Part shown: positions 1 through 64,000 of the stretch, piece after piece
How positions within the stretch are numbered: position 1 is the stretch's first letter
Layout: the number at the start of each line of letters is the position of its first letter
Source of the DNA: Oscillospiraceae bacterium
GTDB lineage: Bacteria > Bacillota > Clostridia > Oscillospirales > QAMX01
Length of the DNA stretch: 64,000 nucleotides
Assembly: GCA_015067825.1 (NCBI GenBank)
Contig: SVLQ01000001.1
Location: 262,485 to 326,484 of the forward strand
Direction: 5' to 3'
The notes under the pieces: model-generated
Databases searched by the model: none
Seen by the model: the letters and a program-made list of their open reading frames with translations, nothing else
Told to the model about the DNA's origin: nothing
Made by a program: the position numbers and the translations under genes

Positions 1-1181
1 CGCTTGCGCCATCTGCAATTCGTGAGATCCTGAAGGTCACGCAGAATCCGAACGTGATCTCCTTTGCCGCCGGCAATCCGGCTGCCGAATCGTTCCCGGC
101 CAAGGAAATGGCCGAGATCTCTGCCGACCTGCTCGCCAATAAATACGCGTCCGCTCTGCAGTACGGTATTTCCGAAGGATATGTTCCCCTGCGTGCCCAG
201 CTCACTGAACGTCTTCGCACCAAGCACGCGACCGGCACCGAAAACGACGATTTGCTGATTGTCTCCGGCGGTCAGCAGGGCATCGAAATGACGGCAAAGA
301 TCCTCTGTAACGCGGGCGATACCGTTGTTTGCGAAGCGCCGAGCTTTGTCGGCGCGCTGAATGCGTTCCGCTCCTACGGCCTGAAGCTCAAGGGGATTCC
401 CGTCTGCGAAGACGGCATTGACACAGAAGCTTTGGAAGAGTATTTGAAACAGGACAACCGCGTCCGCCTACTCTACGTCATTCCGACTTTCCAGAACCCC
501 ACCGGCATTACCACAAGCCTTGCCAAGCGCAAACGTTTGATTGAGCTCGCCGAGCAGTACGATTTCCTGATTCTTGAAGACAGCCCGTACTTTGAACTCC
601 GCTATTCCGGCAAGGTTGTGCCGACGATCAAGAGTTTAGATACGACCGGCCGCGTTATTTTCGTCGGTTCGTTCTCGAAGATCATTGCCCCGGGGATCCG
701 CGTCGGCTACGTTATCGCCGACAAGCAGATCATCTCCAAGCTCACGGTTGCCAAACAGGTCAGCGACGTTCATACCAACCTCTTCTTCCAGATGGTCATC
801 TCCGAATACATGAACCGCTATGATCTCGATGCACACATCGAAAAGATCCGCGCATTCTACGTAGTCAAACGCGACGCGATGCTCGCTGCCGCCAAAAAGT
901 ATCTGCCCGCCGAAGTCACCTGCGGCAAGCCCGACGGCGGCCTCTTTATCTGGTGCACGATGCCCAACGGCGCCAACACGATGGATTTCTGCGGCATGGC
1001 CTCCAAACGCATGGTCGCAGCAGTTCCCGGCGCATCGTTTGCTGCGGATGAAAGCGAAATCTCTCCCTCCTTCCGTCTGAACTTCTCACTGCCGACGGAA
1101 GAACAGATCAACAAAGGTATGCAGATCCTCGGCGAAGCTGCCGCGGATTATCTGGCCGAACTCAAGAAAGCAGGGAAATAA
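1..1181 (+). CDS. PLP-dependent aminotransferase, 5' end cut by window
   Basis: Fold-type I PLP aminotransferase of the class I/II group that includes 2-aminoadipate aminotransferase and the catalytic half of MocR regulators. The reading frame is open from base 3 (first residues LAPSAIREIL), so the GTG at 54 is internal and the true start lies left of the window. Visible family marks are the N-terminal 'ISFAAGNPA', the 'SGGQQGIEM' cofactor loop, 'PTFQNPTG' and 'ILEDSPYFELRY' with the conserved Asn and Asp, and the Schiff-base lysine in 'GSFSKIIAPGIRVGY'. No N-terminal wHTH domain can be judged because of the cut. It ends two bases before trpS, so the two are cotranscribed. The amino acid substrate cannot be deduced. 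Confidence 0.9.
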   Translation, partial: LAPSAIREILKVTQNPNVISFAAGNPAAESFPAKEMAEISADLLANKYASALQYGISEGYVPLRAQLTERLRTKHATGTENDDLLIVSGGQQGIEMTAKILCNAGDTVVCEAPSFVGALNAFRSYGLKLKGIPVCEDGIDTEALEEYLKQDNRVRLLYVIPTFQNPTGITTSLAKRKRLIELAEQYDFLILEDSPYFELRYSGKVVPTIKSLDTTGRVIFVGSFSKIIAPGIRVGYVIADKQIISKLTVAKQVSDVHTNLFFQMVISEYMNRYDLDAHIEKIRAFYVVKRDAMLAAAKKYLPAEVTCGKPDGGLFIWCTMPNGANTMDFCGMASKRMVAAVPGASFAADESEISPSFRLNFSLPTEEQINKGMQILGEAAADYLAELKKAGK

Positions 1182-1183
1182 GT

Positions 1184-2200
1184 ATGGAAAACACCGAAAA
1201 GAAACTGATCCAATTCAGCGGCATCAAGCCCACCGGCGCTTTGACGCTCGGCTCTTACCTTGGCGCGATCAAAAACTGGAAATCGATGGTGGAAGAATAC
1301 GAATCGATCTTCTGCGTTGTCGATATGCACTCGATCACGATCCGTCTCAACCCCGCCGAACTCCGCAGCAACGCAATCGAACAGCTCGCTTACTACATTG
1401 CCGCCGGCCTTGACCCGGAAAAGTGCACACTTTTTATCCAGAGCCATGTTGCCGCTCACGCGGAACTTGCCTGGGTTCTGAATTGCTACACCATGTTCGG
1501 CGAGCTCTCGCGCATGACGCAGTTCAAAGACAAGTCGGCCAAGCACGCCGACAACATCAACGCCGGTCTCTTCACCTATCCGGTGCTGATGGCTGCCGAT
1601 ATTCTCCTCTACAACACCGATATCGTCCCTGTCGGCGAAGACCAGAAACAGCATGTGGAAATCTGCCGCGACATCGCCACACGCTTCAACAACATCTACG
1701 GTGAAGTCTTTAAGTTGCCCACGCCGGTTCTGCCCAAGGTCGGTGCGCGCATCATGAGCTTGTCCGAACCTGACAAAAAGATGTCGAAGTCCGATGACGA
1801 AACCGGCTGCATCATTCTGAAGGATTCCGACGATGTGATCATGCGCAAGTTCAAACGCGCCGTCACCGACAGCGATATGTGCGTGCGCTATGACCCGGTG
1901 GAAAAGAAAGGTATTGCCAACCTGATGTCGATCTATTCGTCGTTCAGCGGCAAGAGCTTTGACGAAATTACCCGCGAATTCGAAGGTCAGGGCTACGGCA
2001 CATTCAAGGCAGCCGTTGGCGAGCTGACCTGCGATGCGATCCGTCCGATCCGCGAGGAAGCCAATCGTCTGCTTAAGGATAAGGCATATCTGGAAGAAAT
2101 CTATTCTGCCGGTGCGGCAAAAGCAGCCCGCATGGCCTCGAGAATGGTTGATAAAGTTTACAAGAAGGTCGGTTTTGTGAAAAAGCCGCGGTTGTTCTGA
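1184..2200 (+). CDS. trpS: tryptophanyl-tRNA synthetase
   Basis: Charges tRNA-Trp with tryptophan in the cytoplasm (class I synthetase). The 338-residue length is normal for bacterial TrpRS. The HIGH-like signature appears as 'TGALTLGSYLGA' near residues 17-28 and the KMSKS loop as 'KKMSKSDDET' near residue 198. 'MAADILLYNTDIVPVGEDQ' is the typical tryptophan/ATP pocket segment. The ATG lies two bases after the aminotransferase stop, so translational coupling is likely. No T-box leader is possible here because there is no intergenic space; any tryptophan control would have to act upstream of the window. Confidence 0.97.
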   Translation: MENTEKKLIQFSGIKPTGALTLGSYLGAIKNWKSMVEEYESIFCVVDMHSITIRLNPAELRSNAIEQLAYYIAAGLDPEKCTLFIQSHVAAHAELAWVLNCYTMFGELSRMTQFKDKSAKHADNINAGLFTYPVLMAADILLYNTDIVPVGEDQKQHVEICRDIATRFNNIYGEVFKLPTPVLPKVGARIMSLSEPDKKMSKSDDETGCIILKDSDDVIMRKFKRAVTDSDMCVRYDPVEKKGIANLMSIYSSFSGKSFDEITREFEGQGYGTFKAAVGELTCDAIRPIREEANRLLKDKAYLEEIYSAGAAKAARMASRMVDKVYKKVGFVKKPRLF

Positions 2201-2225
2201 TCAACCGAGCTGAAGGAGGCACTCC

Positions 2226-3308
2226 ATGTTTACACATCTCAGCAGCGCCGAACTGCTCCGCTCTCTGTTTGCCTTTCTCTGCGCAATCGCAGTTGCACTG
2301 GCGGCAACGCCGTTGGTAAAAAAGCTGGCGTTCCGTTTGGGGGCAATTGACGTCCCCAAAGACGCTCGCCGCATGCACAAAAAGCCGATCCCGCTTTGGG
2401 GCGGTATTGCCATTTATCTCGGCTTTATCGTTTCCGTTTTGGTTTTTGTCAAGCCGGATTTGGAATTGACCGGGATTTTGATCGGTGCTTCGCTGATCGT
2501 CATCCTCGGCGCAGTGGACGACCGTTACGCGTTGGATGCAAAAGTCAAGTTTTTGGTGCAGATCGTCGCAGCGGTGATTCCAATCGCCTGCGGCCTGCGC
2601 ATTGAAGTTCTCTCGAACTTTTTCGGCGACGACGGCAGCCGTATTGCCCTTTCGTTCCTCTCGATTCCGCTGACGCTTATCTGGATTGTCGGTGTCTGCA
2701 ACGCCGTAAACCTGATCGATGGTCTCGACGGTCTTGCCTGCGGTGTTTCGACGATTGCCGCGCTTTCGACCTTTCTGGTCGTTGTTCAGCACGATGATGC
2801 CGTGACTGCCGTGGTCATCGCCGCTCTCGCCGGTGCCTGCATCGGCTTCCTGCCCTATAACTTCAACCCTGCTAAAATCTTTATGGGCGACTCAGGTGCG
2901 CTCTTCCTCGGCTTTATTTTGGCAACGGTTTCGATCTCCGGCAACTTCAAAATGCACACACTCATCAACTTTGGCCTGCCATTTGTCGTGCTCGGTCTTC
3001 CGATCTTCGACACGGTGTTTGCTATTCTCCGGCGCGTGATCCACGGTAAAAAGCCGTGGGAAGCAGACCGCGGTCACATTCACCACAAACTGATCGACAT
3101 GGGCATGTCACAGAAGCAAGCTGTCGCCGTTTTGTATTTAATCAGTGCGGTTTTGGGTTCTTCGGCAGTTCTGCTCACCAACAGCAACTGGATCAAGATT
3201 TTGATCATGGTCGGTGTGCTTGTGATCTCGGCGGCATTTGCAATTAAGCTCTATCTCCTACGCGAAGCTGCAGCCAAAAAAGAGCAAAAAGAACAGCCGG
3301 AAAAATAG
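2226..3308 (+). CDS. tagO: undecaprenyl-phosphate N-acetylglucosamine-1-phosphate transferase (WecA/TagO family)
   Basis: Polytopic membrane enzyme of the MraY/WecA superfamily that transfers GlcNAc-1-P (or a related sugar phosphate) from a UDP-sugar to undecaprenyl phosphate, starting teichoic acid or other envelope polysaccharides. Diagnostic motifs: 'DVPKDARRMHKKPIP' at the N-terminal cytoplasmic loop, the Mg-binding 'GAVDDRYALD' near residue 96, 'NAVNLIDGLDGLA', 'FMGDSGALFLG', and the C-terminal His loop 'DRGHIHHKLIDMG' that marks WecA/TagO rather than MraY. About 10-11 hydrophobic segments are visible. RBS 'aaggagg' precedes the ATG. The next gene supplies a UDP-sugar epimerase, supporting an envelope polymer role. 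Confidence 0.9.
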   Translation: MFTHLSSAELLRSLFAFLCAIAVALAATPLVKKLAFRLGAIDVPKDARRMHKKPIPLWGGIAIYLGFIVSVLVFVKPDLELTGILIGASLIVILGAVDDRYALDAKVKFLVQIVAAVIPIACGLRIEVLSNFFGDDGSRIALSFLSIPLTLIWIVGVCNAVNLIDGLDGLACGVSTIAALSTFLVVVQHDDAVTAVVIAALAGACIGFLPYNFNPAKIFMGDSGALFLGFILATVSISGNFKMHTLINFGLPFVVLGLPIFDTVFAILRRVIHGKKPWEADRGHIHHKLIDMGMSQKQAVAVLYLISAVLGSSAVLLTNSNWIKILIMVGVLVISAAFAIKLYLLREAAAKKEQKEQPEK

Positions 3309-3345
3309 CCGGCCATCTCCCCGCCCACTGAAAAGGAAGGCCCGT

Positions 3346-4503
3346 ATGAATCAACAAAAACTCAACGTTATGAGCATCTTCGGGACACGCCCGGAAGCAA
3401 CCAAAATGGCTCCGCTTGTGCTTGCGTTGGAAACTTGTCCGCAGATTGCCAGTACGGTTGCCATCACCGCGCAGCATCGCGACTTGCTCGACCCGGTGCT
3501 CTCGCTTTTTGGAATCACACCGGACTTTGACCTGAACATCATGCAGAAAAAACAGACGCTGACTTCCATCGCAACTCGTGCGTTGGAAGGCTTGGAGCGC
3601 GTTTTTTCGGAAGCACGGCCGGATCTTGTTCTCGTGCACGGCGACACTTCCACAGCGTTCATTGGCGCACTTGCCGCCTACTACGCCAAAATCCCGGTCG
3701 GCCACGTCGAAGCCGGACTCCGCACCTACGACCGCTATTCGCCGTTCCCGGAAGAAATGAACCGCCGCTTGATCGCACCGATTGCCGAGCTCCATTTTTC
3801 TCCGACGCCGGCAGCCGCAGCCAATCTGCAAACAGAGCACTGTGACGGTAAGGTCTATATCACCGGCAACACAGCCATCGATACCGTCCATATGCTCGCC
3901 AAAGATGATCATGTTTTCCGCGTTCCGTTCCTGAACGATCCTGCCCTTGATGGCAAAAAACTCGTTTTCATGACGGCTCATCGCCGTGAGAACTATGGCG
4001 AACCGCTCTATAACATCGCCCGTGCCGTCCGCACGCTTGTCGAACGTTTTGACGATCTCGTCGTCGTTTGGCCGATGCATCCGAGTCCGACGGTTCGTGC
4101 TGTCGCGACCGAGATTCTCGGCGATTGCGAACGCGTGATCCTCTGCGATCCTCTGCTTGTCGATGACAGCATCAATCTGATCCGCAAGAGCTATCTCGTT
4201 CTCACAGATTCCGGTGGTTTGCAGGAGGAAGCGCCGTCGCTCGGGAAGCCGGTTTTGGTTCTTCGGGCGGAGACAGAACGCCCCGAAGCGGTCGACGCCG
4301 GAACGGTTTCGCTGATCGGTTCTGACAAACAGACGATCATAGATGCCGTCACAGAGCTACTGACCAACCGGTCGGTCTACGACCGGATGTCGCGCGCTGT
4401 CAACCCCTACGGCGATGGTTTGGCATCCGAGCGTATTGTCAGCGCAATTCTGCACCATTTCGGTCTCGGTTCTGCACCGGCTGAATTTTGCCCGCGCGGA
4501 TAA
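3346..4503 (+). CDS. mnaA: UDP-N-acetylglucosamine 2-epimerase (non-hydrolysing)
   Basis: Interconverts UDP-GlcNAc and UDP-ManNAc, the precursor of ManNAc-containing wall polymers. The ATG at 3346 is chosen because it follows an 'aaggaagg' RBS and gives the canonical start 'KLNVMSIFGTRPEATKMAPL'; the frame is open further upstream but that would overlap tagO. The 385-residue length fits the family. Recognisable pieces: 'VHGDTSTAF', 'VGHVEAGLRT' and 'FPEEMNRRL' around the active site, 'TAHRRENYG', and the UDP-binding 'TDSGGLQEEAPSLGKPVL'. Adjacent to tagO in a typical wall-polymer pairing. Confidence 0.95.
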   Translation: MNQQKLNVMSIFGTRPEATKMAPLVLALETCPQIASTVAITAQHRDLLDPVLSLFGITPDFDLNIMQKKQTLTSIATRALEGLERVFSEARPDLVLVHGDTSTAFIGALAAYYAKIPVGHVEAGLRTYDRYSPFPEEMNRRLIAPIAELHFSPTPAAAANLQTEHCDGKVYITGNTAIDTVHMLAKDDHVFRVPFLNDPALDGKKLVFMTAHRRENYGEPLYNIARAVRTLVERFDDLVVVWPMHPSPTVRAVATEILGDCERVILCDPLLVDDSINLIRKSYLVLTDSGGLQEEAPSLGKPVLVLRAETERPEAVDAGTVSLIGSDKQTIIDAVTELLTNRSVYDRMSRAVNPYGDGLASERIVSAILHHFGLGSAPAEFCPRG

Positions 4504-4533
4504 GCGAACTTCAACGGAAGGAGGAAGAGACGC

Positions 4534-5286
4534 TTGCAATCCAAAAAGTCAGCATTTTTGGTGATTGGCACCACAGCCTTTGTTATTTTTGCATTGTTTT
4601 TTGTTTTTTGGCTCTCTTCCCGTCATTCCGGTCCTAAACCCGATATTCAGGTTCCGTCGCCTTCTCACACCGAGCCAAGTGCACCGCCGAATCTGGCGTT
4701 ACTCAACGATCCGGAAGAATACATGGTTTTTGATTTGCGCGCAGAAAACGTCGGCCAAATTCTTGCAGCCTTAAAGACGCCGGACGCCTACAGTCTGACG
4801 CTGCTTTCATCGGTCTATGCTGGCGGACAGAAGGCAGATACGCAGGTATCGCTCTTCTTCCTCGACGGTCTGACGCGCCTCTCGCTCGCCGATTCCAGAC
4901 CCCAGCGCGAGCTGCTGTTGACAGATTCCCATGTTTACAGCTGGACTGCTGACAGACCGACCGTCACAAAGCTGCCGCTCGGATCGTTTGATGCGGTGCG
5001 CAGTGCCAAAATGCCCGATCTGCAAACGCTGATTGCTTGCCCCGTTGACCGCATTGATTCTGCCGAATTTGTCGAATATGGCAGGCTTTGGACCATTCGT
5101 GTCCGGTATACAAACGATTTCGGGCAGACAGAATGCAGTTATGTAGCCATTGACAGCGGCTTGATTACGCACAACGAAGTCTATGAAGATGGTGTTTTGG
5201 TTTTGGAAATGACCGTTACCGCGCTTTCTTTTTCTGAACCGGAACCGAGCATATTTTATTTACCAGACGGTTCTACTCCGGAGTGA
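4534..5286 (+). CDS. membrane-anchored extracytoplasmic protein, function unknown
   Basis: Starts at TTG with a strong 'ggaaggagg' RBS eight or more bases upstream. One N-terminal hydrophobic segment (about residues 9-28, 'FLVIGTTAFVIFALFFVFW') is followed by a Pro/Ser-rich linker and an approximately 190-residue extracytoplasmic domain rich in beta-strand patterns. There is no Cys at the end of the segment, so it is an anchored protein rather than a lipoprotein. It follows mnaA by 30 bases and is probably the last gene of the operon, but no family was recognised. Its 3' end overlaps the convergent gene at 5256 by about 31 bases. Confidence 0.7.
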   Translation: MQSKKSAFLVIGTTAFVIFALFFVFWLSSRHSGPKPDIQVPSPSHTEPSAPPNLALLNDPEEYMVFDLRAENVGQILAALKTPDAYSLTLLSSVYAGGQKADTQVSLFFLDGLTRLSLADSRPQRELLLTDSHVYSWTADRPTVTKLPLGSFDAVRSAKMPDLQTLIACPVDRIDSAEFVEYGRLWTIRVRYTNDFGQTECSYVAIDSGLITHNEVYEDGVLVLEMTVTALSFSEPEPSIFYLPDGSTPE

Positions 5287-5594
5287 GACCAAAGTCCCAA
5301 CTTCGGCAGCAGCAGAGCCGCGACTGCAATGAGCAGTTCCAGATCATCGTCGCAATCGCAAAGGAGCAAAAGAACAACCGCAATCAGCAACAATTCTTCG
5401 TGTTGCGCCAAAAAAGTGCGGATCGGGGTTAATACGCCGGTAAAGGTTTGCAAAATTCCGCCGGATGACGCCGCCGCAGGTGCGGGTTCCAAATGTTTTG
5501 GAGTTTGGGGTTCCGATTCGCCAACTCGTTGCCACGAGGTCGCACGATACGGCCGAAACTCGAGAATCTCATCTGCTCCGCGCTCGTCAAACAA
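5256..5594 (-). CDS. small acidic/hydrophobic membrane protein, unknown
   Basis: Third gene of a tight three-gene operon. A GTG at 5615 is possible, but the TTG at 5594 is preferred because 'gaaggagg' lies 8 bases upstream of it and it overlaps the previous stop by 8 bases (112 residues). A Pro/Ala-rich middle is followed by two short Leu-rich hydrophobic runs separated by the striking acidic cluster 'CDCDDDLE' (first run about 'EELLLIAVVLLLL', second 'LLIAVAALLLPKL'). Small proteins with this hydrophobic-CDxDD-hydrophobic layout are, from memory, common in Clostridia genomes, but I know of no assigned function. The 3' end overlaps the convergent upstream gene. Confidence 0.6.
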   Translation of the reverse strand: MFDERGADEILEFRPYRATSWQRVGESEPQTPKHLEPAPAAASSGGILQTFTGVLTPIRTFLAQHEELLLIAVVLLLLCDCDDDLELLIAVAALLLPKLGLWSHSGVEPSGK

Positions 5595-5940
5595 TTCGCT
5601 CGCCTCCTTCTCCACGATTCAGTACGGCTCGCACCGTGTGCGCTATGCGCACAGCCTGCAATACACGCTCGATCCAATCACCATTTTGGGCGTGGGCAAA
5701 CGGGCGCAGCGCCTCCAGTAGGCGCGTGCGCCGATTCGGTTCGGTATAGCCACGGATCGCCCCGGAAACCACACGCAAAAGTGCCGGATCGATTTCCGAA
5801 AGTCCCGGGATTTGTGGTATAGCTGCCTCCGTTTCGTTTGCAGTGCTACCTGCGCGCAGCGATTTTGCCAGTTCGGCAATTTTCGCCATGCTTTCGGGGG
5901 AATCGAGGATTCGCTGCAGCCCTTCATCCATTCTCTCCAT
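5587..5940 (-). CDS. small conserved protein of three-gene operon, unknown
   Basis: The 117-residue soluble-looking protein begins with 'MERMDEGLQRILDSPESMAKIAELAKSL' style helices (Met, Glu and Leu-rich). It has a central 'IPGLSEIDPALLRVVSGAIRGY' region and a basic C-terminal helix ('NRRTRLLEALRPF', 'ERVLQAVRIAHTVR'). The ATG at 5940 overlaps the TGA of the gene before it (TGATG), and its own TGA overlaps the start of the gene after it. No signal peptide or membrane segment. The Leu-rich helical character suggests a protein-protein interaction role. The family was not recognised. Confidence 0.65.
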   Translation of the reverse strand: MERMDEGLQRILDSPESMAKIAELAKSLRAGSTANETEAAIPQIPGLSEIDPALLRVVSGAIRGYTEPNRRTRLLEALRPFAHAQNGDWIERVLQAVRIAHTVRAVLNRGEGGERIV

Positions 5941-6233
5941 CAAGACTGTCCCCCACCGAGCATCTGTGCGATTTTTTGCGCCAGTTGTTGGCCGTCGCGA
6001 TTTGACTGCAGATAGCGGACCAGCGTTTTTACCGCTTCGGTGTCTCCGTTCTTTAGCCCTTCAGCGGCTTGCTGTACAGCATGACCGCCGCTTTGGCCCA
6101 AGCGATTGACCAATCGTTTGCCTTCTTCCGACGCTGCAAACCTTTGCAGCTCACTCATATGGCTGCGAAGTGTTTTTTCACTTTGTTTGTCCGGCAACTG
6201 TCCGATCAGCTTTTCCAGTTCATTTCCGCGCAT
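5940..6233 (-). CDS. small helical protein, first gene of three-gene operon, unknown
   Basis: A 97-residue hydrophilic, all-helical-looking protein ('ELEKLIGQLPDKQSEKTL', 'AASEEGKRLVNRL', ending 'AQKIAQMLGGGQS'). Two in-frame ATGs exist (6239 and 6233). The second is chosen because 'aaaggtgg' sits about 7 bases before it and abuts the first. The TGA overlaps the ATG of the next gene, so translation is coupled. No cysteine, membrane segment or known motif was found. The dense packing of this gene with its two downstream partners implies joint function. Confidence 0.65.
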   Translation of the reverse strand: MRGNELEKLIGQLPDKQSEKTLRSHMSELQRFAASEEGKRLVNRLGQSGGHAVQQAAEGLKNGDTEAVKTLVRYLQSNRDGQQLAQKIAQMLGGGQS

Positions 6234-6312
6234 ATGCATGCCACCTTTCTGATATCTGCTATTATCATATGCGCATTGCGGTATTTTGCCACTCTTCTCT
6301 TGGGAGGTTTTT

Positions 6313-6813
6313 ATGAAGCACAAAGAGACCCGCACCTCAAATTTAAAATCCGGCTATGCCTTTCTGCTCTGTCTGGCCATTGTGATCGGCACGGTTTTGC
6401 TCTCGCATGCGCTGCCGATTTCTCAGTACCGGGTATTTGTTCAGCTCGCGACCATTCTGTTCGTCGGTGTGATGGTTTATTTCCTGTATCGATTTGCGCT
6501 GACTGTCCACGTCTACAAGCTCGACGACCAGACGCTTTCGGTGTTCCGTGGCGAGGACGCGCATCAAAAAACGCTCGCTGTTCTCACCGGCGAAATGATC
6601 CTGCTGATCGCCCCCGCATCCTACAGCGGTTCTAAAATTCCGACCGGCGAATTCCTCACCGTCAACGCCTGTTCTTCGCCCAACGGCAAGAAAAAGGGCT
6701 ACTGCGTTTGGTGCGATGTCGGTGCGGCGGAAAAATATCGGCTCTATTTTGAACCCAGCAAAGAATTGCTGGAAAAGCTGCAGCAAACGTTTCCCAATCG
6801 TTTTGCCGACTGA
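6313..6813 (+). CDS. membrane protein with two N-terminal helices, unknown
   Basis: ATG at 6313 follows a 'gggagg' RBS at 6302-6307. After a short basic N-terminus there are two adjacent hydrophobic helices (about residues 16-35 and 42-66), then a roughly 100-residue cytoplasmic or peripheral domain containing 'VYKLDDQTLSVFRGED'. The pattern (two helices then a small soluble domain) resembles PH-domain-like membrane proteins, but this is a structural impression only. It is divergent from the three-gene operon at 5256-6233 and is followed 57 bases later by a DUF1015 gene. Confidence 0.65.
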   Translation: MKHKETRTSNLKSGYAFLLCLAIVIGTVLLSHALPISQYRVFVQLATILFVGVMVYFLYRFALTVHVYKLDDQTLSVFRGEDAHQKTLAVLTGEMILLIAPASYSGSKIPTGEFLTVNACSSPNGKKKGYCVWCDVGAAEKYRLYFEPSKELLEKLQQTFPNRFAD

Positions 6814-6870
6814 GAAACTCACAACATCAACAAATCGCCCGCAAACCGGGCACAGAACAGGAGTTATACT

Positions 6871-8064
6871 ATGCCGTCTCTCTTTCACCCCGCTGATTTA
6901 CTGATTCCCCACAACGAATATCTGCCCGCATGGAGCGTTGTCGCCTGCGATCAGTTTACATCCGAACCGGATTACTGGCAGGCGGTTGAAGCGATTACGA
7001 CCGATAAACCGAGCACCTACCACATTACGCTGCCGGAAATCTATCTGAGCCAGCAAACCGACGAGCGCATCGCCGCGATCAACAACACCATGCTCACCTA
7101 TCAGAACTCCGATCTCTTCTGCGAATTTCCCGCATCGCTGATCTACGTTGAGCGTCGGCTCGCATCCGGTGCGGTTCGCAAAGGTTTGGTCGGTGCGGTT
7201 GATCTGGAGGCGTATGATTATCACGCCGGCTCGATCTCGCCGATTCGTGCGACGGAGCAGACGGTTTTGAGCCGTGTTCCGCCCCGTGTCCACATCCGCG
7301 AAAATGCATCACTGGAGCTCCCGCACATCATGCTCTTGATCAACGACAGCGACCGCGCGATTTTCGGCACAATCGACAAGGGCAACGCCGAAGTTGCCTA
7401 CGATTTCGAGCTGATGCAGAATGGCGGTCACATCACCGGTTATGTTCTTTCCGGCAAGACGGCCCAAGACCTGTGCGGTTTGTTTGACAATCTTCCCGGC
7501 TCGCTGAAAATTGCGGTCGGCGACGGCAACCATTCGCTGGCTGCGGCCAAAGCCTGCTTTGAAGCGATCAAGGCAGAAATCGGTGCGGAAGCGGCAGCAA
7601 CCCATCCCGCCCGCTACGCGCTTGCTGAAGTTGTCGATATCAGCGACGATTCGCTGAAGTTTGAACCGATTCACAGAACGGTGTTTGGTGTCGACTCCGC
7701 CAAGCTGCTCGCCTTCCTGCGGGAGCAGAACGGCAACGACTTTGTGATTCCCTATGTTTGCGCAGGTGAAACCGGCAAAGTCGCGATTCCAGCCAATGGC
7801 AATTCGCTCGCATGCGGCGCACTGCAACTCCTGCTCGACCGTTATGTCGCCGAAAACGGCGGTGAGATCGACTACATCCACGGCGATGACACTGCCGCAC
7901 AGTTGGGTTCGCAAGCCGGAAATATTTCGTTCCTGCTGCAGGTCTTTGAAAAAGTTGAACTTTTCTCCATCGTCGACCGTGACGGCACACTGCCGCGCAA
8001 GGCTTTCTCGATGGGCCACGCGGAAGATAAACGGTACTATCTTGAGTGCCGCAAGATTCGCTGA
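6871..8064 (+). CDS. DUF1015 family protein
   Basis: 397-residue soluble protein matching the DUF1015 family as I know it. The start 'LFHPADLLIPHNEYLPAWSV' and the segment 'DYWQAVEAI...TYHITLPEIYL' fit, and the hallmark is 'VGDGNHSLAAAKACFE' (about residues 215-230), equivalent to the D-G-H/N-H-R/S loop seen in ParB/sulfiredoxin-like phosphotransfer enzymes. The biochemical function of the bacterial family is not settled; kinase activity on a small molecule is only an inference from that loop. The next gene begins six bases after its stop. Confidence 0.8.
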   Translation: MPSLFHPADLLIPHNEYLPAWSVVACDQFTSEPDYWQAVEAITTDKPSTYHITLPEIYLSQQTDERIAAINNTMLTYQNSDLFCEFPASLIYVERRLASGAVRKGLVGAVDLEAYDYHAGSISPIRATEQTVLSRVPPRVHIRENASLELPHIMLLINDSDRAIFGTIDKGNAEVAYDFELMQNGGHITGYVLSGKTAQDLCGLFDNLPGSLKIAVGDGNHSLAAAKACFEAIKAEIGAEAAATHPARYALAEVVDISDDSLKFEPIHRTVFGVDSAKLLAFLREQNGNDFVIPYVCAGETGKVAIPANGNSLACGALQLLLDRYVAENGGEIDYIHGDDTAAQLGSQAGNISFLLQVFEKVELFSIVDRDGTLPRKAFSMGHAEDKRYYLECRKIR

Positions 8065-8069
8065 CGCGT

Positions 8070-8480
8070 ATGGACATTTGGGACATCCTGTACGAAAAAG
8101 CACTGAGTGTGCAAAACGGACGAGTAATCTCTCCGTTTGTCGAAGCGGGCGGTGTCGCAGCTGCCATCTTGACGCGTAAGGGCAATATCTACGTCGGTGT
8201 CTGCATTGACACAGCATCCTCTCTTGGCATGTGTGCTGAGAGAAATGCGATTGCCAATATGCTCACAAACGGCGAACATGAAATCGACAAGGTTGTTGCT
8301 GTCATGAGCAATGGCGCTGTCGGTTCTCCGTGCGGAGCATGCAGAGAGATGATGATGCAACTCTCTGCCGAAAGCGGGTCGATTGAGATTCTCACGGATC
8401 TTGCTTCCAAAAAGACGGTGCGATTGGCTGATCTGCTCCCCGATTGGTGGGGCAAGGATCGTTTTGCCTGTCAAAAATAA
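8070..8480 (+). CDS. cytidine deaminase-like zinc hydrolase
   Basis: Small (136-residue) member of the cytidine deaminase superfamily. The zinc/catalytic motifs are 'CAERNAIANM' (HAE-equivalent Cys-Ala-Glu, with the catalytic Glu) and 'GSPCGACREMM' (PCxxC). The Cys in place of His in the first motif is typical of tetrameric cytidine deaminases and of blasticidin-S deaminases; the two cannot be separated here. The ATG at 8070 has no clear RBS and lies five bases after the DUF1015 stop, which suggests translational coupling. A GTG at 8046 is a less likely alternative. Confidence 0.85.
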   Translation: MDIWDILYEKALSVQNGRVISPFVEAGGVAAAILTRKGNIYVGVCIDTASSLGMCAERNAIANMLTNGEHEIDKVVAVMSNGAVGSPCGACREMMMQLSAESGSIEILTDLASKKTVRLADLLPDWWGKDRFACQK

Positions 8481-8487
8481 CCATGAG

Positions 8488-8527
8488 AAAACCCTCGGGA
8501 AGAAGTGATTCTCCCGAGGGTTTTTGT
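8488..8527. terminator. bidirectional Rho-independent terminator
   Basis: Stem 'accctcggga' pairs with 'tcccgagggt' around a roughly 11-base loop, flanked by A-run on the left and T-run on the right. It lies between the convergent deaminase-like gene and the YdcF-like gene, so it can serve both. Confidence 0.85.
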
Positions 8528-8537
8528 CTTAAAGATC

Positions 8538-9362
8538 TTAAAGATTTAGTTTCCAGGTGTCCAGCGTGATGCCGGTCAGTTCCAAAAGATAGATGAGCAT
8601 GGAAAAATACTCGCGCAGGTAGTAGTGGAATTCCTGCGGCCGAGTCGGAGACGGCGCGGCTAAAACATCGATACCGTTGCGCTCTGCCAACAGTTTGCTC
8701 CGCATCATATGGAAGCTGCATGTCACCAAGGCTGCCTTCGGGGTCTGTTCGCCCGATACCTCACGCATCAGTTTTGCAGCATTGGTAAGATTCTGTGCGG
8801 TATCGTGAGAAGTGTCTTCGAGGATCAGCCGGTCGGCGGAGATCCCACGCTCCATCAGATAGCGTTGCATCGCCGAAGCTTCCGTAACATTGGCGTTGTT
8901 CCCCTTCCCGCCGCACAAAATAAATGTTGCCTGCGGATTTTGTTCGCCGAGTTCCAGCGCCTTGTCCAGCCGCTGCCGCAGCACCAAAGATGGTTCATCG
9001 TCGTTCAGACCGGCACCCAACACGATAATAAACGGCGCTTCATGTGCATTTTCATCGGCTTGTCCGCCGACAACGATCAACGCCAGCAATACCAAAAAGG
9101 TAGCCAGCCAAACAACCACACCGATACGGATGATCCGGCGTATCCAAAGAGCAGCACGCCCGCCAACCTGCAATGCGATACAAATCGAACAAACCTGATG
9201 GCAAATTGCCACACAGAGCAAAAACCGCACAAAAAACCAAAAAAACTGCATGCCCACCGTCAGCGTTTCGAAGAGAAACGCAAACGGAATGAGTCCGACG
9301 CAGACAATCAGCCAAAAGAAATCGGTCGGGCAAGTGCTTTGCAGACGTTTGAACAAGGTCAT
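8538..9362 (-). CDS. YdcF/SanA-like DUF218 membrane protein
   Basis: 274 residues. Three to four hydrophobic N-terminal segments (residues about 15-110) are followed by a DUF218 domain. That domain starts at 'APFIIVLGAGLNDDEPSLVLRQRL' and contains 'GGKGNNANVTEASAMQRYL', 'DTSHDTAQNL' and 'VTCSFHMMRS', all typical of the YdcF/SanA/ElyC group. These proteins are linked to envelope integrity or undecaprenyl-carrier metabolism, but no enzymatic reaction is firmly assigned. The start codon overlaps the stop of the ABC-F gene by four bases (ATGA). Confidence 0.85.
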   Translation of the reverse strand: MTLFKRLQSTCPTDFFWLIVCVGLIPFAFLFETLTVGMQFFWFFVRFLLCVAICHQVCSICIALQVGGRAALWIRRIIRIGVVVWLATFLVLLALIVVGGQADENAHEAPFIIVLGAGLNDDEPSLVLRQRLDKALELGEQNPQATFILCGGKGNNANVTEASAMQRYLMERGISADRLILEDTSHDTAQNLTNAAKLMREVSGEQTPKAALVTCSFHMMRSKLLAERNGIDVLAAPSPTRPQEFHYYLREYFSMLIYLLELTGITLDTWKLNL

Positions 9363-11287
9363 ACTTCGTTCTCCTCATTCAACAAAGCCAAAGCTTCAGT
9401 CTCCTCTTCCCATCGCGCGTACAATTCGGCAATTTTGGCATCAAGCGGTTCCTGCTCGGCATACAGCGCCATCAGCGCATCGGGATCGGTGGCGACTTCT
9501 TCGATCTTTGCCTGAAGCGCCTCCAATTCGGATTCGGCGGCGGCAATTTCGCGCTCAGTCACCGCCACCGCCTTTTCTGCTCGGCGAATGCGGCGCGAAA
9601 GCGACTCGCCGCGTTCGGCATACTCCCGCTTCGCTTTCGTAGCTGTCGGTTCAGCCTTTTCTGCCGGTGTCTGCGTCTGCAGTTCCAGCGAACGACGATA
9701 CTGTGCATACGTTCCTTTGAACGGCGTAACCGCACCGTCGGCCATATTCCAGATGCCTGTCGCAAAACGGTCGATGAAATAGCGGTCGTGGGAAACAAAG
9801 AGCATCGTGCCCTCGTATTCCTCCAAGAGGCCTTCCATCCATTCGCGCGAGGCGATATCCAGATGGTTTGTCGGTTCGTCGAGGATCAGAACGTTGATCT
9901 CTTTATAGAGCAGGATACAGAGCTTCAGGCGGCTCTTTTCACCGCCGGAGAGCACCGATACGGTCTTAAACACATCGTCACCGCGGAAGTGAAACGATCC
10001 CAAGCGGTTCCGCGCCGATCCGTCGGTCAGTCCCAGCTCGGTCATCACCGTGTCCAGCACGGTGGCATACGGATCGGCAAACTCAACCTGCTGCGGCAAG
10101 TAAGCAAACTTGATGTTCGCGCCCCACTTGATGTAACCGCTGTCAGGAATCGATTCGCCGAGCAAAAGCTTTAAGAATGTGGTTTTGCCGCAGCCGTTTT
10201 CGCCAAGCAAAGCAATCGACTCGTCCTTCTTGACCTCCAAATCGACCTTGTTCAAGATACAGCGTTCCCCAAAATACTTCGACAGCCGATCCACAAACAG
10301 TACGTCATAGCCAGAGCGATCAGCACTGTGGAGCTTGCCGGTCATTTGCTTTTCCTTTTTCTGAAGCTGCGGCTGATTGGCCTTAATGCGTTCGATACGT
10401 TTGTCGAGAGCAAATGCGCGGCGCATCATTTTTTTATCGCCAAGTCCCCATCCGTGCATGCGATCCGAAGTAAAGGACAGGCGATCAATTTCTTTTTGCA
10501 GCTTTTCATGGCGCCGACGCATCTCTTCTTCGCGTTCCGCCTTCTGTTGGACGTAGAAGCTGTAGGATCCATCGTAGACGGTTGCGGTCAGGTTCTCCAG
10601 TTCGATCGTTTTCTGCGTCACACGGTCGAGGAAGTAGCGGTCGTGAGAAACAACAAGAACCGTCCCCTTAAAGGTTTGCAGATAATTCTCCAGCCACTCA
10701 ACCGCCTGCATATCGAGGTGGTTGGTCGGCTCGTCAAGCAGCATGATATCGGTCTTCTCCAGCAGCATTCGCACAAGGTTGACGCGCGTTTTTTCACCGC
10801 CCGAAAGCATCGCATACGGCCGATCCCACATTTCCTTCGGCACACCGAGACCGAGGGCAGTGCGGAACAGCTCGGTTTCAGTGTCGTAACCACCAAACAC
10901 TTCAAAACGAACCTGCAATTCACCGTATTTGGCTAAAGTCACCGTATCGTTGATCCCGCGTCCCATCAAAAGCTCAAGCTCATGCATTTCCCGCTGCAGC
11001 TCCCGCAGCGGAATAAAGGCGGTTTCCATGACATCCCTTACAGTCATACCGTCGGGATACACCGGTAACTGGTCAAGAACCGCCAGACGCTTGGTGCGGT
11101 GGATCGCCAGATCACCTTCTTCAAAGCGCTCTTCCCCGGAAATCACACGAAACAGCGTTGTCTTGCCGCAGCCGTTTTTGCCGATCAGGGCAACTTTTTC
11201 ACCCTCTTGAACATCAAACGTAATATCTTTTAAGATCTGTACATCGCCGAAATACTTTCCGACGGAATGCAGAGATATATCAATCAT
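9359..11287 (-). CDS. ABC-F family ATPase (ribosome-associated)
   Basis: Soluble protein with two tandem ABC ATPase domains and no membrane segments, 642 residues. Walker A motifs are 'GKNGCGKTT' (about residue 36) and 'GENGCGKTT' (about residue 365). Signature motifs are 'LSGGEKTRVNL' and 'LSGGEKSRLKL', each followed by 'DEPTNHLD'. A charged interdomain linker (residues about 240-320) and a C-terminal coiled-coil tail (residues about 555-640, Glu/Ala-rich) fit the Uup/YdiF-type ABC-F group. ABC-F proteins act on the ribosomal E site. Whether this one is housekeeping or confers antibiotic protection cannot be told from sequence alone, and no leader peptide is evident upstream. Confidence 0.92.
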   Translation of the reverse strand: MIDISLHSVGKYFGDVQILKDITFDVQEGEKVALIGKNGCGKTTLFRVISGEERFEEGDLAIHRTKRLAVLDQLPVYPDGMTVRDVMETAFIPLRELQREMHELELLMGRGINDTVTLAKYGELQVRFEVFGGYDTETELFRTALGLGVPKEMWDRPYAMLSGGEKTRVNLVRMLLEKTDIMLLDEPTNHLDMQAVEWLENYLQTFKGTVLVVSHDRYFLDRVTQKTIELENLTATVYDGSYSFYVQQKAEREEEMRRRHEKLQKEIDRLSFTSDRMHGWGLGDKKMMRRAFALDKRIERIKANQPQLQKKEKQMTGKLHSADRSGYDVLFVDRLSKYFGERCILNKVDLEVKKDESIALLGENGCGKTTFLKLLLGESIPDSGYIKWGANIKFAYLPQQVEFADPYATVLDTVMTELGLTDGSARNRLGSFHFRGDDVFKTVSVLSGGEKSRLKLCILLYKEINVLILDEPTNHLDIASREWMEGLLEEYEGTMLFVSHDRYFIDRFATGIWNMADGAVTPFKGTYAQYRRSLELQTQTPAEKAEPTATKAKREYAERGESLSRRIRRAEKAVAVTEREIAAAESELEALQAKIEEVATDPDALMALYAEQEPLDAKIAELYARWEEETEALALLNEENEV

Positions 11288-11309
11288 AAGTCTATCCTTT
11301 TCTGACGGA

Positions 11310-12617
11310 TTACAGGTATCTGCCGTGTTTTTTGATTTTGCGCAGCCGACGCTTGCGATTCAAGATCAGGGCAATCACAATATAGCAAACAATCAACCCG
11401 ATTGCTCCGCCCAAAATCCACCAAAAAGTCGAGGTTTGCAGGTATGCCTTGACCTGGTCGACGGAATAGAGAAAATCCGAACGTTCCACGCCCGTCAGCG
11501 CAACCAGCTTGACCCGGCCATAGCTGCGGCCGTTGTAGGAAACATCGGCCTCGCCCAAAATTTGCCCCTTTGTCACCGGCGCAACCAACGATTCTTCATA
11601 GAGCCACGGCGTGATTACGACCTTTTCGGCATCGAAATCGTCGGACATCAAATGCGAAATCTCACTCTGCGTGACCGCAACAACCGATTCGGCCTCCTGC
11701 GACATTTCCACCGGCAGCTCCGTGATCGGTTCCCCGCTGCCAACGATCTGCTGGTAGGAGAAATTTTGGAATCCCCACTCAAACATTCGCTTGGTCTCAA
11801 CAAAGCTCATAATGTCGCCGCTGGTCTCATCCTTACCCGCGCCCAAAACCACACTGACAAGGTAGAGACCGTTTTTCTCTGCGGTGGAAATCAGGCAGTA
11901 TCCAGCAGGTGTCGTTGTACCGGTCTTGATACCACGGGCCGGGCTGTAGATATAACGGATCGTGCGGATCCCGGAGATCAGATAGTTGGTCGAGTTCAGG
12001 ATACGCGGATTCGGGGTTTTGTTGGTCGCCGGCACCACGTAGGAAACGGTGTTGGCAATATTCATCAATTCCGGAATCGCGACAAATTCACGGGTGATGC
12101 GGTAGAGATCACGTGCGGTGGTATAATGGTTTTCGTTGTGCAGTCCGTGCGCATTGGCAAAATGAGTGCCTGTACAGCCAAGAGCCGCCGCCTTTTCGTT
12201 CATCCAACGGTAAAAGGTCTCCAGATCTCCGGCAGCGTGCTCAGCAAGAACATTGGCGGCATCGTTGCCCGAAGACACAAGCATGCAATACAGCAAATCC
12301 TCCACCGAAAGGATCTCGCCTTTTTTTAGATTGACCGAACTACCGGCTGCAATCAGGTTCGAAAAGGCACTCTCCCTGGCAACGACAGTTTCGTCGAAAT
12401 CGCAGTGTTCATAGACGATCAACGCGGTCATAACTTTTGTTAAAGATGCCGGATAGAGTTTCGCATCCGCATTCTGCTCAAACAACAGCTCTCCGGAGTT
12501 GACATCGACCAAAATGGCTGCTTTTGCTTCTACCTCAAAAGATTGATCGGCGAACACAGCCGGACAACAAAACGCCAGAATTAAAGCGATCAAGATAACA
12601 GATCTGATGATTTTCAT
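11310..12617 (-). CDS. dacF: D-alanyl-D-alanine carboxypeptidase (DacF/PBP5 type)
   Basis: Trims the terminal D-Ala from peptidoglycan pentapeptides outside the membrane. The ATG at 12617 follows a 'gcggag' RBS and opens a signal peptide (residues 1-23). The serine penicillin-binding motifs are complete: 'PASLTK' with Ser58 and Lys61, 'SSGNDAA' around residue 116, and 'KTGTTTPAG' at 231. The C-terminal beta-domain is followed by a membrane anchor ('WWILGGAIGLIVCYIVIALIL' region) and a basic tail ending 'RKIKKHGRYL', so it is a bitopic rather than amphipathic-anchored enzyme. It is 22 bases upstream of the ABC-F gene. Confidence 0.93.
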   Translation of the reverse strand: MKIIRSVILIALILAFCCPAVFADQSFEVEAKAAILVDVNSGELLFEQNADAKLYPASLTKVMTALIVYEHCDFDETVVARESAFSNLIAAGSSVNLKKGEILSVEDLLYCMLVSSGNDAANVLAEHAAGDLETFYRWMNEKAAALGCTGTHFANAHGLHNENHYTTARDLYRITREFVAIPELMNIANTVSYVVPATNKTPNPRILNSTNYLISGIRTIRYIYSPARGIKTGTTTPAGYCLISTAEKNGLYLVSVVLGAGKDETSGDIMSFVETKRMFEWGFQNFSYQQIVGSGEPITELPVEMSQEAESVVAVTQSEISHLMSDDFDAEKVVITPWLYEESLVAPVTKGQILGEADVSYNGRSYGRVKLVALTGVERSDFLYSVDQVKAYLQTSTFWWILGGAIGLIVCYIVIALILNRKRRLRKIKKHGRYL

Positions 12618-13089
12618 AAATTTCTCCGCAGCGATTTCTTTTTTCGGCAGTCGAAAAAATGTCGATTCCGATAAAAAATCTCCCATTTATATTAAAAATC
12701 AGTTTCGTTTTTGGTATCGAATCTTTTCAAAATCAGGTGTGATTTCTGTGAATAGAGAACACCGTTTTAACACATGAATCCACGTTCTATGGAATAAGTA
12801 AAAATATTTCCAAAAACTATGGAAATTCATGCTGAAATATGGTATAATAATTGTGTCGGTACTTTGTGGTTTGTGCAGTTTTCCGAGTGCAGTTTCCCTT
12901 CCTATATATTAACATAAATCCCCCTCTTTTTTCAACATCTTTTTTGTTAAATTTCCGCACACATCTCAAGTTTTTATTGGCAAAATCTTCGACTTTGTTT
13001 TCCGCGGCGTTTTAGCTTCTCCTTCCCTTCCCTCCAATGCTCAAAGCGCCGTAAATATAGAAAGGCCGCAAGGCGGATAAGGAGTTCCC
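12618..13089. other. intergenic region between dacF and the two-component system
   Basis: About 470 AT-rich bases separate the divergent dacF and response regulator genes. It holds one good extended -10 on the + strand (annotated separately) and a long pyrimidine-rich stretch (about 12895-13030). Near 13060 a short 'ggccgcaaggcgg' stem precedes the 'aaggag' RBS of the response regulator. I saw no ORF with an RBS, no tRNA and no riboswitch class that I could recognise. Confidence 0.5.
12840..12848 (+). promoter_or_regulatory. extended -10 promoter candidate for the two-component operon
   Basis: The string TGGTATAAT is a perfect extended -10. No good -35 is present 16-18 bases upstream. It would give a 5' leader of about 235 bases before the response regulator. 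Confidence 0.4.
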
Positions 13090-13776
13090 ATGGCAAAAAT
13101 ACTGATCGTTGACGACGAAAAACTTTTGGTAAAAGGGATTAAATTCAACCTCGAAAACGAAGGCTACGAAGTGGACGCCGTCTACAACGGCGAAGACGCT
13201 CTCGCCCTCGCGCAGGAAAATGACTACGACATGATCATCCTTGACCTCATGTTGCCCAAAATGGACGGTTTGGAAGTATGCCGCCGCATCCGTGAGTTTT
13301 CCAAGGTTCCCATCGTGATGCTCACTGCCAAGAGTGAAGATACAGATAAGCTGCTTGGCTTTGAATACGGCGCCGACGATTATATCGCAAAACCGTTCAA
13401 CGTGCTGGAGCTGAAGGCACGTATCCGCGCCATTCTGCGCCGTGCCGCTACCCGTCCGGTCAAGACGGAAGTCGATACCCGTGTTGACGGTGGTGTGATT
13501 ATCTTGGAGCTGAGCGAACGCCTCGCTTATGTCGGCGAACGTCCGGTCGATCTGACTCCCAAGGAATTCGATTTGCTCGAGCTGCTGATGCGCTCGCCGA
13601 ACTGTGTTTTCAGCCGAGAATCGCTTTTAAACACAGTTTGGGGGTACGATTACCCCGGCGATATCCGCACGGTCGACGTTCACATTCGCCGTCTGCGCGA
13701 AAAGCTGGAAGAAAATCCCTCTGAGCCGGAACACATCCTGACCAAATGGGGCATTGGTTACTACTACAAGGTATAA
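13090..13776 (+). CDS. OmpR/PhoB-family response regulator
   Basis: Cytoplasmic DNA-binding response regulator of 228 residues. Receiver domain (1-120) has the acidic pair in 'IVDDEK', phosphoacceptor Asp52 in 'IILDLMLPKMDG', Thr79 in 'MLTAK', and Lys101 in 'IAKPFN'. The C-terminal winged helix (about 130-228) includes 'LTPKEFDLLELLMRSPN', 'VWGYDYPGDIRTVDVHIRRLREKL' pieces and ends with 'GIGYYYKV'. The composition resembles WalR/PhoP-type regulators. RBS 'aaggag' precedes the ATG. The cognate kinase starts three bases after the stop. Target genes are unknown; autoregulation is typical but not shown. Confidence 0.93.
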   Translation: MAKILIVDDEKLLVKGIKFNLENEGYEVDAVYNGEDALALAQENDYDMIILDLMLPKMDGLEVCRRIREFSKVPIVMLTAKSEDTDKLLGFEYGADDYIAKPFNVLELKARIRAILRRAATRPVKTEVDTRVDGGVIILELSERLAYVGERPVDLTPKEFDLLELLMRSPNCVFSRESLLNTVWGYDYPGDIRTVDVHIRRLREKLEENPSEPEHILTKWGIGYYYKV

Positions 13777-13779
13777 TTC

Positions 13780-15231
13780 ATGCGCAAACTGTTTTCTTCT
13801 GCAACAACGAAACTGATTTCTGCCATTCTGCTCGCAGCGCTTTGCCTTGCGGTATGCATCAACACGCTGCCGGTTTGGCTCGCCAAAAAAATGATGGTTA
13901 CCTCCGCGGAAACTTTGCTTTCCGCGGAGGCTTGTAATGTTTCCGCCATTCTCACCACAGCTTCCGGTGAAAATGGCGGAACTGATCTTATGAACGTATC
14001 CGTCGCCCCTGCCAACCGAATTCTGTTGATTGACAGTACCGGTCAAATTCTGTTGGATACCAACACGGAGTATAACCGCACCGGCAGTTATATGCTCACC
14101 AAAGCATTTATGACAGCTTTGGACGGAGAAGCCGCATTTTTCTCGGATCTGACATCCGAGGCATTCCACTATTCCATAATGCTGCCGGCAAACATTCCTG
14201 TGGAAAACAGGCAAAGTGCTGTGCTCTGCATTACCCAAAGCGATACAAACGGTGCGGCCAAGATTGCCGAACTGCGGACAAAAGTTTTGTACCTTACAAT
14301 CTTTATGCTCGCGGCGTTTTTGCTTCTTGGTGTTTGGATTTTCCTGCGCCTGCACCGCAGCACCAAAACGCTGCTCTTTGGCATGAGTGAAATCCGCAAG
14401 GGAAATTTCAAATATCGGATCGATGTCAACGCCGATCAGGAGTTTGCCCAGATCGGCCGCGGTCTGAACGAGCTCTGCGAAACATTTGCCGCCACCGACG
14501 AACGCCGCCGTCGATTTGTTTCGGACGCATCCCACGAACTGAAAACACCGCTCGCCACCGTCAAGCTGCTCTCGGACTCGATCATTCAAACACCCAATAT
14601 GGACCGTGAGGAGATTGTTGAGTTTCTGACCGATATCAGCAACGAAATCGACCGTCTGACACGTATTAGCAGCGGTATGCTTTCGCTCGCAAAACTCGAT
14701 GATACATCTCGTGCCGTGCAAAAAGAAGCGCTCGATCTGGCGGCGGTCGCGGAAACTGTTTGCCGCATGCTCGCACCGCTCGCCAAAGCCTCCGGTTGCC
14801 AGATCCGTCACGAGTTGACACCAAAGATCTTTTTTGCCGCCAATTACGACTCTATCTATCAGATTTTCTACAACTTGATTGAAAATTCTATCAAATATGG
14901 CAGCAAAGGAAAAGAAGTGCGCGTGTTTTTATTCGAACGCGACCACAGCGCACACTTCATTGTCGACGACGACGGCGACGGCATTCCGCCAGAAGATTTG
15001 AAGCGAATCTTCGACCGTTTCTACCGCGTGGACAAAGCCCGCGCCCGTGCCACCGGCGGTACCGGACTGGGGCTTTCAATCGTCGCCTCTTCCGTGAAAG
15101 CCTGCGGCGGTACAGTCGAAGCACAAAACCGCCAGGGTGGCGGTGCCCGCTTCATCGTCCGTTTCCCGCTGCCCAACATTTCAGACAATACGAATGAGCC
15201 CGAATCAGACAAAGGGGGCGAAAACGCTTGA
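13780..15231 (+). CDS. membrane sensor histidine kinase
   Basis: Partner of the preceding response regulator. It has a transmembrane helix at about residues 12-33, an extracytoplasmic sensor loop (34-167) without recognisable ligand domain, and a second helix at 168-189. A HAMP linker follows (about 190-242, 'IRKGNFKYRI'). HisKA carries His252 in 'VSDASHELKTPLA', and HATPase_c has the N box 'FYNLIENSIKYG', G1 'DDDGDGIP' and G2 'GGTGLGL'. The 483-residue length is normal for the class. Its TGA overlaps the TTG start of the GerMN gene, so all three genes are one operon. Confidence 0.93.
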   Translation: MRKLFSSATTKLISAILLAALCLAVCINTLPVWLAKKMMVTSAETLLSAEACNVSAILTTASGENGGTDLMNVSVAPANRILLIDSTGQILLDTNTEYNRTGSYMLTKAFMTALDGEAAFFSDLTSEAFHYSIMLPANIPVENRQSAVLCITQSDTNGAAKIAELRTKVLYLTIFMLAAFLLLGVWIFLRLHRSTKTLLFGMSEIRKGNFKYRIDVNADQEFAQIGRGLNELCETFAATDERRRRFVSDASHELKTPLATVKLLSDSIIQTPNMDREEIVEFLTDISNEIDRLTRISSGMLSLAKLDDTSRAVQKEALDLAAVAETVCRMLAPLAKASGCQIRHELTPKIFFAANYDSIYQIFYNLIENSIKYGSKGKEVRVFLFERDHSAHFIVDDDGDGIPPEDLKRIFDRFYRVDKARARATGGTGLGLSIVASSVKACGGTVEAQNRQGGGARFIVRFPLPNISDNTNEPESDKGGENA

Positions 15232-16172
15232 AAGAACGGAAAAGGCTTTGGCTTTCTTTGACCTTTATTCTTTCGTTATCTTTGATTGTAATCACGGTAA
15301 TCATTTACTTTACGGTTGCGGCCAACGAAAAATATCGGGATCAACGATATTCGCTGTATTATTTAAGCCGCACCGATATACCGCAAATCACAAGCGAATC
15401 TCGTTATCTCTTTCCGGACTCCCCTGACGATCTGCCGAAATTACTCATCACAACATGGCTTAACGGCCCCGAAGAGGAGCGCTTGATCACGCCGTTTCCC
15501 GAAGATGTCCGCCTGATGAGCATTTCGATTTCGGACAGTTCGCTGGTGGTCGTACTCAGTGAGCAATACAATTCGCTCGACCCGTATATGCGCAATCTCG
15601 CCGACTGCTGTCTCTACCGAACGGTTTCGGCAATTCCCGAAATCAATGAGGTGATTCTCCGTGTCAGCGGCAGTCAGCAGTCGATCCCCACAGTTTTGAC
15701 TGCCGACCGCTTTATCACGGACGATCACTTTTTTGAGACATCGCGCCGAGAATTTACGCTCTACTATCCCGCTGCCGATCAAACCGGTCTGCAGACACTG
15801 CGTTACCCTTTTACAATTTATCCGGATCAGTCCCCTATTGAAATCGTCCTCGACTTGCTTGAGCACAAAATTTTCCCTTTGCACTCGAATGTCCGGCTTC
15901 CAAATCCGCTTGTCAACAATACTGCGGTCGATGACGGCATTGTCTATATCGATCTTTCAGCAGATTTTCTGATCGCACCGACGAACCCCGATAGCGAGAG
16001 CTACGAAGATTTTGTGGAAAACCGCATTTCCTATTTACAGGCAATCGTTCTGTCATTGTCCACATTGGATGATGTCGACAGCGTTATGTTCACTTTTGAC
16101 AAAACCGTTATGGGACAATACGGGCGGATTGACCTTTCACAGCCGCTGATGATTTCCCACTTTCAGAACTGA
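15228..16172 (+). CDS. GerMN-domain membrane-anchored protein
   Basis: TTG start overlaps the kinase stop (TTGA) and follows 'aaagggggcg'. One N-terminal membrane helix (residues about 8-30) anchors an extracytoplasmic part that appears to hold two GerMN-like units. The first unit contains 'LLITTWLNGPEEERLI'; the second contains 'SPIEIVLDLLEH' and 'DGIVYIDLSADFLI'. GerM of Bacillus is a spore-germination/sporulation peptidoglycan-associated protein, and related proteins accompany envelope-stress two-component systems in Clostridia. It has no lipobox Cys. Its exact role is unknown; sensing or wall interaction is an inference from the operon. Confidence 0.75.
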   Translation: MKERKRLWLSLTFILSLSLIVITVIIYFTVAANEKYRDQRYSLYYLSRTDIPQITSESRYLFPDSPDDLPKLLITTWLNGPEEERLITPFPEDVRLMSISISDSSLVVVLSEQYNSLDPYMRNLADCCLYRTVSAIPEINEVILRVSGSQQSIPTVLTADRFITDDHFFETSRREFTLYYPAADQTGLQTLRYPFTIYPDQSPIEIVLDLLEHKIFPLHSNVRLPNPLVNNTAVDDGIVYIDLSADFLIAPTNPDSESYEDFVENRISYLQAIVLSLSTLDDVDSVMFTFDKTVMGQYGRIDLSQPLMISHFQN

Positions 16173-16180
16173 CAGCAGCA

Positions 16181-16219
16181 AAAAGATCCTGAACGGTTAT
16201 TCGTTCAGGATCTTTTTTC
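16181..16219. terminator. bidirectional Rho-independent terminator
   Basis: 'aaaaagatcctgaacg' pairs with 'cgttcaggatctttttt' around a 6-base loop. It has A-run and T-run flanks and sits between the convergent GerMN gene and the SIS-domain gene. Confidence 0.9.
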
Positions 16220-16232
16220 ATGGCATCAAATC

Positions 16233-16883
16233 TTAAGCTTCGAAGAATGCGTCTTCAACCAGCGCGCAAATGAGATGATAGATAGCAATATGGCATTCCT
16301 GGACTTCCGGTGTCCACGAATTCGGCGCTGCCAAAACGATATCAAAGAGCTCGCCCATTCTGCCGCCGCCTTCACCGGTCAGCGCGATCGTTTTCATGCC
16401 TTTGTGCAGCGCAGCGATACCAGCCGCAACGACGTTTTTCGCGTTGCCCGAGGTCGAGATGCCGATCAAAACGTCGCCCTCTCTGCCGAGACCCCAAAGC
16501 TGCTGTGCGTACATCAGCGTGGGATCAGTGTCGTTAGCCACAGCAGACATAATTGCCTGCTGGGTGGTCAGATCGATCGCCGCCAGCGCGCCTTGCAGCT
16601 TGTTTGCCAGCAGTACGCCAAGGTCACCATAGGTCGAGAGTGCCATTTTGTCTTCTTCCGAAAGCGGACGCTCCCGCAGGAAACCTTTGAGGAATTCGCC
16701 GACGATGTGGGCGCTGTCGGAACTGGAGCCACCGTTGCCGCAGCAAAACACTCTGCCGCCCCTCGCATAACACTCACAGATCGCCACGACTGCCATTTCG
16801 ATCTGCGGGATCATATCGACCAGATGCGGATTTTTTTCGCTGAAACGCTTGTAGAGTTCTTCTTTCGAGATATATTCTTTCAT
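16233..16883 (-). CDS. SIS-domain sugar phosphate isomerase (GmhA/DiaA-like)
   Basis: 216-residue protein; the ATG at 16883 is chosen for its 'ggaaagggg' RBS. The SIS fold marks are 'VFCCGNGGSSSDSAHIVGEFLKGF' in pieces (phosphate-binding Ser-rich loop with GNGGS) and 'IGISTSGNAKNVVAA' (second phosphosugar loop), followed by 'IALTGEGGG'. These are the hallmarks of phosphoheptose isomerase GmhA and of DiaA. A heptose pathway in a Clostridium would imply a glycero-manno-heptose glycan (for example S-layer or capsule), but no heptose kinase or adenylyltransferase is nearby. It lies 22 bases after the deoxyhypusine-synthase-like gene. Confidence 0.8.
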   Translation of the reverse strand: MKEYISKEELYKRFSEKNPHLVDMIPQIEMAVVAICECYARGGRVFCCGNGGSSSDSAHIVGEFLKGFLRERPLSEEDKMALSTYGDLGVLLANKLQGALAAIDLTTQQAIMSAVANDTDPTLMYAQQLWGLGREGDVLIGISTSGNAKNVVAAGIAALHKGMKTIALTGEGGGRMGELFDIVLAAPNSWTPEVQECHIAIYHLICALVEDAFFEA

Positions 16884-16905
16884 GGCCGTCCCCTTTCCGG
16901 TACAC

Positions 16906-17889
16906 TTACGCCTGCGCACGTAGAGCCATCAGATTTTTGTAGAGATTTCTGAGCGAGATCTTGTGGTCAACGCAGAAATGCCAGCCCTTGCCCGCAACGC
17001 TGGTCGGACGGTTGACGATGTTCTTGCGCGGACGGTAGTAGTAATTCGGATCATCGTAGCCGATCTTGCAGCGGTAGTCGCCGAGGTCGATCAGGTCGAA
17101 GTTGCCAGTGGTAATGCGGAAGGTCGGGTAACCGAGGTTACGCGCGATCGACAGTGCCTTGAGGAACACTTCGGGGCCGATGACGCCGGAGCCAAAGTTC
17201 AGATAGACGCCGTTATCGAGGTGCGCGATCGAATGGCACATCTTATGGAAGTCGATGCCGCTGCATTTACCGATGGCGGCAAAGTCGACCGTCGGATGCT
17301 GGTGGATAATGTCGGTGCCGAGTGCGATGTGGTAGGTCGCGGGGATGCCGAGCTTCCAGGCCTGGTAGAGCACGCAGTCGTCGCGGTACGGGAATTTTTC
17401 GGGGTGATTGTCGATGTAAACGGCAAGGGATTCTCCGTAGCCGAGGTCCTTCGCAGCGCCCTGCTGGATCGCTTCGTTCATCCATCCGCCGGTCTCTTCC
17501 CACATACCAAATGAGCCGTCTTCGATAGCCGTCGGAACGTCTTCGCTCGTACCGCCGTTGTAGCAGAGCTCAAAGTCGTGGATGCTGCAGGCACCGTTGC
17601 CGGCGAGGTGGGTGATAAAGCCTTCCTTCATCAGCGCGATCAGGAAGCGGGAGAGGTTATTTTTGATAACGTGGGCGCCCATCGAGAGGATGACCGGCGC
17701 ACCGACCTCACGCGCCTTGATGATACGGGCGCAGAGCTCGTCGAAATCGGGATTTTCGTACTTTTCGACCGGATCGTCGAGGTTAAAAAGATTGTCAATG
17801 CGGACGAGGTCGCGGCGGTTCTTGACCGAATAGGTCGTGATATTGTCAAAAGCAAGCTGTCCGGGGATCTTGATGTTCTTGTCGTCCAT
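16906..17889 (-). CDS. conserved protein resembling deoxyhypusine synthase, unknown function
   Basis: 327 residues, soluble. The core 'VILSMGAHVIKNNLSRFLIAL', then 'THLAGNGACSIHDFELCY', 'GGTSEDVPTAIEDG' and 'FGSGVIGPEVFLKAL', recalls a bacterial family annotated as deoxyhypusine-synthase-like that I remember being found near heptose genes such as gmhA. Bacteria lack eIF5A, so a true deoxyhypusine synthase role is unlikely. The NAD-binding-like GNGA and GSGVIGPE loops suggest a Rossmann-type enzyme. It is upstream of and cotranscribed with the GmhA-like SIS gene, so a joint sugar-phosphate role is an inference. Family recognition is from memory and moderate in confidence. Confidence 0.6.
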   Translation of the reverse strand: MDDKNIKIPGQLAFDNITTYSVKNRRDLVRIDNLFNLDDPVEKYENPDFDELCARIIKAREVGAPVILSMGAHVIKNNLSRFLIALMKEGFITHLAGNGACSIHDFELCYNGGTSEDVPTAIEDGSFGMWEETGGWMNEAIQQGAAKDLGYGESLAVYIDNHPEKFPYRDDCVLYQAWKLGIPATYHIALGTDIIHQHPTVDFAAIGKCSGIDFHKMCHSIAHLDNGVYLNFGSGVIGPEVFLKALSIARNLGYPTFRITTGNFDLIDLGDYRCKIGYDDPNYYYRPRKNIVNRPTSVAGKGWHFCVDHKISLRNLYKNLMALRAQA

Positions 17890-17927
17890 TTGGATACAGT
17901 CCTTTCTTTTACTGTCTTTTCGCAGAT

Positions 17928-17956
17928 ATTATACCATACTTCTTTTTATTTGACCA
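17928..17956 (-). promoter_or_regulatory. sigma-A promoter for the SIS/deoxyhypusine-synthase-like operon
   Basis: On the minus strand, TGGTCA, 17 bases, then TATAAT preceded by TGG (extended -10). It lies about 40 bases upstream of the start at 17889. Confidence 0.6.
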
Positions 17957-17988
17957 TACGTTCGAAAAAATTTCCTCGCATACCGGTC

Positions 17989-19440
17989 TCATCGTTCCGA
18001 TCCGTTTTCCAGCACGCTGATCGCTTCCAGGATCGTTTTTTCCGCAGCGTCGCGCCCGTGTTTTTCCAGTGCTGCGCGGTCGCGGTTGCCGTGCGTCAGA
18101 CATCCCGCACCGCCGATACAGCCACCGCTGCACGCCATGCCTTCGACGAAGTTTCCGTCGAGTACGCCACGCAGCTTCTTCAGAAGTGCCGTACGGCAGG
18201 CTTCGATACCGTCACAAGGTACCGGACGAAACTCCGTTTCGATTCCCTGCTCACTAAGGCTTTGCTGCACCGCTTCGGAAACGCCGCAGCTTCTGGCAAA
18301 AATGCGGCCGTAGTACGATGCATCGTCGAGCACGGTCTCTTCCATGCCGGAGATATCAATATCGCGGCTATCGAACAACGCCTGCAGTTCCTCGAAGGTC
18401 AACACGCTGTCGATGATCGGAGATCCGTCGGGCATACGGGTATGCGGTTCGCGGAACTCCAGTTTCTTCGCCGTACAGGGCCCAACGAAAACAATACGAG
18501 CCGTCGGATCGGTCTGTTTGATGTGTTCGCCGATGGCGGCTGCGGGAGAGAGATTATCGGAAACGTGTTCAGCAAGTTCCGGGAACTGCGATTTCACGTA
18601 TTTCACAAAAGCCGGACAGCACGACGTGGTCAAAAAGCCTTTCTCGACCAGCTCTGCCGCCTCGCGGATGGCGATCATATCGGCCCCGAGTGCAGCCTCG
18701 ACAATTTCGTCGAAGCCAAGTGCCTTGATCCCGCTGATGACCTGTCCGAGCTTTGCGTAGGTAAACTGCGTTGAGATCGCCGGAGCGACCACGGCATACA
18801 GCTTGCCGCCGCAACCTCGCAAACGCTTCTTCAAAAGATCGATGACCTCGAGGATATACGATTTATCCGAGATCGCACCAAACGGGCACTGGTAAACGCA
18901 GGCGCCGCAGGCAATGCATTTGTCGTTGTCGATCGCCGCGGCATAATCCTCGCGCATGGAAATCGCCTTGACCTTGCATGCAAGTTCACAGGGACGGCGC
19001 TGGTTTTGGATCGCGCTGTACGGGCAGACCTGCGCACATTTGCCGCATTCGATGCAGCGCGCTTTGTCGATATGCGCTTTCTGTTTTTCGTCGAACCAAA
19101 TCGCATCGCGCGGGCAAACGTCCTTGCAGCGATGGGCGATGCATCCCCGGCAGGCATCCGAGACTACGTGGCCGCTGACCGGACATTCGTCACAGGCAAT
19201 ATCGATGACCTCGACGATATTGGCGTTGTCTTTGTTACCGCCCATCGCGAGCTTGATACGCTCCGTCAAGATCGCCCGTTCTTTATATACGCAACAGCGC
19301 ATGGTCGATTTCGGACCGAGCGCGATCTTTTTGGGAATATCACTGATGCTGTCAAGCAAACGGTTCTCAAACGCCGCACGCGCAACCTCGCGCAGAACTT
19401 TGTATTTGATCAGCTGAACTTTGGTGTCAAATTTGTACAT
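17989..19440 (-). CDS. monomeric [FeFe] hydrogenase, group B-like, with ferredoxin-type N-terminus
   Basis: 483 residues from the second of two adjacent ATGs, which has 'ggag' at better spacing. The N-terminal region carries a Cys-rich segment (residues 83-110, 'CDECPVSG...CRGCIAHRCKDVCP' in pieces). Two 4Fe-4S ferredoxin motifs follow, 'CIECGKCAQVCP' and 'CIACGACVYQCP', plus 'CELAC' between them. The H-cluster domain has L1 'TSCCPAF' (272-278), L2 'PCTAKKLE' (321-328) and L3 'MACSGGCIGGAGC' (435-447), supplying the four H-cluster cysteines (274, 322, 437, 441). The loops, especially GGAG in L3, fit group B enzymes rather than classical bifurcating HydA. Physiological role (redox sensing or slow H2 turnover) is not established for the group. 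The maturases HydEFG are not in the window. Cotranscribed with the thioesterase upstream. Confidence 0.88.
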   Translation of the reverse strand: MYKFDTKVQLIKYKVLREVARAAFENRLLDSISDIPKKIALGPKSTMRCCVYKERAILTERIKLAMGGNKDNANIVEVIDIACDECPVSGHVVSDACRGCIAHRCKDVCPRDAIWFDEKQKAHIDKARCIECGKCAQVCPYSAIQNQRRPCELACKVKAISMREDYAAAIDNDKCIACGACVYQCPFGAISDKSYILEVIDLLKKRLRGCGGKLYAVVAPAISTQFTYAKLGQVISGIKALGFDEIVEAALGADMIAIREAAELVEKGFLTTSCCPAFVKYVKSQFPELAEHVSDNLSPAAAIGEHIKQTDPTARIVFVGPCTAKKLEFREPHTRMPDGSPIIDSVLTFEELQALFDSRDIDISGMEETVLDDASYYGRIFARSCGVSEAVQQSLSEQGIETEFRPVPCDGIEACRTALLKKLRGVLDGNFVEGMACSGGCIGGAGCLTHGNRDRAALEKHGRDAAEKTILEAISVLENGSER

Positions 19441-19468
19441 CATTCGTTCTCCGAAACAGGTTTTTGCA

Positions 19469-19858
19469 CTATGCCTCAAGCTTACGGCTGACTTTCGCCA
19501 TAAAGCGGTCGGCCGCAACGATAAAACGCTCGTGTGTGCCGTTGCCGACTGCGCCGGCAGCATCGCACATCGTCAGCGCAAATTCCAAACGTCTGCCGTC
19601 GATCGCGGTCAGCTCACAGGTACAGGAAACAGTCATACCGACCGGTGTAGCGGCGGTGTGGTTGATATTGGCCGCCGTACCGACCGTGGTCGTTCCCTCT
19701 TCAAGGTGCGCGGCCAGACATTCGCAGCAGCATTTTTCCGCCAGCGCAAGCAGCATCGGCGTAGCAAACACCGGCAGCGAACCGCTGCCGACGACTGCCG
19801 CCGTCCGGTCTTCCGTGACAAGCACTTCACAGGTGTGTTTCAATCCCACTTCAAGCAT
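19469..19858 (-). CDS. hotdog-fold thioesterase, FlK (fluoroacetyl-CoA thioesterase)-like
   Basis: 129-residue single-domain hotdog protein; the ATG at 19858 follows 'ggagg'. Thr33, Glu41 and His67 reproduce the spacing of the FlK catalytic triad (Thr42, Glu50, His76: +8 and +26), inside 'FATPMLLALAE' and 'NINHTAATP'. FlK hydrolyses fluoroacetyl-CoA, but most FlK-like genes in anaerobes have an unknown acyl substrate. The 25-base gap to the hydrogenase gene and shared promoter show an operon. The functional link between the two is not understood. Confidence 0.82.
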   Translation of the reverse strand: MLEVGLKHTCEVLVTEDRTAAVVGSGSLPVFATPMLLALAEKCCCECLAAHLEEGTTTVGTAANINHTAATPVGMTVSCTCELTAIDGRRLEFALTMCDAAGAVGNGTHERFIVAADRFMAKVSRKLEA

Positions 19859-19916
19859 AATTTCCTCCGTATATCGCGCACACAACGGTGCGATCACTCA
19901 AAATTTATTCGGATAT

Positions 19917-19945
19917 ATTATACCATTTGCACCACCGGTTTGCAA
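19917..19945 (-). promoter_or_regulatory. sigma-A promoter for thioesterase-hydrogenase operon
   Basis: Minus strand TTGCAA, 17 bases, TATAAT with TGG extension, about 60 bases upstream of the thioesterase ATG. Confidence 0.7.
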
Positions 19946-20014
19946 GGTATCCCGGCACTTCCTCAGATGCAAAAAGATGCCGCAAAAAATTCCGATCTTT
20001 TTTGAAAAAAGGGC

Positions 20015-20043
20015 TTGACAAAACAAGGCAAATCGAGTATAAT
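20015..20043 (+). promoter_or_regulatory. consensus sigma-A promoter for tRNA-Gln
   Basis: Perfect TTGACA (20015-20020), 17-base spacer, perfect TATAAT (20038-20043), with the tRNA beginning about 20 bases downstream. Confidence 0.9.
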
Positions 20044-20062
20044 ATAAAAGTCGTCAGGACAT

Positions 20063-20136
20063 TGCGGAATTGTGTAAGGGTAGCACGACAGACTCTGACT
20101 CTGTTTGTCTGGGTTCAAATCCTAGTTCCGCAGCCA
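20063..20136 (+). tRNA. tRNA-Gln (anticodon CUG)
   Basis: The cloverleaf folds fully. The acceptor is TGCGGAA/TTCCGCA, the D-stem GTG/CAC, and the anticodon stem ACAGA/TCTGT around loop CTCTGAC (anticodon CTG). The T-arm is CTGGG/CCTAG with loop TTCAAAT, the discriminator G, and CCA is encoded. The 4-base variable loop makes it class I. Confidence 0.92.
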
Positions 20137-20174
20137 AAAGACCAGCTCAATCGAGCTGGTCTTTTTCTTTTTTC
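20136..20174 (+). terminator. Rho-independent terminator after tRNA-Gln
   Basis: 'aaaagaccagctc' pairs with 'gagctggtcttttt' around a 4-base loop and is followed by a T-rich tail. Confidence 0.88.
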
Positions 20175-20184
20175 CGGCGGCAGA

Positions 20185-20213
20185 TTTACAAATTCTACCG
20201 TTTATGGTATACT
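20185..20213 (+). promoter_or_regulatory. sigma-A promoter for the GH78 cluster
   Basis: TTTACA (20185-20190), 17 bases, TATACT (20208-20213) preceded by TGG. It lies 44 bases before the GH78 ATG and directly after the tRNA terminator. Confidence 0.7.
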
Positions 20214-20256
20214 TTATCCAAACGATTATATCACTACCGATAAGCGAGGTTTTCAT

Positions 20257-22434
20257 ATGGATCAGACATATTACTTCAAAAACGCACTTTGGCTGGGCAA
20301 CAAAGACGGCGACCAATCCACCCTGACGGTGCTCCGCGGACAGTTCAACGCAGAAAAGGTCAAATCGGCCACCCTCCGCGTTCTTGGTCTAGGCTTTTTC
20401 AAATGCTATATCAACGGTCATTGCATCAACCCCGATACCTTCCTGCCGCTGTCCTCCGACTACGAACCCACCCCCGAACCCAAAGACGAAGTGCTTTCCG
20501 CACACAGAATTTACGTTCCGGAATTTGAGATCGGCCAGTTTCTTGTCGACGGCAACAACACCATCGAGATCCGCTTCGGCGGCGGCTGGTATTGCCACTG
20601 GACTCACACCTACGGTCAGGCAAAGGCCATCTACTATATTGCCGTGGAAACCGAAAACGGTACGGTCGAATTTGTTTCCGACGAAACTTGTACGATCAAA
20701 GCCGACGTCGCCTACGATTATTATTTCACGGAATACGAATTCATCGATTTGAACATCGACGATCCGTGGAGACCGGCCGACGTCATGGATCCGCTCGTCA
20801 CGGAATACTGCTCGACCGACTGCCCGATCGACGCGCTGATCGCCGAAACCCCTGTGACGGAAGTCGGCCAAGGCAACGAAGGCCGTATTTTTGATTGCGG
20901 CGAAAACACCACCGGCTACCCTGTCCTCCGCATCAACGCACCCAAGGGTGAATGCGTGCGCGTGCTGTTCTCGGAAGATATCAACGCAGACGGTACGCTC
21001 GACATGAGACACTACCACGATCAGAAGTTCCACATTACCTCCGACGGCCGCGGTCAGATCGTTCAGCCGACGTTTACTTGGTTTGGCTTCCGCTACTTTG
21101 AGGTGATCGGTGATGCCGAACCGCTTGGCGTTAAGGTCATCCACGCAAACGTGCCTGTTTCTTCGACTTTTGAATGCGACAACGAAACGCTCAACTGGAC
21201 CTACCGCACCTTCCTGCACACGATGCTTTGCAATATGCACACCGGCCATCCGTCCGACTGCCCGCATTTGGAGCGCCGCGGCTATACCGGCGACGGCCAG
21301 CTCACCTGCCACGCTGTTTTCTCCACGCTCGACGCGGAAAAACTCTACAAAAAGTGGCTGCAGGACATCGCCGACGGTCAGGACGTGCTCTCCGGCCATA
21401 TCCAGTACACCGCGCCCTATATCCGCAGCGGCGGCGGCCCGGGCGGTTGGGGCAGCGCGATCGTTGAGGTGCCGTACCAGATCTATCGCCACTTCGGCGA
21501 CAGCTCGGTGCTTGAAAAATACTACGGCAATATGCGCCGCTACATCGACTATCTGGAAGCGCACACGGAGTTCGGCTTAGTCACCAGCGATAAACCGGGC
21601 GAATGGTGCCTCGGCGACTGGTGCGGTCCGAACGTCCTCTACCCCGACAGAGATATCACCGCGCACAACCAGCAGGTCATTCTGCCCGCGCCGATGGTCA
21701 ACACCTATTTTATGGTCAAGTCTCTGCAAAAAATGTGCGAGATCGCCCGCGTCATTGGCAAGGAAAGCGACATTGAAGAGTACGAGGAGAAGATCACCTA
21801 CCGCAAAAATGCGATCCGTGCGGCATACTACAACGCCTTTGACTACAACTTCATTATGAACGTACAGGGTGCAAACGCCTTCGCACTCGATATCGGTTTA
21901 GGCGTCAAGAATACGTATCAGAACCTCGTCAGCTACTATCAGAAGCTTGGCTGCTACGATACCGGTATTTTTGCCACCGACATCGTCACGCGCCTTCTCT
22001 TTGAAAACGGCGACGAAGACGTGGCCGTTTCGCTGCTGACAAATGACGGCCCCCAGGGCTACGAACACTGGCGTAGAAACGGCGCGACCTCTTTCCACGA
22101 ATACTGGGACAGCAACCGCAGCCGTTCGCACAGCCATCCGATGTTCGGCGCGCCGGTCGCCTATTTCTTCGAATACCTGCTCGGCATCCGTCAGGCCCCC
22201 GGCACTGCCGGTTACCGCACGCTGGTTATTGAACCCAAGGCCGTTAACCGCTTCGGTTGGATGAAGGGTTCGATGAAGATCCCGGCCGGTATCGCCGCAG
22301 TTGCCTACGAAAAAGCCGAAGGCAAGGTTCGCTTTACCGTCACCGTTCCCGATGGTGTCGAAGCGGTCTTCCGCTTTGGCGGCAACGAAACCGCGCTTGT
22401 TGCCGGCGAAAACGTGATCGAAGCGGCCGAATAA
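20257..22434 (+). CDS. alpha-L-rhamnosidase-like glycoside hydrolase (GH78 family)
   Basis: 725 residues from the ATG at 20257 (the frame is open farther upstream, across the tRNA, but that is not coding). It has N-terminal beta-sandwich domains, then the (alpha/alpha)6 catalytic domain. 'SDCPHLERRGYTGDGQ' (about residues 331-346) is the GH78 substrate-loop signature with the acidic residues used as general acid, and 'ATSFHEYWDS' (about 610) holds the probable general base Glu. No signal peptide, so it acts inside the cell on imported rhamnosides. It is the first gene of a carbohydrate cluster, one base before the beta-helix gene. The natural substrate cannot be predicted. Confidence 0.85.
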   Translation: MDQTYYFKNALWLGNKDGDQSTLTVLRGQFNAEKVKSATLRVLGLGFFKCYINGHCINPDTFLPLSSDYEPTPEPKDEVLSAHRIYVPEFEIGQFLVDGNNTIEIRFGGGWYCHWTHTYGQAKAIYYIAVETENGTVEFVSDETCTIKADVAYDYYFTEYEFIDLNIDDPWRPADVMDPLVTEYCSTDCPIDALIAETPVTEVGQGNEGRIFDCGENTTGYPVLRINAPKGECVRVLFSEDINADGTLDMRHYHDQKFHITSDGRGQIVQPTFTWFGFRYFEVIGDAEPLGVKVIHANVPVSSTFECDNETLNWTYRTFLHTMLCNMHTGHPSDCPHLERRGYTGDGQLTCHAVFSTLDAEKLYKKWLQDIADGQDVLSGHIQYTAPYIRSGGGPGGWGSAIVEVPYQIYRHFGDSSVLEKYYGNMRRYIDYLEAHTEFGLVTSDKPGEWCLGDWCGPNVLYPDRDITAHNQQVILPAPMVNTYFMVKSLQKMCEIARVIGKESDIEEYEEKITYRKNAIRAAYYNAFDYNFIMNVQGANAFALDIGLGVKNTYQNLVSYYQKLGCYDTGIFATDIVTRLLFENGDEDVAVSLLTNDGPQGYEHWRRNGATSFHEYWDSNRSRSHSHPMFGAPVAYFFEYLLGIRQAPGTAGYRTLVIEPKAVNRFGWMKGSMKIPAGIAAVAYEKAEGKVRFTVTVPDGVEAVFRFGGNETALVAGENVIEAAE

Positions 22435-22435
22435 G

Positions 22436-23704
22436 ATGATTTCCGCTAACCGATACGGTTTCCTCCCGGGAAACGATGCTTTCCAAAACGCACAGGCACT
22501 CCAGGCCGCCGTTGACTGCGGCGGCCTGGTTCTCGTAGAAGCTCCCGGGATCTACGATCTCTCCGAAACGATCGAGATCGGCAGCAATACGGAACTTCGC
22601 TTTGCCGCCGGCGTGCAGATCCGCCGTCAGCCGAGCAAAACCGGCCGCAACGGGAATGCCTTTTTGAACAAAGGCGCACTCGCTCACACCTACGACACCA
22701 ACATTTCCCTGATCGGTCTGCACTTCGACTGCAACGGCGTGGAAAGTGCGGATCTGGATACCGACAGCCGCTACGTCGGTCTGCGGGCACAGGTCGGCAT
22801 GATCTACGTCAAAGATCTGATCGTGGAAGATTTTGAATGTGTGGGGCTTCTTGCAAAGGACTACGCCGTTCAAATCTCCGCATTCGAGCGGATCCGGCTG
22901 GAAAACCTGTATATTTCCGGCGATAAAGACGGCGTCCATCTCGGTTGGGGCAAGGATTTTGTGATCCGCAACGGCAGATTCCGCACGTTCGACGATCCGA
23001 TCGCTTTGAACGCGTTCGACTACGCCAGATCCAACACACACGTTGGTTGGATCGAAAACGGTCTGATCGAAGACTGCCGGGATCTCGCAGCCGAGGCGAC
23101 GACCGGTCACTTTTGCCGCATTCTCGGCGGTGCATGGTGCGATTGGTCGGAGGGAATGCAGGTGCAGAACTCCGACACCGTCTGTTTCGGCGGCCGCGTA
23201 TACCGCGCGGTTTTGTGTCCCGACGGTCGCGCGTATCCATCGACGACACCGCCTTCGCACGATTTCGGTCTGGCGGTCTGCGATGGGATCCCGTGGGTCT
23301 GCGTACGCGATGAAGCAGTCTACGACTGCGGCTGCCGTAATATCACCCTGCGAAATATTCGTCTGCAGAAAAAACGCAGCGACCGCGCCATCTCCGTTGC
23401 GCTGAATATGGATGCGTACGCGCGCAGCTACGTTCAAAACTGCAAGCTCGTACCGATGGAACATATCAGCATGGAAAACATTTCGATCGAAGCAGAAATT
23501 CCGGAGCTCTTCCGCGCCAATTATCCGATCAAAACCGTGCGCATCGCCGACACCGATCTGAAGGACGCGAAAATCCGCTTCGAGGCCATGGATCTCGACG
23601 GTCTCGTCTACCCCACCGCAGAGTTCACGCTTGAAAATGGTACCGCAAAGCAAGACTGCGTTGTTGCGGATGACAAGCATCCGGTTCGCATCATTACCGC
23701 ATAA
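22436..23704 (+). CDS. right-handed beta-helix protein (pectate lyase/GH28-like), cytoplasmic
   Basis: 422 residues without signal peptide; the ATG lies one base after the GH78 stop. The repetitive 'NISLIGLHFDCNG', 'IRLENLYISGDKDGVHLGW', 'FVIRNGRFRTFDDPIAL' and 'NITLRNIRL' pattern is a parallel beta-helix. The DKDG and FDDPIAL segments sit where GH28 polygalacturonases have NTDG and GDDCIAL with catalytic aspartates, but the GH28 GHG and RIK motifs are not evident. It is probably a carbohydrate-active enzyme working on the same oligosaccharide as the rhamnosidase. The reaction is unknown. Confidence 0.7.
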   Translation: MISANRYGFLPGNDAFQNAQALQAAVDCGGLVLVEAPGIYDLSETIEIGSNTELRFAAGVQIRRQPSKTGRNGNAFLNKGALAHTYDTNISLIGLHFDCNGVESADLDTDSRYVGLRAQVGMIYVKDLIVEDFECVGLLAKDYAVQISAFERIRLENLYISGDKDGVHLGWGKDFVIRNGRFRTFDDPIALNAFDYARSNTHVGWIENGLIEDCRDLAAEATTGHFCRILGGAWCDWSEGMQVQNSDTVCFGGRVYRAVLCPDGRAYPSTTPPSHDFGLAVCDGIPWVCVRDEAVYDCGCRNITLRNIRLQKKRSDRAISVALNMDAYARSYVQNCKLVPMEHISMENISIEAEIPELFRANYPIKTVRIADTDLKDAKIRFEAMDLDGLVYPTAEFTLENGTAKQDCVVADDKHPVRIITA

Positions 23705-23725
23705 GAGAAAAGGAGAATCGATCTC

Positions 23726-24583
23726 ATGAACTACATGTTTCTTCGCTATCCCGGCGGCAAGGCAAAGGCAGTTACGCTGAGTTACGACGACGGCTGCCGA
23801 GATGACATGCGCCTCGTTGAAACGCTGAACCGCCACGGGATCAAATGCACGTTCAATCTCGTCGGCTCGTCCGTCGAGCGCGAGGAGCCGCTGACGAAGG
23901 AATTTATCCGTTCGGAGATCCTCGGCAAGGGACACGAGATCGCAAACCACGGCTACGCCCATCGCGGACAGGATCTGCTGCGCCCGATCGAAGGGATCAG
24001 AGAGATCTTGGATTCGCGTCTGGCGCTTGAGCGAGCATTCGGCGGGATCATCCGCGGCATGGCATTCCCCGACCGAAACGTCGACCGTTTTCAGTTGCCC
24101 GTGACCTATGAGCGCGTACGCACCTATCTGAAAGAACTGGACGTCACCTACGTCCGCACAGCCGAAAACGAAACGCACGACTTCGAGCTCCCCGAAGACT
24201 GGCTGAACTGGGCTCCGACAGTCCACCACGGCGATCCCAAGCTCTTCGACCTGATCGATCGTTTCCTCGCGTTCGATCCCGATCAGGTCTACCGTGCACG
24301 GAGAACGTCCAAGATCTTCTATCTTTGGGGACACGCGTTTGAGTTCGATCACAACAAAAACTGGGATCTTTTGGATGCGATCTGCGAAAAGCTCGCCGGC
24401 CACGAGGACATTTGGTATGCGACCAACGGCGAGATCTGCGACTACGCTGCGGCGTACCGTTCGCTCGTCTTCAGCGCCGACGGCAACACGATCTACAATC
24501 CGACGCTCTTTGACCTTTGGTTTGCAATCGACGGCACGACCTATTGTCTCCGTTCCGGCGAAACGTGCGTCGTTGAAGTCTGA
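23726..24583 (+). CDS. NodB-like polysaccharide deacetylase family protein, cytoplasmic
   Basis: 285-residue NodB-homology protein. 'AVTLSYDDGCRDDMRLVETL' carries the catalytic Asp pair (SYDDG in place of TFDDG), and 'HEIANHGYAHRGQDLL' supplies the metal-binding His motif HxxxH-like (NHGYAH). There is no signal peptide or lipid anchor, unlike wall-acting deacetylases, so it probably removes acetyl groups from imported sugars. It follows the beta-helix gene by 21 bases in the same operon. The C-terminal 'FYLWGHAFEFDHNKNW' is typical of a cytosolic subgroup I have seen next to glycosidase genes. Confidence 0.8.
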   Translation: MNYMFLRYPGGKAKAVTLSYDDGCRDDMRLVETLNRHGIKCTFNLVGSSVEREEPLTKEFIRSEILGKGHEIANHGYAHRGQDLLRPIEGIREILDSRLALERAFGGIIRGMAFPDRNVDRFQLPVTYERVRTYLKELDVTYVRTAENETHDFELPEDWLNWAPTVHHGDPKLFDLIDRFLAFDPDQVYRARRTSKIFYLWGHAFEFDHNKNWDLLDAICEKLAGHEDIWYATNGEICDYAAAYRSLVFSADGNTIYNPTLFDLWFAIDGTTYCLRSGETCVVEV

Positions 24584-24603
24584 CGAGAAGAAAGGAAAGA
24601 AAC

Positions 24604-25815
24604 ATGAACTGGAAACTGCTGATGCTCCTGCTTTTGACGCTTGAGCATATCTACCGCCTCGTCCTGAACTTAGAGACGATTCGGTCGGCGAAAAATCCGA
24701 CACCCAAAAACGTCGCCGACGTGTTCGATGCCGAAACCTACACCCGTTGGCGCGCCTACTGCGCGGCGAAATGCCGTTTGCAGATTTTTTCCGACGTCTG
24801 CCTTTGGGCGGTCATGGTGTTGCTGCTCGTCTTCAACGTCCACGCTGCCGTTGCTTCCCTCGTTTCGTCCAATGTCTTCCTGCAGCTGATCGTCGTGCTC
24901 GCGTTCCATACGCTTGCTGAAACGATTTTAGAAGCGCTCTTCGGGTATTTCGATACCATGGGGATCGAGCAGCGCTACGGATTTAACCGTTCGACAAAGA
25001 AAACGTTTTTTCTCGATCAGCTCCGTTCACTGATGATCGGACTCATCATTTCCATCGGTCTGATGAGCCTGCTGGCGTGGATCTACGGCGCACTCGGCGA
25101 TTGGGTGATCCTCCTGTTTGCCGGTGCCGTCTTTGTGTTCACGCTGATCATCAGCTTTCTCTATCCAATCTTCAGCCGCGTGGGCAACAAATTTGAACCG
25201 CTTCCCGACGGCGAACTGAAAGAAAATCTGACCGCACTGCTTGAAAAACACAACTACAAGGTCAAGGCGATCGAGGTCATGGACGCCTCCCGCCGCACGA
25301 CCAAGCTCAACGCCTACTTCACCGGCTTTGGCAAGATGAAAACGATCGTGCTCTACGACAACCTCGTCAACGCGATGAGCACCGACGAAATCTGCGCAGT
25401 CTTTGCCCACGAACTCGGCCACGGCCTTCACAAAGACGTTTTGAAGCAGCAGATCATGAACCTCGGCAATCTGCTTTTGATGTCCGTTCTCGTTTGGCTG
25501 ATGGTCAAGGAGCCGCTGCTCCACACGGCGTTTGGATTCAACGCCGTCAACTACGGGTTCTCGTTTGTGCTGCTGGGCATCTGCATGGGCATCACGCAGC
25601 CGCTGACGGGCATTCTGACGAACGCTTACAGCCGCCACGCCGAATACCGCGCTGACCGTCAGGCGGCCAAAGAGGGCTACGGCACGGGGCTTGTGACCGG
25701 GCTCAAGAAGCTCGCCCGCGAAAACTTCGCCCACCTTTCGCCTTCGCCGATCCTCGTCGTTCTGGAATACAGCCATCCGCCGCTCTCGGCCCGCATTGCC
25801 GCTTTGGAAGAATAA
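24604..25815 (+). CDS. Ste24-like M48 family membrane metalloprotease
   Basis: 403-residue polytopic zinc protease of the M48/CAAX protease (Ste24) type. Five to seven membrane helices surround the catalytic 'VFAHELGHGLHKDV' (HExxH) near residue 275. The third zinc ligand is in 'AEYRADRQAAKEGYG' (ExxxD region). The segment 'ALFGYFDTMGIEQRYGFNRSTKKTF' in pieces matches the Ste24 family's N-terminal signature. The family cleaves prenylated or membrane proteins; bacterial substrates are mostly unknown, with protein quality control likely. It is the last gene before a strong terminator. Its tie to the carbohydrate genes upstream is positional only. Confidence 0.88.
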   Translation: MNWKLLMLLLLTLEHIYRLVLNLETIRSAKNPTPKNVADVFDAETYTRWRAYCAAKCRLQIFSDVCLWAVMVLLLVFNVHAAVASLVSSNVFLQLIVVLAFHTLAETILEALFGYFDTMGIEQRYGFNRSTKKTFFLDQLRSLMIGLIISIGLMSLLAWIYGALGDWVILLFAGAVFVFTLIISFLYPIFSRVGNKFEPLPDGELKENLTALLEKHNYKVKAIEVMDASRRTTKLNAYFTGFGKMKTIVLYDNLVNAMSTDEICAVFAHELGHGLHKDVLKQQIMNLGNLLLMSVLVWLMVKEPLLHTAFGFNAVNYGFSFVLLGICMGITQPLTGILTNAYSRHAEYRADRQAAKEGYGTGLVTGLKKLARENFAHLSPSPILVVLEYSHPPLSARIAALEE

Positions 25816-25856
25816 AAAACGGAGAGTCTTTTTTAAAAAAAGACTCTCCGTTTTTC
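25814..25856. terminator. bidirectional Rho-independent terminator
   Basis: 'aaaaaacggagagtctttttt' region pairs with 'aaaaaaagactctccgttttt' region, nearly 20 paired bases with A/T ends. It lies between convergent M48 and Nudix genes. Confidence 0.9.
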
Positions 25857-25862
25857 GCTACG

Positions 25863-26315
25863 TTACAAAAGCCGCACCGACCAGTCGTTTTCCGGTGTTT
25901 TCTCGTAGAGAAACTCCGTCAGATCCTCGCGGTCAAACACCGCCAGCAGCTCGGCAAAATCCGGCACGGTCGGTATCGATGCCAGCTCACTGCGCTTGAT
26001 CCAATGCATCTCGCCTTCGTCGGACGAACTGAGTTCTCCGGTAAAACGGTCGGCTTTGAAGAGAAATACGAGGTATCGCCCCGCTTCCGTCTGAAACTGC
26101 TTGACGCCGCAGAGCTTTGGTGAAATGATCGTCAGCCCGGTTTCTTCATAGATCTCGCGGATCACCGCTTCGACGATCGATTCCTCCGGCTCCACGTGTC
26201 CGCCCGGCAGCGCATAGCCTTGCCAGTCACGCTTGACACGGTTTTGGAGCAGAATGCGGTCGCCGTCGGAGATCAGGCATAAATTGGCAAGTTCGATCGG
26301 TTCGATTCGCGCCAT
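25863..26315 (-). CDS. Nudix hydrolase
   Basis: 150-residue single-domain Nudix enzyme that cleaves nucleoside diphosphates linked to another moiety. The Nudix box is complete: 'GHVEPEESIVEAVIREIYEE' continues with TGL (GX5EX7REUXEEXGU). 'NRVKRDWQGYALPGG' before the box is typical of MutT/YtkD-like sanitising enzymes, but substrate cannot be fixed from this. The stop of the cyclophilin gene lies upstream by two bases, so it is cotranscribed with that gene. Confidence 0.9.
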   Translation of the reverse strand: MARIEPIELANLCLISDGDRILLQNRVKRDWQGYALPGGHVEPEESIVEAVIREIYEETGLTIISPKLCGVKQFQTEAGRYLVFLFKADRFTGELSSSDEGEMHWIKRSELASIPTVPDFAELLAVFDREDLTEFLYEKTPENDWSVRLL

Positions 26316-26317
26316 AT

Positions 26318-26962
26318 TTAGTTTTCGCCCTTGGTATAAATGCGGACGGTTTCGATCACCGGTTGTTCTTCGGCGGCGATCAGTCCGTTTTTGTTGATCG
26401 GTATGGCGGCCTCACAGATCGCATCGACGATCTCAATACCCGAAGTCACGTAACCGAAGCAGGCGTATTTGCCGTCCAGATGCTCCGAGGTTTGGTGCAC
26501 GATAAAGAACTGCGAGCTTGCGCTGTTTGGGTCGTCGGAACGCGCCATTGAGATCGCACCGCGGGTATGTTTGAGCGGGTTCTCGACGCCATTGACCTCA
26601 AATTCACCCTTGATCGTTTTGCCCGAGCCACCGCCGCCACTCGTATTCGCTGCACCACCCTGCATCATGAAGTTATAGATGATGCGGTGGAAAGTCTTGC
26701 CGTCGTAGTAACCGTCTTCGGCAAGCGCAACAAAATTCGCAACTGTGATCGGGGCAGCGGACGCATCGAGCGCAACGGTGATCGTGCCGTGATCTTTGAT
26801 CACGATGTCGGCATAATACTCGGCTGCGGCGAGCACTTCCGGTTCTTTTTCGCTGTTCTGCTTGAAGATCAGCAGGAGCACGCCGGTCAGTAGGAGTGCT
26901 GCGGCAAGAACGATACCGACGAGCATCTGCGGGGTAAGCTTGTTTACGGGTTTCTTTTCCAT
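26318..26962 (-). CDS. membrane-anchored cyclophilin-type peptidyl-prolyl isomerase
   Basis: 214 residues: a short basic N-terminus, one membrane helix (about residues 12-33), then a compact cyclophilin domain ('APITVANFVALAEDGYYDG', 'FHRIIYNFMMQGG', 'ISMARSDDPNSASSQFFI', 'YACFGYVTSG'). The catalytic Arg is in FHRII and the QFFI/SQFF segment is conserved. It presumably assists folding of exported proteins on the outer face of the membrane. An insert 'ANTSGGGGSGKTI' is a normal small-cyclophilin loop variant. It is downstream of the lipoprotein gene by 21 bases. Confidence 0.92.
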   Translation of the reverse strand: MEKKPVNKLTPQMLVGIVLAAALLLTGVLLLIFKQNSEKEPEVLAAAEYYADIVIKDHGTITVALDASAAPITVANFVALAEDGYYDGKTFHRIIYNFMMQGGAANTSGGGGSGKTIKGEFEVNGVENPLKHTRGAISMARSDDPNSASSQFFIVHQTSEHLDGKYACFGYVTSGIEIVDAICEAAIPINKNGLIAAEEQPVIETVRIYTKGEN

Positions 26963-26983
26963 GGTGATTCCTCTTTTCTGGTT

Positions 26984-27976
26984 TTAACTGATAAAAACGT
27001 ACTCGCTTCCGTTAAATACGATCGTGAGTTCGACAGTCTCTTCGGCTGCCGATTTCGGCACTTCGATCAGATAGCAGCAAACGGTATCGGTATCGGGCAT
27101 AACCGCAGTCCCTTGGCTGAACCCCTTTCCGTCGCGGTCGACGACAACGATCATGCCTTCATAGGTCGAACCGTCGGGGTAACGTGCTTTGACCTTGACA
27201 AAGCTGTCCTCACGTTTGGCGCTTTTCAAATGACTATGAATGACCATATAGAGTGTGAGATACGTGTTTTCCGGATTGGCCACCGGATAGTGGCGGTAAT
27301 CGCCGGAGGTATTGACCGGAAGCACATCGTCCGTATAGCCAAACGACGTCAACTTTATCGTTGCAAATCCATCCGCGGTAACAGGCTCACTCAGCTCCAA
27401 CACAAGATCCTCGCGAACCGTGCTGTGGAGCTGATAGGCTCGCGTATAGATCTCACCGCCGACAGTAAAACGAAGCGAAAGCTCCGTAATCGTTTCCGGG
27501 ATCGATATCGCACAGTGCAACCGACCTCTCGTCTGTGGCGCAAGTTCTGCCGACTCCATCACATAGGTGTTATTGTTGGTTTCAAAAGCGTAGAGCACAC
27601 GCCCAAACTGCGTACCGTCGGGTGTGGCCGCCACCGCCCGCATCACAGCGCTGCCGCGCAAGGGCTCACTGCTCAGGTTCGCAACGTCAAATACCACGTC
27701 GACAAAAACTTCACCTTCCAGCATATTCTCGTAGAAATAGCTGGAGTCCATCGAAGCAGTCACACGGTCACCTGTGATGATTTTGAAAAGCGAGAACTCA
27801 ACATGCGGCGCGGAATAAACGGTTCCAAGCTGCAGCGCAGTTTCCGGCAAAGCTGCCGTCGTCGTTGCAATCGATGCAGCCGTCGTTGCCGCGTTTTCCG
27901 AGTTCTCTTTTCTGCCGCAGGCCGACAACAGCAAAAGCACCGTCAGGATCAGCGGCAGGATCCGTATTTTTTTCAT
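26984..27976 (-). CDS. lipoprotein, unknown function
   Basis: 330 residues from the ATG at 27976, chosen for the 'aaagga' RBS. The signal peptide ends in the lipobox 'LLLSAC', followed by a low-complexity Ala/Thr linker (about residues 25-45). Two beta-rich domains follow, one after 'HVEFSLFKIITGDRV' and a second after 'DGFATIKLTSFGYTDDVLP'. These resemble the DUF4352-like immunoglobulin folds found in Gram-positive lipoproteins, but I could not assign a family. It is first gene of the operon with the cyclophilin and Nudix genes, with its own consensus promoter. Confidence 0.75.
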   Translation of the reverse strand: MKKIRILPLILTVLLLLSACGRKENSENAATTAASIATTTAALPETALQLGTVYSAPHVEFSLFKIITGDRVTASMDSSYFYENMLEGEVFVDVVFDVANLSSEPLRGSAVMRAVAATPDGTQFGRVLYAFETNNNTYVMESAELAPQTRGRLHCAISIPETITELSLRFTVGGEIYTRAYQLHSTVREDLVLELSEPVTADGFATIKLTSFGYTDDVLPVNTSGDYRHYPVANPENTYLTLYMVIHSHLKSAKREDSFVKVKARYPDGSTYEGMIVVVDRDGKGFSQGTAVMPDTDTVCCYLIEVPKSAAEETVELTIVFNGSEYVFIS

Positions 27977-28046
27977 AGGCAAATTCCTTTCGGTTCGCAA
28001 TCACTCTCAGCGCAGCCTTTCGGCACAGATCCGAACACACTTCCAT

Positions 28047-28075
28047 ATTCTAATATAAATTTATGAATATGTCAA
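28047..28075 (-). promoter_or_regulatory. sigma-A promoter for lipoprotein-cyclophilin-Nudix operon
   Basis: Minus strand TTGACA, 17-base AT-rich spacer, TAGAAT, about 70 bases upstream of the lipoprotein ATG. Confidence 0.8.
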
Positions 28076-28085
28076 CTCTTTTCGC

Positions 28086-28123
28086 AAAAACGCCCCGCAA
28101 ACGGATCGTTTACAGGGCGTTTC
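28086..28123 (-). terminator. Rho-independent terminator after GNAT gene
   Basis: Read on the minus strand, 'aaacgccctgtaaacg' pairs with 'cgtttgcggggcgttt' and is followed by a T-run. It lies just after the GNAT gene. Confidence 0.8.
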
Positions 28124-28130
28124 GGAGATA

Positions 28131-28700
28131 TCATCGCGCAGATTGGTCTAAAACCAGATAGCCTTGATAGCGCGTTCCGTCGTGACCGATCAGCGCCTCA
28201 TCGGTTGGAATAAATCCCAACCGCATCAGTGCGTTTCGGCGCACGGCTGCAAGCGGCACGCATTTGGTCGCAATCATTTTGCAATCGAACAGCGAAAACG
28301 CTTCGGGCAGGATCAAGGTCAAGATCGCAGTAATCGACTCATTCTGTTCATGATCGCTGCGCAGATCCAGCCGCAAAATGCCGCAGTTATCAAAAAAATC
28401 ATCGGCAGAACGGTTGAAGAGTTCGATCGTCCCGATCGCTTCGTCGGAAGCGCGATCAACGATCGACCAGCGCACGTATTTTCCTTCCTCATATTCTCTC
28501 AGCCAAAAATCAATCGCCTCACGCATTCGAGGCAGTGTTTGGTAATAGAAATCATCGCCGTAGCAATTGTCGCTGTTGAAAATCGGCACGGCAAGTTCAT
28601 CGGAATAGACCTTGAGCAGATCCGCCGCGTCGTCGGATTCGACAAGCCGCAGCAGATAACGGTCGTTTGCGTAGGTCGGGCAACGTTTGTAAGGGTTCAT
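28131..28700 (-). CDS. GNAT-family N-acetyltransferase (RimJ-like)
   Basis: 189 residues from the ATG at 28700 with 'ggagg' RBS. N-terminal 'YLLRLVESDDAADLLKVYSD' is the usual GNAT opening strand and helix. 'IGTIELFNRS' and the later 'RNALMRLGFIPTDE' match the acetyl-CoA-binding core and C-terminal helix of RimJ/RimL-type enzymes. It is encoded downstream of the WYL regulator and histidine phosphatase genes, in the same orientation with a 65-base gap. The acceptor substrate is unknown. Confidence 0.82.
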   Translation of the reverse strand: MNPYKRCPTYANDRYLLRLVESDDAADLLKVYSDELAVPIFNSDNCYGDDFYYQTLPRMREAIDFWLREYEEGKYVRWSIVDRASDEAIGTIELFNRSADDFFDNCGILRLDLRSDHEQNESITAILTLILPEAFSLFDCKMIATKCVPLAAVRRNALMRLGFIPTDEALIGHDGTRYQGYLVLDQSAR

Positions 28701-28765
28701 AGTTGGTACCTCCGTATTTTTTCTATTAGGATACCACACCAACCGCGACAACTGTGTGTCACCAT

Positions 28766-29674
28766 TTACGAATAGAGCCCGACTATTTTCTCCGCCGCCT
28801 CTCTCACCCGCTCACGGACGGATTCCGGCGCAAGTACCTCGACCGCATCCCCCATCGCCAAAAGCGCACCAAACCAAAAGAATTCACTTTCATCGACGGT
28901 CAGCTCCATACGCAAATCGCCGTTCTCGCACGTGTCGATGATTCGTCCCCGCAAGTATTCCGCAGCGCGTGCCACGACCGAAGGCTTGCAGCAGATCGTA
29001 ACCTGCGTATATGCGCGCGTATCTGTGCGATCGATCGCTTCTAAGATCTCGTCAGCCGCTCTATGTTCGCGGGAGAACGGCATCTGCGTTGGGGTAACGT
29101 CCGACATCCGCACCAGCTTATAGGTGCGGTAATCGTCACGTACGGAAGAATACGCCAATAAGTACCATGCATACCAGCGGTACAGCAGCGCGATCGGTTC
29201 AACACGGTGCGTTCTGGTCTCGCCGCGGTTATTCGTATAGGTAAAGCTGACGACCTGTTTTTGCAGCACAGAGGTGCGCAAAAGCCGTAATTTTTCCGGA
29301 TCGCCCTCCCGGAGCGCCGAGAAATCGAGCACAAGTCCCGTCTCCTGTGCCTTCCCTGTCGCCATCATTTTTTCCAGAACAGCCGAGGCTTTACGATCGG
29401 CTATCGCCGAAACCAGTCCCTTGAGAGCTGTTTGGATGTATGAATAGTCATCCGCCACGGCTAGCTGTCGCTCCAATCGATATTCCTCGCTCACTTCGTA
29501 GCCTCCAGCAGAACCATGGATCGAAACGACCGGGATTCCGGCAAGACAAAGCGAATCGATATCGCGTTGGATCGTGCGAACGGAGACCTCGAAATACTCT
29601 GCCAGCCGTGCCGCCGACGTGCGACCGTGGTTTAAGAGGTAGAGCGTTAAGGCATAGAGCCGTTCGATCTTCAT
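28766..29674 (-). CDS. HTH-WYL transcriptional regulator (YafY-like)
   Basis: 302-residue regulator. The N-terminal helix-turn-helix 'ALTLYLLNHGRTSAARLAEYF' in pieces with 'VSVRTIQRDIDSL' is the DeoR/HTH_11 type. The C-terminal WYL domain has 'RWYAWYLLAYSSVRDDYRTYKLVRM' in pieces, containing the WYL-equivalent 'WYLLAY'. WYL domains bind nucleic acid or nucleotide ligands and often report DNA damage. ATG at 29674 is preferred; a GTG at 29680, immediately after the upstream stop, is an alternative. RBS is weak, suggesting coupling to the phosphatase gene. Confidence 0.88.
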   Translation of the reverse strand: MKIERLYALTLYLLNHGRTSAARLAEYFEVSVRTIQRDIDSLCLAGIPVVSIHGSAGGYEVSEEYRLERQLAVADDYSYIQTALKGLVSAIADRKASAVLEKMMATGKAQETGLVLDFSALREGDPEKLRLLRTSVLQKQVVSFTYTNNRGETRTHRVEPIALLYRWYAWYLLAYSSVRDDYRTYKLVRMSDVTPTQMPFSREHRAADEILEAIDRTDTRAYTQVTICCKPSVVARAAEYLRGRIIDTCENGDLRMELTVDESEFFWFGALLAMGDAVEVLAPESVRERVREAAEKIVGLYS

Positions 29675-29680
29675 AAGCAC

Positions 29681-30238
29681 TTATACCCAGCCAAAGCAGG
29701 AGAAATCCGCATAGTAGTCCACAACGGAAAGCGAGCAATGGGCGATCTGCGCGATACCGGTAAAGCGGCGGATCACACCGCCATGTGCAACCACGGCGAT
29801 TTTTTGATACCCCAGGGCAAGATAACGATCCAGCACTGCCTTCGTACGGACGGCAATTTCGTCAATCGTCTCCCACGGGTATTCCGTATCCGGCGGACAC
29901 GCGCCTTCCGCTTCGATCAATGCGCGGTACTGTGCCGAAACCGCTTCTGCACCGCCGAGCCGAAACGTTTTATCGCAGATCAGCTCGTGCAGATCGACCT
30001 CGACCGCCAGAGGGATGCCGGTTTTCCGGGATATGATCGCGGCGGTCTGCAAAGCCCGCGTATACGGCGATGAGACGATTAGTTCAACGCCCTCTAACTG
30101 CGGGTCTTCCGCTGCCGCTTCCGCTTGGGCGACACCGTTCGCCGTCAGAGGTGCCATATCGCGCCCTTGGCCGACAAATCCGCGGCTGTCGGTTTGGTCG
30201 TAATCGGGTTCGCCGTGGCGGATCATAATAAGTTCCAT
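29681..30238 (-). CDS. histidine phosphatase (phosphoglycerate mutase-like) family protein
   Basis: 185 residues with the catalytic 'LIMIRHGEPDYD' (RHG), 'SSPYTRALQTA' (second phosphate-binding Arg) and 'VAHGGVIRRF' (second catalytic His) of the 2H phosphoesterase superfamily. Length and motifs fit broad-specificity phosphatases (PhoE/CobC-like); a metabolic mutase is less likely. It is first gene of the operon and carries a perfect consensus promoter. Confidence 0.9.
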   Translation of the reverse strand: MELIMIRHGEPDYDQTDSRGFVGQGRDMAPLTANGVAQAEAAAEDPQLEGVELIVSSPYTRALQTAAIISRKTGIPLAVEVDLHELICDKTFRLGGAEAVSAQYRALIEAEGACPPDTEYPWETIDEIAVRTKAVLDRYLALGYQKIAVVAHGGVIRRFTGIAQIAHCSLSVVDYYADFSCFGWV

Positions 30239-30265
30239 CGCTTTTCTCCTTTGCGTTTTTTCCTA

Positions 30266-30294
30266 ATTATACCAACCAAACATTCGTTTGTCAA
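30266..30294 (-). promoter_or_regulatory. consensus sigma-A promoter for phosphatase-WYL-GNAT operon
   Basis: Minus strand perfect TTGACA, 17 bases, perfect TATAAT with TGG extension, 28 bases before the ATG. Confidence 0.9.
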
Positions 30295-30344
30295 CTTTGA
30301 TAAGTCCCGTTCATAATATCCTTCGGAAAAATATTTTTCCGCCT

Positions 30345-30374
30345 TGTGACAAAAACCGCCGCTCGCACGTTGTA
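30345..30374 (+). promoter_or_regulatory. candidate ECF-type promoter for the sigma/anti-sigma operon
   Basis: TGTGAC with A-run, 17-base spacer, then CGTTGTA. This resembles the TGWAAC-N16/17-CGT layout of ECF promoters and does not fit sigma-A spacing. It lies directly upstream of an ECF sigma gene, as expected for autoregulation. Confidence 0.45.
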
Positions 30375-30409
30375 TATATGAGGCCTCAAAAGAACCGCCC
30401 AGAAAGAAG

Positions 30410-30868
30410 GTGGCTGCAATTTCGACTGTAGATGCATTATTTCTAAAATACCGCGACGACGTTTATCGTCTGGCACTCAGCTATACCCGCTCCCGCGAAG
30501 AGGCAGAAGACGTTTGCCAAACCGTTTTCTTAAAGCGTATCGGACAAAAAGAGATCGAGCCGAACAAGGAAAAAGCATGGCTTTTACAGGTAACTGCCAA
30601 CGAATGCAAAAGTTTGCTCCGTTCGGCTTGGTGGAAAAAGACCGTTGCGCTCGATGAAACGCTGCCGGCCGAAGAACCCGCTTTCGATACGACCTTAGCG
30701 GCACTCCTCGCGTTGAAGCCGAAATACCGCGTCGTTGTGTATCTGTATTACTACGAAGACTACCCAACCGACGAGATCGCGCGTCTTTTGCACATCAGCC
30801 GCTCTGCGGTCACAACGCGTCTCTCCCGCGCACGTCAAGCTTTGCGCGAGATTTTAAAGGAGGTTTAG
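30410..30868 (+). CDS. ECF-family RNA polymerase sigma factor
   Basis: About 150 residues with region 2 ('LFLKYRDDVYRLALSYTRSREEAEDVCQTVFL' in pieces, the core-binding and -10 helices) and region 4 ('YRVVVYLYYYEDYPTDEIARLLHISRSAVTTRLSRARQAL' in pieces, the -35-binding helix-turn-helix). Region 3 is absent, as in ECF sigmas. The start is uncertain: GTG at 30410 overlaps the 'aagaagg' RBS-like run, so initiation a few codons downstream is possible. Followed three bases later by a membrane protein gene, the usual anti-sigma arrangement. Confidence 0.9.
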   Translation: MAAISTVDALFLKYRDDVYRLALSYTRSREEAEDVCQTVFLKRIGQKEIEPNKEKAWLLQVTANECKSLLRSAWWKKTVALDETLPAEEPAFDTTLAALLALKPKYRVVVYLYYYEDYPTDEIARLLHISRSAVTTRLSRARQALREILKEV

Positions 30869-30871
30869 CTC

Positions 30872-31711
30872 ATGGATGACAATATCAAAAACGCTTTTGT
30901 CAATATTTCGATGCCGAAGACTTGCGCAGAGGCGATTGAATCTTCGCTGCAGTCCAAAACAGTCCGTCTAACATATCGCCGCCGCTCCCGACCGTTGGCG
31001 ATCATGGCGGTGATCCTCGCCGTCGCACTGATGACCTGCTGCACGGCAGTCGTCGTACAAGAGGTGACAAGGAAAAGACTCAACCCGTTCGGTACCTATT
31101 TTGATGAAGATCTGCCGCCCGTCTCGGTGCAGGACGGACGTTTGATCTTTACGTTCGGAACCGACGTGATCGACATCACCGACGAGATCTCACCGACCGA
31201 GCCGTTCATCTACACGTTTTTAGAGCTCGGCGAAAACGACGTTCCCGGAGATCTCCACTCGATCATCGTCGGCGGAACCGTCGAAAACTACGGCTTTGCG
31301 GAGTATATCCGGCAAAATCGCTTTGCCGAGAGACCAGATCAATACGTTTTCCTCCACATGACGACAAAAGTGATCCGGGATGGGATCAAGTTCTTCTATT
31401 TGATGAAGGATAATGACAATATCGTCGACCGCTACATCGCTCAGCCAAGTCCCGCCGGGACCGATCCGCAGGCACCGAGTACCGCGCCGATTCGGGTCGA
31501 ACACGATTACGAAGGCGGTGGAACCGGACTTGCCTGGCATAGGCTCGTCGATACCGATGCATACATCTCTTGGTTTGGCGGGTATGCGGTTGATTGCCAG
31601 GACGAAAACGGCAAAGCCTACGATTGGTACAAAACTGCCCACGACTGGCTAAATCTTCCCAACAGCTATACCGGAGCTTATATCCGCTACGATGTAGCGG
31701 AAGAAAATTGA
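30872..31711 (+). CDS. membrane protein, probable anti-sigma factor partner
   Basis: 279 residues. A 40-residue cytoplasmic N-terminus ('MPKTCAEAIESSLQSKTV') and a membrane helix at about residues 43-63 ('AIMAVILAVALMTCCTAVV') are followed by an approximately 210-residue extracytoplasmic domain without recognised family. The ATG lies three bases after the sigma stop with its RBS inside the sigma gene, so expression is coupled. The topology matches one-helix anti-sigma factors, but I do not see a HXXXCXXC zinc motif; the assignment rests on position and topology. Confidence 0.65.
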   Translation: MDDNIKNAFVNISMPKTCAEAIESSLQSKTVRLTYRRRSRPLAIMAVILAVALMTCCTAVVVQEVTRKRLNPFGTYFDEDLPPVSVQDGRLIFTFGTDVIDITDEISPTEPFIYTFLELGENDVPGDLHSIIVGGTVENYGFAEYIRQNRFAERPDQYVFLHMTTKVIRDGIKFFYLMKDNDNIVDRYIAQPSPAGTDPQAPSTAPIRVEHDYEGGGTGLAWHRLVDTDAYISWFGGYAVDCQDENGKAYDWYKTAHDWLNLPNSYTGAYIRYDVAEEN

Positions 31712-31770
31712 TTTTTCCCGCCGGGATCGCCCGATACGCGTTCCCGGCAATTCTTTTCTCTGCAAATATC

Positions 31771-31799
31771 TTGCTTTTTTCGCACATGCGTGCTATCAT
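31771..31799 (+). promoter_or_regulatory. sigma-A promoter for the beta-propeller gene
   Basis: TTGCTT (31771-31776), 17 bases, TATCAT (31794-31799) preceded by TGC. About 64 bases upstream of the ATG. Confidence 0.5.
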
Positions 31800-31862
31800 T
31801 AAGTTGCCCACCGCGAGATCACGCACGGTTCCCTCGCCGTGCCAAAAAAGGAGTATCGTGAC

Positions 31863-33737
31863 ATGGAAAAAAACACGCCCTACTACGCTGGCAATGAATA
31901 CGCGCGGATGTCGCAGCACGACGGCGGTCTGCTGCACGCCGTCGGTGCCTCGAGTTATCAGGTCATGCGCGCCAACCGCACACGCCCCGAAACGGCTGAT
32001 GGCTTCGGCAACACTTATAATCATGCGCCGATGCTCACTTACTGGCGCGGAAAATTCTATCTGCAATATCTTTCCAATCCCGTGCACGAACACACCGGTG
32101 CCGGCCACTCGCTCTTGGTGCGTTCCGACGACGGCCAGAACTGGAGTTTCCCGCAGGTTTCTTTTCCCGTGATCCAGGTCGAGCCCGGCACTTATCATTG
32201 CGACAACGGCACCGACATCGTCGTACCCGAACGCAAAAGCTGCTTCATGCACCAGCGCATGGCCTTCTTCCACAGCTCTGACGACCGTTTGCTCGTCAGC
32301 GGCTTCTACGGCCACACGCCCTATCTCCACATCTGTCCGTGGGTCAACTACGGCATTGGCCGCGTCGTGCGCGAGGTCTACGAATCCGGCGAATTGGGCC
32401 CGGTCTACTTCATCCACTATCTAAAGCAGTCCGGTTGGACTGAGGACAAGCTCCCCTTCCCGGTGTACACCCAGTCGCCCGACGAAGGCTTCGTTGCCGC
32501 CTGTAAGGAGCTGCTCGCCGACAAATTCGTCACGCAGCAGTGGACGGAAGAACACGGCAATACCGACGAATGCATCCGCCTGATCAAAACGCCGGCACAG
32601 TTCATTACGGCAGGCGAAAACAACGACGGCACAGCGGCCAACACGCCGTATGAATCGGCCTCCAGCTTCTGTTGGTACCACATTGACAAAGACAACGTGG
32701 TCGCGCTTTGGAAACAGTCACGCGTGGCGCGCAGCTGCGACGGCGGCGAAACATGGGAATTCCGCACAGAACCAAGCTTTGCCACCTCGGGCGCGAAATC
32801 TTGGGGACAAAAAACTGCCGACGGCAAATTCGCCATCGCCTACGATGCAAGTATTTGCGGCGAACACCGCTATCCGCTGGTCGTCGTCACGTCCGACAAC
32901 GGTATTGTCTTTGACGATATGGCTTGCGTTTTCGGCGAGGTACCGCCGCACCGGTATTTCGGCGAATGCAAGGACTTTGGCCCGCAGTACATCCGCGGGA
33001 TCTGCGAGGGACACAAGGAATACCCCGAAGATGCGATGTGGCTTTGTTACAGCGTGAACAAAGAAGATATCAGCGTTTCGCGTATCCCTCTGCCGATCCG
33101 TCGCAGCGTAACCGAACACATCCATGATGATTTCACTAACTGCACCGACGGCTACGTCACTGACTGGAACATCTACAGCACAAAATGGGCGCCCGTTTCG
33201 CACCACGTGCTCTACGACGGCACACACTGCCTGCGCATCGCCGACAAAGATCCCTGCGACTACGCCCGCGCCATGCGCATCTTCCCGCAAAGCCGCAAGG
33301 TCTCCGTCAGTTTTGATCTGATGTGTGCCGAGAGCTATGAAGAACCGTTGTATATCGAACTGCACGATCCCAGCGGTATTATCGTTTGCCGCATTACCGT
33401 CGGCAACCGTGCGGTGGAGGTCCGCTACGAATGCGAGATGACAAAAGCGTTCGATTACCCGCACCTCGTCGGCTGGCACCACTTCGAGATCCGCGCCAAC
33501 TGCGAAGAAAACACGTTTGAATTCTACATGGATGGCAAGCACTTCGAATTCGACGGTGCCAAGCGGTTCATGCAGGCCGTCAACAAGTTGGAGCGCCTCG
33601 TCTTCCGGACCAAAGCACCGCGCACCCTGCCGAATCTGGAGGTTCGTCCGTTTGATCCCGACATGGTTGGTGTGGATGATCCGCTGAAAGAACGTATCTA
33701 CTTCGTCACCAACGTTAAGACCAATCCGATCGACTAA
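31863..33737 (+). CDS. sialidase-fold beta-propeller protein, probable intracellular glycosidase
   Basis: 624 residues from the ATG at 31863 (RBS 'aaaaaaggag'). The N-terminal two-thirds contain Asp-box-like repeats ('RSDDGQNWSFP', 'RSCDGGETWEF') and 'SDNGIVFDDM', as in six-bladed sialidase-fold hydrolases and lyases. The last roughly 190 residues ('DDFTNCTDGYVTDWN' onward, 'WHHFEIRANCEENTFEFYMDGK' in pieces) look like a laminin-G/concanavalin-like sandwich. There is no signal peptide, so it is cytoplasmic like the GH78 enzyme 10 kb upstream. The exact GH or PL family and catalytic residues were not identified. Confidence 0.65.
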   Translation: MEKNTPYYAGNEYARMSQHDGGLLHAVGASSYQVMRANRTRPETADGFGNTYNHAPMLTYWRGKFYLQYLSNPVHEHTGAGHSLLVRSDDGQNWSFPQVSFPVIQVEPGTYHCDNGTDIVVPERKSCFMHQRMAFFHSSDDRLLVSGFYGHTPYLHICPWVNYGIGRVVREVYESGELGPVYFIHYLKQSGWTEDKLPFPVYTQSPDEGFVAACKELLADKFVTQQWTEEHGNTDECIRLIKTPAQFITAGENNDGTAANTPYESASSFCWYHIDKDNVVALWKQSRVARSCDGGETWEFRTEPSFATSGAKSWGQKTADGKFAIAYDASICGEHRYPLVVVTSDNGIVFDDMACVFGEVPPHRYFGECKDFGPQYIRGICEGHKEYPEDAMWLCYSVNKEDISVSRIPLPIRRSVTEHIHDDFTNCTDGYVTDWNIYSTKWAPVSHHVLYDGTHCLRIADKDPCDYARAMRIFPQSRKVSVSFDLMCAESYEEPLYIELHDPSGIIVCRITVGNRAVEVRYECEMTKAFDYPHLVGWHHFEIRANCEENTFEFYMDGKHFEFDGAKRFMQAVNKLERLVFRTKAPRTLPNLEVRPFDPDMVGVDDPLKERIYFVTNVKTNPID

Positions 33738-33743
33738 AAAGAG

Positions 33744-33782
33744 TTTCCTGCCGGAGAGACAAAAGCGCTCTCCGGCAGGAAA
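33744..33782 (+). terminator. strong hairpin after the beta-propeller gene, imperfect terminator
   Basis: 'tttcctgccggagag' pairs perfectly with 'ctctccggcaggaaa' (15 bp) around a 9-base loop. The 3' flank on the + strand is A-rich rather than T-rich, so it is a poor intrinsic terminator by itself; mRNA 3'-end stabilisation is an alternative. Confidence 0.5.
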
Positions 33783-33821
33783 AAAATCTCCCAAAAAAAT
33801 CTGTTTTTTTGAAAAAAGGTG

Positions 33822-33850
33822 TTGACAAAACAAAGATCGTCTGGTATAAT
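33822..33850 (+). promoter_or_regulatory. consensus sigma-A promoter for first tRNA-Ala
   Basis: Perfect TTGACA (33822-33827), 17 bases, perfect TATAAT (33845-33850) with TGG extension. Confidence 0.92.
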
Positions 33851-33894
33851 ATATTCTGTTGTTTGGTCAATCGTCAAACAACAGCCAGTCACTT

Positions 33895-33969
<75 letters not shown>

Positions 33970-33970
<1 letters not shown>

Positions 33971-34007
33971 AAAGCCTTGAAACCATAGAGTTTCAAGGCT
34001 TTTCTTC
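33970..34007 (+). terminator. Rho-independent terminator after first tRNA-Ala
   Basis: 'aaaagccttgaaac' pairs with 'gtttcaaggctttt' like sequence around a short loop (cataga), followed by a T-rich tail. Confidence 0.85.
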
Positions 34008-34070
34008 TTTGTCGGCCGTATTTTCTCGGTTGTCGGAGATAAAAAAAGTTGGGTATTTTCAAAAAAATCG

Positions 34071-34099
34071 TTGACAATCAGCGACACATATGATATAAT
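34071..34099 (+). promoter_or_regulatory. consensus sigma-A promoter for second tRNA-Ala
   Basis: Perfect TTGACA (34071-34076), 17 bases, perfect TATAAT (34094-34099). Confidence 0.92.
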
Positions 34100-34140
34100 A
34101 TACTTTGTTGAGCGGATGTATAAAGTCCGTAAGACCATTT

Positions 34141-34215
<75 letters not shown>

Positions 34216-34216
<1 letters not shown>

Positions 34217-34253
34217 AAAGCCTTGATTTTGAAAGAAATCAAGGCTTTTTTCC
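34216..34253 (+). terminator. Rho-independent terminator after second tRNA-Ala
   Basis: 'aaaagccttgattt' pairs with 'aaatcaaggctttttt' around a short loop and ends in a T-run. Confidence 0.88.
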
Positions 34254-34274
34254 TTTCTATGGTTTCTTGGCTTG

Positions 34275-34302
34275 TTGCTTTTTCTGCAGAGTGTGCTATA
34301 AT
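34275..34302 (+). promoter_or_regulatory. sigma-A promoter for the surface zinc-ribbon protein
   Basis: TTGCTT (34275-34280), 16 bases, TATAAT (34297-34302) with TGC extension, about 50 bases before the ATG. Confidence 0.55.
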
Positions 34303-34353
34303 AAAAGCAGAAAATTTGTTCTCCTTGGAGTTCAATTGGGAAAGAGGAACGGT

Positions 34354-36012
34354 ATGAAACGGATTTTTGCAAGTCTGCTCATTGTGCTCTGTTTGATCGG
34401 TGTATGTTCCCCACTCGCCTTAACCGCCGATACACGTTATGAGATCCCGGAGGTGGGTATTTCGATTTGGCTGCCGGAGGAATACGCTGCACAGGTTCGA
34501 TCCGGCGAGCCAAACAACACGTATCTCTCGATTGTGGGTTTTACATACGCCGAGTGCATGGACTTGATGCTTGAAAGCAACATGTATCTCGATGCGTTCT
34601 CAGATGATCTCTGCGAAGTCTATATTGCAATGACGGATGTGGGAACCGCAGATCTCAGAGATTACACAAGTGCCGAGCTAAATACGACTCTTTCGACGGT
34701 CAAGTCTTCCTATGATCCACTAGTCTCTGTTAGAGAATGCTACGTTCGTGAGATTTCCGGCATACCGTTTTTTTACATTGAGTACGCCAAATCCTCAGAG
34801 AGTTTGAACGTATATACGCAACATTACATAACAATGCTCAACGGAAAGCGTTTGGATATCGGCCACTCCGTCATAAACCGTCAGATAGGTTCAGCAGACC
34901 GGAACGAAATGGACTCGATCATCAACTCCTTTACGCTGCTGTCAGATACCAGAAAACCGTCGCCCGCATTCGTTTACACAGATGAAGTATCCGGTGTTTC
35001 CTTTACCGTGCCGGAGAATTACAAACAAAAAGAATTGGAACAAAACAACGGATCCATCCAATTTTACCGGATTGATGCTCCGCACGTTATTCTCCAATAT
35101 ATGATGACCGATCTTTGGGCAGATATCCCGGCCTCCGAACGAGGGGACGCAAGCCGCGAGGATATCGACAAAATGCATCAATTCCTCACGCAATCGGAGC
35201 TTGAAGAGTTTTTTGACTGTCCGATCTGGGATTTTCACACCGTGCGCTACAACAATAACGACTACCATGTGTTCTCCATGGCCGTAACACACGTCGTCGG
35301 CGACACGAGTATAGCCGTCGACATAACAACTGCAGCAGCATTTAAAAACGGGTGTTCTTATGTTTTTCAGTTCCCCGGTACTGAAGGTGACGAACACTAC
35401 GCCGATTTTGTCAGTCTGTTGAGCTCCGTCAAGATTCCCAGCATTGCACATCCGATAGGCAGTACATCCCCGGGTTCGATCAAAGAATCGAATTCCCCCC
35501 TCGCCAGATTCCGGCAGTTGTTAGCAGAGGACATTGTGCTTTGGATCATCGTCAACTTAAGCCTTACTATCCTGATCCACCCCCTGCCGCTCTGGCTATA
35601 CCGCTGGTGTATCCGCAAAAAGCCGGTTGCGCCGAAGCGTGCGAAAAAAATCGTTATCATCGATGCGGTCATCGTATTCGTCGTGATGAACGTGATCGCC
35701 TATTTCGGCAGCGGCCGCGTCACCGGTGCGGCGATCATTCTTTGGGCGTGGGTTTCGTACCGCGTGCTGATCTCCGGACACAAAAATGCCGAAACGCCGG
35801 AGGTTCCGGCTGAAGAGGATGAGATCGAGCCGGATAGTGAAATTGAAGACATTTCCGAAGATAGTGATTTGACAGAGATTCCGGTTTCGGCCGAAGAAGA
35901 AACCGCCAAAGAAGATCCTCCGGTTCCGGCATTCTGCAGAAAGTGCGGTACCAAGCTGATTGCCGGTGCAGGTTTCTGCAACAAATGCGGCACAGCCGTG
36001 ATCAAAGAATAG
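34354..36012 (+). CDS. exported membrane protein with C-terminal cytoplasmic zinc ribbon, unknown
   Basis: 552 residues; the ATG at 34354 follows 'aaagagg' and opens a signal peptide ('IFASLLIVLCLIGVCSPLAL', cleavage near residue 25). The frame is open upstream through the tRNA but that is not coding. Two related extracytoplasmic units follow; both contain the pattern 'V-G-I/V-S-I/F' then a serine/threonine-rich strand set ('EIPEVGISIWLPEEY' and 'VSGVSFTVPENYKQ'). Three membrane helices lie at about residues 390-410, 428-448 and 450-468. An acidic Glu/Pro linker follows, and a final double CxxC zinc ribbon ('FCRKCGTKL' and 'FCNKCGTAV'). A signal peptide plus an odd number of helices places the ribbon inside the cell. 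Function unknown. Confidence 0.75.
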   Translation: MKRIFASLLIVLCLIGVCSPLALTADTRYEIPEVGISIWLPEEYAAQVRSGEPNNTYLSIVGFTYAECMDLMLESNMYLDAFSDDLCEVYIAMTDVGTADLRDYTSAELNTTLSTVKSSYDPLVSVRECYVREISGIPFFYIEYAKSSESLNVYTQHYITMLNGKRLDIGHSVINRQIGSADRNEMDSIINSFTLLSDTRKPSPAFVYTDEVSGVSFTVPENYKQKELEQNNGSIQFYRIDAPHVILQYMMTDLWADIPASERGDASREDIDKMHQFLTQSELEEFFDCPIWDFHTVRYNNNDYHVFSMAVTHVVGDTSIAVDITTAAAFKNGCSYVFQFPGTEGDEHYADFVSLLSSVKIPSIAHPIGSTSPGSIKESNSPLARFRQLLAEDIVLWIIVNLSLTILIHPLPLWLYRWCIRKKPVAPKRAKKIVIIDAVIVFVVMNVIAYFGSGRVTGAAIILWAWVSYRVLISGHKNAETPEVPAEEDEIEPDSEIEDISEDSDLTEIPVSAEEETAKEDPPVPAFCRKCGTKLIAGAGFCNKCGTAVIKE

Positions 36013-36018
36013 CAAACA

Positions 36019-36058
36019 GAAAACGCGTTCCGTAAAGCTTTTACGGAACGCGTTTTTT
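36019..36058. terminator. bidirectional Rho-independent terminator
   Basis: 'aaaacgcgttccgtaaa' pairs with 'tttacggaacgcgtttt' around a 4-base loop. It has A/T flanks and sits between convergent genes. Confidence 0.92.
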
Positions 36059-36875
36059 ACGTTGGCAGATAGTTTTCAAAGATCACGGCATCGGCCGCCT
36101 CACAAGCGGCGCACTCCACAGGCGTACGCGTTGTCCACGCGACAATCGCCGCGCCGGCGCGCTTACAGGAGCGGACGGTCGGGGTATCGAGCAGTTCTTT
36201 TTCGCAGGCGATAAACTGCGGTCGGGCAATGCGATTGGTGAGCATTTTGGAAAGCAGCCAGCGTTTGCCGTATGCAACGGCCGACGTGCCGTGCGGACGG
36301 CCGACGAGTTGACCGCGGATGACGTGCGGTGCGCGGCGGGCAAACCAGGCGACGATACGCGGATCGAAGCTCTCGACGACGTAGTCGCCGGAGAAGTTAC
36401 CGAGCAGGGCAAGCGTTTTTTCGCAGAGCTCACGATAGCGCGGTGTGGTTTTCAGTTCGATGATTAGTGGAGCTGTGTCGACAAGCTCGAGAACCTTGGA
36501 AAAGAGCGGGATCCCCTGCTCCGTTCCGGCAAGGCGCAGCGTTTTGAGCACGGCAGCCGGCGTATCGCTCAAACGGCCGCGGTAGCCAGTCATGCGGAAA
36601 AGATCGTCGTCGTGGAACACGACGACATTGCCGTCGGCATCGAGCTGGAGATCGAGCTCGATCCCATATCCTGCCGCCGCCGCAAGCGCAAACGCCGCCA
36701 TACTGTTTTCGGGGACTTCAGCGTTCCAAAGTCCGCGGTGGGCATAATAGCGCACGCGCAGCCTTTTTACGCCTTCGCCGATCGGCGCAGGACGAGCCGC
36801 AGCTCGCAAACCAACAACCGCACCGGCCACGGCTACCGCACCGGCAGAAAGATACAAGGCACGTTTCCGATCCAT
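36057..36875 (-). CDS. glycerophosphodiester phosphodiesterase family protein
   Basis: 272 residues from the ATG at 36875 ('taggag' RBS). One N-terminal membrane helix ('YLSAGAVAVAGAVVGL') anchors a GDPD TIM barrel with 'AHRGLWNAEVPENSMAAF' (HR and catalytic E-N), 'GIELDLQLDADGNVVVFHDD' (metal-binding ExD and catalytic His) and 'LIIELKT'. It hydrolyses glycerophosphodiesters or phosphodiester-linked wall/lipid headgroups to glycerol-3-phosphate. It is the last gene of the minus-strand operon after the GADGPT peptide. Confidence 0.9.
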   Translation of the reverse strand: MDRKRALYLSAGAVAVAGAVVGLRAAARPAPIGEGVKRLRVRYYAHRGLWNAEVPENSMAAFALAAAAGYGIELDLQLDADGNVVVFHDDDLFRMTGYRGRLSDTPAAVLKTLRLAGTEQGIPLFSKVLELVDTAPLIIELKTTPRYRELCEKTLALLGNFSGDYVVESFDPRIVAWFARRAPHVIRGQLVGRPHGTSAVAYGKRWLLSKMLTNRIARPQFIACEKELLDTPTVRSCKRAGAAIVAWTTRTPVECAACEAADAVIFENYLPT

Positions 36876-36883
36876 ACGGTCTC

Positions 36884-37105
36884 CTACTTCCGGCGGCATA
36901 GCCATACGACTACGCCGACGATCGCTGCAGCGATCACACCGATGATCGTATACAGAAGCGGTTTGGGCATCTGCGAGGTGACAAACACCGCCGTCGGGCC
37001 GTCGGCACCGCCGATGATGCCGATCGACGCCGGATCAGCCCCTGCCTTACAGGCGCTCAAGAGCAGCATTGCCAGCGGGATCAGATCCCGGATACGGCGT
37101 TTCAC
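36884..37105 (-). CDS. micro-lipoprotein with GADGPT motif, C-terminal membrane helix
   Basis: 73 residues. The GTG at 37105 is chosen over TTG at 37111 because 'ggggag' lies 8 bases upstream of it; it also gives a GTGA overlap with the stop of the preceding gene. The signal peptide ends with lipobox 'LLLSAC'. A short loop 'SIGIIGGADGPTAVFVTSQ' follows, then a membrane helix ('YTIIGVIAAAIVGVVVWL') and a basic end CRRK. The loop is the conserved segment of the beta subunit of sodium-pumping decarboxylases (OadB/GcdB, 'GIIGGADGPT'), where it forms part of the ion path. A free-standing copy in so small a protein has no function I know. Confidence 0.75.
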   Translation of the reverse strand: MKRRIRDLIPLAMLLLSACKAGADPASIGIIGGADGPTAVFVTSQMPKPLLYTIIGVIAAAIVGVVVWLCRRK

Positions 37106-37779
37106 AGGCAACTCTCCCCTTTTTCATTGTAGAATCCGGTTCTGCGGCAGCTGACTAATTCGAGCGTAACGCCAAGCGACTCCTGTGCGGCGTTGAGCAG
37201 ATAGGACGGATTCAAGCCGCCGTCGGGCGAATCCTTGAGCACAGCCTTTAAGAGAAGATCGCCGTCTTTTTCGGCAAGGTCGATCGAGCGGATATAACCC
37301 GCGACACAGACGGCGTTCAGCTTGCCTTTTTTGTTGCGCTTCATAACGGAAAACTCGGGGTCAAGCCAAAGCGTGCGCAGTTTTTCCAGAAGCGTTTCAT
37401 CGGCACCTTCCGGTTTTTCGAGCACGATATCGTAGCTCGTCCAGATGATATCGCGGCCGTTGACCGCGTTTTCGACAGCAGAGACCACGCGCACACCTTC
37501 CGGCAGCACCGGATTCAGCAAGGCCGGCAGTGTGCGGACGTCATACCGTTTCGTCAGCACGATATCACAGAGCTCGCAGCCGCTCTCGTATCCGAGCGAC
37601 AGAGGACGCACCAGCGACAGATAGGTGCGCTGGTGGAAACCTTCGGAATGTTTGAGCGGCAGATTCGCACGGATCAGCGCACGGATCAGCACCCGCATAA
37701 AGTCGAGGTGAGAAATATAAACGCTTCTGCCCTCTTTGGTAACGGTCAGGCGCACTTTGCATTCAATTTGTTCAGACAT
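37102..37779 (-). CDS. DUF2344 protein (TIGR03936-type, radical-SAM-linked)
   Basis: 225 residues, opening 'KVRLTVTKEGRSVYISHLDFMRVLIRAL' in pieces with 'SEGFHQRTYLSLVRPLSLGYESGCE' in pieces, characteristic of DUF2344. This domain is encoded next to, or fused with, the TIGR03960 radical-SAM protein in many bacteria. The ATG overlaps the stop of the radical-SAM gene by eight bases. A role in tRNA or ribosomal modification has been suggested by gene neighbourhoods with ribosomal genes; no activity is established. Confidence 0.85.
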   Translation of the reverse strand: MSEQIECKVRLTVTKEGRSVYISHLDFMRVLIRALIRANLPLKHSEGFHQRTYLSLVRPLSLGYESGCELCDIVLTKRYDVRTLPALLNPVLPEGVRVVSAVENAVNGRDIIWTSYDIVLEKPEGADETLLEKLRTLWLDPEFSVMKRNKKGKLNAVCVAGYIRSIDLAEKDGDLLLKAVLKDSPDGGLNPSYLLNAAQESLGVTLELVSCRRTGFYNEKGESCL

Positions 37780-39613
37780 CGCATTTCCCTCCGTTCAGCA
37801 GACGCAGCGCACCGCAGCCGGAACAACCGCCTTCGGCCGCACGGCAGTCGGGCGTGATCTTGCCCTCGTGCGCATCGGCCAGACTGCGTTTCAGGTAAGC
37901 ATCCGTCACGCCGCAGTCGATCACGTGCCACGGCAGCAGCTCGTCGAGACCACGCTCACGCAGATAGTCCTGCGGGTCAATACCGCAGGTCTCAAATGCC
38001 AGCATCCACGCGTCAAACTTAAACTGCTCGTCCCATCCATCCAGACGGCAGCCGTTCTTCCACGCCTCATAGATCACCGGCGCCAGACGGCGGTCGCCGC
38101 GGGCAAACACGCCTTCGAGGAAGCTCGTTTTGGGATCATGGTAATGGTAGACGACGGCTTTGGCCTTGATCGCGCTGCGCAGCACGGAAACCTTGCGCGC
38201 AAGCTCGTCCATCGAGCACATCGGCTCCCACTGGAACGGCGTAAACGGTTTGGGGATAAAGAGCGAGGTCGAAACGGTCACACGAAGGCCCTTTTGCTTA
38301 TTGGACGCGTGCGTACGCCAGCAATGGACGACGCTGTCGGCGAGTTCGGCGATCGCGCGGATATCGTCGTCGGTTTCGGTGGGCAGACCGAGCATAAAAT
38401 AGAGCTTGACGCTGCTCCAGCCGTGGGAGAACATTTGGCCGCAGGCGTTCAGCAATTCTTCTTCGGTGATGTTTTTGTTGATAACGTCGCGCAGACGCTG
38501 CGAACCGGCTTCGGGCGCAAACGTGATCGAGCTCTTACGCACGCCGCTGATGCGTTCGGAGAGTTCGGTGGAGAAACTGTCGGCGCGGAGCGAAGGCACC
38601 GAGAGATTGATCTTGTGCTTGTCGCAGTAAGCGAGCAGATCGTCGCAGAGAGGACGCAGACCGCTGTAATCGCTGGTGGAGAGCGAGGTCATCGCCAGTT
38701 CTTCGCAGCCGGAGAACTTGAGCTGCTCGACTGCTTGACGCGCAAGCGTTTCCGGCGATTTTTCGCGGATCGGACGGTAGGTATGACCGGCCTGGCAAAA
38801 GCGGCAACCGCGGATACAGCCGCGGAACAATTCAATGACGGCGCGGTCGTGGATCACTTCGGTCGAAGGGACGGGATAGGTCGTCGGGTAGATCGCGTTG
38901 TCAAGATCCTCGACGATGCGTTTGGTGACGCGTTCAGGGGCACCCTCTTTTGGCATGATGGCAACGGTTTTGGCGCCGTCGTATTCGTAATCGTAGAGCG
39001 ACGGCACGTAGAAACCTTTGAGCTCGGTGGCAACGGCTTTCAAAAACGTCTGTTTGTCCGCCTTCTTGCCGCCCATTTTCTGATACAGGCGCATCAGCTC
39101 CGGCAAAGCTTCTTCACCCTCACCGATCGACATCAGGTCAAAATAATCGGCCATCGGCTCGGCGTTATAGGTACACGGTCCGCCGCAGATGACGATCGGA
39201 TCGTCGGCGCTGCGTTCGCTCGCAAGCATCGGGATCCCGGCGAGATCCAGCATCGTCAGTACGTTCGTATAGGACATTTCATACTGCAGAGAGAACGCGA
39301 GGAAATCGAACGCACCGAGCGGATCGCCACTTTCCAGCGCGTATAACGGAACCTGCTCTTTGCGCATTTCGGCTTCCATATCCGGCCACGGCGTATAGGC
39401 ACGCTCACACCAGACACCCTCCGTTTCGTTCAGCGCGGCATAGAGGATCCTGACACCGAGGTTGGACATACCGACCTCATAGGTGTCCGGGAAGCAAAAC
39501 GCAACGCGGGTATTCACTTCGTTTTTATCTTTGATCGTCGCGCCGTATTCACCGCCGGCATAGCGGGCAGGTTTTTGCACGCGGCGCAGGATCTTTTGTA
39601 GTTTGCGATCCAT
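37772..39613 (-). CDS. TIGR03960-type radical SAM protein with B12-binding-like N-terminus
   Basis: 613 residues. The N-terminal half ('VAFCFPDTYEVGMSNLG', 'IVICGGPCTYNAEPMADYFD', 'MSIGEGEEALPEL') resembles the cobalamin-binding-like domain. The radical-SAM core has 'LFRGCIRGCRFCQAG' (CxxxCxxC cluster ligands) near residue 265, then 'GCEELAMTSLSTSDYSG'. The C-terminal part contains 'ITFAPEAGSQRLRDVINKNI', typical of MiaB/RumO-like methylthiotransferase-related enzymes. It acts with the DUF2344 protein; substrate unknown. It is 38 bases downstream of the SpoIVFB-like gene. Confidence 0.9.
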   Translation of the reverse strand: MDRKLQKILRRVQKPARYAGGEYGATIKDKNEVNTRVAFCFPDTYEVGMSNLGVRILYAALNETEGVWCERAYTPWPDMEAEMRKEQVPLYALESGDPLGAFDFLAFSLQYEMSYTNVLTMLDLAGIPMLASERSADDPIVICGGPCTYNAEPMADYFDLMSIGEGEEALPELMRLYQKMGGKKADKQTFLKAVATELKGFYVPSLYDYEYDGAKTVAIMPKEGAPERVTKRIVEDLDNAIYPTTYPVPSTEVIHDRAVIELFRGCIRGCRFCQAGHTYRPIREKSPETLARQAVEQLKFSGCEELAMTSLSTSDYSGLRPLCDDLLAYCDKHKINLSVPSLRADSFSTELSERISGVRKSSITFAPEAGSQRLRDVINKNITEEELLNACGQMFSHGWSSVKLYFMLGLPTETDDDIRAIAELADSVVHCWRTHASNKQKGLRVTVSTSLFIPKPFTPFQWEPMCSMDELARKVSVLRSAIKAKAVVYHYHDPKTSFLEGVFARGDRRLAPVIYEAWKNGCRLDGWDEQFKFDAWMLAFETCGIDPQDYLRERGLDELLPWHVIDCGVTDAYLKRSLADAHEGKITPDCRAAEGGCSGCGALRLLNGGKCDV

Positions 39614-39651
39614 AAAGGCTCTACCTCCGAGTTGTTTTCGGCAGGGACGAT

Positions 39652-40284
39652 TCAGGCAGATGCGTGCCGACGACGAAATCGTCCCGGAAATGATAATATT
39701 ATATCATATCCGAGCAAAAAGGACAAGTAGAGTGTGGTCAGAAGTACGGTCGGTTCCCGGCCGGAACGCAAAAAGAGCAGCAGACCCGCGCCAAAAACCA
39801 GACACGCACTCACCGCGCTCACCGTACGGCAAACCGACTTCGCGTGCTCCGGCCCGAAAAAATACTCCGCGCACAGATACAGCATCCGTCCGCCGTCAAA
39901 ATAGCCGCACGGAACAAGGTTGAAAAGCCCTACCGTGATATTGGCTCCGGCCAGCATGTATATATATTCTGTTTCTGCAAAAATATACACTAAAAGCAGA
40001 CCCGTCAATAGATTGCAGAGCGCCCCTGCCGACAGACAAAACAGCTCTCCCGCATATCCCCCGCGGACCTGCGAGCTCTCGATCGTAAAACCGCCCAGAT
40101 TGCACCGTACGGCCAAAACCTTCCCCTTACAAAGAAGGACCGCAAGCAGGTGCGCACATTCATGGAGGAGTGAACAGAGAAAGACCGCCACAGTACCGTC
40201 GACGCCGCACAAAAGAAGCATGGTTACGACCGTAACGACAAATCCATCCGTCACAGAAAAGCGGATCCGCTCAGTCTGCGGCAT
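39652..40284 (-). CDS. site-2 protease, SpoIVFB-like (M50)
   Basis: 210-residue polytopic intramembrane metalloprotease. 'CSLLHECAHLLAVL' carries the HExxH zinc motif, and 'NLVPCGYFDGGRML' supplies the third ligand Asp of the NPDG-like motif. The size and gene position (upstream of a TIGR03960 gene, which elsewhere neighbours rplU-rpmA-obg) match SpoIVFB, the mother-cell protease that activates pro-sigma-K. It overlaps the small membrane protein gene by 14 bases. A sporulation role is inferred, not shown. Confidence 0.82.
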   Translation of the reverse strand: MPQTERIRFSVTDGFVVTVVTMLLLCGVDGTVAVFLCSLLHECAHLLAVLLCKGKVLAVRCNLGGFTIESSQVRGGYAGELFCLSAGALCNLLTGLLLVYIFAETEYIYMLAGANITVGLFNLVPCGYFDGGRMLYLCAEYFFGPEHAKSVCRTVSAVSACLVFGAGLLLFLRSGREPTVLLTTLYLSFLLGYDIILSFPGRFRRRHASA

Positions 40285-40564
40285 ACGCGATCGTCACCGT
40301 TGCGGCGGGTTCAGAGGAATCTTCATCGGCGAAAACAGTCGTTTGCGGTATTTCCGGGATAGATAAAACCGGATGAACCTCGTCAAGCATATCGCCGTCC
40401 GTGCGCTCCCCCGCAGGTATCTTTCCAATCGCGGCAAAGACAGATACCGCATCGCCACCAACCCGAACCTCCGGAACATATCGTTCTACGACTGCAGCCG
40501 CAGCGACCGCACAAATACAAATTGCCAGCCGTATCAGACTCGCACGCGATCCCGCATTTTTCAT
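40271..40564 (-). CDS. small bitopic membrane protein, positional analogue of SpoIVFA
   Basis: 97 residues with a 'gggggac' RBS, one helix ('LIRLAICICAVAAAAVVERYV' region in pieces) and a Pro/Glu-rich extracytoplasmic tail without LysM or M23 domain. It overlaps the SpoIVFB-like gene by 14 bases, just where spoIVFA precedes spoIVFB in Bacillus. It is much shorter than SpoIVFA and lacks the LytM domain, so homology cannot be claimed. Confidence 0.6.
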   Translation of the reverse strand: MKNAGSRASLIRLAICICAVAAAAVVERYVPEVRVGGDAVSVFAAIGKIPAGERTDGDMLDEVHPVLSIPEIPQTTVFADEDSSEPAATVTIAYAAD

Positions 40565-40700
40565 CGCCAGTCCCCCTATTTCCCGCTTCGTGTATTCCTA
40601 ATATATGTACGCGGATACCCGCTATGCGTCCGTGAGACGACATTTGGCAAACTACACAAGGAATATCTGTTTTTTTTGCACAACCATGTATGTTTATGTA

Positions 40701-40729
40701 TTGCTTTTTGGAAGGAAATGTAGTAAAAT
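40701..40729 (+). promoter_or_regulatory. sigma-A promoter for amino acid ABC transporter operon
   Basis: TTGCTT (40701-40706), 17 bases, TAAAAT (40724-40729). A 6-bp GC stem (gccgcg at 40742, cgcggc at 40767) lies in the 5' leader before the strong 'aggagg' RBS. Confidence 0.55.
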
Positions 40730-40792
40730 AACAATTACGATGCCGCGATCAAAAAAAGAATACAACCGCGGCGATATCAGGAGGTACATACC

Positions 40793-41584
40793 ATGAGAAA
40801 ATTGAGTTTGCTGCTCGCCGTTTTGATGCTCGTCTGCAGCTTTGCTGCCTGCGGCGCGACGGAAGAAGTCAAGATCGAATCCACCGCTGACCTCGTCGGC
40901 AAGAAGATCGGTGTCCAGCTCGGCACGACCGGCGATATCGTCATCGCCAGCGAAATCGAAGGCGCCGAAGTTATGCGTTACTCCAAAGCCATCGACGCGG
41001 CTCTGGCCCTCGCCGACGGCAAGATCGACGCCGTGATCGTCGACCTCGAACCGGCGAAGAACATCGTCGCTGCCATGCCCGAACTGAAGATCCTTGAAAA
41101 CACCGACTACGCCCCGGAAGACTACGCGATCGCCGTTAAGAAGGGCAACACCGAGCTCCTCGGCGTTATTGACGTCGTTCTCACCGAGATCAAAGCCGAT
41201 GGCACCTACGACAACCTCGTCAAGGGCTTCATCGAAACCGCCGAAGACGAACGCGCTCCCTACATCACCGGTGAGCAGGTCGGCACCGAAGGTACGATCG
41301 TCATGGCTACCAACGCCGAATTCCCGCCGTTTGAATACACCCTCGACGACGGCACGGTCGTTGGCCTCGACATCGAAATCGCCAAGCTGATTGCCAAGAA
41401 ACTCAACAAGACCCTCGTCATCAAGAACATCGCGTTCGACTCCCTGCTCCTTGAACTCGACAGCGGTGCCGCCGACTTCGTCATCGCCGGTATGACCGTT
41501 GATGCCGAACGCCTCCAGCAGGTCGACTTCTCGCAGAGCTACTACACCTCTGAACAGGCCGTTATCGTCCGCGCCGACAACTAA
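40793..41584 (+). CDS. polar amino acid ABC transporter substrate-binding lipoprotein, lobes in permuted order
   Basis: 263 residues with lipobox ending in Cys20 ('SFAAC'). All the parts of a family-3 (SBP_bac_3) amino acid binding protein are present but in the wrong order. Residues 31-150 ('ADLVGKKIGVQLGTTGDI', 'IDAVIVDLEPAKNIV', 'YAIAVKKGNTELLG', 'LTEIKADGTYDNLV') are normally the second half. Residues 166-260 ('TIVMATNAEFPPFEYTLDDG', 'VGLDIEIAKLIAKKL', 'IAGMTVDAERLQQVDFSQSY') are normally the first half. RBS 'aggagg' is strong and codon use strongly favours C-ending codons, suggesting high expression. Permease and ATPase genes follow. Confidence 0.88.
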   Translation: MRKLSLLLAVLMLVCSFAACGATEEVKIESTADLVGKKIGVQLGTTGDIVIASEIEGAEVMRYSKAIDAALALADGKIDAVIVDLEPAKNIVAAMPELKILENTDYAPEDYAIAVKKGNTELLGVIDVVLTEIKADGTYDNLVKGFIETAEDERAPYITGEQVGTEGTIVMATNAEFPPFEYTLDDGTVVGLDIEIAKLIAKKLNKTLVIKNIAFDSLLLELDSGAADFVIAGMTVDAERLQQVDFSQSYYTSEQAVIVRADN

Positions 41585-41607
41585 GATCGGATCTGATCGT
41601 CCCCAAC

Positions 41608-41645
41608 AGCGGAGAGCCGCATTTACTGTGGCTCTCCGCTTTCCA
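41608..41645 (+). terminator. intra-operon hairpin after the binding-protein gene
   Basis: 'agcggagagcc' pairs with 'ggctctccgct' around an approximately 12-base loop, with only a short T tail (ttcc). It is a partial terminator or mRNA-stabilising structure between the binding-protein gene and its permease. Confidence 0.55.
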
Positions 41646-41667
41646 TCACAAAGAAAAGGACCTACAA

Positions 41668-42393
41668 ATGAGTCAGTTTTTTGCGAATATCATGAGTTCC
41701 GTCTCCGGTTGGTGGGATGAGTTCTCGAATGAGTTTTATCAGAACTTTATTTTAAACGACCGCTGGATGCTTTTGGTCGACGGTCTTTCCGTCACTCTGA
41801 CTATCACGCTCGGCGCTTTGGTCATCGGTCTGATCCTCGGCGTTCTGCTCGCGTTGCTGCGCCTCTCCAAAAACAGCATCCTCTGCGGGTTTGCCAAGGT
41901 CTATCTGACGATCTTCCGCGGTACCCCGCTTTTGTGCCAACTTCTGATCATCAACTACGTCGTGTTCTCCGGAATCAATATCCCGCCGGTCATCGTCGCG
42001 ATCATCGCATTCGGTATGAACAGCGGTGCGTACGTCGCCGAGATCGTGCGTTCGGGTATCCTCTCGATCGACGTCGGTCAGACCGAAGCGGCGCGTTCGC
42101 TCGGTTTAAATCAGGTGCAGACCCTGCGCTACATCATTCTGCCGCAGGCCTTTAAAAACATCCTGCCGACGCTCGCCAACGAGCTGATCGTTCTGCTGAA
42201 AGAAACCTCGATCGTCGGCTACATTGCGCTGCAGGACCTCACCAAAGCCGGTGACTTCATCCGCAGCCGTACCTTCAGTGCCCTCATGCCGCTGATCGGC
42301 GTTGCCATGGTCTACCTCGCGATGACCACCCTGCTGTCGTTCCTCTTCGGCAAACTGGAAAGGAGGATGCGCGCCAATGATTCGCGTTCATGA
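41668..42393 (+). CDS. polar amino acid ABC transporter permease (HisM/GlnP type)
   Basis: 241 residues with an amphipathic N-terminus and about five membrane helices. The EAA-loop signature is '[32 protein letters not shown]' in pieces. The '[17 protein letters not shown]' segment is typical of His/Glu/Arg permeases. It forms the membrane channel for the periplasm-side binding protein. The stop is overlapped by the ATPase start (17 bases), so the two are coupled. Confidence 0.95.
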
Positions 42394-43099
42394 TCTGCAC
42401 AAGAGCTTCGGCCAGAACGAAGTTCTGAAAGGCATTACCGAGCACATCAAAAAGGGCGAAAAGATCGTTGTCATCGGGCCGTCCGGTTCGGGTAAGTCGA
42501 CCTTTCTCCGCTGCCTGAATCTGTTGGAAACGCCGACCGCCGGCGAGATCTACGTCGACGACGAACTGATCACACAGAAAAAATTCAACATCAACAAACT
42601 GCGCATGAAGATGGGCATGGTGTTCCAGAGCTTCAACCTCTTCCCACACCTCTCCGTCCTGCAGAATCTCACGCTCGCGCCGATCAAGCTCGGGCTGAAA
42701 ACTCCAGCCGAAGCCGAGGAAACCGCCATCGCTCTTTTGAAACGCGTTGGGCTGAGCGACAAAGCAAACGCTTATCCCAAGCAGCTTTCCGGCGGTCAGC
42801 AGCAGCGTGTCGGTATCGCCAGAGCGCTGGCGATGAACCCGGAGATCATGCTTTTCGACGAGCCGACAAGTGCGCTCGACCCGGAAATGGTCGGCGAAGT
42901 GCTTGAGGTCATGACCCAGCTTGCCGAAGAAGGCATGACGATGGTCGTCGTTACGCACGAAATGGGCTTTGCGCGGGAGGTGGCCAGCAGAGTGATGTTC
43001 ATGGACAACGGCCAGATCGTGGAACAGGGCCCGCCGGAACAGATCTTCTCTGCCCCGCAGAACGCCCGTACCAAAGAATTTTTGGGCAAGGTCCTTTAA
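42377..43099 (+). CDS. glnQ: polar amino acid ABC transporter ATP-binding protein (GlnQ type)
   Basis: 240 residues with Walker A 'GPSGSGKST' (about residue 36), Q-loop '[12 protein letters not shown]', signature '[15 protein letters not shown]', Walker B '[15 protein letters not shown]' and H-loop 'VTHEM'. It drives uptake through the preceding permease. The amino acid specificity is not visible from sequence. A terminator lies about 30 bases downstream. Confidence 0.96.
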
Positions 43100-43125
43100 T
43101 GATTCCAAGAAACGCTACAAACCAT

Positions 43126-43163
43126 AAAAGCCAAGCTGTCAAAAAAACAGCTTGGCTTTTTGA
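43126..43163. terminator. bidirectional Rho-independent terminator
   Basis: 'aaaagccaagctgt' pairs with 'acagcttggctttt' around an A-rich loop. It serves the ABC transporter and the convergent nucleotidyltransferase gene. Confidence 0.9.
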
Positions 43164-43185
43164 TTTGTAGTGCGTACACGGAATA

Positions 43186-43881
43186 CTACACTTTGGTATC
43201 GTTCGACGGGTCGGAACCCGGCGGATTGCACGCGGAAACCCATTTCTTCGACCAGACAAACAGCGTTTCGGACATCCGATCAAACGCCACTGTTCCACCA
43301 TTTTTCAAATTCAAAAAGGTTTCAAGAATGGCTCTTTCATCAGATGATACCGCCCGGAGCAAATCGCTTTGACGGCTGATATACTTACCGTTTTGCAAAA
43401 AAGCAATCGCCTGAACGACAAAAGAAGCCGCCTTATATAATCCCCGCAAAATATCTTCGCTCTTTTCATACAGCATATTGTGTACGCATCCGTGGAATAT
43501 GCTGCATGCACCGATTTTGATCGCTCTGTTGACAGCGCGTTCGTCAAGCAGCGCCGCAACCTCGTCCAAGCTTCCACGAATCGGTATCGTATCATGGCAA
43601 AACTGGAACAGATCGGAAGGTTCCCAATTCATAATTTCCTGTTTGCCCGAAAGGAATCCGCAAATCAGTTCTCTTGATGGCAAGGTATCCAGCAAAGCGT
43701 TATAGGTCTGAATATCTGCCGCGAATAATTCATCCAGAATGACAACAATATCGATATCGCTTGTTTCCGTTGCTTCACCGCGACCGTAACTCCCCTGTAA
43801 GCCAACAAACCATATACGGTTTTCAAAGCGCTGATCCAGCGCCTGCAAAAAAGTTTTCATCCAATCGGTAATATCTACCAT
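43186..43881 (-). CDS. nucleotidyltransferase-domain protein (MNT/aminoglycoside-type)
   Basis: 231 residues. The active-site loop 'GLQGSYGRGEATETSDIDIVVI' in pieces (GSYGRG and DID) is of the polymerase-beta-like nucleotidyltransferase fold. A helical C-terminal region ('YKAASFVVQAIAFLQNGKYI' in pieces) resembles HEPN-like or DUF4111-type antibiotic adenylyltransferase domains. It may be an MNT family member, but no antitoxin/toxin partner is adjacent. The substrate is unknown. It has no clear operon partner. Confidence 0.75.
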   Translation of the reverse strand: MVDITDWMKTFLQALDQRFENRIWFVGLQGSYGRGEATETSDIDIVVILDELFAADIQTYNALLDTLPSRELICGFLSGKQEIMNWEPSDLFQFCHDTIPIRGSLDEVAALLDERAVNRAIKIGACSIFHGCVHNMLYEKSEDILRGLYKAASFVVQAIAFLQNGKYISRQSDLLRAVSSDERAILETFLNLKNGGTVAFDRMSETLFVWSKKWVSACNPPGSDPSNDTKV

Positions 43882-43932
43882 CCCGATCCCCCCGTCAAAT
43901 TCAAACTACCAACGGTAAGTGATTCCATTGGA

Positions 43933-44652
43933 TTATAGTGCGTTTACCACGTCGATGATATCGGCATGGATCGCGATATCGGCATGAGCGTCGTACTGCG
44001 TGGGAGTACGATTCACGAGCGCAAGCGTATTGCCGCGGAAGTGGCTGACGTAGGCCGCAGCAGGATACACGACCAGCGAAGTACCGACAACGATCATCAG
44101 GTCGGCCGATTCGATCGCAAAGAGCGCATCGTCGACGACATTGGAATCGAGCGATTCTTCGTAGAGAACCACATCCGGCTTGATGATGCCGTCATCGTGC
44201 GGACAGCGCGGGATACCGTCGGTCAGAAGGATCGTCGCCAGATCGTAGATCCGGCCGCATTTGGTACAGTAGTTGCGATGGACGCTGCCATGCAGCTCGT
44301 AGACTTCCCTGCTGCCGGCGGCTTGATGCAGACCGTCGACGTTTTGCGTCACGATCGACACTTCTTTGCCGCGTTTGGCGAGATCGGCAAAGAAATAGTG
44401 TGCGGCGTTGGGCTTAGCTTCGGGGTGGACGAGTTTTTCGCGGTAAAAGGGAAAGAACAGCTCCGGATGCTCATTGAAAAACGTGCGCGAGATCATCTCT
44501 TCGGCGCGATACTTGCCAATCGGCGAGCTGTAGAGCCCGGTCGCTGAACGGAAATCCGGAATGCCGCTGGGGCAACTGATGCCCGCACCGGTAAACACGC
44601 AAATGCGTTTGCTTTCGTCGATCGCTTTCTTGAGTTGCTGGATCTTTCCCAT
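43933..44652 (-). CDS. cobB: SIR2-family NAD-dependent protein deacylase
   Basis: 239-residue bacterial sirtuin. NAD loop 'VFTGAGISCPSGIPDFRSATG' in pieces, catalytic 'TQNVDGLHQAAG' followed by 'YELHGSVHRNYCTKCGRIYDL' in pieces (His catalytic, first zinc Cys pair), and 'GIPRCPHDDGIIKPDVVLY' where only one of the expected second pair (C-P-H) is a Cys. 'IVVGTSLVVYPAAAY' closes the NAD site. It removes acyl groups from lysines, making nicotinamide and O-acyl-ADP-ribose. It follows the kinase-GNAT gene by 15 bases. Confidence 0.93.
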   Translation of the reverse strand: MGKIQQLKKAIDESKRICVFTGAGISCPSGIPDFRSATGLYSSPIGKYRAEEMISRTFFNEHPELFFPFYREKLVHPEAKPNAAHYFFADLAKRGKEVSIVTQNVDGLHQAAGSREVYELHGSVHRNYCTKCGRIYDLATILLTDGIPRCPHDDGIIKPDVVLYEESLDSNVVDDALFAIESADLMIVVGTSLVVYPAAAYVSHFRGNTLALVNRTPTQYDAHADIAIHADIIDVVNAL

Positions 44653-44667
44653 CGTCTCTGCTCCTTT

Positions 44668-45660
44668 TTAAGCCTTGATTTCTTTTTCCATCATATATGC
44701 CGTCCCGGTCGTTTCGAACCCGCAGCCGGCGTACAGCGCCTGCGCCGACGGGTTCTCGGCATTGACGTAAAGCCGCACACCGTGCGTTTGGAGTTTGCGC
44801 GCCAGTTCGTCAGCCTTTTGCATCAGCTGCTTTGCGATCCCCTGTCGGCGGAGCTCCGGTGCGACCCAAAGCTCGTCCACGTATACGTGGCCTCTGCCGC
44901 CCCACGGGCCGACCTTCGGGAGATAGATCAGCGAGATCCAGCCGACGAAGCGGCCGTCCTTCTCTGCGGCATAGAGCCAAAAATTTTCGTTTTGCAGTTC
45001 GTTGAGGATCGCCGCCGGAACCGTTTCCACCGTTGGCGTGCGTTCGGTGCCGTTTTTGCGCCAGAAGACCATATCGGCAAAGCGCGGATAATTATCGGCC
45101 GTCACGCGCACAATCCGCAGATCGCCGTTCTTTCCGCCACACAACGCACACAGCGCGTCTGCCGCCTCGACGGGTGTCAGATCACTGACATCCAGTTTCG
45201 TGCCTTTTACGAGCGCATAGAGCGGAAGGCGTGCAGCGCTGCGTTCCAAGACATCTTCCGTCCGTACTCCGGCCTCAATATCGCGCTGCAGCCTTGCGCG
45301 CAGCACCGCTTCGCTGCAGACAAGCGAAACGACATGCACCGCGCAGTCGCGCAGATCCAGCCGAGCCAAAAGCGAATCGATGATTGCTTGCTCGTGCATC
45401 ACCCAGCAAAAGATGACGTGCTCCAGTTCCGAGCATTGCAGGAAATTATTGAGCTGGTGGCAGATATTATCGGTCACCATGGCCTTCGTTTCGTCATTCA
45501 CGGTAAAAGGATGCATATCCCAGCACCAGTCGCCGTCGAGAAACACGCTGCGATCAAGCTTTTCTTTCAGGATCCGGCAGGTCGTCGTTTTGCCGACACC
45601 CATCGTTCCGCCGACGAGATAGAGATGTTTTTGCGGTTGTTTTGCAGTTTGTTCGTTCAT
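44668..45660 (-). CDS. P-loop kinase and GNAT acetyltransferase fusion protein
   Basis: 330 residues from the ATG at 45660, chosen because 'aaaagga' precedes it by about 9 bases. The N-terminal half is a P-loop nucleotide or small-molecule kinase: Walker A 'VGGTMGVGKTTT' (about residues 16-27), then 'SVFLDGDWCWDMHPF' and 'VIFCWVMHEQAIIDSLL', as in the AAA_33/TmrB-like group. The C-terminal half (about 175-330) is a GNAT domain with 'ELWVAPELRRQGIAKQLMQKA' in pieces and 'NAENPSAQALYAGCGFETTG' in pieces. The leader (45661-45887) contains a short peptide ORF and a terminator, described separately. Kinase-acetyltransferase combinations are known in antibiotic resistance, but the substrate is unknown. 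Confidence 0.82.
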   Translation of the reverse strand: MNEQTAKQPQKHLYLVGGTMGVGKTTTCRILKEKLDRSVFLDGDWCWDMHPFTVNDETKAMVTDNICHQLNNFLQCSELEHVIFCWVMHEQAIIDSLLARLDLRDCAVHVVSLVCSEAVLRARLQRDIEAGVRTEDVLERSAARLPLYALVKGTKLDVSDLTPVEAADALCALCGGKNGDLRIVRVTADNYPRFADMVFWRKNGTERTPTVETVPAAILNELQNENFWLYAAEKDGRFVGWISLIYLPKVGPWGGRGHVYVDELWVAPELRRQGIAKQLMQKADELARKLQTHGVRLYVNAENPSAQALYAGCGFETTGTAYMMEKEIKA

Positions 45661-45720
45661 AAGTTCTGTCCTTTTCATTTGATGGAAAATCAAAGCCCCG
45701 GATGAGTCGAATTTCCGCAC

Positions 45721-45753
45721 AAAAAAGAAAAAGCACATCTTTTCAAGATGCGC
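45721..45753 (-). terminator. leader terminator upstream of the kinase-GNAT gene
   Basis: Read on the minus strand, 'gcgcatctt' pairs with 'aagatgtgc' around a 3-base loop, followed by a T-run (tttttctttttt). It lies in the 5' leader, between the peptide ORF and the kinase-GNAT start, so it can act only as an attenuator for that gene. Confidence 0.8.
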
Positions 45754-45770
45754 AGCAATCGACAAAACGT

Positions 45771-45848
45771 TCAAATCAAGCGGCAAGGGATTTGGCGATC
45801 AACAAGGCATCTTTTCTTTTCTGCTGCGAAAACGTATGCTTTCTTCAT
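45771..45848 (-). CDS. leader peptide ORF (25 codons) of the attenuator
   Basis: A near-perfect RBS 'gaggaggtgacc' precedes an ATG by 3 bases. The peptide begins MKKAYVFAAEKKR and ends CRLI, 25 residues in all, stopping 18 bases before the terminator stem. Codons 7-9 contain 'cgcagca', which is complementary to 'tgctgcg' overlapping the first three bases of the terminator stem. Such short ORFs are typical of ribosome-mediated attenuation. It is too short to be an independent gene with any confidence. Confidence 0.65.
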   Translation of the reverse strand: MKKAYVFAAEKKRCLVDRQIPCRLI

Positions 45849-45893
45849 GTTGGTCACCTCCTCTTCTCCGTTACACTCTTTGATTTTGATAAC

Positions 45894-45922
45894 AGTATAC
45901 TACAAACACATCGGCTTGTCAA
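45894..45922 (-). promoter_or_regulatory. sigma-A promoter for the leader/kinase-GNAT/sirtuin operon
   Basis: Minus strand perfect TTGACA, 17 bases, TATACT. It gives a leader of about 225 bases before the kinase-GNAT start. Confidence 0.85.
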
Positions 45923-46170
45923 GCAATCGACGGAGTACCCCTTTTCATCCAACGTGTTGGTTGAAACATTTCAACATCTGATGAAAACACACTTAGGTTG
46001 TGACGATCGCACTTTGATGCATTGAAACCCTATGGTGCTTCACTCCGTTTGGCGCAGTCAATACCGATTGGTAAAACCCGAAATCAAGGCCCATACCGCG
46101 GCACGCAAAAAAAAGAGAACCTTAACTATGTGAGGTAGTTAGTTGCAGAAACACATTGGAATATTACTAT
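45923..46170. other. noncoding gap between the attenuator promoter and tRNA-Val
   Basis: About 250 bases with no ORF preceded by an RBS. A short inverted repeat (taacta/tagtta, 46123-46141) is the only structure I see. No tRNA or riboswitch was found. Confidence 0.4.
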
Positions 46171-46205
46171 GAAAAAAACCTTTGTCGAAGTGACAAAGGT
46201 TTTTT
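46171..46205 (-). terminator. Rho-independent terminator after tRNA-Val
   Basis: Read on the minus strand, 'aaacctttgtc' pairs with 'gacaaaggttt' around 'acttc' and is followed by a T-run. It lies directly after the tRNA. Confidence 0.85.
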
Positions 46206-46281
46206 TGGTGGACGCTAACGGGTTCGAACCGCTGACCACTCGCACGTCAAGCGAGTGCTCTACCAGCTGAGCTAAGCGTCC
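46206..46281 (-). tRNA. tRNA-Val (anticodon GAC)
   Basis: Minus-strand cloverleaf: acceptor GGACGCT/AGCGTCC, anticodon stem CTCGC/GCGAG around TTGACGT (anticodon GAC), T-loop TTCGAAC, discriminator A and encoded CCA. 76 bases. Confidence 0.95.
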
Positions 46282-46326
46282 AGATTCAATTTGTTGTTCG
46301 TTTCAGTACCGCGCCCAACAGAATAT

Positions 46327-46355
46327 ATTATACACCATGACCGCGTTTTTGTCAA
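46327..46355 (-). promoter_or_regulatory. consensus sigma-A promoter for tRNA-Val
   Basis: Minus strand perfect TTGACA, 17 bases, perfect TATAAT, 45 bases before the tRNA. Confidence 0.92.
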
Positions 46356-46404
46356 CACCTTTTTTCGATTTTTTCGAAAAATTTTTCAGGATATTTTTGG
46401 AGCC

Positions 46405-46435
46405 GGGAGAACCGGAGCCAAGCTCCGGTTCTCCC
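46405..46435 (-). terminator. GC-rich hairpin after rpoC
   Basis: Perfect 14-bp stem 'gggagaaccggagc'/'gctccggttctccc' with a 3-base loop. There is no T-run on the minus strand immediately after it, so it is a Rho-independent terminator of reduced strength or an mRNA-end stabiliser. Confidence 0.5.
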
Positions 46436-46458
46436 CTGCCCATGATCCCGGGTGGGAC

Positions 46459-49400
46459 TTATTCGAGGGTATCTTCTTCGTCGTCGCCTTCGTTGTCGAA
46501 TTCGTCTTCGACCTCGTTGGCAGCCATCGTCAGCTCTTCTTCGCTGAGTTCGGCATTGACCGTACCGCGGCGGAACTCATACTGCGCAGCAGCCATGTTC
46601 TCGTCGGTGGCATCGGTCTTGTAGTCTTCCATACCGGTACCGGCCGGAATCAGCTTACCGATGATGACGTTCTCCTTCAGACCGATCAGCGGGTCAACCT
46701 TGCCCTTGATCGCAGCTTCTGTCAGGACACGCGTGGTCTCCTGGAAGGAAGCGGCCGAGAGGAACGAATCGGTCGCCAGAGAGGCTCTGGTGATACCGAG
46801 GAGAGTCGGCGAATACTGCGCTTCGACAAGGCCGGCTTCGCCGTTTGCGATGCGTTCACGCACCTTGGCGTTGGCTTCGGCAAGTTCAAAGCGATCGACG
46901 AACGAGCCCAGCAGCAGGTCGGTGCTGCCCGGATCGTCGACGCGCACCTTGCGCATCATCTGACGGATGATGATCTCGATGTGGCGGTCGTTGATATCCA
47001 TCGCGCTCTGGCGGTAAACCTTCTGGACTTCCTTGGTCAGGTAGTCTTCAACGGCTTCGACACCGCGGACGCGGAGAACATCCTGCGGGTGCAGGACGCC
47101 CTGCGTGAGCATATCGCCCTTGTTGATGTGCTGGCCTTCCTCAACGAGGATGCCGGAGCTGATCGGCAGCGGATAGAGACGGACTTCGCCGTCGTCGCCT
47201 TGGATCGTCACGTTCTTGACGGAGCTCTTCTTCGCGAGTTCCATGTGGATCGTGCCGGAGATCTCGGCGAGAACCGCCGCACGCTTGGGTTTGCGCGCTT
47301 CGAACATTTCTTCAACGCGCGGGAGACCCTGGGTGATGTCGACGGCGTCCTTACTCGCAACACCGCCGCTGTGGAAGGTACGCATCGTCAGCTGGGTACC
47401 CGGTTCACCGATGGACTGGGCCGCGATGATACCAACCGCTTCGCCGAGGTTCATCGGCGTGCCGGTGGCAAGGTTGGAGCCGTAGCACTTGGCGCAGACG
47501 CCGTGCTTGCAGGCACAGGCGAGGACGGAACGGATCTTGATGCGTTCAATGCCGCGCGACTTAATGAGGTTCGCTTCGGCTTCGGTCATCAGCTTATCCT
47601 TCGAGATGAGCACTTCGCCGGTCGCTTCGTCGACGAGATCGTCGGCGAGGTAACGGCCGATGAGACGGTCTTCGAACTTTTCAATAACCTGACCGTTGTC
47701 GACGATTTCGTAAACTTCGATGCCGTCGGTCGTGCCGCAGTCTTCTTCGCGGATGATAACGTCCTGCGCGACGTCGACGAGACGGCGCGTCAGGTAACCG
47801 GAGTCGGCCGTACGGAGAGCCGTGTCGGCCAGACCCTTACGGGCGCCGCGCGACGCGGTGAAGTATTCCAGAACGGTCAGACCTTCACGGTAGTTGGCCT
47901 TGATCGGGATTTCAATGATCTTACCGGCGGTGTTACGGACGAGACCGCGCATACCAGCGAGCTGACGGATCTGGGCACGCGAACCACGGGCACCGGAGTC
48001 AGCCATGATGCTGATCGGGTTGTCGGCCTTCAGGCCCTTAAACAGCGCAGCACTGATATCTTCCGTCGTCTGCTCCCATTCGGCAAGCGTGAGGCGGATA
48101 CGTTCGTCGGCGGAAATGTAACCGCGGCGGAACTGCTGTTCGATGCGGATGATCTTCTGTTCGGTTTCGGCGATCATCGTCTTCTTTTCGGCCGGAATGA
48201 TCATGTCGGCAACCGAAATGGTGATCGCGCCGAGGGTCGAATAATGGAAGCCCGTCTGCTTGATCGTGTCGAGCACTTCGGCACTGGTGGCAAGACCGTG
48301 CTTTTTGATGCACTTGGCGATCAGCTTGGAGAGCTGGCTCTTACCGACCGTCATGGAAATCTCGAAGTCGAGCGCATGATCTTCGTCGGAGCGATCGACG
48401 TAACCAAGGTCCTGCGGGATCTTTTCGTTGAAGACCATACGGCCGTAGGTGGTCTTGACCATCTTTTCGATGGTGCGGCCTTCAAATTCACCGACGCGGC
48501 GGAGATAGACCGGCTCGTGCAGCGTGATATCGCCGGCTTCGTAAGCCATGCGGACTTCGTTTTCGTCGATAAAACGCTTGATCAGCTGATCGTCGGCGAT
48601 GTTTTCGCTTTCGCGTTCCATCGTCAGCCAGTAGCAGCCGAGGATCATGTCCTGCGTCGGAACGGTGACCGGTTTACCGTCCTGCGGGCGCAGGAGGTTG
48701 TTGGCTGAGAGGATGAGGAAGCGGGCTTCGGCCTGCGCTTCGGCAGACAGCGGCACGTGAACCGCCATCTGGTCGCCGTCGAAGTCGGCGTTAAACGCCG
48801 TACAAACCAGCGGATGGAGCTTGATGGCTCTGCCTTCCACGAGCACCGGCTCGAACGCCTGGATACCCAGACGGTGCAGCGTCGGCGCGCGGTTGAGCAT
48901 GACCGGATGCTCTTCGATGATCTCTTCCAGAGCGTCCCAGACTTCCGTGCGGGCACGGTCGACCATTTTCTTCGCGCTCTTGATATTGTTGGCGATACCG
49001 CGCTCGACAAGCGATTTCATGACGAACGGCTTGAAGAGTTCGAGCGCCATTTCCTTCGGCAGACCGCACTGATAGATCTTCAGTTCGGGGCCGACAACGA
49101 TAACCGAACGGCCGGAGTAGTCGACACGCTTACCGAGCAGGTTCTGACGGAAGCGGCCCTGCTTACCGGAAAGCATGTCGGAAAGGCTCTTCAGGGCACG
49201 GTTATTCGGACCGGTGACCGGGCGGCCGCGGCGGCCGTTGTTGATCAGGGCGTCAACGGCTTCCTGCAGCATGCGCTTTTCGTTTTTGACGATAATATCC
49301 GGGGCATCCAGTTCCAGAAGGCGCTGGAGGCGGTTATTGCGGTTGATCACGCGGCGGTAGAGATCGTTCAGGTCGGAGGTCGCAAAGCGGCCGCCGTCGA

Positions 49401-50127
49401 TCTGGACCATCGGGCGGATTTCCGGCGGAATGACCGGGATGACGTTGAGGATCATCCATTCCGGACGGTTGCCGGAGAGGCGGAACGCATCGACAACTTC
49501 GAGTCGCTTGATGATGCGCATTTTCTTCTGACCGGTCGCGGTCTTGAGCTCTTCACGGAGCTCTTCCGAGAGCTGGTCAACGTCGATTTCGGCAAGCAGC
49601 TTCTGGATAGCTTCGGCACCCATTTCCGCCTTGAAATCGTTTTCGTATTTTTCGTAGTAGTCGCGGTATTCCTTCTCGGTCAGCGTCTGTTTCTTCACCA
49701 GCGGCGTATCGCCCGGTTCGGTGACGATGTAGAGAGAGAAATAGAGAACTCGTTCGAGGATCTTCGGGGCGATGTCGAGAATCAGGCCCATGCGCGACGG
49801 GATGCCGCGGAAGTACCAGATGTGCGACACAGGCGCGGCCAGCTCGATGTGACCCATGCGTTCACGGCGCACGGATTTCTTGGTGACCTCAACGCCGCAG
49901 CGTTCACAGACCTTGCCCTTAAAACGAACCTTCTTATATTTACCACAGTGGCATTCCCAGTCCTTGGTGGGCCCGAAAATGCGTTCACAGAACAAACCGT
50001 CGGTTTCCGGCTTCAGCGAGCGATAGTTGATGGTTTCCGGCTTTTTGACTTCGCCGTACGACCATTTTCTGATCATATCGGGGGAAGCCAGACCGATCTT
50101 AATCGCGTCGAACGCCAACTTACTCAT
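46459..50127 (-). CDS. rpoC: DNA-directed RNA polymerase beta' subunit
   Basis: 1222 residues, a normal Firmicute length (no large insertions as in proteobacteria). ATG at 50127 follows 'ggagg'. N-terminal zinc site '[11 protein letters not shown]...CERCGVE' in pieces; catalytic Mg loop '[12 protein letters not shown]' near residue 447; trigger-loop/bridge-helix region; second zinc site '[11 protein letters not shown]' near residue 868. The acidic C-terminal tail '[18 protein letters not shown]' is an unremarkable extension. It follows rpoB by 78 bases on the same strand. Confidence 0.98.
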
Positions 50128-50205
50128 AAGCAGCCTCCATATCAATTTATTTCATACAGCTGCGCGTCTTTTCCGCAGTTGATCATTGTTTTTACAAACG
50201 GTCGA

Positions 50206-53200
50206 TCAGAAATCTTCATCGGCAAAGTCGTCGGACTGGAAAAGTTCCTCTTCGCTAAAGAGAGAATCATCTCCGGCGATCGGATTGCCGTCATCGTCCT
50301 CGAGCGTAAAGCCGCCGGCGGAGAAATCACCGTCGGAGTGGACGTACTCGTTGTCCATCTCGCCTTCTGCCGCGTCTTCGTCTTCGGCGCGGAGGTCGAT
50401 CTCTTCCCCGTTCTTGTCGAGCACCTGAATATCCAGACACAGCGACTGGAGTTCTTTGACGAGAACTTTGAAGGATTCCGGAATACCCGGCGTCGGGATA
50501 TTCTGACCCTTGACGATCGCTTCGTAGGTCTTGACACGGCCGACGATATCGTCACTCTTGACCGTCAGGATCTCCTGCAGCGTGTAGGCCGCACCGTAGG
50601 CTTCGAGGGCCCAAACTTCCATTTCACCGAAACGCTGGCCGCCGAACTGCGCCTTACCGCCGAGCGGCTGCTGTGTGACGAGCGAGTACGGACCGGTGGA
50701 ACGGGCATGGATCTTGTCATCGACAAGGTGCAGCAGTTTCAAGAAGTACATGTAACCGACGGTGACCGGGTTGTCAAACGGCATACCGGTACGGCCGTCG
50801 TAGAGAATGCTCTTACCGTCGGCGTTCAGGCCGGCGTTCTTGAGCGTTTCTTCGATTTCGTATTCCTTCGCACCGTCGAAAACCGGCGTGGCGACGTGCC
50901 AACCGAGCGCGGCGGCAGCGTAACCGAGGTGGACTTCCAGAACCTGACCGATATTCATTCGGCTCGGAACACCCAGCGGGTTGAGAACGATGTCCAGCGG
51001 AGTGCCATCCGGCAGGAACGGCATGTCCTCCTGCGGGAGGATGCGGGAAATAACACCCTTGTTACCGTGGCGGCCGGCCATCTTATCGCCGACGGAGATC
51101 TTACGCTTCTGGGCGATGTAGACGCGGACGACGATGTTGACGCCCGGGGCCAGTTCTTCGCAGTTTTCACGGGTAAAGGTTTTGACGTCGACGATGATAC
51201 CGCTTTCGCCGTGCGGAACACGGAGCGAGGTATCGCGCACTTCGCGGGCTTTTTCGCCGAAGATCGCGCGGAGGAGGCGTTCTTCCGCGGTCAGTTCGGT
51301 TTCGCCCTTCGGCGTGACCTTACCGACCAGAATGTCGCCGGCGTGGACTTCCGCACCGATGCGGATGATACCGTTTTCGTCAAGGTCGCGCAGACCGTCA
51401 TCACCGACGTTGGGGATGCCGCGCGTGATTTCTTCCGGCCCAAGCTTGGTATCGCGGGCGTCGACTTCGTATTCTTCGATGTGGATCGAGGTAAAGACGT
51501 CTTCACGGACGAGTTTTTCGTTGATGAGGACGGCGTCTTCGTAGTTGTAGCCTTCCCAGCTCATGAAGCCGATCAGGACGTTGCGGCCCAGCGAGATTTC
51601 GCCGTTGGAGGTCGACGGACCGTCGGCAAGGACAGTGCCCTTCTTGACGCGTTCGCCATTGTTGACGATCGGACGCTGGTTCAGGCAGGTGCCCTGGTTG
51701 GAACGGATGAAGTTCAGGAGCTTATAGGTCTGGACGTTGCCGTCGTCATAGGCGACGATGATCTCGTCGGCGGTGACGCGGGTAACCGTACCGTCGCCTT
51801 CGGCCAGAACGCAGATACCCGAGTCGCAGGCGGCACGGTATTCCATACCGGTACCGACATAGGGCTGTTCGGGCACGAGAAGCGGAACGGCCTGACGCTG
51901 CATGTTCGCACCCATCAGGGCTCGGTTCGCGTCGTCGTTTTCGAGGAACGGAATCATCGAGGTCGCGACGGAAACCATTTCACGCGGAGAAACGTCGATG
52001 AGGGTGACGCGGTCGCGGTCGACGGAGATGATTTCTTCGCGGTAGCGGCAGGTAACACGGGCGGCCTTGATGCGGCCGTCTTCATCGAGCGGTTCATTCT
52101 TCTGCGCGATGATGTTGCCGTCTTCCTTGTCTGCCGTCAGGTAAACGATCTCGTCGGTGACCTTATGGGTCACGGGGTCAACGATCTGGTACGGAGCTTC
52201 GATGAAGCCGTAGTCGTTGATGCGGGCGTAGCTCGCGAGGCAGGAGATCAGACCGATGTTCGGGCCTTCCGGCGTCTCGATCGGGCACAGACGGCCGTAG
52301 TGGCTGTAGTGAACGTCACGGACTTCGAAGTTCGCGCGTTCTCTGGAAAGACCACCGGGGCCGAGAGCCGAGATACGGCGCTTATGCGTCAGTTCGGCAA
52401 GCGGGTTGGTCTGGTCCATAAACTGCGACAGCGGCGAAGAACCGAAGAACTCGCGGATCGCGGCAGTGACCGGACGGATATTGATCAGCGACTGCGGCGT
52501 GACCGTGTCGGTATCCTGGACGGTCATACGTTCTTTGATGACGCGTTCCATGCGCGAGAAGCCGATTCTGAAGTGGTTCTGCAGCAGTTCGCCGACGCAG
52601 CGGAGGCGGCGGTTACCGAGGTGGTCGATATCGTCCTTGGTACCGATGCCGTACTGCAGGCAGAGGAGGTAGTTGATGGAAGCGTAGATGTCTTCGCGGA
52701 TGATGTTTCTCGGGATCAGTTCATCGCGGCGGGCAGCCAGCTCTTTCTTGATATCTTCTTCTTCGGTGTAGGTCTCAAGGATTTCCTTGAGGACGGAGAA
52801 ACGGACCTTTTCCCAGATGAGTTCGGAGTCGATTTCAAAGCTCACGAAGTCGCTGAGGTTGACCATGCCGTTATCGAAGCAGACGATCTGCTTGCCGTCG
52901 ACATCGAGGATGACACGCGAAACGCCCTTGGCGGCAATCAGCGCGGCCTTTTCGGCGCTGAGCACTTCGCCGGCGTCGGCGAGGATTTCGCCGGTCAGCG
53001 GGCAGATCGCGGGTTCGGCCAGTGTGCGGCCAACGATACGCGGAGCAAGATCCATCTTCTGGTTGTACTTGAAGCGGCCAACCTTAGAGAGGTCATAGCG
53101 GCGGTCAAAGAACAGCGAATAGAGCAGCGAACGCGAGGAATCGACCGTAGGCGGTTCGCCCGGACGCAGACGACGGTAGATTTCGATCAGGGCTTCGTCG

Positions 53201-53888
53201 GCGGTCTTGGCGGTATCCTTTTCGATCGTGGTCTGGATCAGCGTTTCGTCGCCGAACATTTCGTTGATTTCGTCATCGGTTTCGAGGCCGATGGCGCGCA
53301 GGAGCGAGGTGACCGGCAGCTTACGGTTTTTGTCGATGCGGACGTACATAACGTCGGTCGCGTCGGTTTCGTATTCGAGCCAGGTACCGCGGTTGGGAAT
53401 GACCGTACCGCTGTAGAGTTCGTTGTCGACCTTGTCGGTCTTGACGTCAAATACATACCCGGCGAACGCACGATCTGCGAAATGATAACGCGTTCGGCGC
53501 CGTTGATCATGAACGTACCGGTTTCCGTCATCATCGGCAGGTCACCCATGAAGAGTTCCTGCTCTTTGATTTCGCCGGTCTCTTTATTGAGAAGGCGGAC
53601 GCGCACTTTCATCGGAATCGCGTACGTCGCGTCGCGCTCTTTACACATGGCGACAGTATACTTCGGCTTGAATTCAAGCACGTAGTCGACGAACTTGAGC
53701 TCCAACTTGCCCGAATAATCGGTGATCGGCGCCATATCATCGAAAACCTCGCGAAGACCTTCATTACAGAACCATTTGAAGGAATCCTTCTGGACCTGAA
53801 TGAGGTTCGGCATTTCGGTGAGCTCGTCGATCTTGGTGTAGCTCTTTCTCAGGGTCTTGCCGTAAAGAACGTCCTTTACATTGACCAT
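50206..53888 (-). CDS. rpoB: DNA-directed RNA polymerase beta subunit, interrupted by one-base frameshift
   Basis: Two reading frames together encode one beta subunit (about 1227 residues if joined). The N-terminal frame runs from ATG 53888 ('ggggag' RBS) through '[20 protein letters not shown]'-type motif and 'QIVRSPGMY', then leaves frame at 53449-53451. The expected TAT-TTT-GAC reads TATTTGAC, one T short. The continuing frame resumes [19 protein letters not shown] and runs unbroken to 50206, including '[25 protein letters not shown]' in pieces (rifampicin region nearby) and '[13 protein letters not shown]'. rpoB is essential, so an assembly or sequencing error is likeliest; a real mutation or recoding is possible. 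Confidence 0.93.
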
Positions 53889-54060
53889 AAAAACACTCCC
53901 CGTTTCCAAAGTATAGGTAGCTGCTGTTCTGCCTCGTTTTTGAAACGCACGGCAGGGATGTCAAAAATTTTCCCATAACACTTGACTTTTCGGTTTTGGT
54001 TATGGTATTATAACAATGAGCTTATGTGGCACATAATCTCACATTATAATTCGAAGTATA

Positions 54061-54089
54061 ATTATATCACAAAGTGTTTTTTTTGTCAA
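54061..54089 (-). promoter_or_regulatory. rpoBp: consensus sigma-A promoter for rpoBC
   Basis: Minus strand perfect TTGACA, 17 bases with a run of seven A, perfect TATAAT. Gives a leader of about 165 bases before rpoB. Confidence 0.85.
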
Positions 54090-54167
54090 GGTTTTTTCCA
54101 CGGCTTTTTTACTTCATCACGCCGTAGAAAAAACTTTGTTTTTTTTGAAATAATTTGGAAAAATTGC

Positions 54168-54196
54168 TTGACAAAGGCTTTCAAATGTGGTTTAAT
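54168..54196 (+). promoter_or_regulatory. sigma-A promoter for the SigH-like gene
   Basis: Perfect TTGACA (54168-54173), 17 bases, TTTAAT (54191-54196), 58 bases before the ATG. A second, weaker TTGACT-18-TATTAT pair at 53982-54011 points the same way. Confidence 0.75.
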
Positions 54197-54253
54197 ATGC
54201 TATGTCGAGTGTTTGCACGAGATATATCCCTGCTGGAGTGAGGTTCCCGGCCC

Positions 54254-54907
54254 ATGGCTGATCCGTTCTCCCCTTGCGAAAAATCTTCTCCATCCATTCA
54301 AAGCTCTCGCTTTGTCGGCATGGCCGATGAAGCGCTCGCCGATCTCTCGCGCGGCGGCAACAGTTTTGCCGAAGAAGAGCTTGTCAACCGCTACACTCCG
54401 ACTGTTTATTCGTTTACCAGAAACTGCTACCGTGACGGTTGGGAGCGTTCCGACTTTGTTCAGGAAGGAATGTTCGGCCTGATTCGCGCGATCCGCGAAT
54501 ACGCCGCGGACAAGCAGGTTCCTTTTTCCGCTTATGCGGCATTATGTATCAAATCCGAGCTGCATTCGGCGCTTCGCAAAGCGCTCAGCAGCAAACATGT
54601 TCCTTTGACCGGCTATATTTCACTGTCTCCCTCGGAGAGCGGCATGGGCATCCATGAGCTTTTGAGCGAGGACACCGAGCAGATGTTTGATCGCATCCTC
54701 ACCGCCGACGAGATCGATTCGCTGCTCGCCGCACTGCAAAAAACACTGTCACCGTTTGAAAAAAAGGTTCTCTCCGCATATCTGAAAGGTTTTGGAATTG
54801 GGGAAATCGCTTGCGCTCTGCGCAAATCGAACAAGTCGGCAGAAAACGCATTGACGCGGATCCGCCGCAAAGCAGCAGCCATCTACCACGCAAACCCTTT
54901 GGCGTAA
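54254..54907 (+). CDS. sigH: sigma-70 family sigma factor, SigH-like
   Basis: 217 residues, essentially the size of Bacillus SigH. Region 2 includes 'DEALADLSRGGNSFAEEELVNRYTPTVYSFTRN' in pieces and 'ERSDFVQEGMFGLIRAIREYAADKQVPFSAYAALCI' in pieces, which matches SigH ('REDLIQEGMIGLYKAIRDF') better than ECF or SigA; 'HVPLTGYISLSPSES' is the SigH-type region 3. Region 4 is 'FEKKVLSAYLKGFGIGEIACAL'. SigH starts sporulation and competence programmes in Bacillus. An ATG at 54320 is a possible shorter start. It is divergent from rpoBC. Confidence 0.85.
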   Translation: MADPFSPCEKSSPSIQSSRFVGMADEALADLSRGGNSFAEEELVNRYTPTVYSFTRNCYRDGWERSDFVQEGMFGLIRAIREYAADKQVPFSAYAALCIKSELHSALRKALSSKHVPLTGYISLSPSESGMGIHELLSEDTEQMFDRILTADEIDSLLAALQKTLSPFEKKVLSAYLKGFGIGEIACALRKSNKSAENALTRIRRKAAAIYHANPLA

Positions 54908-55028
54908 ACAGGATAAGCCTGTTCGCATATAAAAAATGCCCTCTACAAATTCAGCAGCTCCCTGTCAAAATTGATCATGTGTGCAGCGAATCAGATCCGG
55001 GGCAAAAAACAAAGAGAGGTAATTCCCC

Positions 55029-55307
55029 ATGTTCCAAGACAAGACCCTGAAGTGCAAAGAATGCGGCGCCGATTTCGTTTTCACCGCCGGTGAACAGGAA
55101 TTCTACGCTGAACGCGGCTTCCAGAACGAGCCCCAGAGATGCAAGACCTGCCGTGACGCCCGCAAAGCGGCTGCCCGTGGCCCGCGTGAATTCTTCACCG
55201 CTACCTGCGCCAACTGCGGCGGCGAAGCCAAAGTTCCGTTCGAGCCGAAGACCGATCGCCCGGTTTACTGCAGCGACTGCTTCGCGAAGATGAAGGACAA
55301 TCAGTAA
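55029..55307 (+). CDS. zinc-ribbon domain protein with two CxxC pairs per unit (CxxC-x17-CxxC type)
   Basis: 92 residues, two zinc-ribbon units: 'KCKECGADFVFT...RCKTCRDARKA' and 'ATCANCGGEAKVPF...VYCSDCFAKMK' in pieces, each with two CxxC knuckles. 'TAGEQEFYAERGFQNEP' is the characteristic insertion of the first unit. This small family is widespread in Firmicutes and is thought to bind zinc and perhaps nucleic acid; no function is established. C-ending codon bias suggests strong expression. A terminator follows. Confidence 0.85.
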   Translation: MFQDKTLKCKECGADFVFTAGEQEFYAERGFQNEPQRCKTCRDARKAAARGPREFFTATCANCGGEAKVPFEPKTDRPVYCSDCFAKMKDNQ

Positions 55308-55330
55308 TCTGATTCTGCACTGCGAACATA

Positions 55331-55367
55331 GAAAGCCCTCCGAACAAATTCGGAGGGCTTTTTTGTC
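55331..55367 (+). terminator. Rho-independent terminator after the zinc-ribbon gene
   Basis: 'agccctccgaa' pairs with 'ttcggagggct' around a 4-base loop and is followed by a T-run. The convergent ktrA gene lies 27 bases beyond. Confidence 0.88.
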
Positions 55368-55393
55368 TTGTAAGAACAGGTTTTCAATGAAAC

Positions 55394-56044
55394 TTATTTT
55401 AATTTTTCCAACTTCGCTATGTTGGCGATAACGATCAGTGTGGTTTCCGCTTCAAGAGTCTGTTCAGGATTGATATCTACATTTACCGTTTCCCCTTTTT
55501 TGACGGCAACGATATTAAAACCGTATTTTTTACGGAGATTTAATTCAATCAAGTTTTTACCGCACCATTCGTCCTTTACATCGATTTCAACGACCGACAC
55601 GTCCCTCGAAAGAGAAATCATGTCAATAAAACCAGAGCTTAAGAGATTCTTGGCAAGACGGATGCCCGACTCGTTTTCAGGAAAAACGACCTTGTCCGCA
55701 CCCACACGAAGCAATATCTTTTGCTGCATTTCGTTTGCACATTTTGCAATCACGGTCTTAACCCCTGCTTCTTTGCAGAGCGTGATCGTCATTACACTCG
55801 CCTCAAGATTACTCGCCATACAAACGATGACTGTATCAATGTTTCCAATACCAAGGCGATCGATCACCTCAGAGTCGGTCACATCCGCGCACTTGCAAAC
55901 AGGTAAATATGCCGCTGCATCGTTCACGATTTTTTGATCAGCATCTACCGCAATAACCTCTCTGCCGTTCTCGACAAGCTCTCTTGCCACAGCAATACCG
56001 TATCTCCCAAGTCCAAAGACCGCATATGTTTTCTTTGCTTTCAT
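55394..56044 (-). CDS. ktrA: KtrA/TrkA-type potassium channel gating protein (RCK)
   Basis: 216-residue cytoplasmic regulator with an N-terminal RCK_N domain ('VFGLGRYGIAVARELVENG' Rossmann GxGxxG loop, 'VIAVDADQ') and a C-terminal RCK_C domain ('VVEIDVKDEWCGKNLIELNL'). It forms a gating ring under the KtrB channel; in Firmicutes such rings bind ATP/NAD and often c-di-AMP. Encoded downstream of ktrB with an 11-base gap. Confidence 0.93.
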   Translation of the reverse strand: MKAKKTYAVFGLGRYGIAVARELVENGREVIAVDADQKIVNDAAAYLPVCKCADVTDSEVIDRLGIGNIDTVIVCMASNLEASVMTITLCKEAGVKTVIAKCANEMQQKILLRVGADKVVFPENESGIRLAKNLLSSGFIDMISLSRDVSVVEIDVKDEWCGKNLIELNLRKKYGFNIVAVKKGETVNVDINPEQTLEAETTLIVIANIAKLEKLK

Positions 56045-56055
56045 AAGGTGCTCCT

Positions 56056-57408
56056 TTATCCAATACTGATATCTTCTGTCGGCTCAGAAATAACGTTCTG
56101 ACTTTCATTTTTACTGCCAAAAGCGACCGCAAGCGATATGGGGCCAACTCTACCCAAATACATCGTTACAATGATAATGAGTTTTCCGAATGCGTTGAGT
56201 GATGTGGTAAAATTTCTTGAAAGGCCGACTGTTGCCGTTGCACTAACCGTTTCATACACGACATCAATGACAGAAGCATTACTCGTTGCCAGCAAAAGGA
56301 TCGTTGAGGTGGTACAGATCGTGAAAAAGGCTACTGCTACGGCAACTGCTTTTTTGATCGAGTCCTCAGAAATGCGGCGGCCGAAGAGGGCTGCGTTATT
56401 CTTGTTTCTGATGGTAGCGAATGCAGAGCAGATAAGCACAGCAATGGTTACGGTTTTCATACCACCTGCCGTTCCCACCGGTGAACCACCGATCAACATC
56501 AAAACAACCGATACAGCCGCAGAAGCATTTGTTAAATTCTCTTGCGGAACAGAGGCAAACCCTGCGGTCCTCGTGGTGACCGATTGGAAGAAAGATACTT
56601 GAATCTTATCGAATAAGTCCATTCCGCCGATGGTCAACGGATTGGTGTATTCAAAAATAAATATAAAAATCGCACCGAAAAGGACGAGACCGGCCGTAAC
56701 GGTAATGGCGATCTTTGAGTGCAGGGTTAGATGTCTAAATATCTTTTTGTTTTTCGGAGAACGGTTCTTAATCACACGGAGAACATCCCACCATACGATA
56801 TATCCGAGACCTCCGAGAATTATAAGAACGGAAGTTACAATATTAATCAAGGGATTCGTAGCATAATTACAAAGACTGTTTTCCGCAATAATATCGATAC
56901 CGGCATTACAAAAGGCGGAAACCGAATTGAATACCGATATCCAAATGCCCCTTGCGCCAAACTCAGGGATGAACACAAGCATATACAGAACTGCACCGAT
57001 TCCCTCGATAATCAACGTGCCCAGCAACACATTCTTAACAAACCGGACAAGCCCCGACATGGTATTGAGATTGAACGCATCTTGAATGAGCAATCTGTCG
57101 CCAATACCCAGTTTTTTGTTCAGAAGAAGCATCAAGCCTGTCATGACCGTGATAACACCAAGACCGCCAACCTGTATCAGTATCAGTATGACAGTCTGCC
57201 CAAAAACACTCCACGTGGAAAAGGTTGGAAGCGTCACAAGTCCGGTAACACAGGTCGAAGTTGTTGCTGTGAATAGCGCATCCATATACGGTACTGCAAT
57301 CCTATTGGTTGTGCTGATCGGCAACGCCAAGAGAATGCTCCCAAGCAATATCACCAAAAGAAAACTCAATAGTATAATCTGAGTCGTAGTAAATTTAATC
57401 CGCTTCAT
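56056..57408 (-). CDS. ktrB: KtrB/TrkH-type potassium uptake membrane subunit
   Basis: 450 residues, about ten membrane helices with four P-loop repeats. Glycine-bearing filter segments are seen in 'FTATTSTCVTGLVTL', 'FNSVSAFCNAGIDI', 'FQSVTTRTAGFASV' and 'YETVSATATVGLSRN'. The 450-residue length with one KtrA partner fits KtrB, a sodium-coupled or voltage-independent K+ channel. DNA here is visibly more AT-rich than in neighbouring genes. Confidence 0.93.
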   Translation of the reverse strand: MKRIKFTTTQIILLSFLLVILLGSILLALPISTTNRIAVPYMDALFTATTSTCVTGLVTLPTFSTWSVFGQTVILILIQVGGLGVITVMTGLMLLLNKKLGIGDRLLIQDAFNLNTMSGLVRFVKNVLLGTLIIEGIGAVLYMLVFIPEFGARGIWISVFNSVSAFCNAGIDIIAENSLCNYATNPLINIVTSVLIILGGLGYIVWWDVLRVIKNRSPKNKKIFRHLTLHSKIAITVTAGLVLFGAIFIFIFEYTNPLTIGGMDLFDKIQVSFFQSVTTRTAGFASVPQENLTNASAAVSVVLMLIGGSPVGTAGGMKTVTIAVLICSAFATIRNKNNAALFGRRISEDSIKKAVAVAVAFFTICTTSTILLLATSNASVIDVVYETVSATATVGLSRNFTTSLNAFGKLIIIVTMYLGRVGPISLAVAFGSKNESQNVISEPTEDISIG

Positions 57409-57430
57409 ACTATTTTACGCTCCACGGATC

Positions 57431-57925
57431 CTATACCGCAAACGCGACGGAACGCGCGTATTCGAAAAACACAGGTGTCATTTCTTCGGCATCATCTGTC
57501 TCGCAGACAAACTGGATCATCCAGAAGGTTTCACCGTTCTGGTAAACAAACGCCATAAACGAGCAATCTTTATCGAGCACTTCCTGTTCAAACGTAAAGT
57601 AGACGAGATTGCCATCGGTTTGAACGAACGCGTTGACCTGATCCAACTTATTGAGCAGAATCACCGATTCGGCATACTCTGTCAGTGTCATCTCCGGATC
57701 AAACGACGCGCCGCGATCTTTCAGCACGGTCACCATCGCATCATCGGTCTCATAACAAGCCGTCTGTGCAAGCATCGGTTTCTCGGCAAACGCATCCGTC
57801 AGCGTAATCGACATTTCCTCGACGGTGAATGTCTTTTTGTCCGGCTCAGCCGAACAGGCACAAGCAAAGATCAGGAACAGGAGTGCAACCATTGAAAGAA
57901 ACGCTCTGCGAAATATTTTGTTCAT
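57431..57925 (-). CDS. lipoprotein, unknown function
   Basis: 164 residues from the ATG at 57925 ('aagggga' RBS). Signal peptide with lipobox ending 'IFACAC', then a small beta-rich domain ('TVEEMSITLTDAFAEKPML', 'YFTFEQEVLDKDCSFMAFVYQ' in pieces) of the kind seen in DUF-type stress or psbP-like lipoproteins in Clostridia; not a recognised family. It has its own promoter and lies 22 bases before ktrB, so the three genes probably form one transcript. Confidence 0.7.
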   Translation of the reverse strand: MNKIFRRAFLSMVALLFLIFACACSAEPDKKTFTVEEMSITLTDAFAEKPMLAQTACYETDDAMVTVLKDRGASFDPEMTLTEYAESVILLNKLDQVNAFVQTDGNLVYFTFEQEVLDKDCSFMAFVYQNGETFWMIQFVCETDDAEEMTPVFFEYARSVAFAV

Positions 57926-57955
57926 ACAAGTTCCCCTTCCTGCTGATTTTTTATT

Positions 57956-57984
57956 ATTATACACCATCTGGGCTTATTTGGCAA
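57956..57984 (-). promoter_or_regulatory. sigma-A promoter for lipoprotein-ktrBA
   Basis: Minus strand TTGCCA, 17 bases, TATAAT, about 30 bases before the lipoprotein ATG. Confidence 0.7.
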
Positions 57985-57991
57985 CGTTTCC

Positions 57992-58705
57992 CTATTTTGT
58001 CTCCCACCCCGGCAGCGGCAGACGCTGGATCGCCCCAAAGACTTTTTCGTAGATATCCGCCCGCTCCAGCTTGAGCGATTCGGCAATTTCTTTGACGCGG
58101 TGGCGTTTGGAATTGGTGTCGGCCGGACATGCATTCTTGACGACCGGCAGCTCCAACTTGCGCGCCAGCGCTTTGATCTCGAACTCGCGGCAATACAGAA
58201 GCGGGCGCAACAGGGTCACACCGCATCGGTCGAGATAAGTCACCGGCGTAAAACAGGAAAGGCGCCCTTCGTAGATCAGCGACATCAGGAAGGTATCGAC
58301 GGCGTCGTCGAGATGGTGTCCGAGCGCGACCTTTGAGCAGCCCAATTCCAGTGCGGCATTGTTCAGCGCACCGCGGCGCATATTCGCGCAGAGCGAACAC
58401 GGGTTAGATTCCTTGCGGATGTCGAATACGATGGTTTTGATATCGGTTTTGACGACCTTGTACGGTACCTCCAGAGTTTCGCAGAGGCGGGCCACTGGCG
58501 AAAAATCCATTTCGTCGTACCCGAGATCCAGACTGATCGCCTTCACTTCAAACTTCTTGGGATAAAATCTCGACAGCTGTGCCAGCGCACAGAGCGCGGC
58601 CAAGCTGTCCTTACCGCCCGAAACTCCGACGGCGATCGAATCGCCTTCGGCGATCATATCGAAATCTTCGACGCAGCGGCGAACGTGGCTGAGGATCTTC
58701 TGCAT
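57992..58705 (-). CDS. TtcA/TilS-family PP-loop protein (probable tRNA 2-thiolation)
   Basis: 237 residues from the ATG at 58705 ('agggga' RBS). ATP pyrophosphatase loop 'GVSGGKDSLAAL' and the Cys pair 'NPCSLCANMRRG' are typical of TtcA, which inserts sulphur at C32 of tRNAs using an Fe-S cluster, and 'ALGHHLDDAVDTFLM' is the third conserved region. It matches the short single-domain Firmicute TtcA-like group. Substrate tRNA unknown. It is divergent from trmB, both being tRNA genes. Confidence 0.85.
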   Translation of the reverse strand: MQKILSHVRRCVEDFDMIAEGDSIAVGVSGGKDSLAALCALAQLSRFYPKKFEVKAISLDLGYDEMDFSPVARLCETLEVPYKVVKTDIKTIVFDIRKESNPCSLCANMRRGALNNAALELGCSKVALGHHLDDAVDTFLMSLIYEGRLSCFTPVTYLDRCGVTLLRPLLYCREFEIKALARKLELPVVKNACPADTNSKRHRVKEIAESLKLERADIYEKVFGAIQRLPLPGWETK

Positions 58706-58756
58706 AGTGGGTTCCCCTGTTCCGATGGTTTTCCGTTTTTCGTTACGGTCTGTCTT

Positions 58757-58786
58757 ATTGTAACACAGATCGCTTTCCTCCGTCAA
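58757..58786 (-). promoter_or_regulatory. sigma-A promoter for the TtcA-like gene
   Basis: Minus strand TTGACG, 18 bases, TACAAT. The nearest promoter element of trmB lies 8 bases away. Confidence 0.6.
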
Positions 58787-58794
58787 GTTTTCGC

Positions 58795-58823
58795 TTGCAA
58801 GAGACCCCCAGGCGTGGTATAAT
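58795..58823 (+). promoter_or_regulatory. sigma-A promoter for trmB
   Basis: TTGCAA (58795-58800), 17 bases, TATAAT (58818-58823) with TGG extension, 48 bases before the ATG. Confidence 0.75.
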
Positions 58824-58871
58824 GAAGATAACTATGAATTGTTTGAATGATATTCGGAGGGAATTTTCCGT

Positions 58872-59531
58872 ATGGGTCGAATGAGAAGAAAAAAGAATCT
58901 GGTCCCGCGCATGGAGCGCTGTGCCGAATGGCAGATCTGTCCGCCGCTGCCGGCTCCCGGTTCGTGGCGCAGCCGCCTCGGTATCGCAGATGATGCGCGT
59001 CTCGCTTTGGAGATCGGCTGCGGGAAAGGCGGCTTCGCCGTCAAGACCGCGCTTGCAAACCCGGAAACGCATCTGATCGCGATGGATCGCGTCAACGAAG
59101 CGCTGATTGTCGGGATGGAACGGGCGAAGGCAGAAAACGTGCCGAACCTGCGTTTTTTGAGCAGCGACTGCGTGTACCTCGACGAGCTGTTTGCGCCGGG
59201 CGAGATCGACGTGATCTACTTGAACTTCTCCGATCCCTGGCCGAGCAAACGCCATGCCAAGCGCCGACTGACCTACCGGGATTTTCTCTCGCGCTACCAC
59301 AAGGTTTTGCGGCCGGAAGGAATGCTCTACTTCAAAACCGATAACCGCGATCTCTTTGACTTCAGTTTGGAGGAATTTGCGGCGTGCGGCCTCTTTGAGT
59401 TGAGCGGCTTCACCAACGATCTGCACGCGACGGATATCCCCAACATCACCACGGAATACGAAGAAAAATTCTCCGCCGCCGGTGTGCCGATCAACCGTCT
59501 CGCCGCGCAAAAGAAGGAGAAAGAGGCATGA
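58872..59531 (+). CDS. trmB: tRNA (guanine-N7-)-methyltransferase
   Basis: 219 residues, normal for TrmB, which methylates G46 of tRNAs with SAM. 'LALEIGCGKGGFAV' is the SAM loop, 'MDRVNEALIVGM' and 'NFSDPWPSKRHAKRRLT' the TrmB signature, and 'YFKTDNRDLFDFSLE' and 'TTEYEEKF' the C-terminal signatures. RBS is a weak 'ggaggg' at 58857. It overlaps the following gene by four bases (ATGA). Confidence 0.96.
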   Translation: MGRMRRKKNLVPRMERCAEWQICPPLPAPGSWRSRLGIADDARLALEIGCGKGGFAVKTALANPETHLIAMDRVNEALIVGMERAKAENVPNLRFLSSDCVYLDELFAPGEIDVIYLNFSDPWPSKRHAKRRLTYRDFLSRYHKVLRPEGMLYFKTDNRDLFDFSLEEFAACGLFELSGFTNDLHATDIPNITTEYEEKFSAAGVPINRLAAQKKEKEA

Positions 59532-60100
59532 AGCGCACGATTTTCGGCATCAAAAAAAGCGGTCAGTCGTGTTTGACCGCTCATATTAAACGTGCATATC
59601 GTCTGATCGGCAGCGCAACGCCGATCAGCGCGGATTGCGGCGAGCTCTGCGGTGCCGCCTGCTGTTCGTCTCCGGAGGGTGCGGAGAGCGAATATGGTAT
59701 GCTCCTGTTTCCGGGCGAAGAGTTGCTTTTGAAAAACGATCCGCACTTTACGCTCTCGAAATTGCCGTCCGCGCCCGGATTCTCCGGCTCGGTTTGGTTT
59801 GCGACCTGCGACGGAAGCTGCGACCGCAAGCATCGACCGCTTTCGTGTCGGATTTTCCCGGCAATCCCCTACCTCGCACCGTCGCAGCGCAAAAGCAAGG
59901 AAGTGTTCCCGGCGGTGATTCCCGACCCGCGCGCAGCGATTGTTTGCCCGCTCGTCGCCCACGGTGCCAACCATATCGAAGAGCAGTTCTGCGAAGCGGT
60001 CGCAAAGGCGGCTGTCTCGCTGATGAAATGCCCGGTGCACAAAAAGTTTCTGGCCGCGCTGTCGGCGCTCTGCGATGACTACCGCAGATTTTTGGGTTGA
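59528..60100 (+). CDS. Cys-rich YkgJ-like protein, unknown
   Basis: 190 residues with multiple Cys in family-like arrangement: 'CGELCGAACC', 'ATCDGSCDRKHRPLSCRIFP' and 'CPLVAHG', 'KCPVHK'. The RPLSCRIFP string is the tell-tale of the YkgJ metal (Fe-S/zinc) chelating family. The ATG overlaps the trmB stop (ATGA), so it is expressed with trmB. The function of YkgJ proteins is not settled; a role near tRNA is only positional. Confidence 0.75.
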   Translation: MKRTIFGIKKSGQSCLTAHIKRAYRLIGSATPISADCGELCGAACCSSPEGAESEYGMLLFPGEELLLKNDPHFTLSKLPSAPGFSGSVWFATCDGSCDRKHRPLSCRIFPAIPYLAPSQRKSKEVFPAVIPDPRAAIVCPLVAHGANHIEEQFCEAVAKAAVSLMKCPVHKKFLAALSALCDDYRRFLG

Positions 60101-60103
60101 GGC

Positions 60104-60553
60104 TTAAAAAACAAAGAGTTTCTGGCCGAAAAAGCTGATGACAAAAACCGTCACGTCGGTGATGACCTTGGCCACGATCGGATGGATCCCAAAGACATTG
60201 TGCAGCGGTGCAATGCAGAAGTTGCCTAAGATGGCTACAACGATGGCAAGGATCATGTACTTCACAAAGCGGCCGAAAAGCCCCGGTTTTCCGCGTTGGC
60301 CAAAGACTAGATAGTTGTTTACATAAAAGTTTTCGATAGCGCTGATGATGCGCGCAGCACTGTAGGCGATGTTGACTGCGGTCAGATCAAACAGGTGTCT
60401 ACCAAACGGCGCAACTGCGCAGGTATAGTCTTCGCCGTGTAGCAGGTATAGAACGGTCAGATAGACCGCATAGTCCAGCACTGTTGATAAAAGAGATGAA
60501 ATTGTGTATAAAACCGTCTCTTTGACGTTGACGGTTTTTCCGCAAAACTTCAT
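60104..60553 (-). CDS. GtrA-like family membrane protein
   Basis: 149 residues, four membrane helices. The family motif region 'ARIISAIENFYVNNYLVF' (conserved N-F-x-x-N-x-x-x-F) is clear, and the end 'FFGQKLFVF' matches the GtrA C-terminus. GtrA-like proteins are thought to flip or position undecaprenyl-phosphate-linked sugars. It is divergent from the GT2 gene, whose product makes such lipid-linked sugars. Confidence 0.88.
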   Translation of the reverse strand: MKFCGKTVNVKETVLYTISSLLSTVLDYAVYLTVLYLLHGEDYTCAVAPFGRHLFDLTAVNIAYSAARIISAIENFYVNNYLVFGQRGKPGLFGRFVKYMILAIVVAILGNFCIAPLHNVFGIHPIVAKVITDVTVFVISFFGQKLFVF

Positions 60554-60637
60554 GGATCGGTGATTCCCCTCTTACGATAGTTTTTCTATTTTACTACTGC
60601 TTCTATTTTTTATGTATGAAAGGCAGATGAGTATGCT

Positions 60638-61675
60638 ATGGATCGCTGTGTTCTGATCCCCTCATACCGCCCCGACCAAACGCTTTTGCAAACAATTGCT
60701 TCGATGCAGGCCGTCGGCTTCACAAAGATCGTGGTCGTCGACGACGGTTCCGGCCCGGTCTACGCTTCGATTTTCAGCAAAGCGGCGGCCAACGGAGCGA
60801 CCGTTCTGCACCACACCGTCAACATGGGCAAAGGCCGCGCCATGAAAACGGGCTTCTGCCATATTTTGGAAGCTTTTCCGCAATGTACAGCCGTTACCGT
60901 CGACGGCGACGGACAACACAAAGCGGAAGACGCATGGAAAGCCGCCGACCTCGCGGCCAAACACCCCGAGGCTTTGGTTTTAGGGTGTCGGGATTTTTCC
61001 CGGCAGAAGGCGATCCCGCTGCCGAATCTGATCGGCAATCTTTCGACCAAGGCGGCGTTCTTTCTTCTCACAGGGATCCGCTTTACCGATACGCAATGCG
61101 GTCTGCGCGCGTATCCCCCTGCGCTGATGCGCACGGCCTGCGGGATCTCGGGAGATCGGTTTGAATTTGAGAGCAACACCCTGCTTGCCGTGCGTGCAAA
61201 AAAACTGCAGGTCGTTGAGTTCCCGATCAACGTACACTACGAACCCAAGGAAGACTACGTGACGACTTATCAAAAAGGCACCGACTCGGCCCGAATCCTG
61301 CGCTGTCTGATGGATTTCGCCTTGCTGCCCATCTTGTTTGGCTTGTTGAGTTCGCTGTTGGTGCTGACGCTGACGAACACGGTTCCCGGATCGGAAACGA
61401 TGCTCGGTATCCTCGCAGGTGTCGGCGTGACCGTTGGCAAGCTGCTGTTGGCGCTTTGCTCGGTCAAAAAACTCGCGCTTACCTTCCACGCGCTCGAATC
61501 CGGTATCGTTTACGGCGCGCTGTTTATGCTGCTTTGTGCACTCGGCTGTTCGGCAGTCGGCGCGTTTTGGATCCTGTTCGTCCCGTTTGCGCTGCTCTCC
61601 TACCCGCTCTACCGCATGCTCAACTACGGACGTTGTCCGCGTCGGATCCGCGTAAGATCGCGGCATTGCGCTTGA
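60638..61675 (+). CDS. GT2 family polyprenyl-phosphate glycosyltransferase
   Basis: 345 residues. The N-terminal GT-A domain has 'VLIPSYRP', 'VVVDDGSG', 'VNMGKGRAMKTGF' and 'AVTVDGDGQHK' (catalytic DxD-like DGDGQ). A hydrophobic C-terminal region with about four helices (residues 225-330) anchors it in the membrane, as in DPM1-type polyprenol phosphate mannosyl- or glucosyltransferases. It probably loads a sugar on undecaprenyl phosphate for the divergent GtrA-like protein. Its last 56 bases overlap the convergent queG-like gene. Confidence 0.88.
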   Translation: MDRCVLIPSYRPDQTLLQTIASMQAVGFTKIVVVDDGSGPVYASIFSKAAANGATVLHHTVNMGKGRAMKTGFCHILEAFPQCTAVTVDGDGQHKAEDAWKAADLAAKHPEALVLGCRDFSRQKAIPLPNLIGNLSTKAAFFLLTGIRFTDTQCGLRAYPPALMRTACGISGDRFEFESNTLLAVRAKKLQVVEFPINVHYEPKEDYVTTYQKGTDSARILRCLMDFALLPILFGLLSSLLVLTLTNTVPGSETMLGILAGVGVTVGKLLLALCSVKKLALTFHALESGIVYGALFMLLCALGCSAVGAFWILFVPFALLSYPLYRMLNYGRCPRRIRVRSRHCA

Positions 61676-62429
61676 TAACGCTGCCGCCGCGCCAGATAAA
61701 TGCGCGATCGGCGTATTTCCGTTCGATCGCGCGGTTGGATAAGACCGACAGCTCATCCGCACAAAACCGATATACAAGCTCCTCGCAGAATGCGGGGAGC
61801 TTTGTTTTTTCAACAGTTTGGTTGGCCGGGCAAACGTCCTGGCAAATATCACAGCCCCATGCCGTTTGACAGCGGCGCATCAGGTCTTCTTCCTCTGCGG
61901 TCAGTTCGCCGCGGCGTTGGGTGATCTCCGAAAGGCATCCGTGCCCTTGTGTCGGACAGGCACGGCGGCAGGCTCCGCAGCAAATACAGCGAGACGGTTC
62001 TCGCAAATGCGTAACATCTCCGGAAAAATCGCCGCAGATCTCGCCCAAAAAGACGTAGCTGCCATAGCGTTTGGTGAGCAACAGACCGTTTTCGCCGATC
62101 TCGCCCAGCCCGGCGGCGGCAGCAAGCGCCACCTCGCGAAACGGCGAAACGTCGGCGTAGTTTGCCAGGCAGGCTTCTTTTGCACCGCAAACCACAACAG
62201 CATCGGCAAACAACGCCCGAAGAACGCGGTGATAGTCGCGGCCGCGGGCATACTTTGAGATCTCACCCTCGGTATTGCCGCAGAAATACGGCACCGCGGC
62301 AAGAATCACCGTGCTCCCCTGCGGCAGCTTTGCGCCGGGCAACAGATAATCCCTCGCCTCGGTCATGGAAACCGCAGCGGTCAAAGCACCCGCATTTTCT
62401 TCCAGAAAACGCCGGATGGCCGAGGTCAT
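61620..62429 (-). CDS. queG: QueG-like iron-sulfur epoxyqueuosine reductase, short form
   Basis: 269 residues from the ATG at 62429 (RBS 'ggaaagga'), overlapping the upstream FolT stop (ATGA). The C-terminal half carries two 4Fe-4S motifs: 'CICCGACRRACP' and 'WGCDICQDVCP' as in QueG, which makes queuosine in tRNA using cobalamin. 'AAAAGLGEIGENGLLLTKRYG' precedes them as in QueG. It is shorter at the N-terminus and C-terminus than full-length QueG (about 350-380), so it may be a short subfamily with other substrate. Its 3' end overlaps the convergent GT2 gene. Confidence 0.75.
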   Translation of the reverse strand: MTSAIRRFLEENAGALTAAVSMTEARDYLLPGAKLPQGSTVILAAVPYFCGNTEGEISKYARGRDYHRVLRALFADAVVVCGAKEACLANYADVSPFREVALAAAAGLGEIGENGLLLTKRYGSYVFLGEICGDFSGDVTHLREPSRCICCGACRRACPTQGHGCLSEITQRRGELTAEEEDLMRRCQTAWGCDICQDVCPANQTVEKTKLPAFCEELVYRFCADELSVLSNRAIERKYADRAFIWRGGSVIKRNAAILRGSDADNVRS

Positions 62430-62974
62430 CGGTTTTCCTTTCCGATCAAGCCATCGAACATATGCGTTTTGCCAAGACGATACCAGACAAACCACAGAAC
62501 AAACGAATAGAGTGGAATACTGGCAAGGCGCAGTGGCAGTTTCGTTACAAAAATCGTCCAATACGGCAAACCGTAGAACCCGCTCATGATCCAGCTGTTG
62601 ATCAGAAGATCGCAGAAAACGGTCACGAGCGCGACCGAAATCAGAATGCGCACAAGCGATGCCGGCTTCTTCCAAAGCAGCAAGCCGTAGAGCACACCGC
62701 GCAGCGCGCAGTTAGCCGTTACCGGCAAATAAAGGCTCAGACCGCCGCTGTTCAAAAGCATGCCGACAAGATCGCCGGCAACGCAGTTGACGAGTGCAAT
62801 GATCGGCCCGAACAAGATCCCGCTCAAGCCATGCGAGAGAAACTGCAGGCTATAGCGGTCGTAGGGGTATATCTCCCAACGGAGAAAACGCGTAAAGATC
62901 ACGTCGAGCGCAATCAAAAGCGCAGAAAACACAAGAATGCGCGTGCTTTTATACAGACTTTTTCTGCTTTTCAT
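62426..62974 (-). CDS. folT: folate-family ECF transporter S component
   Basis: 182-residue membrane protein with five to six helices. 'FLRWEIYPYDRYSLQFLSHGLSGILFGP' in pieces and 'GDLVGMLLNSGG' match FolT-type vitamin-binding S components of energy-coupling factor transporters. It needs the shared EcfA/EcfT module, which is not in the window. Folate specificity is inferred from family similarity. Expressed with queG and probably ruvB (46-base gap). Confidence 0.85.
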   Translation of the reverse strand: MKSRKSLYKSTRILVFSALLIALDVIFTRFLRWEIYPYDRYSLQFLSHGLSGILFGPIIALVNCVAGDLVGMLLNSGGLSLYLPVTANCALRGVLYGLLLWKKPASLVRILISVALVTVFCDLLINSWIMSGFYGLPYWTIFVTKLPLRLASIPLYSFVLWFVWYRLGKTHMFDGLIGKENR

Positions 62975-63020
62975 GTAGTAAGATCCTCATATCGTAAAGA
63001 GCGGTTTGTGCTCACTTGTA

Positions 63021-64000
63021 TCATTCGTTATCCAGCGTCAGCTGCTGATTGGCTCCCATCGCCGTATGCGGCGGCTTCATGCCAAGGTGAGCATAGGCAG
63101 CAGGAGTGGCACAGCGGCCGCGCGGTGTGCGGTTCAAAAAACCGATCTGCATCAGATACGGTTCGTAGACGTCTTCGATCGTAGCGGCATCCTCACCGAT
63201 GGTCGCAGCCAAGGTTTCCAGACCGACCGGGCCGCCGTTGTAGTGTTCGATCACGCCTTTTAGCATCCGGCGGTCGAGCGCATCGAGGCCGAGCGCGTCG
63301 ATCTCGAGCATATTCAGCGACATATCGGCAACTTCTTTGGTGATGATCCCCTGCGCACGGATCTGGGCGAAGTCGCGTACACGGCGCAGCAGACGGTTGG
63401 CGATACGCGGCGTCCCGCGCGAACGCGCCGCGATCTCCAGCGCGCCGCCGGCTTCGATCTCGATCTGCAAGATCGCAGCACTTCTGCGCACAATCAGCGC
63501 GAGTTCTTCGGGCGTATAGAGTTCCAAACGCATGATCACGCCAAAACGGTCGCGGAGCGGGGCGGTCAGATTGCCCGCACGCGTCGTCGCGCCGATCAGC
63601 GTGAATTTCGGCAGCGAGATGCGCAGCGATTCAGCACCCATGCCTTTGCCCATGATGATATCGAACGCATAGTCCTCCATCGCCGGGTACAAAACCTCTT
63701 CGACCGCCGGATTCAGACGGTGGATCTCGTCGACGAAAAGGATATCGTTTTCATTCAGCTTAGAAAGCAGCGTGGCCAAGTCCTTCGCCTTTTCAATGGC
63801 CGGGCCGCTGGTCACACGCAGAGAAACGCCCATCTCGTTGGCGATAACGCCGGCCAGCGTCGTTTTGCCCAGTCCCGGAGGGCCGTAGAGAAGGCAATGA
63901 TCCATCGGTTCGCCGCGCAGACGCGCCGCGTTGATGTAGACGTTCAGCAACTCCTTGGCCTTGGACTGGCCGAGATATTCGTTCAGAACACGCGGCCGCA
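63021..64000 (-). CDS. ruvB: Holliday junction branch migration helicase RuvB, 5' end cut by window
   Basis: At least 326 residues; the frame runs on to the window edge, where '[18 protein letters not shown]' corresponds to the usual RuvB N-terminus, so little is missing. Walker A 'GPPGLGKTT', Walker B '[10 protein letters not shown]', sensor '[18 protein letters not shown]', and the C-terminal winged helix '[20 protein letters not shown]' in pieces. Drives branch migration of Holliday junctions with RuvA. The end '[17 protein letters not shown]' is diagnostic. The start lies beyond 64000. Confidence 0.97.

What the first reader, a model, noticed from the sequence alone, without database searches (positions are those of the whole stretch)
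16233..17889. GmhA-like isomerase paired with a deoxyhypusine-synthase-like protein
Seen: two genes 22 bases apart under one promoter, one a GmhA/DiaA-like SIS protein, the other with GAHVIKNNLSRF, LAGNGACSIHDFEL and FGSGVIGPEVFLKAL. Known (from memory): a bacterial family annotated as deoxyhypusine-synthase-like occurs near heptose genes, yet bacteria have no eIF5A. Inference: the second protein is a NAD-dependent sugar enzyme in a heptose-like pathway, and the Clostridium makes an unusual heptose or related glycan.
Basis: partly seen in the sequence, partly recalled or inferred. Interest (0 to 1): 0.55.

Follow-up and report, generated by a model that had tools for sequence, protein, structure and literature searches.

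The report
Deoxyhypusine-synthase-fold enzyme in sugar-phosphate module
Two adjacent bacterial genes make a sugar-phosphate isomerase and an enzyme shaped like the protein-modifying deoxyhypusine synthase; they appear to supply two steps of a four-enzyme sugar-phosphate pathway whose chemistry is not yet known.

Summary
In detail: two minus-strand genes, 22 bases apart, behind one promoter-like site. The SIS protein is GmhA-like, below GmhA cut-offs. The second protein ("DHSL") belongs to NCBIfam NF052581, "GSU2086 family" (377 bits, cut-off 250), which is given no function. PF01916 finds nothing in the genome, yet the predicted structure (pLDDT 90) has the fold of DHS and of ArgZ/AgrE (Z about 20). 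DHSL travels with an HldE-kinase-like PfkB protein and a HAD protein: in 59 relatives each is in 14 of 15 DHSL genomes and 0 of 44 others. SIS-HAD, HAD-DHSL and kinase-HAD fusions join the parts; SIS is the least constant partner. In this genome kinase and HAD lie on another contig, where a fused SIS half has decayed; the window pair appears to fill the gap. Most likely DHSL is an NAD-dependent, redox-neutral (epimerase-type) enzyme on a heptose- or hexose-phosphate (0.45). Some Clostridial loci carry sugar importers, ROK or LacI regulators and GH38 mannosidases, and no HldE adenylyltransferase reaches cut-off in the 59 genomes, so uptake and breakdown is at least as likely as glycan synthesis; Geobacter, Solidesulfovibrio and one Verrucomicrobial locus look biosynthetic. 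NAD binding, substrate and direction are unproven.

The parts
16906..17889 (-). DHSL: GSU2086-family protein of deoxyhypusine-synthase / ArgZ-C fold, 327 aa
   Evidence: NF052581 377 bits, cut-off 250; AF2 model pLDDT 89.9; VIA Z 20.8 to AgrE 6lrf, 19.6 to P. horikoshii DHS 7cmc
16233..16883 (-). GmhA-like SIS aldose/ketose-phosphate isomerase, 216 aa, with an insertion of about 25 residues
   Evidence: PF13580 E 1.8e-18; best NCBIfam PRK13936 phosphoheptose isomerase 147 bits, below cut-off 276; PDB GmhA 2xbl E 1.6e-35; GNGGS, H59, ND117-118, STSGN, H198, H203 present
16884..16905 (-). 22-base intergenic gap with ribosome-binding-like AAAGGGGA before the SIS ATG
   Evidence: sequence, by eye
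17928..17956 (-). promoter-like site TGGTCA-17-TATAAT, extended -10
   Evidence: consensus scan, 10 of 12 matches; 2 sites found in the stretch, 1.3 expected
16180..16218 (.). perfect hairpin flanked by A and T runs, bidirectional terminator-like
   Evidence: by eye; not listed by the scan

Best explanation
The pair supplies two of four steps of a sugar-phosphate pathway. The SIS protein interconverts an aldose-phosphate and a ketose-phosphate, as GmhA does. DHSL, a DHS-fold enzyme, most likely holds NAD and uses it in a redox-neutral way (oxidise, rearrange, reduce) to epimerise or isomerise the same sugar-phosphate. An HldE-like PfkB kinase and a HAD phosphatase- or mutase-like protein, coded together on contig C4 of this genome beside a GH38 alpha-mannosidase, do the other steps. 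Shown: family, fold, co-occurrence, fusions, the decayed fused SIS at C4. Inferred: NAD use, type of reaction, heptose or hexose substrate, and direction (import and breakdown slightly favoured in Clostridia).
For: Fold of DHS and of the ArgZ/AgrE C-terminal domain, for which NAD complexes are solved (titles of 6lrg and 1dhs). In 59 relatives (same handles) DHSL is in 15; the HAD in 14 of those 15 and 0 of 44 others; the HldE-type kinase (over 120 bits) in 14 of 15 and 0 of 44. In a second set the HAD is in 19 of 25 carriers and 0 of 16 non-carriers at E<1e-10. Fusions SIS-HAD (L024, L027, L030, L035), HAD-DHSL (L009, L010, L012, L016), KIN-HAD (L019). Fused SIS intact in 7 of 7 genomes with a type-B DHSL (40-45% identical to the window's; G015 partial), decayed or absent in 5 of 5 that have only the window-type DHSL (74% identity or more), each with the DHSL+SIS pair instead (Fisher p 0.0013; related genomes, not independent). 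Geobacter hldE, GSU2086, gmhA Tn-Seq values -3.1, -3.2, -3.7 for electrode growth.
Against: No residue-level proof of an NAD site: the profile alignment to DHS is local only over the N-half and the C-half alignment is unstable. Six of 25 further carriers lack the HAD (G139, G418, G421, G425, G370, G422). Five DHSLs of L016's phylum (L147, L148, L149, L151, L153) stand without module neighbours. No SIS was found in the stretches of L006, L008-L013, L015-L018 and L101. Importer and GH38 neighbours are in a minority of loci and their background rate was not measured. Solidesulfovibrio and G422 loci look biosynthetic.
Confidence: 0.45

Rival explanations
1. Biosynthesis: the module makes an activated heptose-like sugar for a surface glycan; DHSL adds an unusual stereochemical step.
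For: Geobacter hldE-GSU2086-gmhA; Solidesulfovibrio plasmid locus with a CTP_transf_like-PfkB fusion, DHSL, SIS, transketolases, a NeuB-family gene and pseF; G422/L154 with SIS, a CTP_transf_like-PfkB fusion and DHSL among membrane and flippase-like genes; glycosyltransferase-like genes beside the kinase in L099 and L106, by eye. Sub-cut-off relatives of the HldE adenylyltransferase exist in 18 of 59 genomes, among carriers G025 (83 bits) and G039 (61 bits).
Against: No HldE adenylyltransferase domain over its cut-off (181.5 bits) in any of 59 relatives; own genome best E 1e-4 over 51 positions. Sugar ABC importers in L007, L112, L113 and L119, with ROK or LacI regulators in the first three.
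Confidence: 0.27
2. DHSL is a class I lyase or aldolase that forms a Schiff base with one of its invariant lysines (K244 or K289) and cleaves or joins a sugar-phosphate.
For: K244 and K289 invariant in all 37 aligned rows, 36 distinct proteins; DHS itself uses a lysine (K329A entry 8a0f; the chemistry is recalled).
Against: DHS-fold enzymes found here have NAD complexes; structural equivalence of K289 with the DHS lysine was not resolved.
Confidence: 0.12
3. DHSL is a polyamine or amino-acid enzyme: a deoxyhypusine or homospermidine synthase, or an ornithine cyclodeaminase.
For: Same fold; local similarity to an ornithine-cyclodeaminase-type set (hhalign E 9e-9 over residues 49-114); four DHSLs touch PF01916 below cut-off (two plasmid ones at E 7e-5 and 1.4e-4; those of G421 and G480 at 6e-4 and 9.5e-4).
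Against: PF01916 absent from the own genome and 0 of 14 carrier genomes or records over cut-off; where DHSL carriers do have a PF01916 protein (G422, G425) it is another gene. WGK motif in 12 of 12 PF01916 controls, in 0 of 37 DHSL rows. TIGR00300 15 bits against 411. The recurrent neighbours are sugar-phosphate genes.
Confidence: 0.06
4. DHSL depends on the nickel-pincer nucleotide, as NCBIfam's name for TIGR00300 says of that cyclodeaminase.
For: Family name of a remote relative only.
Against: LarE (TIGR00268), the cofactor maker, is over cut-off in 13 of 59 genomes but in only 2 of 15 DHSL carriers (G025, G048) and not in the own genome.
Confidence: 0.02

Closest known systems
GSU2086 family (NCBIfam NF052581)
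   Same: 377 bits over residues 12-318, above cut-off 250; genomic link to gmhA- and hldE-like genes
   Different: No function is given for the family; no HldE adenylyltransferase over cut-off in the 59 relatives, and some Clostridial loci carry importers and mannosidases
Deoxyhypusine synthase (PF01916)
   Same: Fold: VIA Z 19.6, rmsd 3.3, 242 residues to 7cmc
   Different: No PF01916 match in the own genome; no WGK motif; bacteria are held to have no eIF5A (recalled)
ArgZ/AgrE C-terminal domain and LOR/SDH protein 3c2q (ornithine cyclodeaminase; NAD+ and ornithine complex 6lrg)
   Same: Best structural match: Z 20.8, rmsd 3.2, 220 residues to 6lrf; local sequence match residues 50-114, E 3e-4 to 6juy
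   Different: TIGR00300 15 bits against cut-off 410.8; no arginine genes noted alongside, by eye
GmhA sedoheptulose-7-phosphate isomerase
   Same: SIS fold family, phosphate loop, His/Glu/Gln/His positions kept against 2xbl (their metal role is recalled)
   Different: 136-147 bits, under equivalog cut-offs 209-276; insertion of about 25 residues
HldE kinase domain (rfaE_dom_I, TIGR02198)
   Same: Best NCBIfam match of the module kinase, 139-150 bits in three tested
   Different: Under cut-off 345; in Bacillota loci read here without a fused adenylyltransferase

Membership tests
GSU2086 family NF052581 | score over the curated cut-off 250 across the domain | tested here: met
   377.4 bits, residues 12-318 on profile 2-300 of 301
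Deoxyhypusine synthase | PF01916 over gathering score | tested here: not met
   no match at E<=0.001 in the own genome; 0 of 14 carriers over cut-off
Deoxyhypusine synthase | WGK motif with the catalytic lysine (place of the lysine in the motif recalled) | tested here: not met
   motif in 12 of 12 PF01916 controls, 0 of 37 DHSL rows. Whether K289 sits in the same place in space is unresolved
Deoxyhypusine synthase | DHS fold | tested here: met
   VIA Z 16.6-19.6 to the DHS entries shown
Deoxyhypusine synthase | acts on eIF5A with spermidine | not testable with these tools
   needs assay
ArgZ/AgrE-type ornithine cyclodeaminase | TIGR00300 or NF052231 over cut-off | tested here: not met
   15 and 16.8 bits against 410.8 and 1025
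NAD-binding DHS-fold enzyme | conserved NAD site | tested here: inconclusive
   fold match and invariant polar residues, but no residue-level structural superposition available
GmhA (D-sedoheptulose 7-phosphate isomerase) | equivalog score | tested here: not met
   136-147 bits against 209-276
GmhA (D-sedoheptulose 7-phosphate isomerase) | phosphosugar loop and His/Glu/Gln/His residues (recalled) | tested here: met
   alignment with 2xbl; SIS alignment A2
HldE pathway of ADP-heptose | HldE adenylyltransferase domain TIGR02199 over cut-off | tested here: not met
   0 of 59 genomes over cut-off; 18 of 59 have weaker matches
HldE pathway of ADP-heptose | GmhB phosphatase | not tested
   GmhB models were not searched; a HAD protein of another type co-occurs
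nickel-pincer enzymes | LarE in carriers | tested here: not met
   2 of 15 carriers over cut-off

The most novel reading that the evidence does not exclude
A heptose salvage route of gut anaerobes: GH38 enzymes free a manno-configured heptose from glycans or lipopolysaccharide, the HldE-like kinase and the HAD (acting as a mutase) give the 7-phosphate, DHSL epimerises it with bound NAD (for example at C6), and the GmhA-like SIS returns it to sedoheptulose-7-phosphate. It would be the first sugar enzyme of the deoxyhypusine synthase fold known to me.
Probability: 0.08. Interest if true: 0.8.

Novelty: new variant of a known kind. Interest (0 to 1): 0.52.

Why it matters
A curated but functionless protein family gets a concrete four-enzyme context, a fold, and a natural swap (window pair against a decayed fused isomerase) that names its likely partners. 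If DHSL is a sugar enzyme, a fold linked in the solved structures found here to polyamine and ornithine chemistry would extend to sugar phosphates, and gut and rumen anaerobes would gain an unrecognised sugar pathway. The question is directly testable with four proteins of 220 to 450 residues.

Tried and rejected
True deoxyhypusine synthase: rejected as a family assignment. Nickel-pincer cofactor: rejected by LarE distribution. Placement of the DHS lysine on K244 or K289: hhalign in local and global modes gave no stable alignment of the C-half, so left open. Sequence-profile search of the PDB listed ArgZ/AgrE but no DHS chain at E<=10; the fold comparison shows DHS. Phage records: no match; plasmid records: two. 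Literature (held library only): GSU2086 in 1 paper, a Tn-Seq table (passages read); 'deoxyhypusine synthase' with 'heptose' or 'phosphoheptose isomerase': 0 papers; 'nickel-pincer nucleotide' or 'pincer nucleotide' with cyclodeaminase terms: 0; two searches gave listings only and I opened none of those papers. Rarity: 6 of 299 genomes drawn from the own phylum and 9 of 115 from the phylum of L016's genome are over cut-off. Of the 37 rows one (L136) contains another (L016), so 36 proteins are distinct. L002/L038 and other sub-cut-off superfamily relatives were not counted as DHSL. The background rate of GH38, ROK and importer genes was not measured.

Full report
What is there. Window 16906-17889 (minus) encodes a 327-residue protein, here DHSL, and 16233-16883 (minus) a 216-residue SIS protein, 22 bases downstream. 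A promoter-like site lies at 17956-17928 (weak evidence by itself). Upstream is a hydrogenase-like iron-sulphur protein (17989-19563), and beyond the SIS gene a Germane-domain protein on the other strand (15228-16172); in the clustering (loci L001-L038 and the window) neither had a relative outside the window's own locus.

Identity of the parts. The SIS protein matches SIS_2 and, best among NCBIfam, GmhA models at 136-147 bits, below their equivalog cut-offs; its closest solved relatives are GmhA structures, E about 1e-35. The phosphosugar loop and the residues recalled as metal or catalytic in GmhA are kept. DHSL is over the cut-off of NF052581, the GSU2086 family (377 bits against 250), with no Pfam family reaching cut-off. 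PF01916 finds nothing in the own genome and is over cut-off in 0 of 14 carrier genomes or records; four DHSLs elsewhere touch it below cut-off. Two carriers of L016's phylum, G422 and G425, do hold a PF01916 protein over cut-off, but as another gene on another contig. A 26-sequence alignment gave a model with mean pLDDT 89.9 and pTM 0.90. Foldseek and VIA-align place it with ArgZ/AgrE C-terminal domains (Z 20.8, rmsd 3.2, 220 aligned), LOR/SDH 3c2q (19.7) and deoxyhypusine synthases (16.6-19.6 in the rows shown). So it belongs to that fold group and to the GSU2086 family, but not to DHS or the cyclodeaminases as curated.

A four-part module. Around homologues lie an HldE-kinase-like PfkB protein (TIGR02198 139-150 bits in three tested, cut-off 345) and a HAD protein with a DFDGT motif. 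In 59 relatives DHSL is in 15 (13 over cut-off, 2 partial at contig ends). The HAD (E<1e-5) is in 14 of these 15 and in 0 of the other 44; the kinase (over 120 bits) in 14 of 15, and in the other 44 nothing exceeds 50 bits. In a second set chosen for DHSL state, the HAD is in 19 of 25 carriers and, at E<1e-10, 0 of 16 non-carriers (one generic hit at 2.7e-6, G376). Carriers without it are G139, G418, G421, G425, G370 and G422. Domain fusions join the same parts: SIS-HAD, HAD-DHSL, KIN-HAD, and a CTP_transf_like-PfkB protein stands beside DHSL in Solidesulfovibrio and in G422. SIS is the least constant partner: none was found in the stretches of L006, L008-L013, L015-L018 and L101 (some of these are short).

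The own genome. It has one DHSL over cut-off, in the window. Kinase and HAD lie together at C4:115381-117188, beside a GH38 alpha-mannosidase. The kinase is 69-74% and the HAD 78-81% identical to those of G004, G009, G010 and G014. In the 7 of 59 relatives with a type-B DHSL (40-45% identical to the window's; G015 partial) and a fused SIS-HAD, the SIS half is intact (G004, G009, G010, G015, G025, G039, G048). In G000 and G014 it has lost the GNGGS loop, the histidine and the ND motif, and in G006, G013 and G018 no SIS half is left (G018's ORF has an unrelated N-terminal extension); these five have only the window-type DHSL, each beside a stand-alone SIS. 7 of 7 against 0 of 5 gives Fisher p 0.0013, but the genomes are related and the losses may be few events. 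G004 and G009 hold both types, and G010 too (its window-type copy lies at a contig end). The simplest reading: the window-type pair was gained and the old DHSL and isomerase were then lost, while the old kinase and HAD stayed. This ties the four proteins to one pathway better than adjacency alone.

Direction. For breakdown: L007 reads importer (RbsA-, RbsC-, SBP-like), ROK, kinase, HAD, DHSL, SIS (permease and ROK by Pfam); L112 has ROK, all four parts and an importer; L113 a LacI regulator and importer-like genes by eye; the Chloroflexota plasmid locus an annotated importer, deoC and Gfo/Idh genes. GH38 genes are near in 8 genomes (G000, G004, G009, G014 and those of L011, L017, L018, L020) of the 37 distinct genomes or records whose stretches were scanned (Pfam-confirmed for G000 and for G004, L011, L017, L018, L020; G009 and G014 by similarity to the G000 gene); in G000, G009 and G014 they lie by the kinase-HAD locus. 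No background rate was measured. No HldE adenylyltransferase is over cut-off in 59 genomes. For synthesis: Geobacter sulfurreducens has hldE-GSU2086-gmhA, with similar Tn-Seq electrode-growth values -3.1, -3.2, -3.7 (PMC5585712, passages); the Solidesulfovibrio plasmid locus and L154 sit among surface-sugar-like genes. The module may serve both.

Mechanism. NAD complexes are solved for two members of the fold group (titles 6lrg, 1dhs). Across 37 aligned rows (36 distinct proteins) the invariant residues include R25, H73, N98, H104, D105, E107, H187, D193, H198, D213, K244, N251, D265, Y283, Y284, R286 and K289. An enzyme-bound NAD cycle (oxidise, rearrange, reduce) on a sugar-phosphate is the most economical reaction (0.45). 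A lysine-based lyase is the chief chemical rival. The nickel-pincer idea fails on LarE (2 of 15 carriers).

Limits. The NAD site is inferred from fold. Five DHSLs of L016's phylum without neighbours (L147, L148, L149, L151, L153) show that DHSL can stand without the adjacent module. No substrate is known. In the searches I saw no paper on the function of this family; papers outside the held library were not searched.

Noticed in passing
G000:C4:28312-28545, L002 526-1965 (-); also L038 529-1740 (-): A second, remote relative of the same superfamily (400-480 aa), no Pfam hit for the L002 copy, divergent from a sialidase-like ORF (by eye).
   Followed up: partly
L099 11410-12738 (-): SIS-HAD fusion of the own genome whose SIS half has lost its active-site motifs.
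   Followed up: yes
L147, L148, L149, L151: Long-form DHSL (366-378 aa, with an extra insertion) standing without kinase, HAD or SIS neighbours in the phylum of L016's genome.
   Followed up: partly
window 19469-19897 (-): FlK-like fluoroacetyl-CoA-specific thioesterase family protein (PF22636, E 1.7e-35), just upstream of the hydrogenase-like gene.
   Followed up: no
window 16590-16670 (SIS residues 72-98): Insertion of about 25 residues shared by most stand-alone SIS proteins of this group and absent from the plasmid-borne SIS partners of L119 and L120.
   Followed up: no
L120 (NZ_CP026539.1 74521-93444): Solidesulfovibrio plasmid locus with DHSL, SIS, kinase-nucleotidyltransferase fusion, two transketolase genes, three radical SAM genes and nonulosonic-acid genes: an unusual glycan locus.
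   Followed up: no

Follow-up and report, generated by a model that had tools for sequence, protein, structure and literature searches.

Natural circular permutation is usually viewed as a rare event that occurs once per protein family. Amongst substrate-binding proteins (SBPs), it is already known from OpuAC, which belongs to a family of glycine-betaine-binding proteins with a reported circular permutation (PMC2395249), and from Tp0684 (MglB-2, type Ic) of Treponema pallidum, a lipid-anchored and naturally permuted protein for which glucose binding has been shown (PMC4990184). Homologues of MglB-2 were found in Gram-positive gut bacteria, and Brautigam and colleagues raised anchoring as a driver of the permutation (PMC4990184). 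The gene analyzed here very probably encodes the binding lipoprotein of a polar-amino-acid ABC importer, with a chain that is circularly permuted and cut at its first hinge strand; within this reading, we infer the class of ligand, the role in transport, the altered tethering and the route by duplication.

The window, meaning the whole 64,000-nucleotide stretch of Oscillospiraceae DNA that was analyzed, carries on its forward strand, as do all features given below, a gene of 263 codons with an ATG start (positions 40793..41584). It encodes a permuted family-3 substrate-binding lipoprotein cut at hinge 1, an arrangement that we call type A. A Shine-Dalgarno sequence, AGGAGG, can be read upstream of the ATG at 40779..40784. 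The motif predicts a signal peptide and a lipobox, SFAAC (40793..40852), with the lipidated cysteine at residue 20, and this cysteine is invariant in an alignment of 27 type-A proteins. Read on the canonical profile, the mature chain starts just past the first hinge strand. Residues 24-148 (40862..41236; profile 98-220) comprise lobe 2, the second hinge strand at 109-116 and, at 120-148, the helices of the old C-terminus. According to the profile map, a new linker (residues 149-165; 41237..41287) then joins the old C-terminus to the old N-terminus. Residues 166-263 (41288..41581; profile 2-99) form the first part of lobe 1, with the old N-terminal part spanning 166-252 and the first hinge strand (255-260) left as the free C-terminus.

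Evidence for the inverted order was obtained from several sequence comparisons. The Pfam model PF00497 (SBP_bac_3) matched the protein with E=5.4e-33 and 114 bits, against a gathering cut-off of 26.4 bits, in two partial stretches: residues 169-263 corresponded to profile 1-94 and, when the N-terminal half was scanned by itself, residues 74-147 corresponded to profile 97-130. A phmmer search of the PDB returned 6svf, 4zv1 and 4prs as the closest solved relatives, each in two inverted pieces of 63-79 bits. For 6svf, query 162-262 aligned with chain 5-105 and query 30-145 with chain 112-225, the two pieces scoring 68 and 79 bits. On a profile that we made from canonical relatives, the protein likewise covered 98-220 and then 2-99. 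The initial annotation had proposed a natural circular permutation that puts the lipid anchor ahead of the second lobe, and its swapped lobe order was right to within a few residues: both halves are SBP_bac_3 homologues, inverted behind the lipobox, and the borders given above refine its own. The family-3 motifs that it quoted are all in the protein, the one given as 'ELKADGTYD-like' reading exactly EIKADGTYD. No single collinear full-length SBP_bac_3 match was found, and an unrelated N-terminal domain was ruled out by the 79-bit PDB match together with the profile matches of residues 24-148 to family 3. Judged from its sequence, the window protein is thus a permuted relative of SBP_bac_3 and no standard member, since the family runs from first lobe to second and here that order is inverted. 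No second SBP fragment lies near the window gene, and elsewhere in the genome there is one further homologue only, a weak one. For annotation pipelines, this means that family models match such proteins one part per stretch and that curated equivalog scores are missed; the window protein itself does not reach the curated NCBIfam equivalog scores.

The AlphaFold2 model of the window protein is confident (pLDDT 91.4, pTM 0.82) and has a predicted strand order that fits a bilobed type II fold. In VIA-align comparisons, the model matched OpuAC structures end to end over residues 24-263 (Z 12.7-13.5, identity 12-13%), including 5nxx (Z 13.5, 207 aligned) and 2b4l (Z 13.2, 214 aligned). Such a match is expected of a permuted type II protein, as OpuAC itself belongs to a permutation family. 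Given the low identity, and with no match to PF04069, the OpuAC family, listed for the window protein up to E=1, the modelled agreement appears to reflect a common chain order and not close kinship. Sequential aligners gave partial fits to canonical family-3 structures, or fits with the lobes exchanged. The GlnBP-like VIA matches (Z about 10, 9-19% identity) apparently have exchanged lobes and are not the homologous superposition, and the Foldseek TM-scores of 0.31-0.48 against the PDB come from sequential alignment and are hence uninformative against canonical SBPs. Residues 121-256 matched domain-1 constructs of TmArgBP with 33-35% identity. Additionally, a model of a type-C protein, introduced below, gave a collinear match to GlnBP-like structures over 105-296 (Z 15-16), which agrees with its different cut.

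The permuted gene is followed by a permease gene (41668..42393; 241 aa; PF00528 1.1e-23) of the His/Glu/Gln/Arg family, with TIGR01726 above its cut-off, and by an overlapping gene (42377..43099; 240 aa; PF00005 1.9e-36) for a GlnQ-like ATPase, whose best NCBIfam match is GlnQ at 321 bits, under the cut-off of 379. In this operon, the SBP_bac_3 relative is combined with a HEQRo-type permease and a GlnQ-like ATPase. A 14-bp RNA hairpin is predicted between the binding-protein and permease genes (41608..41640; -33.1 kcal/mol and z -5.6 for 41580-41670); in other systems, binding-protein mRNA is often more abundant owing to a hairpin at such an operon position. With regard to the ligand, T45, D84, R240 and Y250 are invariant in the alignment of 27 type-A proteins, and N174, F177 and F215 are each present in 26 of them. 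These kept positions align with sites of GlnBP-like proteins that we take to contact the alpha-carboxylate (Arg) and the alpha-amino group (Asp), and with aromatic ones, and the putative contacts point to an alpha-amino acid as the likely ligand class.

Relatives from gut and environmental bacteria were gathered by searching the family, order and phylum of the window genome, together with relatives from Fibrobacter. Within this set, 42 distinct type-A genes with inverted order were found (40 at first count); of 295 genomes sampled in the window's order, at least 26 have a type-A gene of checked order. L004 (64% identity) and L005 (62%) are inverted over their full length; further type-A proteins were found in Oscillospiraceae (L011-L014) and in Fibrobacter succinogenes (L015-L018, L021). 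The same permuted order was seen in many other Clostridia, for the most part beside the same permease: a permease, and usually also an ATPase, is directly downstream in nearly all permuted relatives. An adjoining permease is absent at the five Fibrobacter loci and at L011, L151 and L153, and some members may accordingly have no part in transport. At the Fibrobacter loci, no ABC transporter gene was observed within 4 kb of the type-A lipoprotein gene, and in L018 this gene sits between genes named by eye as Smr-like and acyltransferase-like. These orphans are possibly sensors or scavengers, or may serve a transporter encoded elsewhere.

When every homologous open reading frame was mapped on the canonical profile, the cut points were sharply clustered at positions 97-101 (type A), about 103-112 (type B), 128-130 (type D) and 166-169 (type C), with 40, 8, 2 and 21 distinct proteins, respectively, at first count. 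Type A is cut at hinge 1 and type C at hinge 2; type B is cut about 10 residues later than type A, where the first helix of lobe 2 has just ended, and type D inside lobe 2. The type-D proteins (L139, L149) are near-identical, end in IEGK/VEGK and come from one family-level group. Single permuted modules are fused to the permease in both type A (L113, L114, L123, L201) and type C (L036, L202), and one clade has the order C-N-C-N fused to the permease, in several members also to the ATPase. Seven loci (L167, L168, L191, L193-L196) encode such C-N-C-N, permease and ATPase importers in single reading frames of 1134-1210 aa. Combinations within operons were also seen: a type-C and a type-B gene lie side by side ahead of one permease at L162:1985-3770, and the operon at L159 has two type-A genes.

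Many genomes in the set are metagenome assemblies, and the inverted genes could in principle be artefacts of assembly or gene fusion, in which the 3' part of a binding-protein gene was joined to the 5' part of a different one. The probability of this is negligible in our judgement, as the junction, the linker length and the downstream genes are common to dozens of independent assemblies, and the single-contig genome G244 (2.19 Mb) carries a type-C gene in an operon (L152) as well as a divergent type-A gene elsewhere (L153). The joined genes are, moreover, under purifying selection, with pairwise dN/dS of 0.03-0.24 among close pairs and 0.15-0.26 against the window gene. A chimera of lobes from distant paralogues was also rejected, since separate lobe trees both put the window protein beside L004. 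The orphan copies in Fibrobacter would be in keeping with a permuted protein that acts as a sensor or scavenger and no longer serves an importer. For the permuted protein as such, we regard this as quite unlikely, because in the window and in nearly all Clostridia its gene comes first in an operon of SBP, permease and ATPase, mostly with no further SBP beside it, and because direct fusion to the permease is seen in L113, L114, L123 and L036.

The number of origins was addressed with a tree of 104 proteins whose lobes were restored to canonical order, in which 13 changes of state are needed; counted alone, types A, C, B and D and the tandem form need 6, 5, 1, 1 and 1 changes, respectively, although these counts do not separate gain from reversal, the basal branches are weak and the tree cannot be read for which ancestor gave rise to which permutant. 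A separate small branch of type A, with canonical relatives nearby, consists of the window protein and L004; L005 is a close copy. One ancient permutation behind all type A, with the interspersed canonical relatives explained as reversals or tree error, would agree with the clustering of type A on the tree, which is far beyond that of shuffles, and could draw on the weak basal resolution of the single-protein trees, which comprise 221 columns, and on counts that are blind to gain versus reversal. We nevertheless consider a single origin unlikely: by the AU test, neither the type-A proteins (p 2.7e-33) nor the type-C proteins (p 2.2e-6) form one clade, each lobe by itself agrees in needing many changes (10 and 8 for A), and the permeases that partner type A are likewise polyphyletic (p 6e-8). 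By these tests, types A and C are each polyphyletic, so that the permutation arose, or was reversed, more than once. Under horizontal transfer of a few genes, or chance, the state count would be unchanged and the carrier hosts could differ.

For the window protein, the following arrangement is proposed. After the lipid anchor, the chain would make lobe 2, cross the hinge once and form the C-terminal part of lobe 1; the new linker, of about 15 residues, would then lead to the rest of lobe 1 and to the first hinge strand as the free C-terminus. With fold and cleft kept, an alpha-amino acid would be bound by Venus-flytrap closure and handed to the adjoining permease-ATPase. What would change is the anchoring point of the chain, and only one of the two hinge crossings would stay covalent. 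The functional reassembly of ribose-binding protein halves that were cut at the hinge (PMC10601554) makes a cut at this place physically plausible. The lipid anchor now precedes lobe 2 on its hinge side, and the stretch between the lipidated cysteine and the fold, whose start was taken from profile matches, has a median of 7 residues in type A and 5 in type C, compared with 17 in canonical proteins (Mann-Whitney p 5e-7 and 2e-8, in a comparison that ignores kinship). The position of the anchor may in turn alter docking on the permease, as the initial annotation had suggested.

A likely route to the permutants is a tandem duplication in frame, after which the outer halves were lost. Canonical tandem relatives with the order N-C-N-C-permease are present (L006-L010, L019), and such fusions among close relatives provide the starting material that this route needs. 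Additionally, the linker of most permutants has 10-15 residues, which is about the spacing between tandem copies. Amongst the mapped homologues, no unambiguous case of a complete half-way gene (N-C-N or C-N-C) was found. L200 and L205 resemble N-C-N intermediates, but both are truncated by the end of their contig. In L192, two reading frames share what is a C-N-C-N gene, and L044 is no permutant but has an in-frame partial duplication of lobe 2 (L044:2475-3668; profile 2-174, then 89-220).

Altogether, we lean towards viewing the family-3 binding proteins of Clostridia as a natural system of recurrent, serial permutation, with several independent origins and four cut sites or more, of which three lie at the hinge crossings or near them. 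In this system, some proteins would have been re-permuted (type B nested with type C) and some made into one-chain C-N-C-N-permease-ATPase importers, perhaps as a short-tethered anchor at the hinge is favoured. In the open-access literature searched, we found no report of a permuted SBP_bac_3 or family-3 binding protein, nor of a single binding-protein family that was permuted repeatedly and at several sites; the family-3 case and its recurrence therefore appear unreported. Closely related genomes hold canonical, four permuted and tandem-permuted forms of one family with the same partners, and these provide a comparison set for how permutation arises, for the role of a two-strand hinge in Venus-flytrap closure and for that of anchor position in docking.

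Compared with the family-3 proteins GlnH, HisJ, ArtJ and TmArgBP, the window protein is alike in the homology of both halves, the binding motifs, the lipobox and the operon partners, but differs by its inverted halves, its new linker and its new termini at the hinge. OpuAC (2B4L) has a chain order that the window protein is predicted to share, and matches its model end to end, but belongs to another ligand class and is separated by the low identity and the missing PF04069 match noted above, so that this likeness is most likely convergent. Tp0684 (MglB-2) is also a lipid-anchored natural permutant, whereas its fold is that of a type I sugar-binding protein from another family with another cut; no type I sugar-binding family was amongst the Pfam or PDB sequence matches of the window protein, which were all to type II families. 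In GlnPQ-type tandem SBD-permease fusions (6h30), tandem copies are fused to the permease as they are in relatives of the window protein, but each GlnPQ copy has the canonical N-C order, and such tandem copies would be the starting point from which duplication could lead to permutation.
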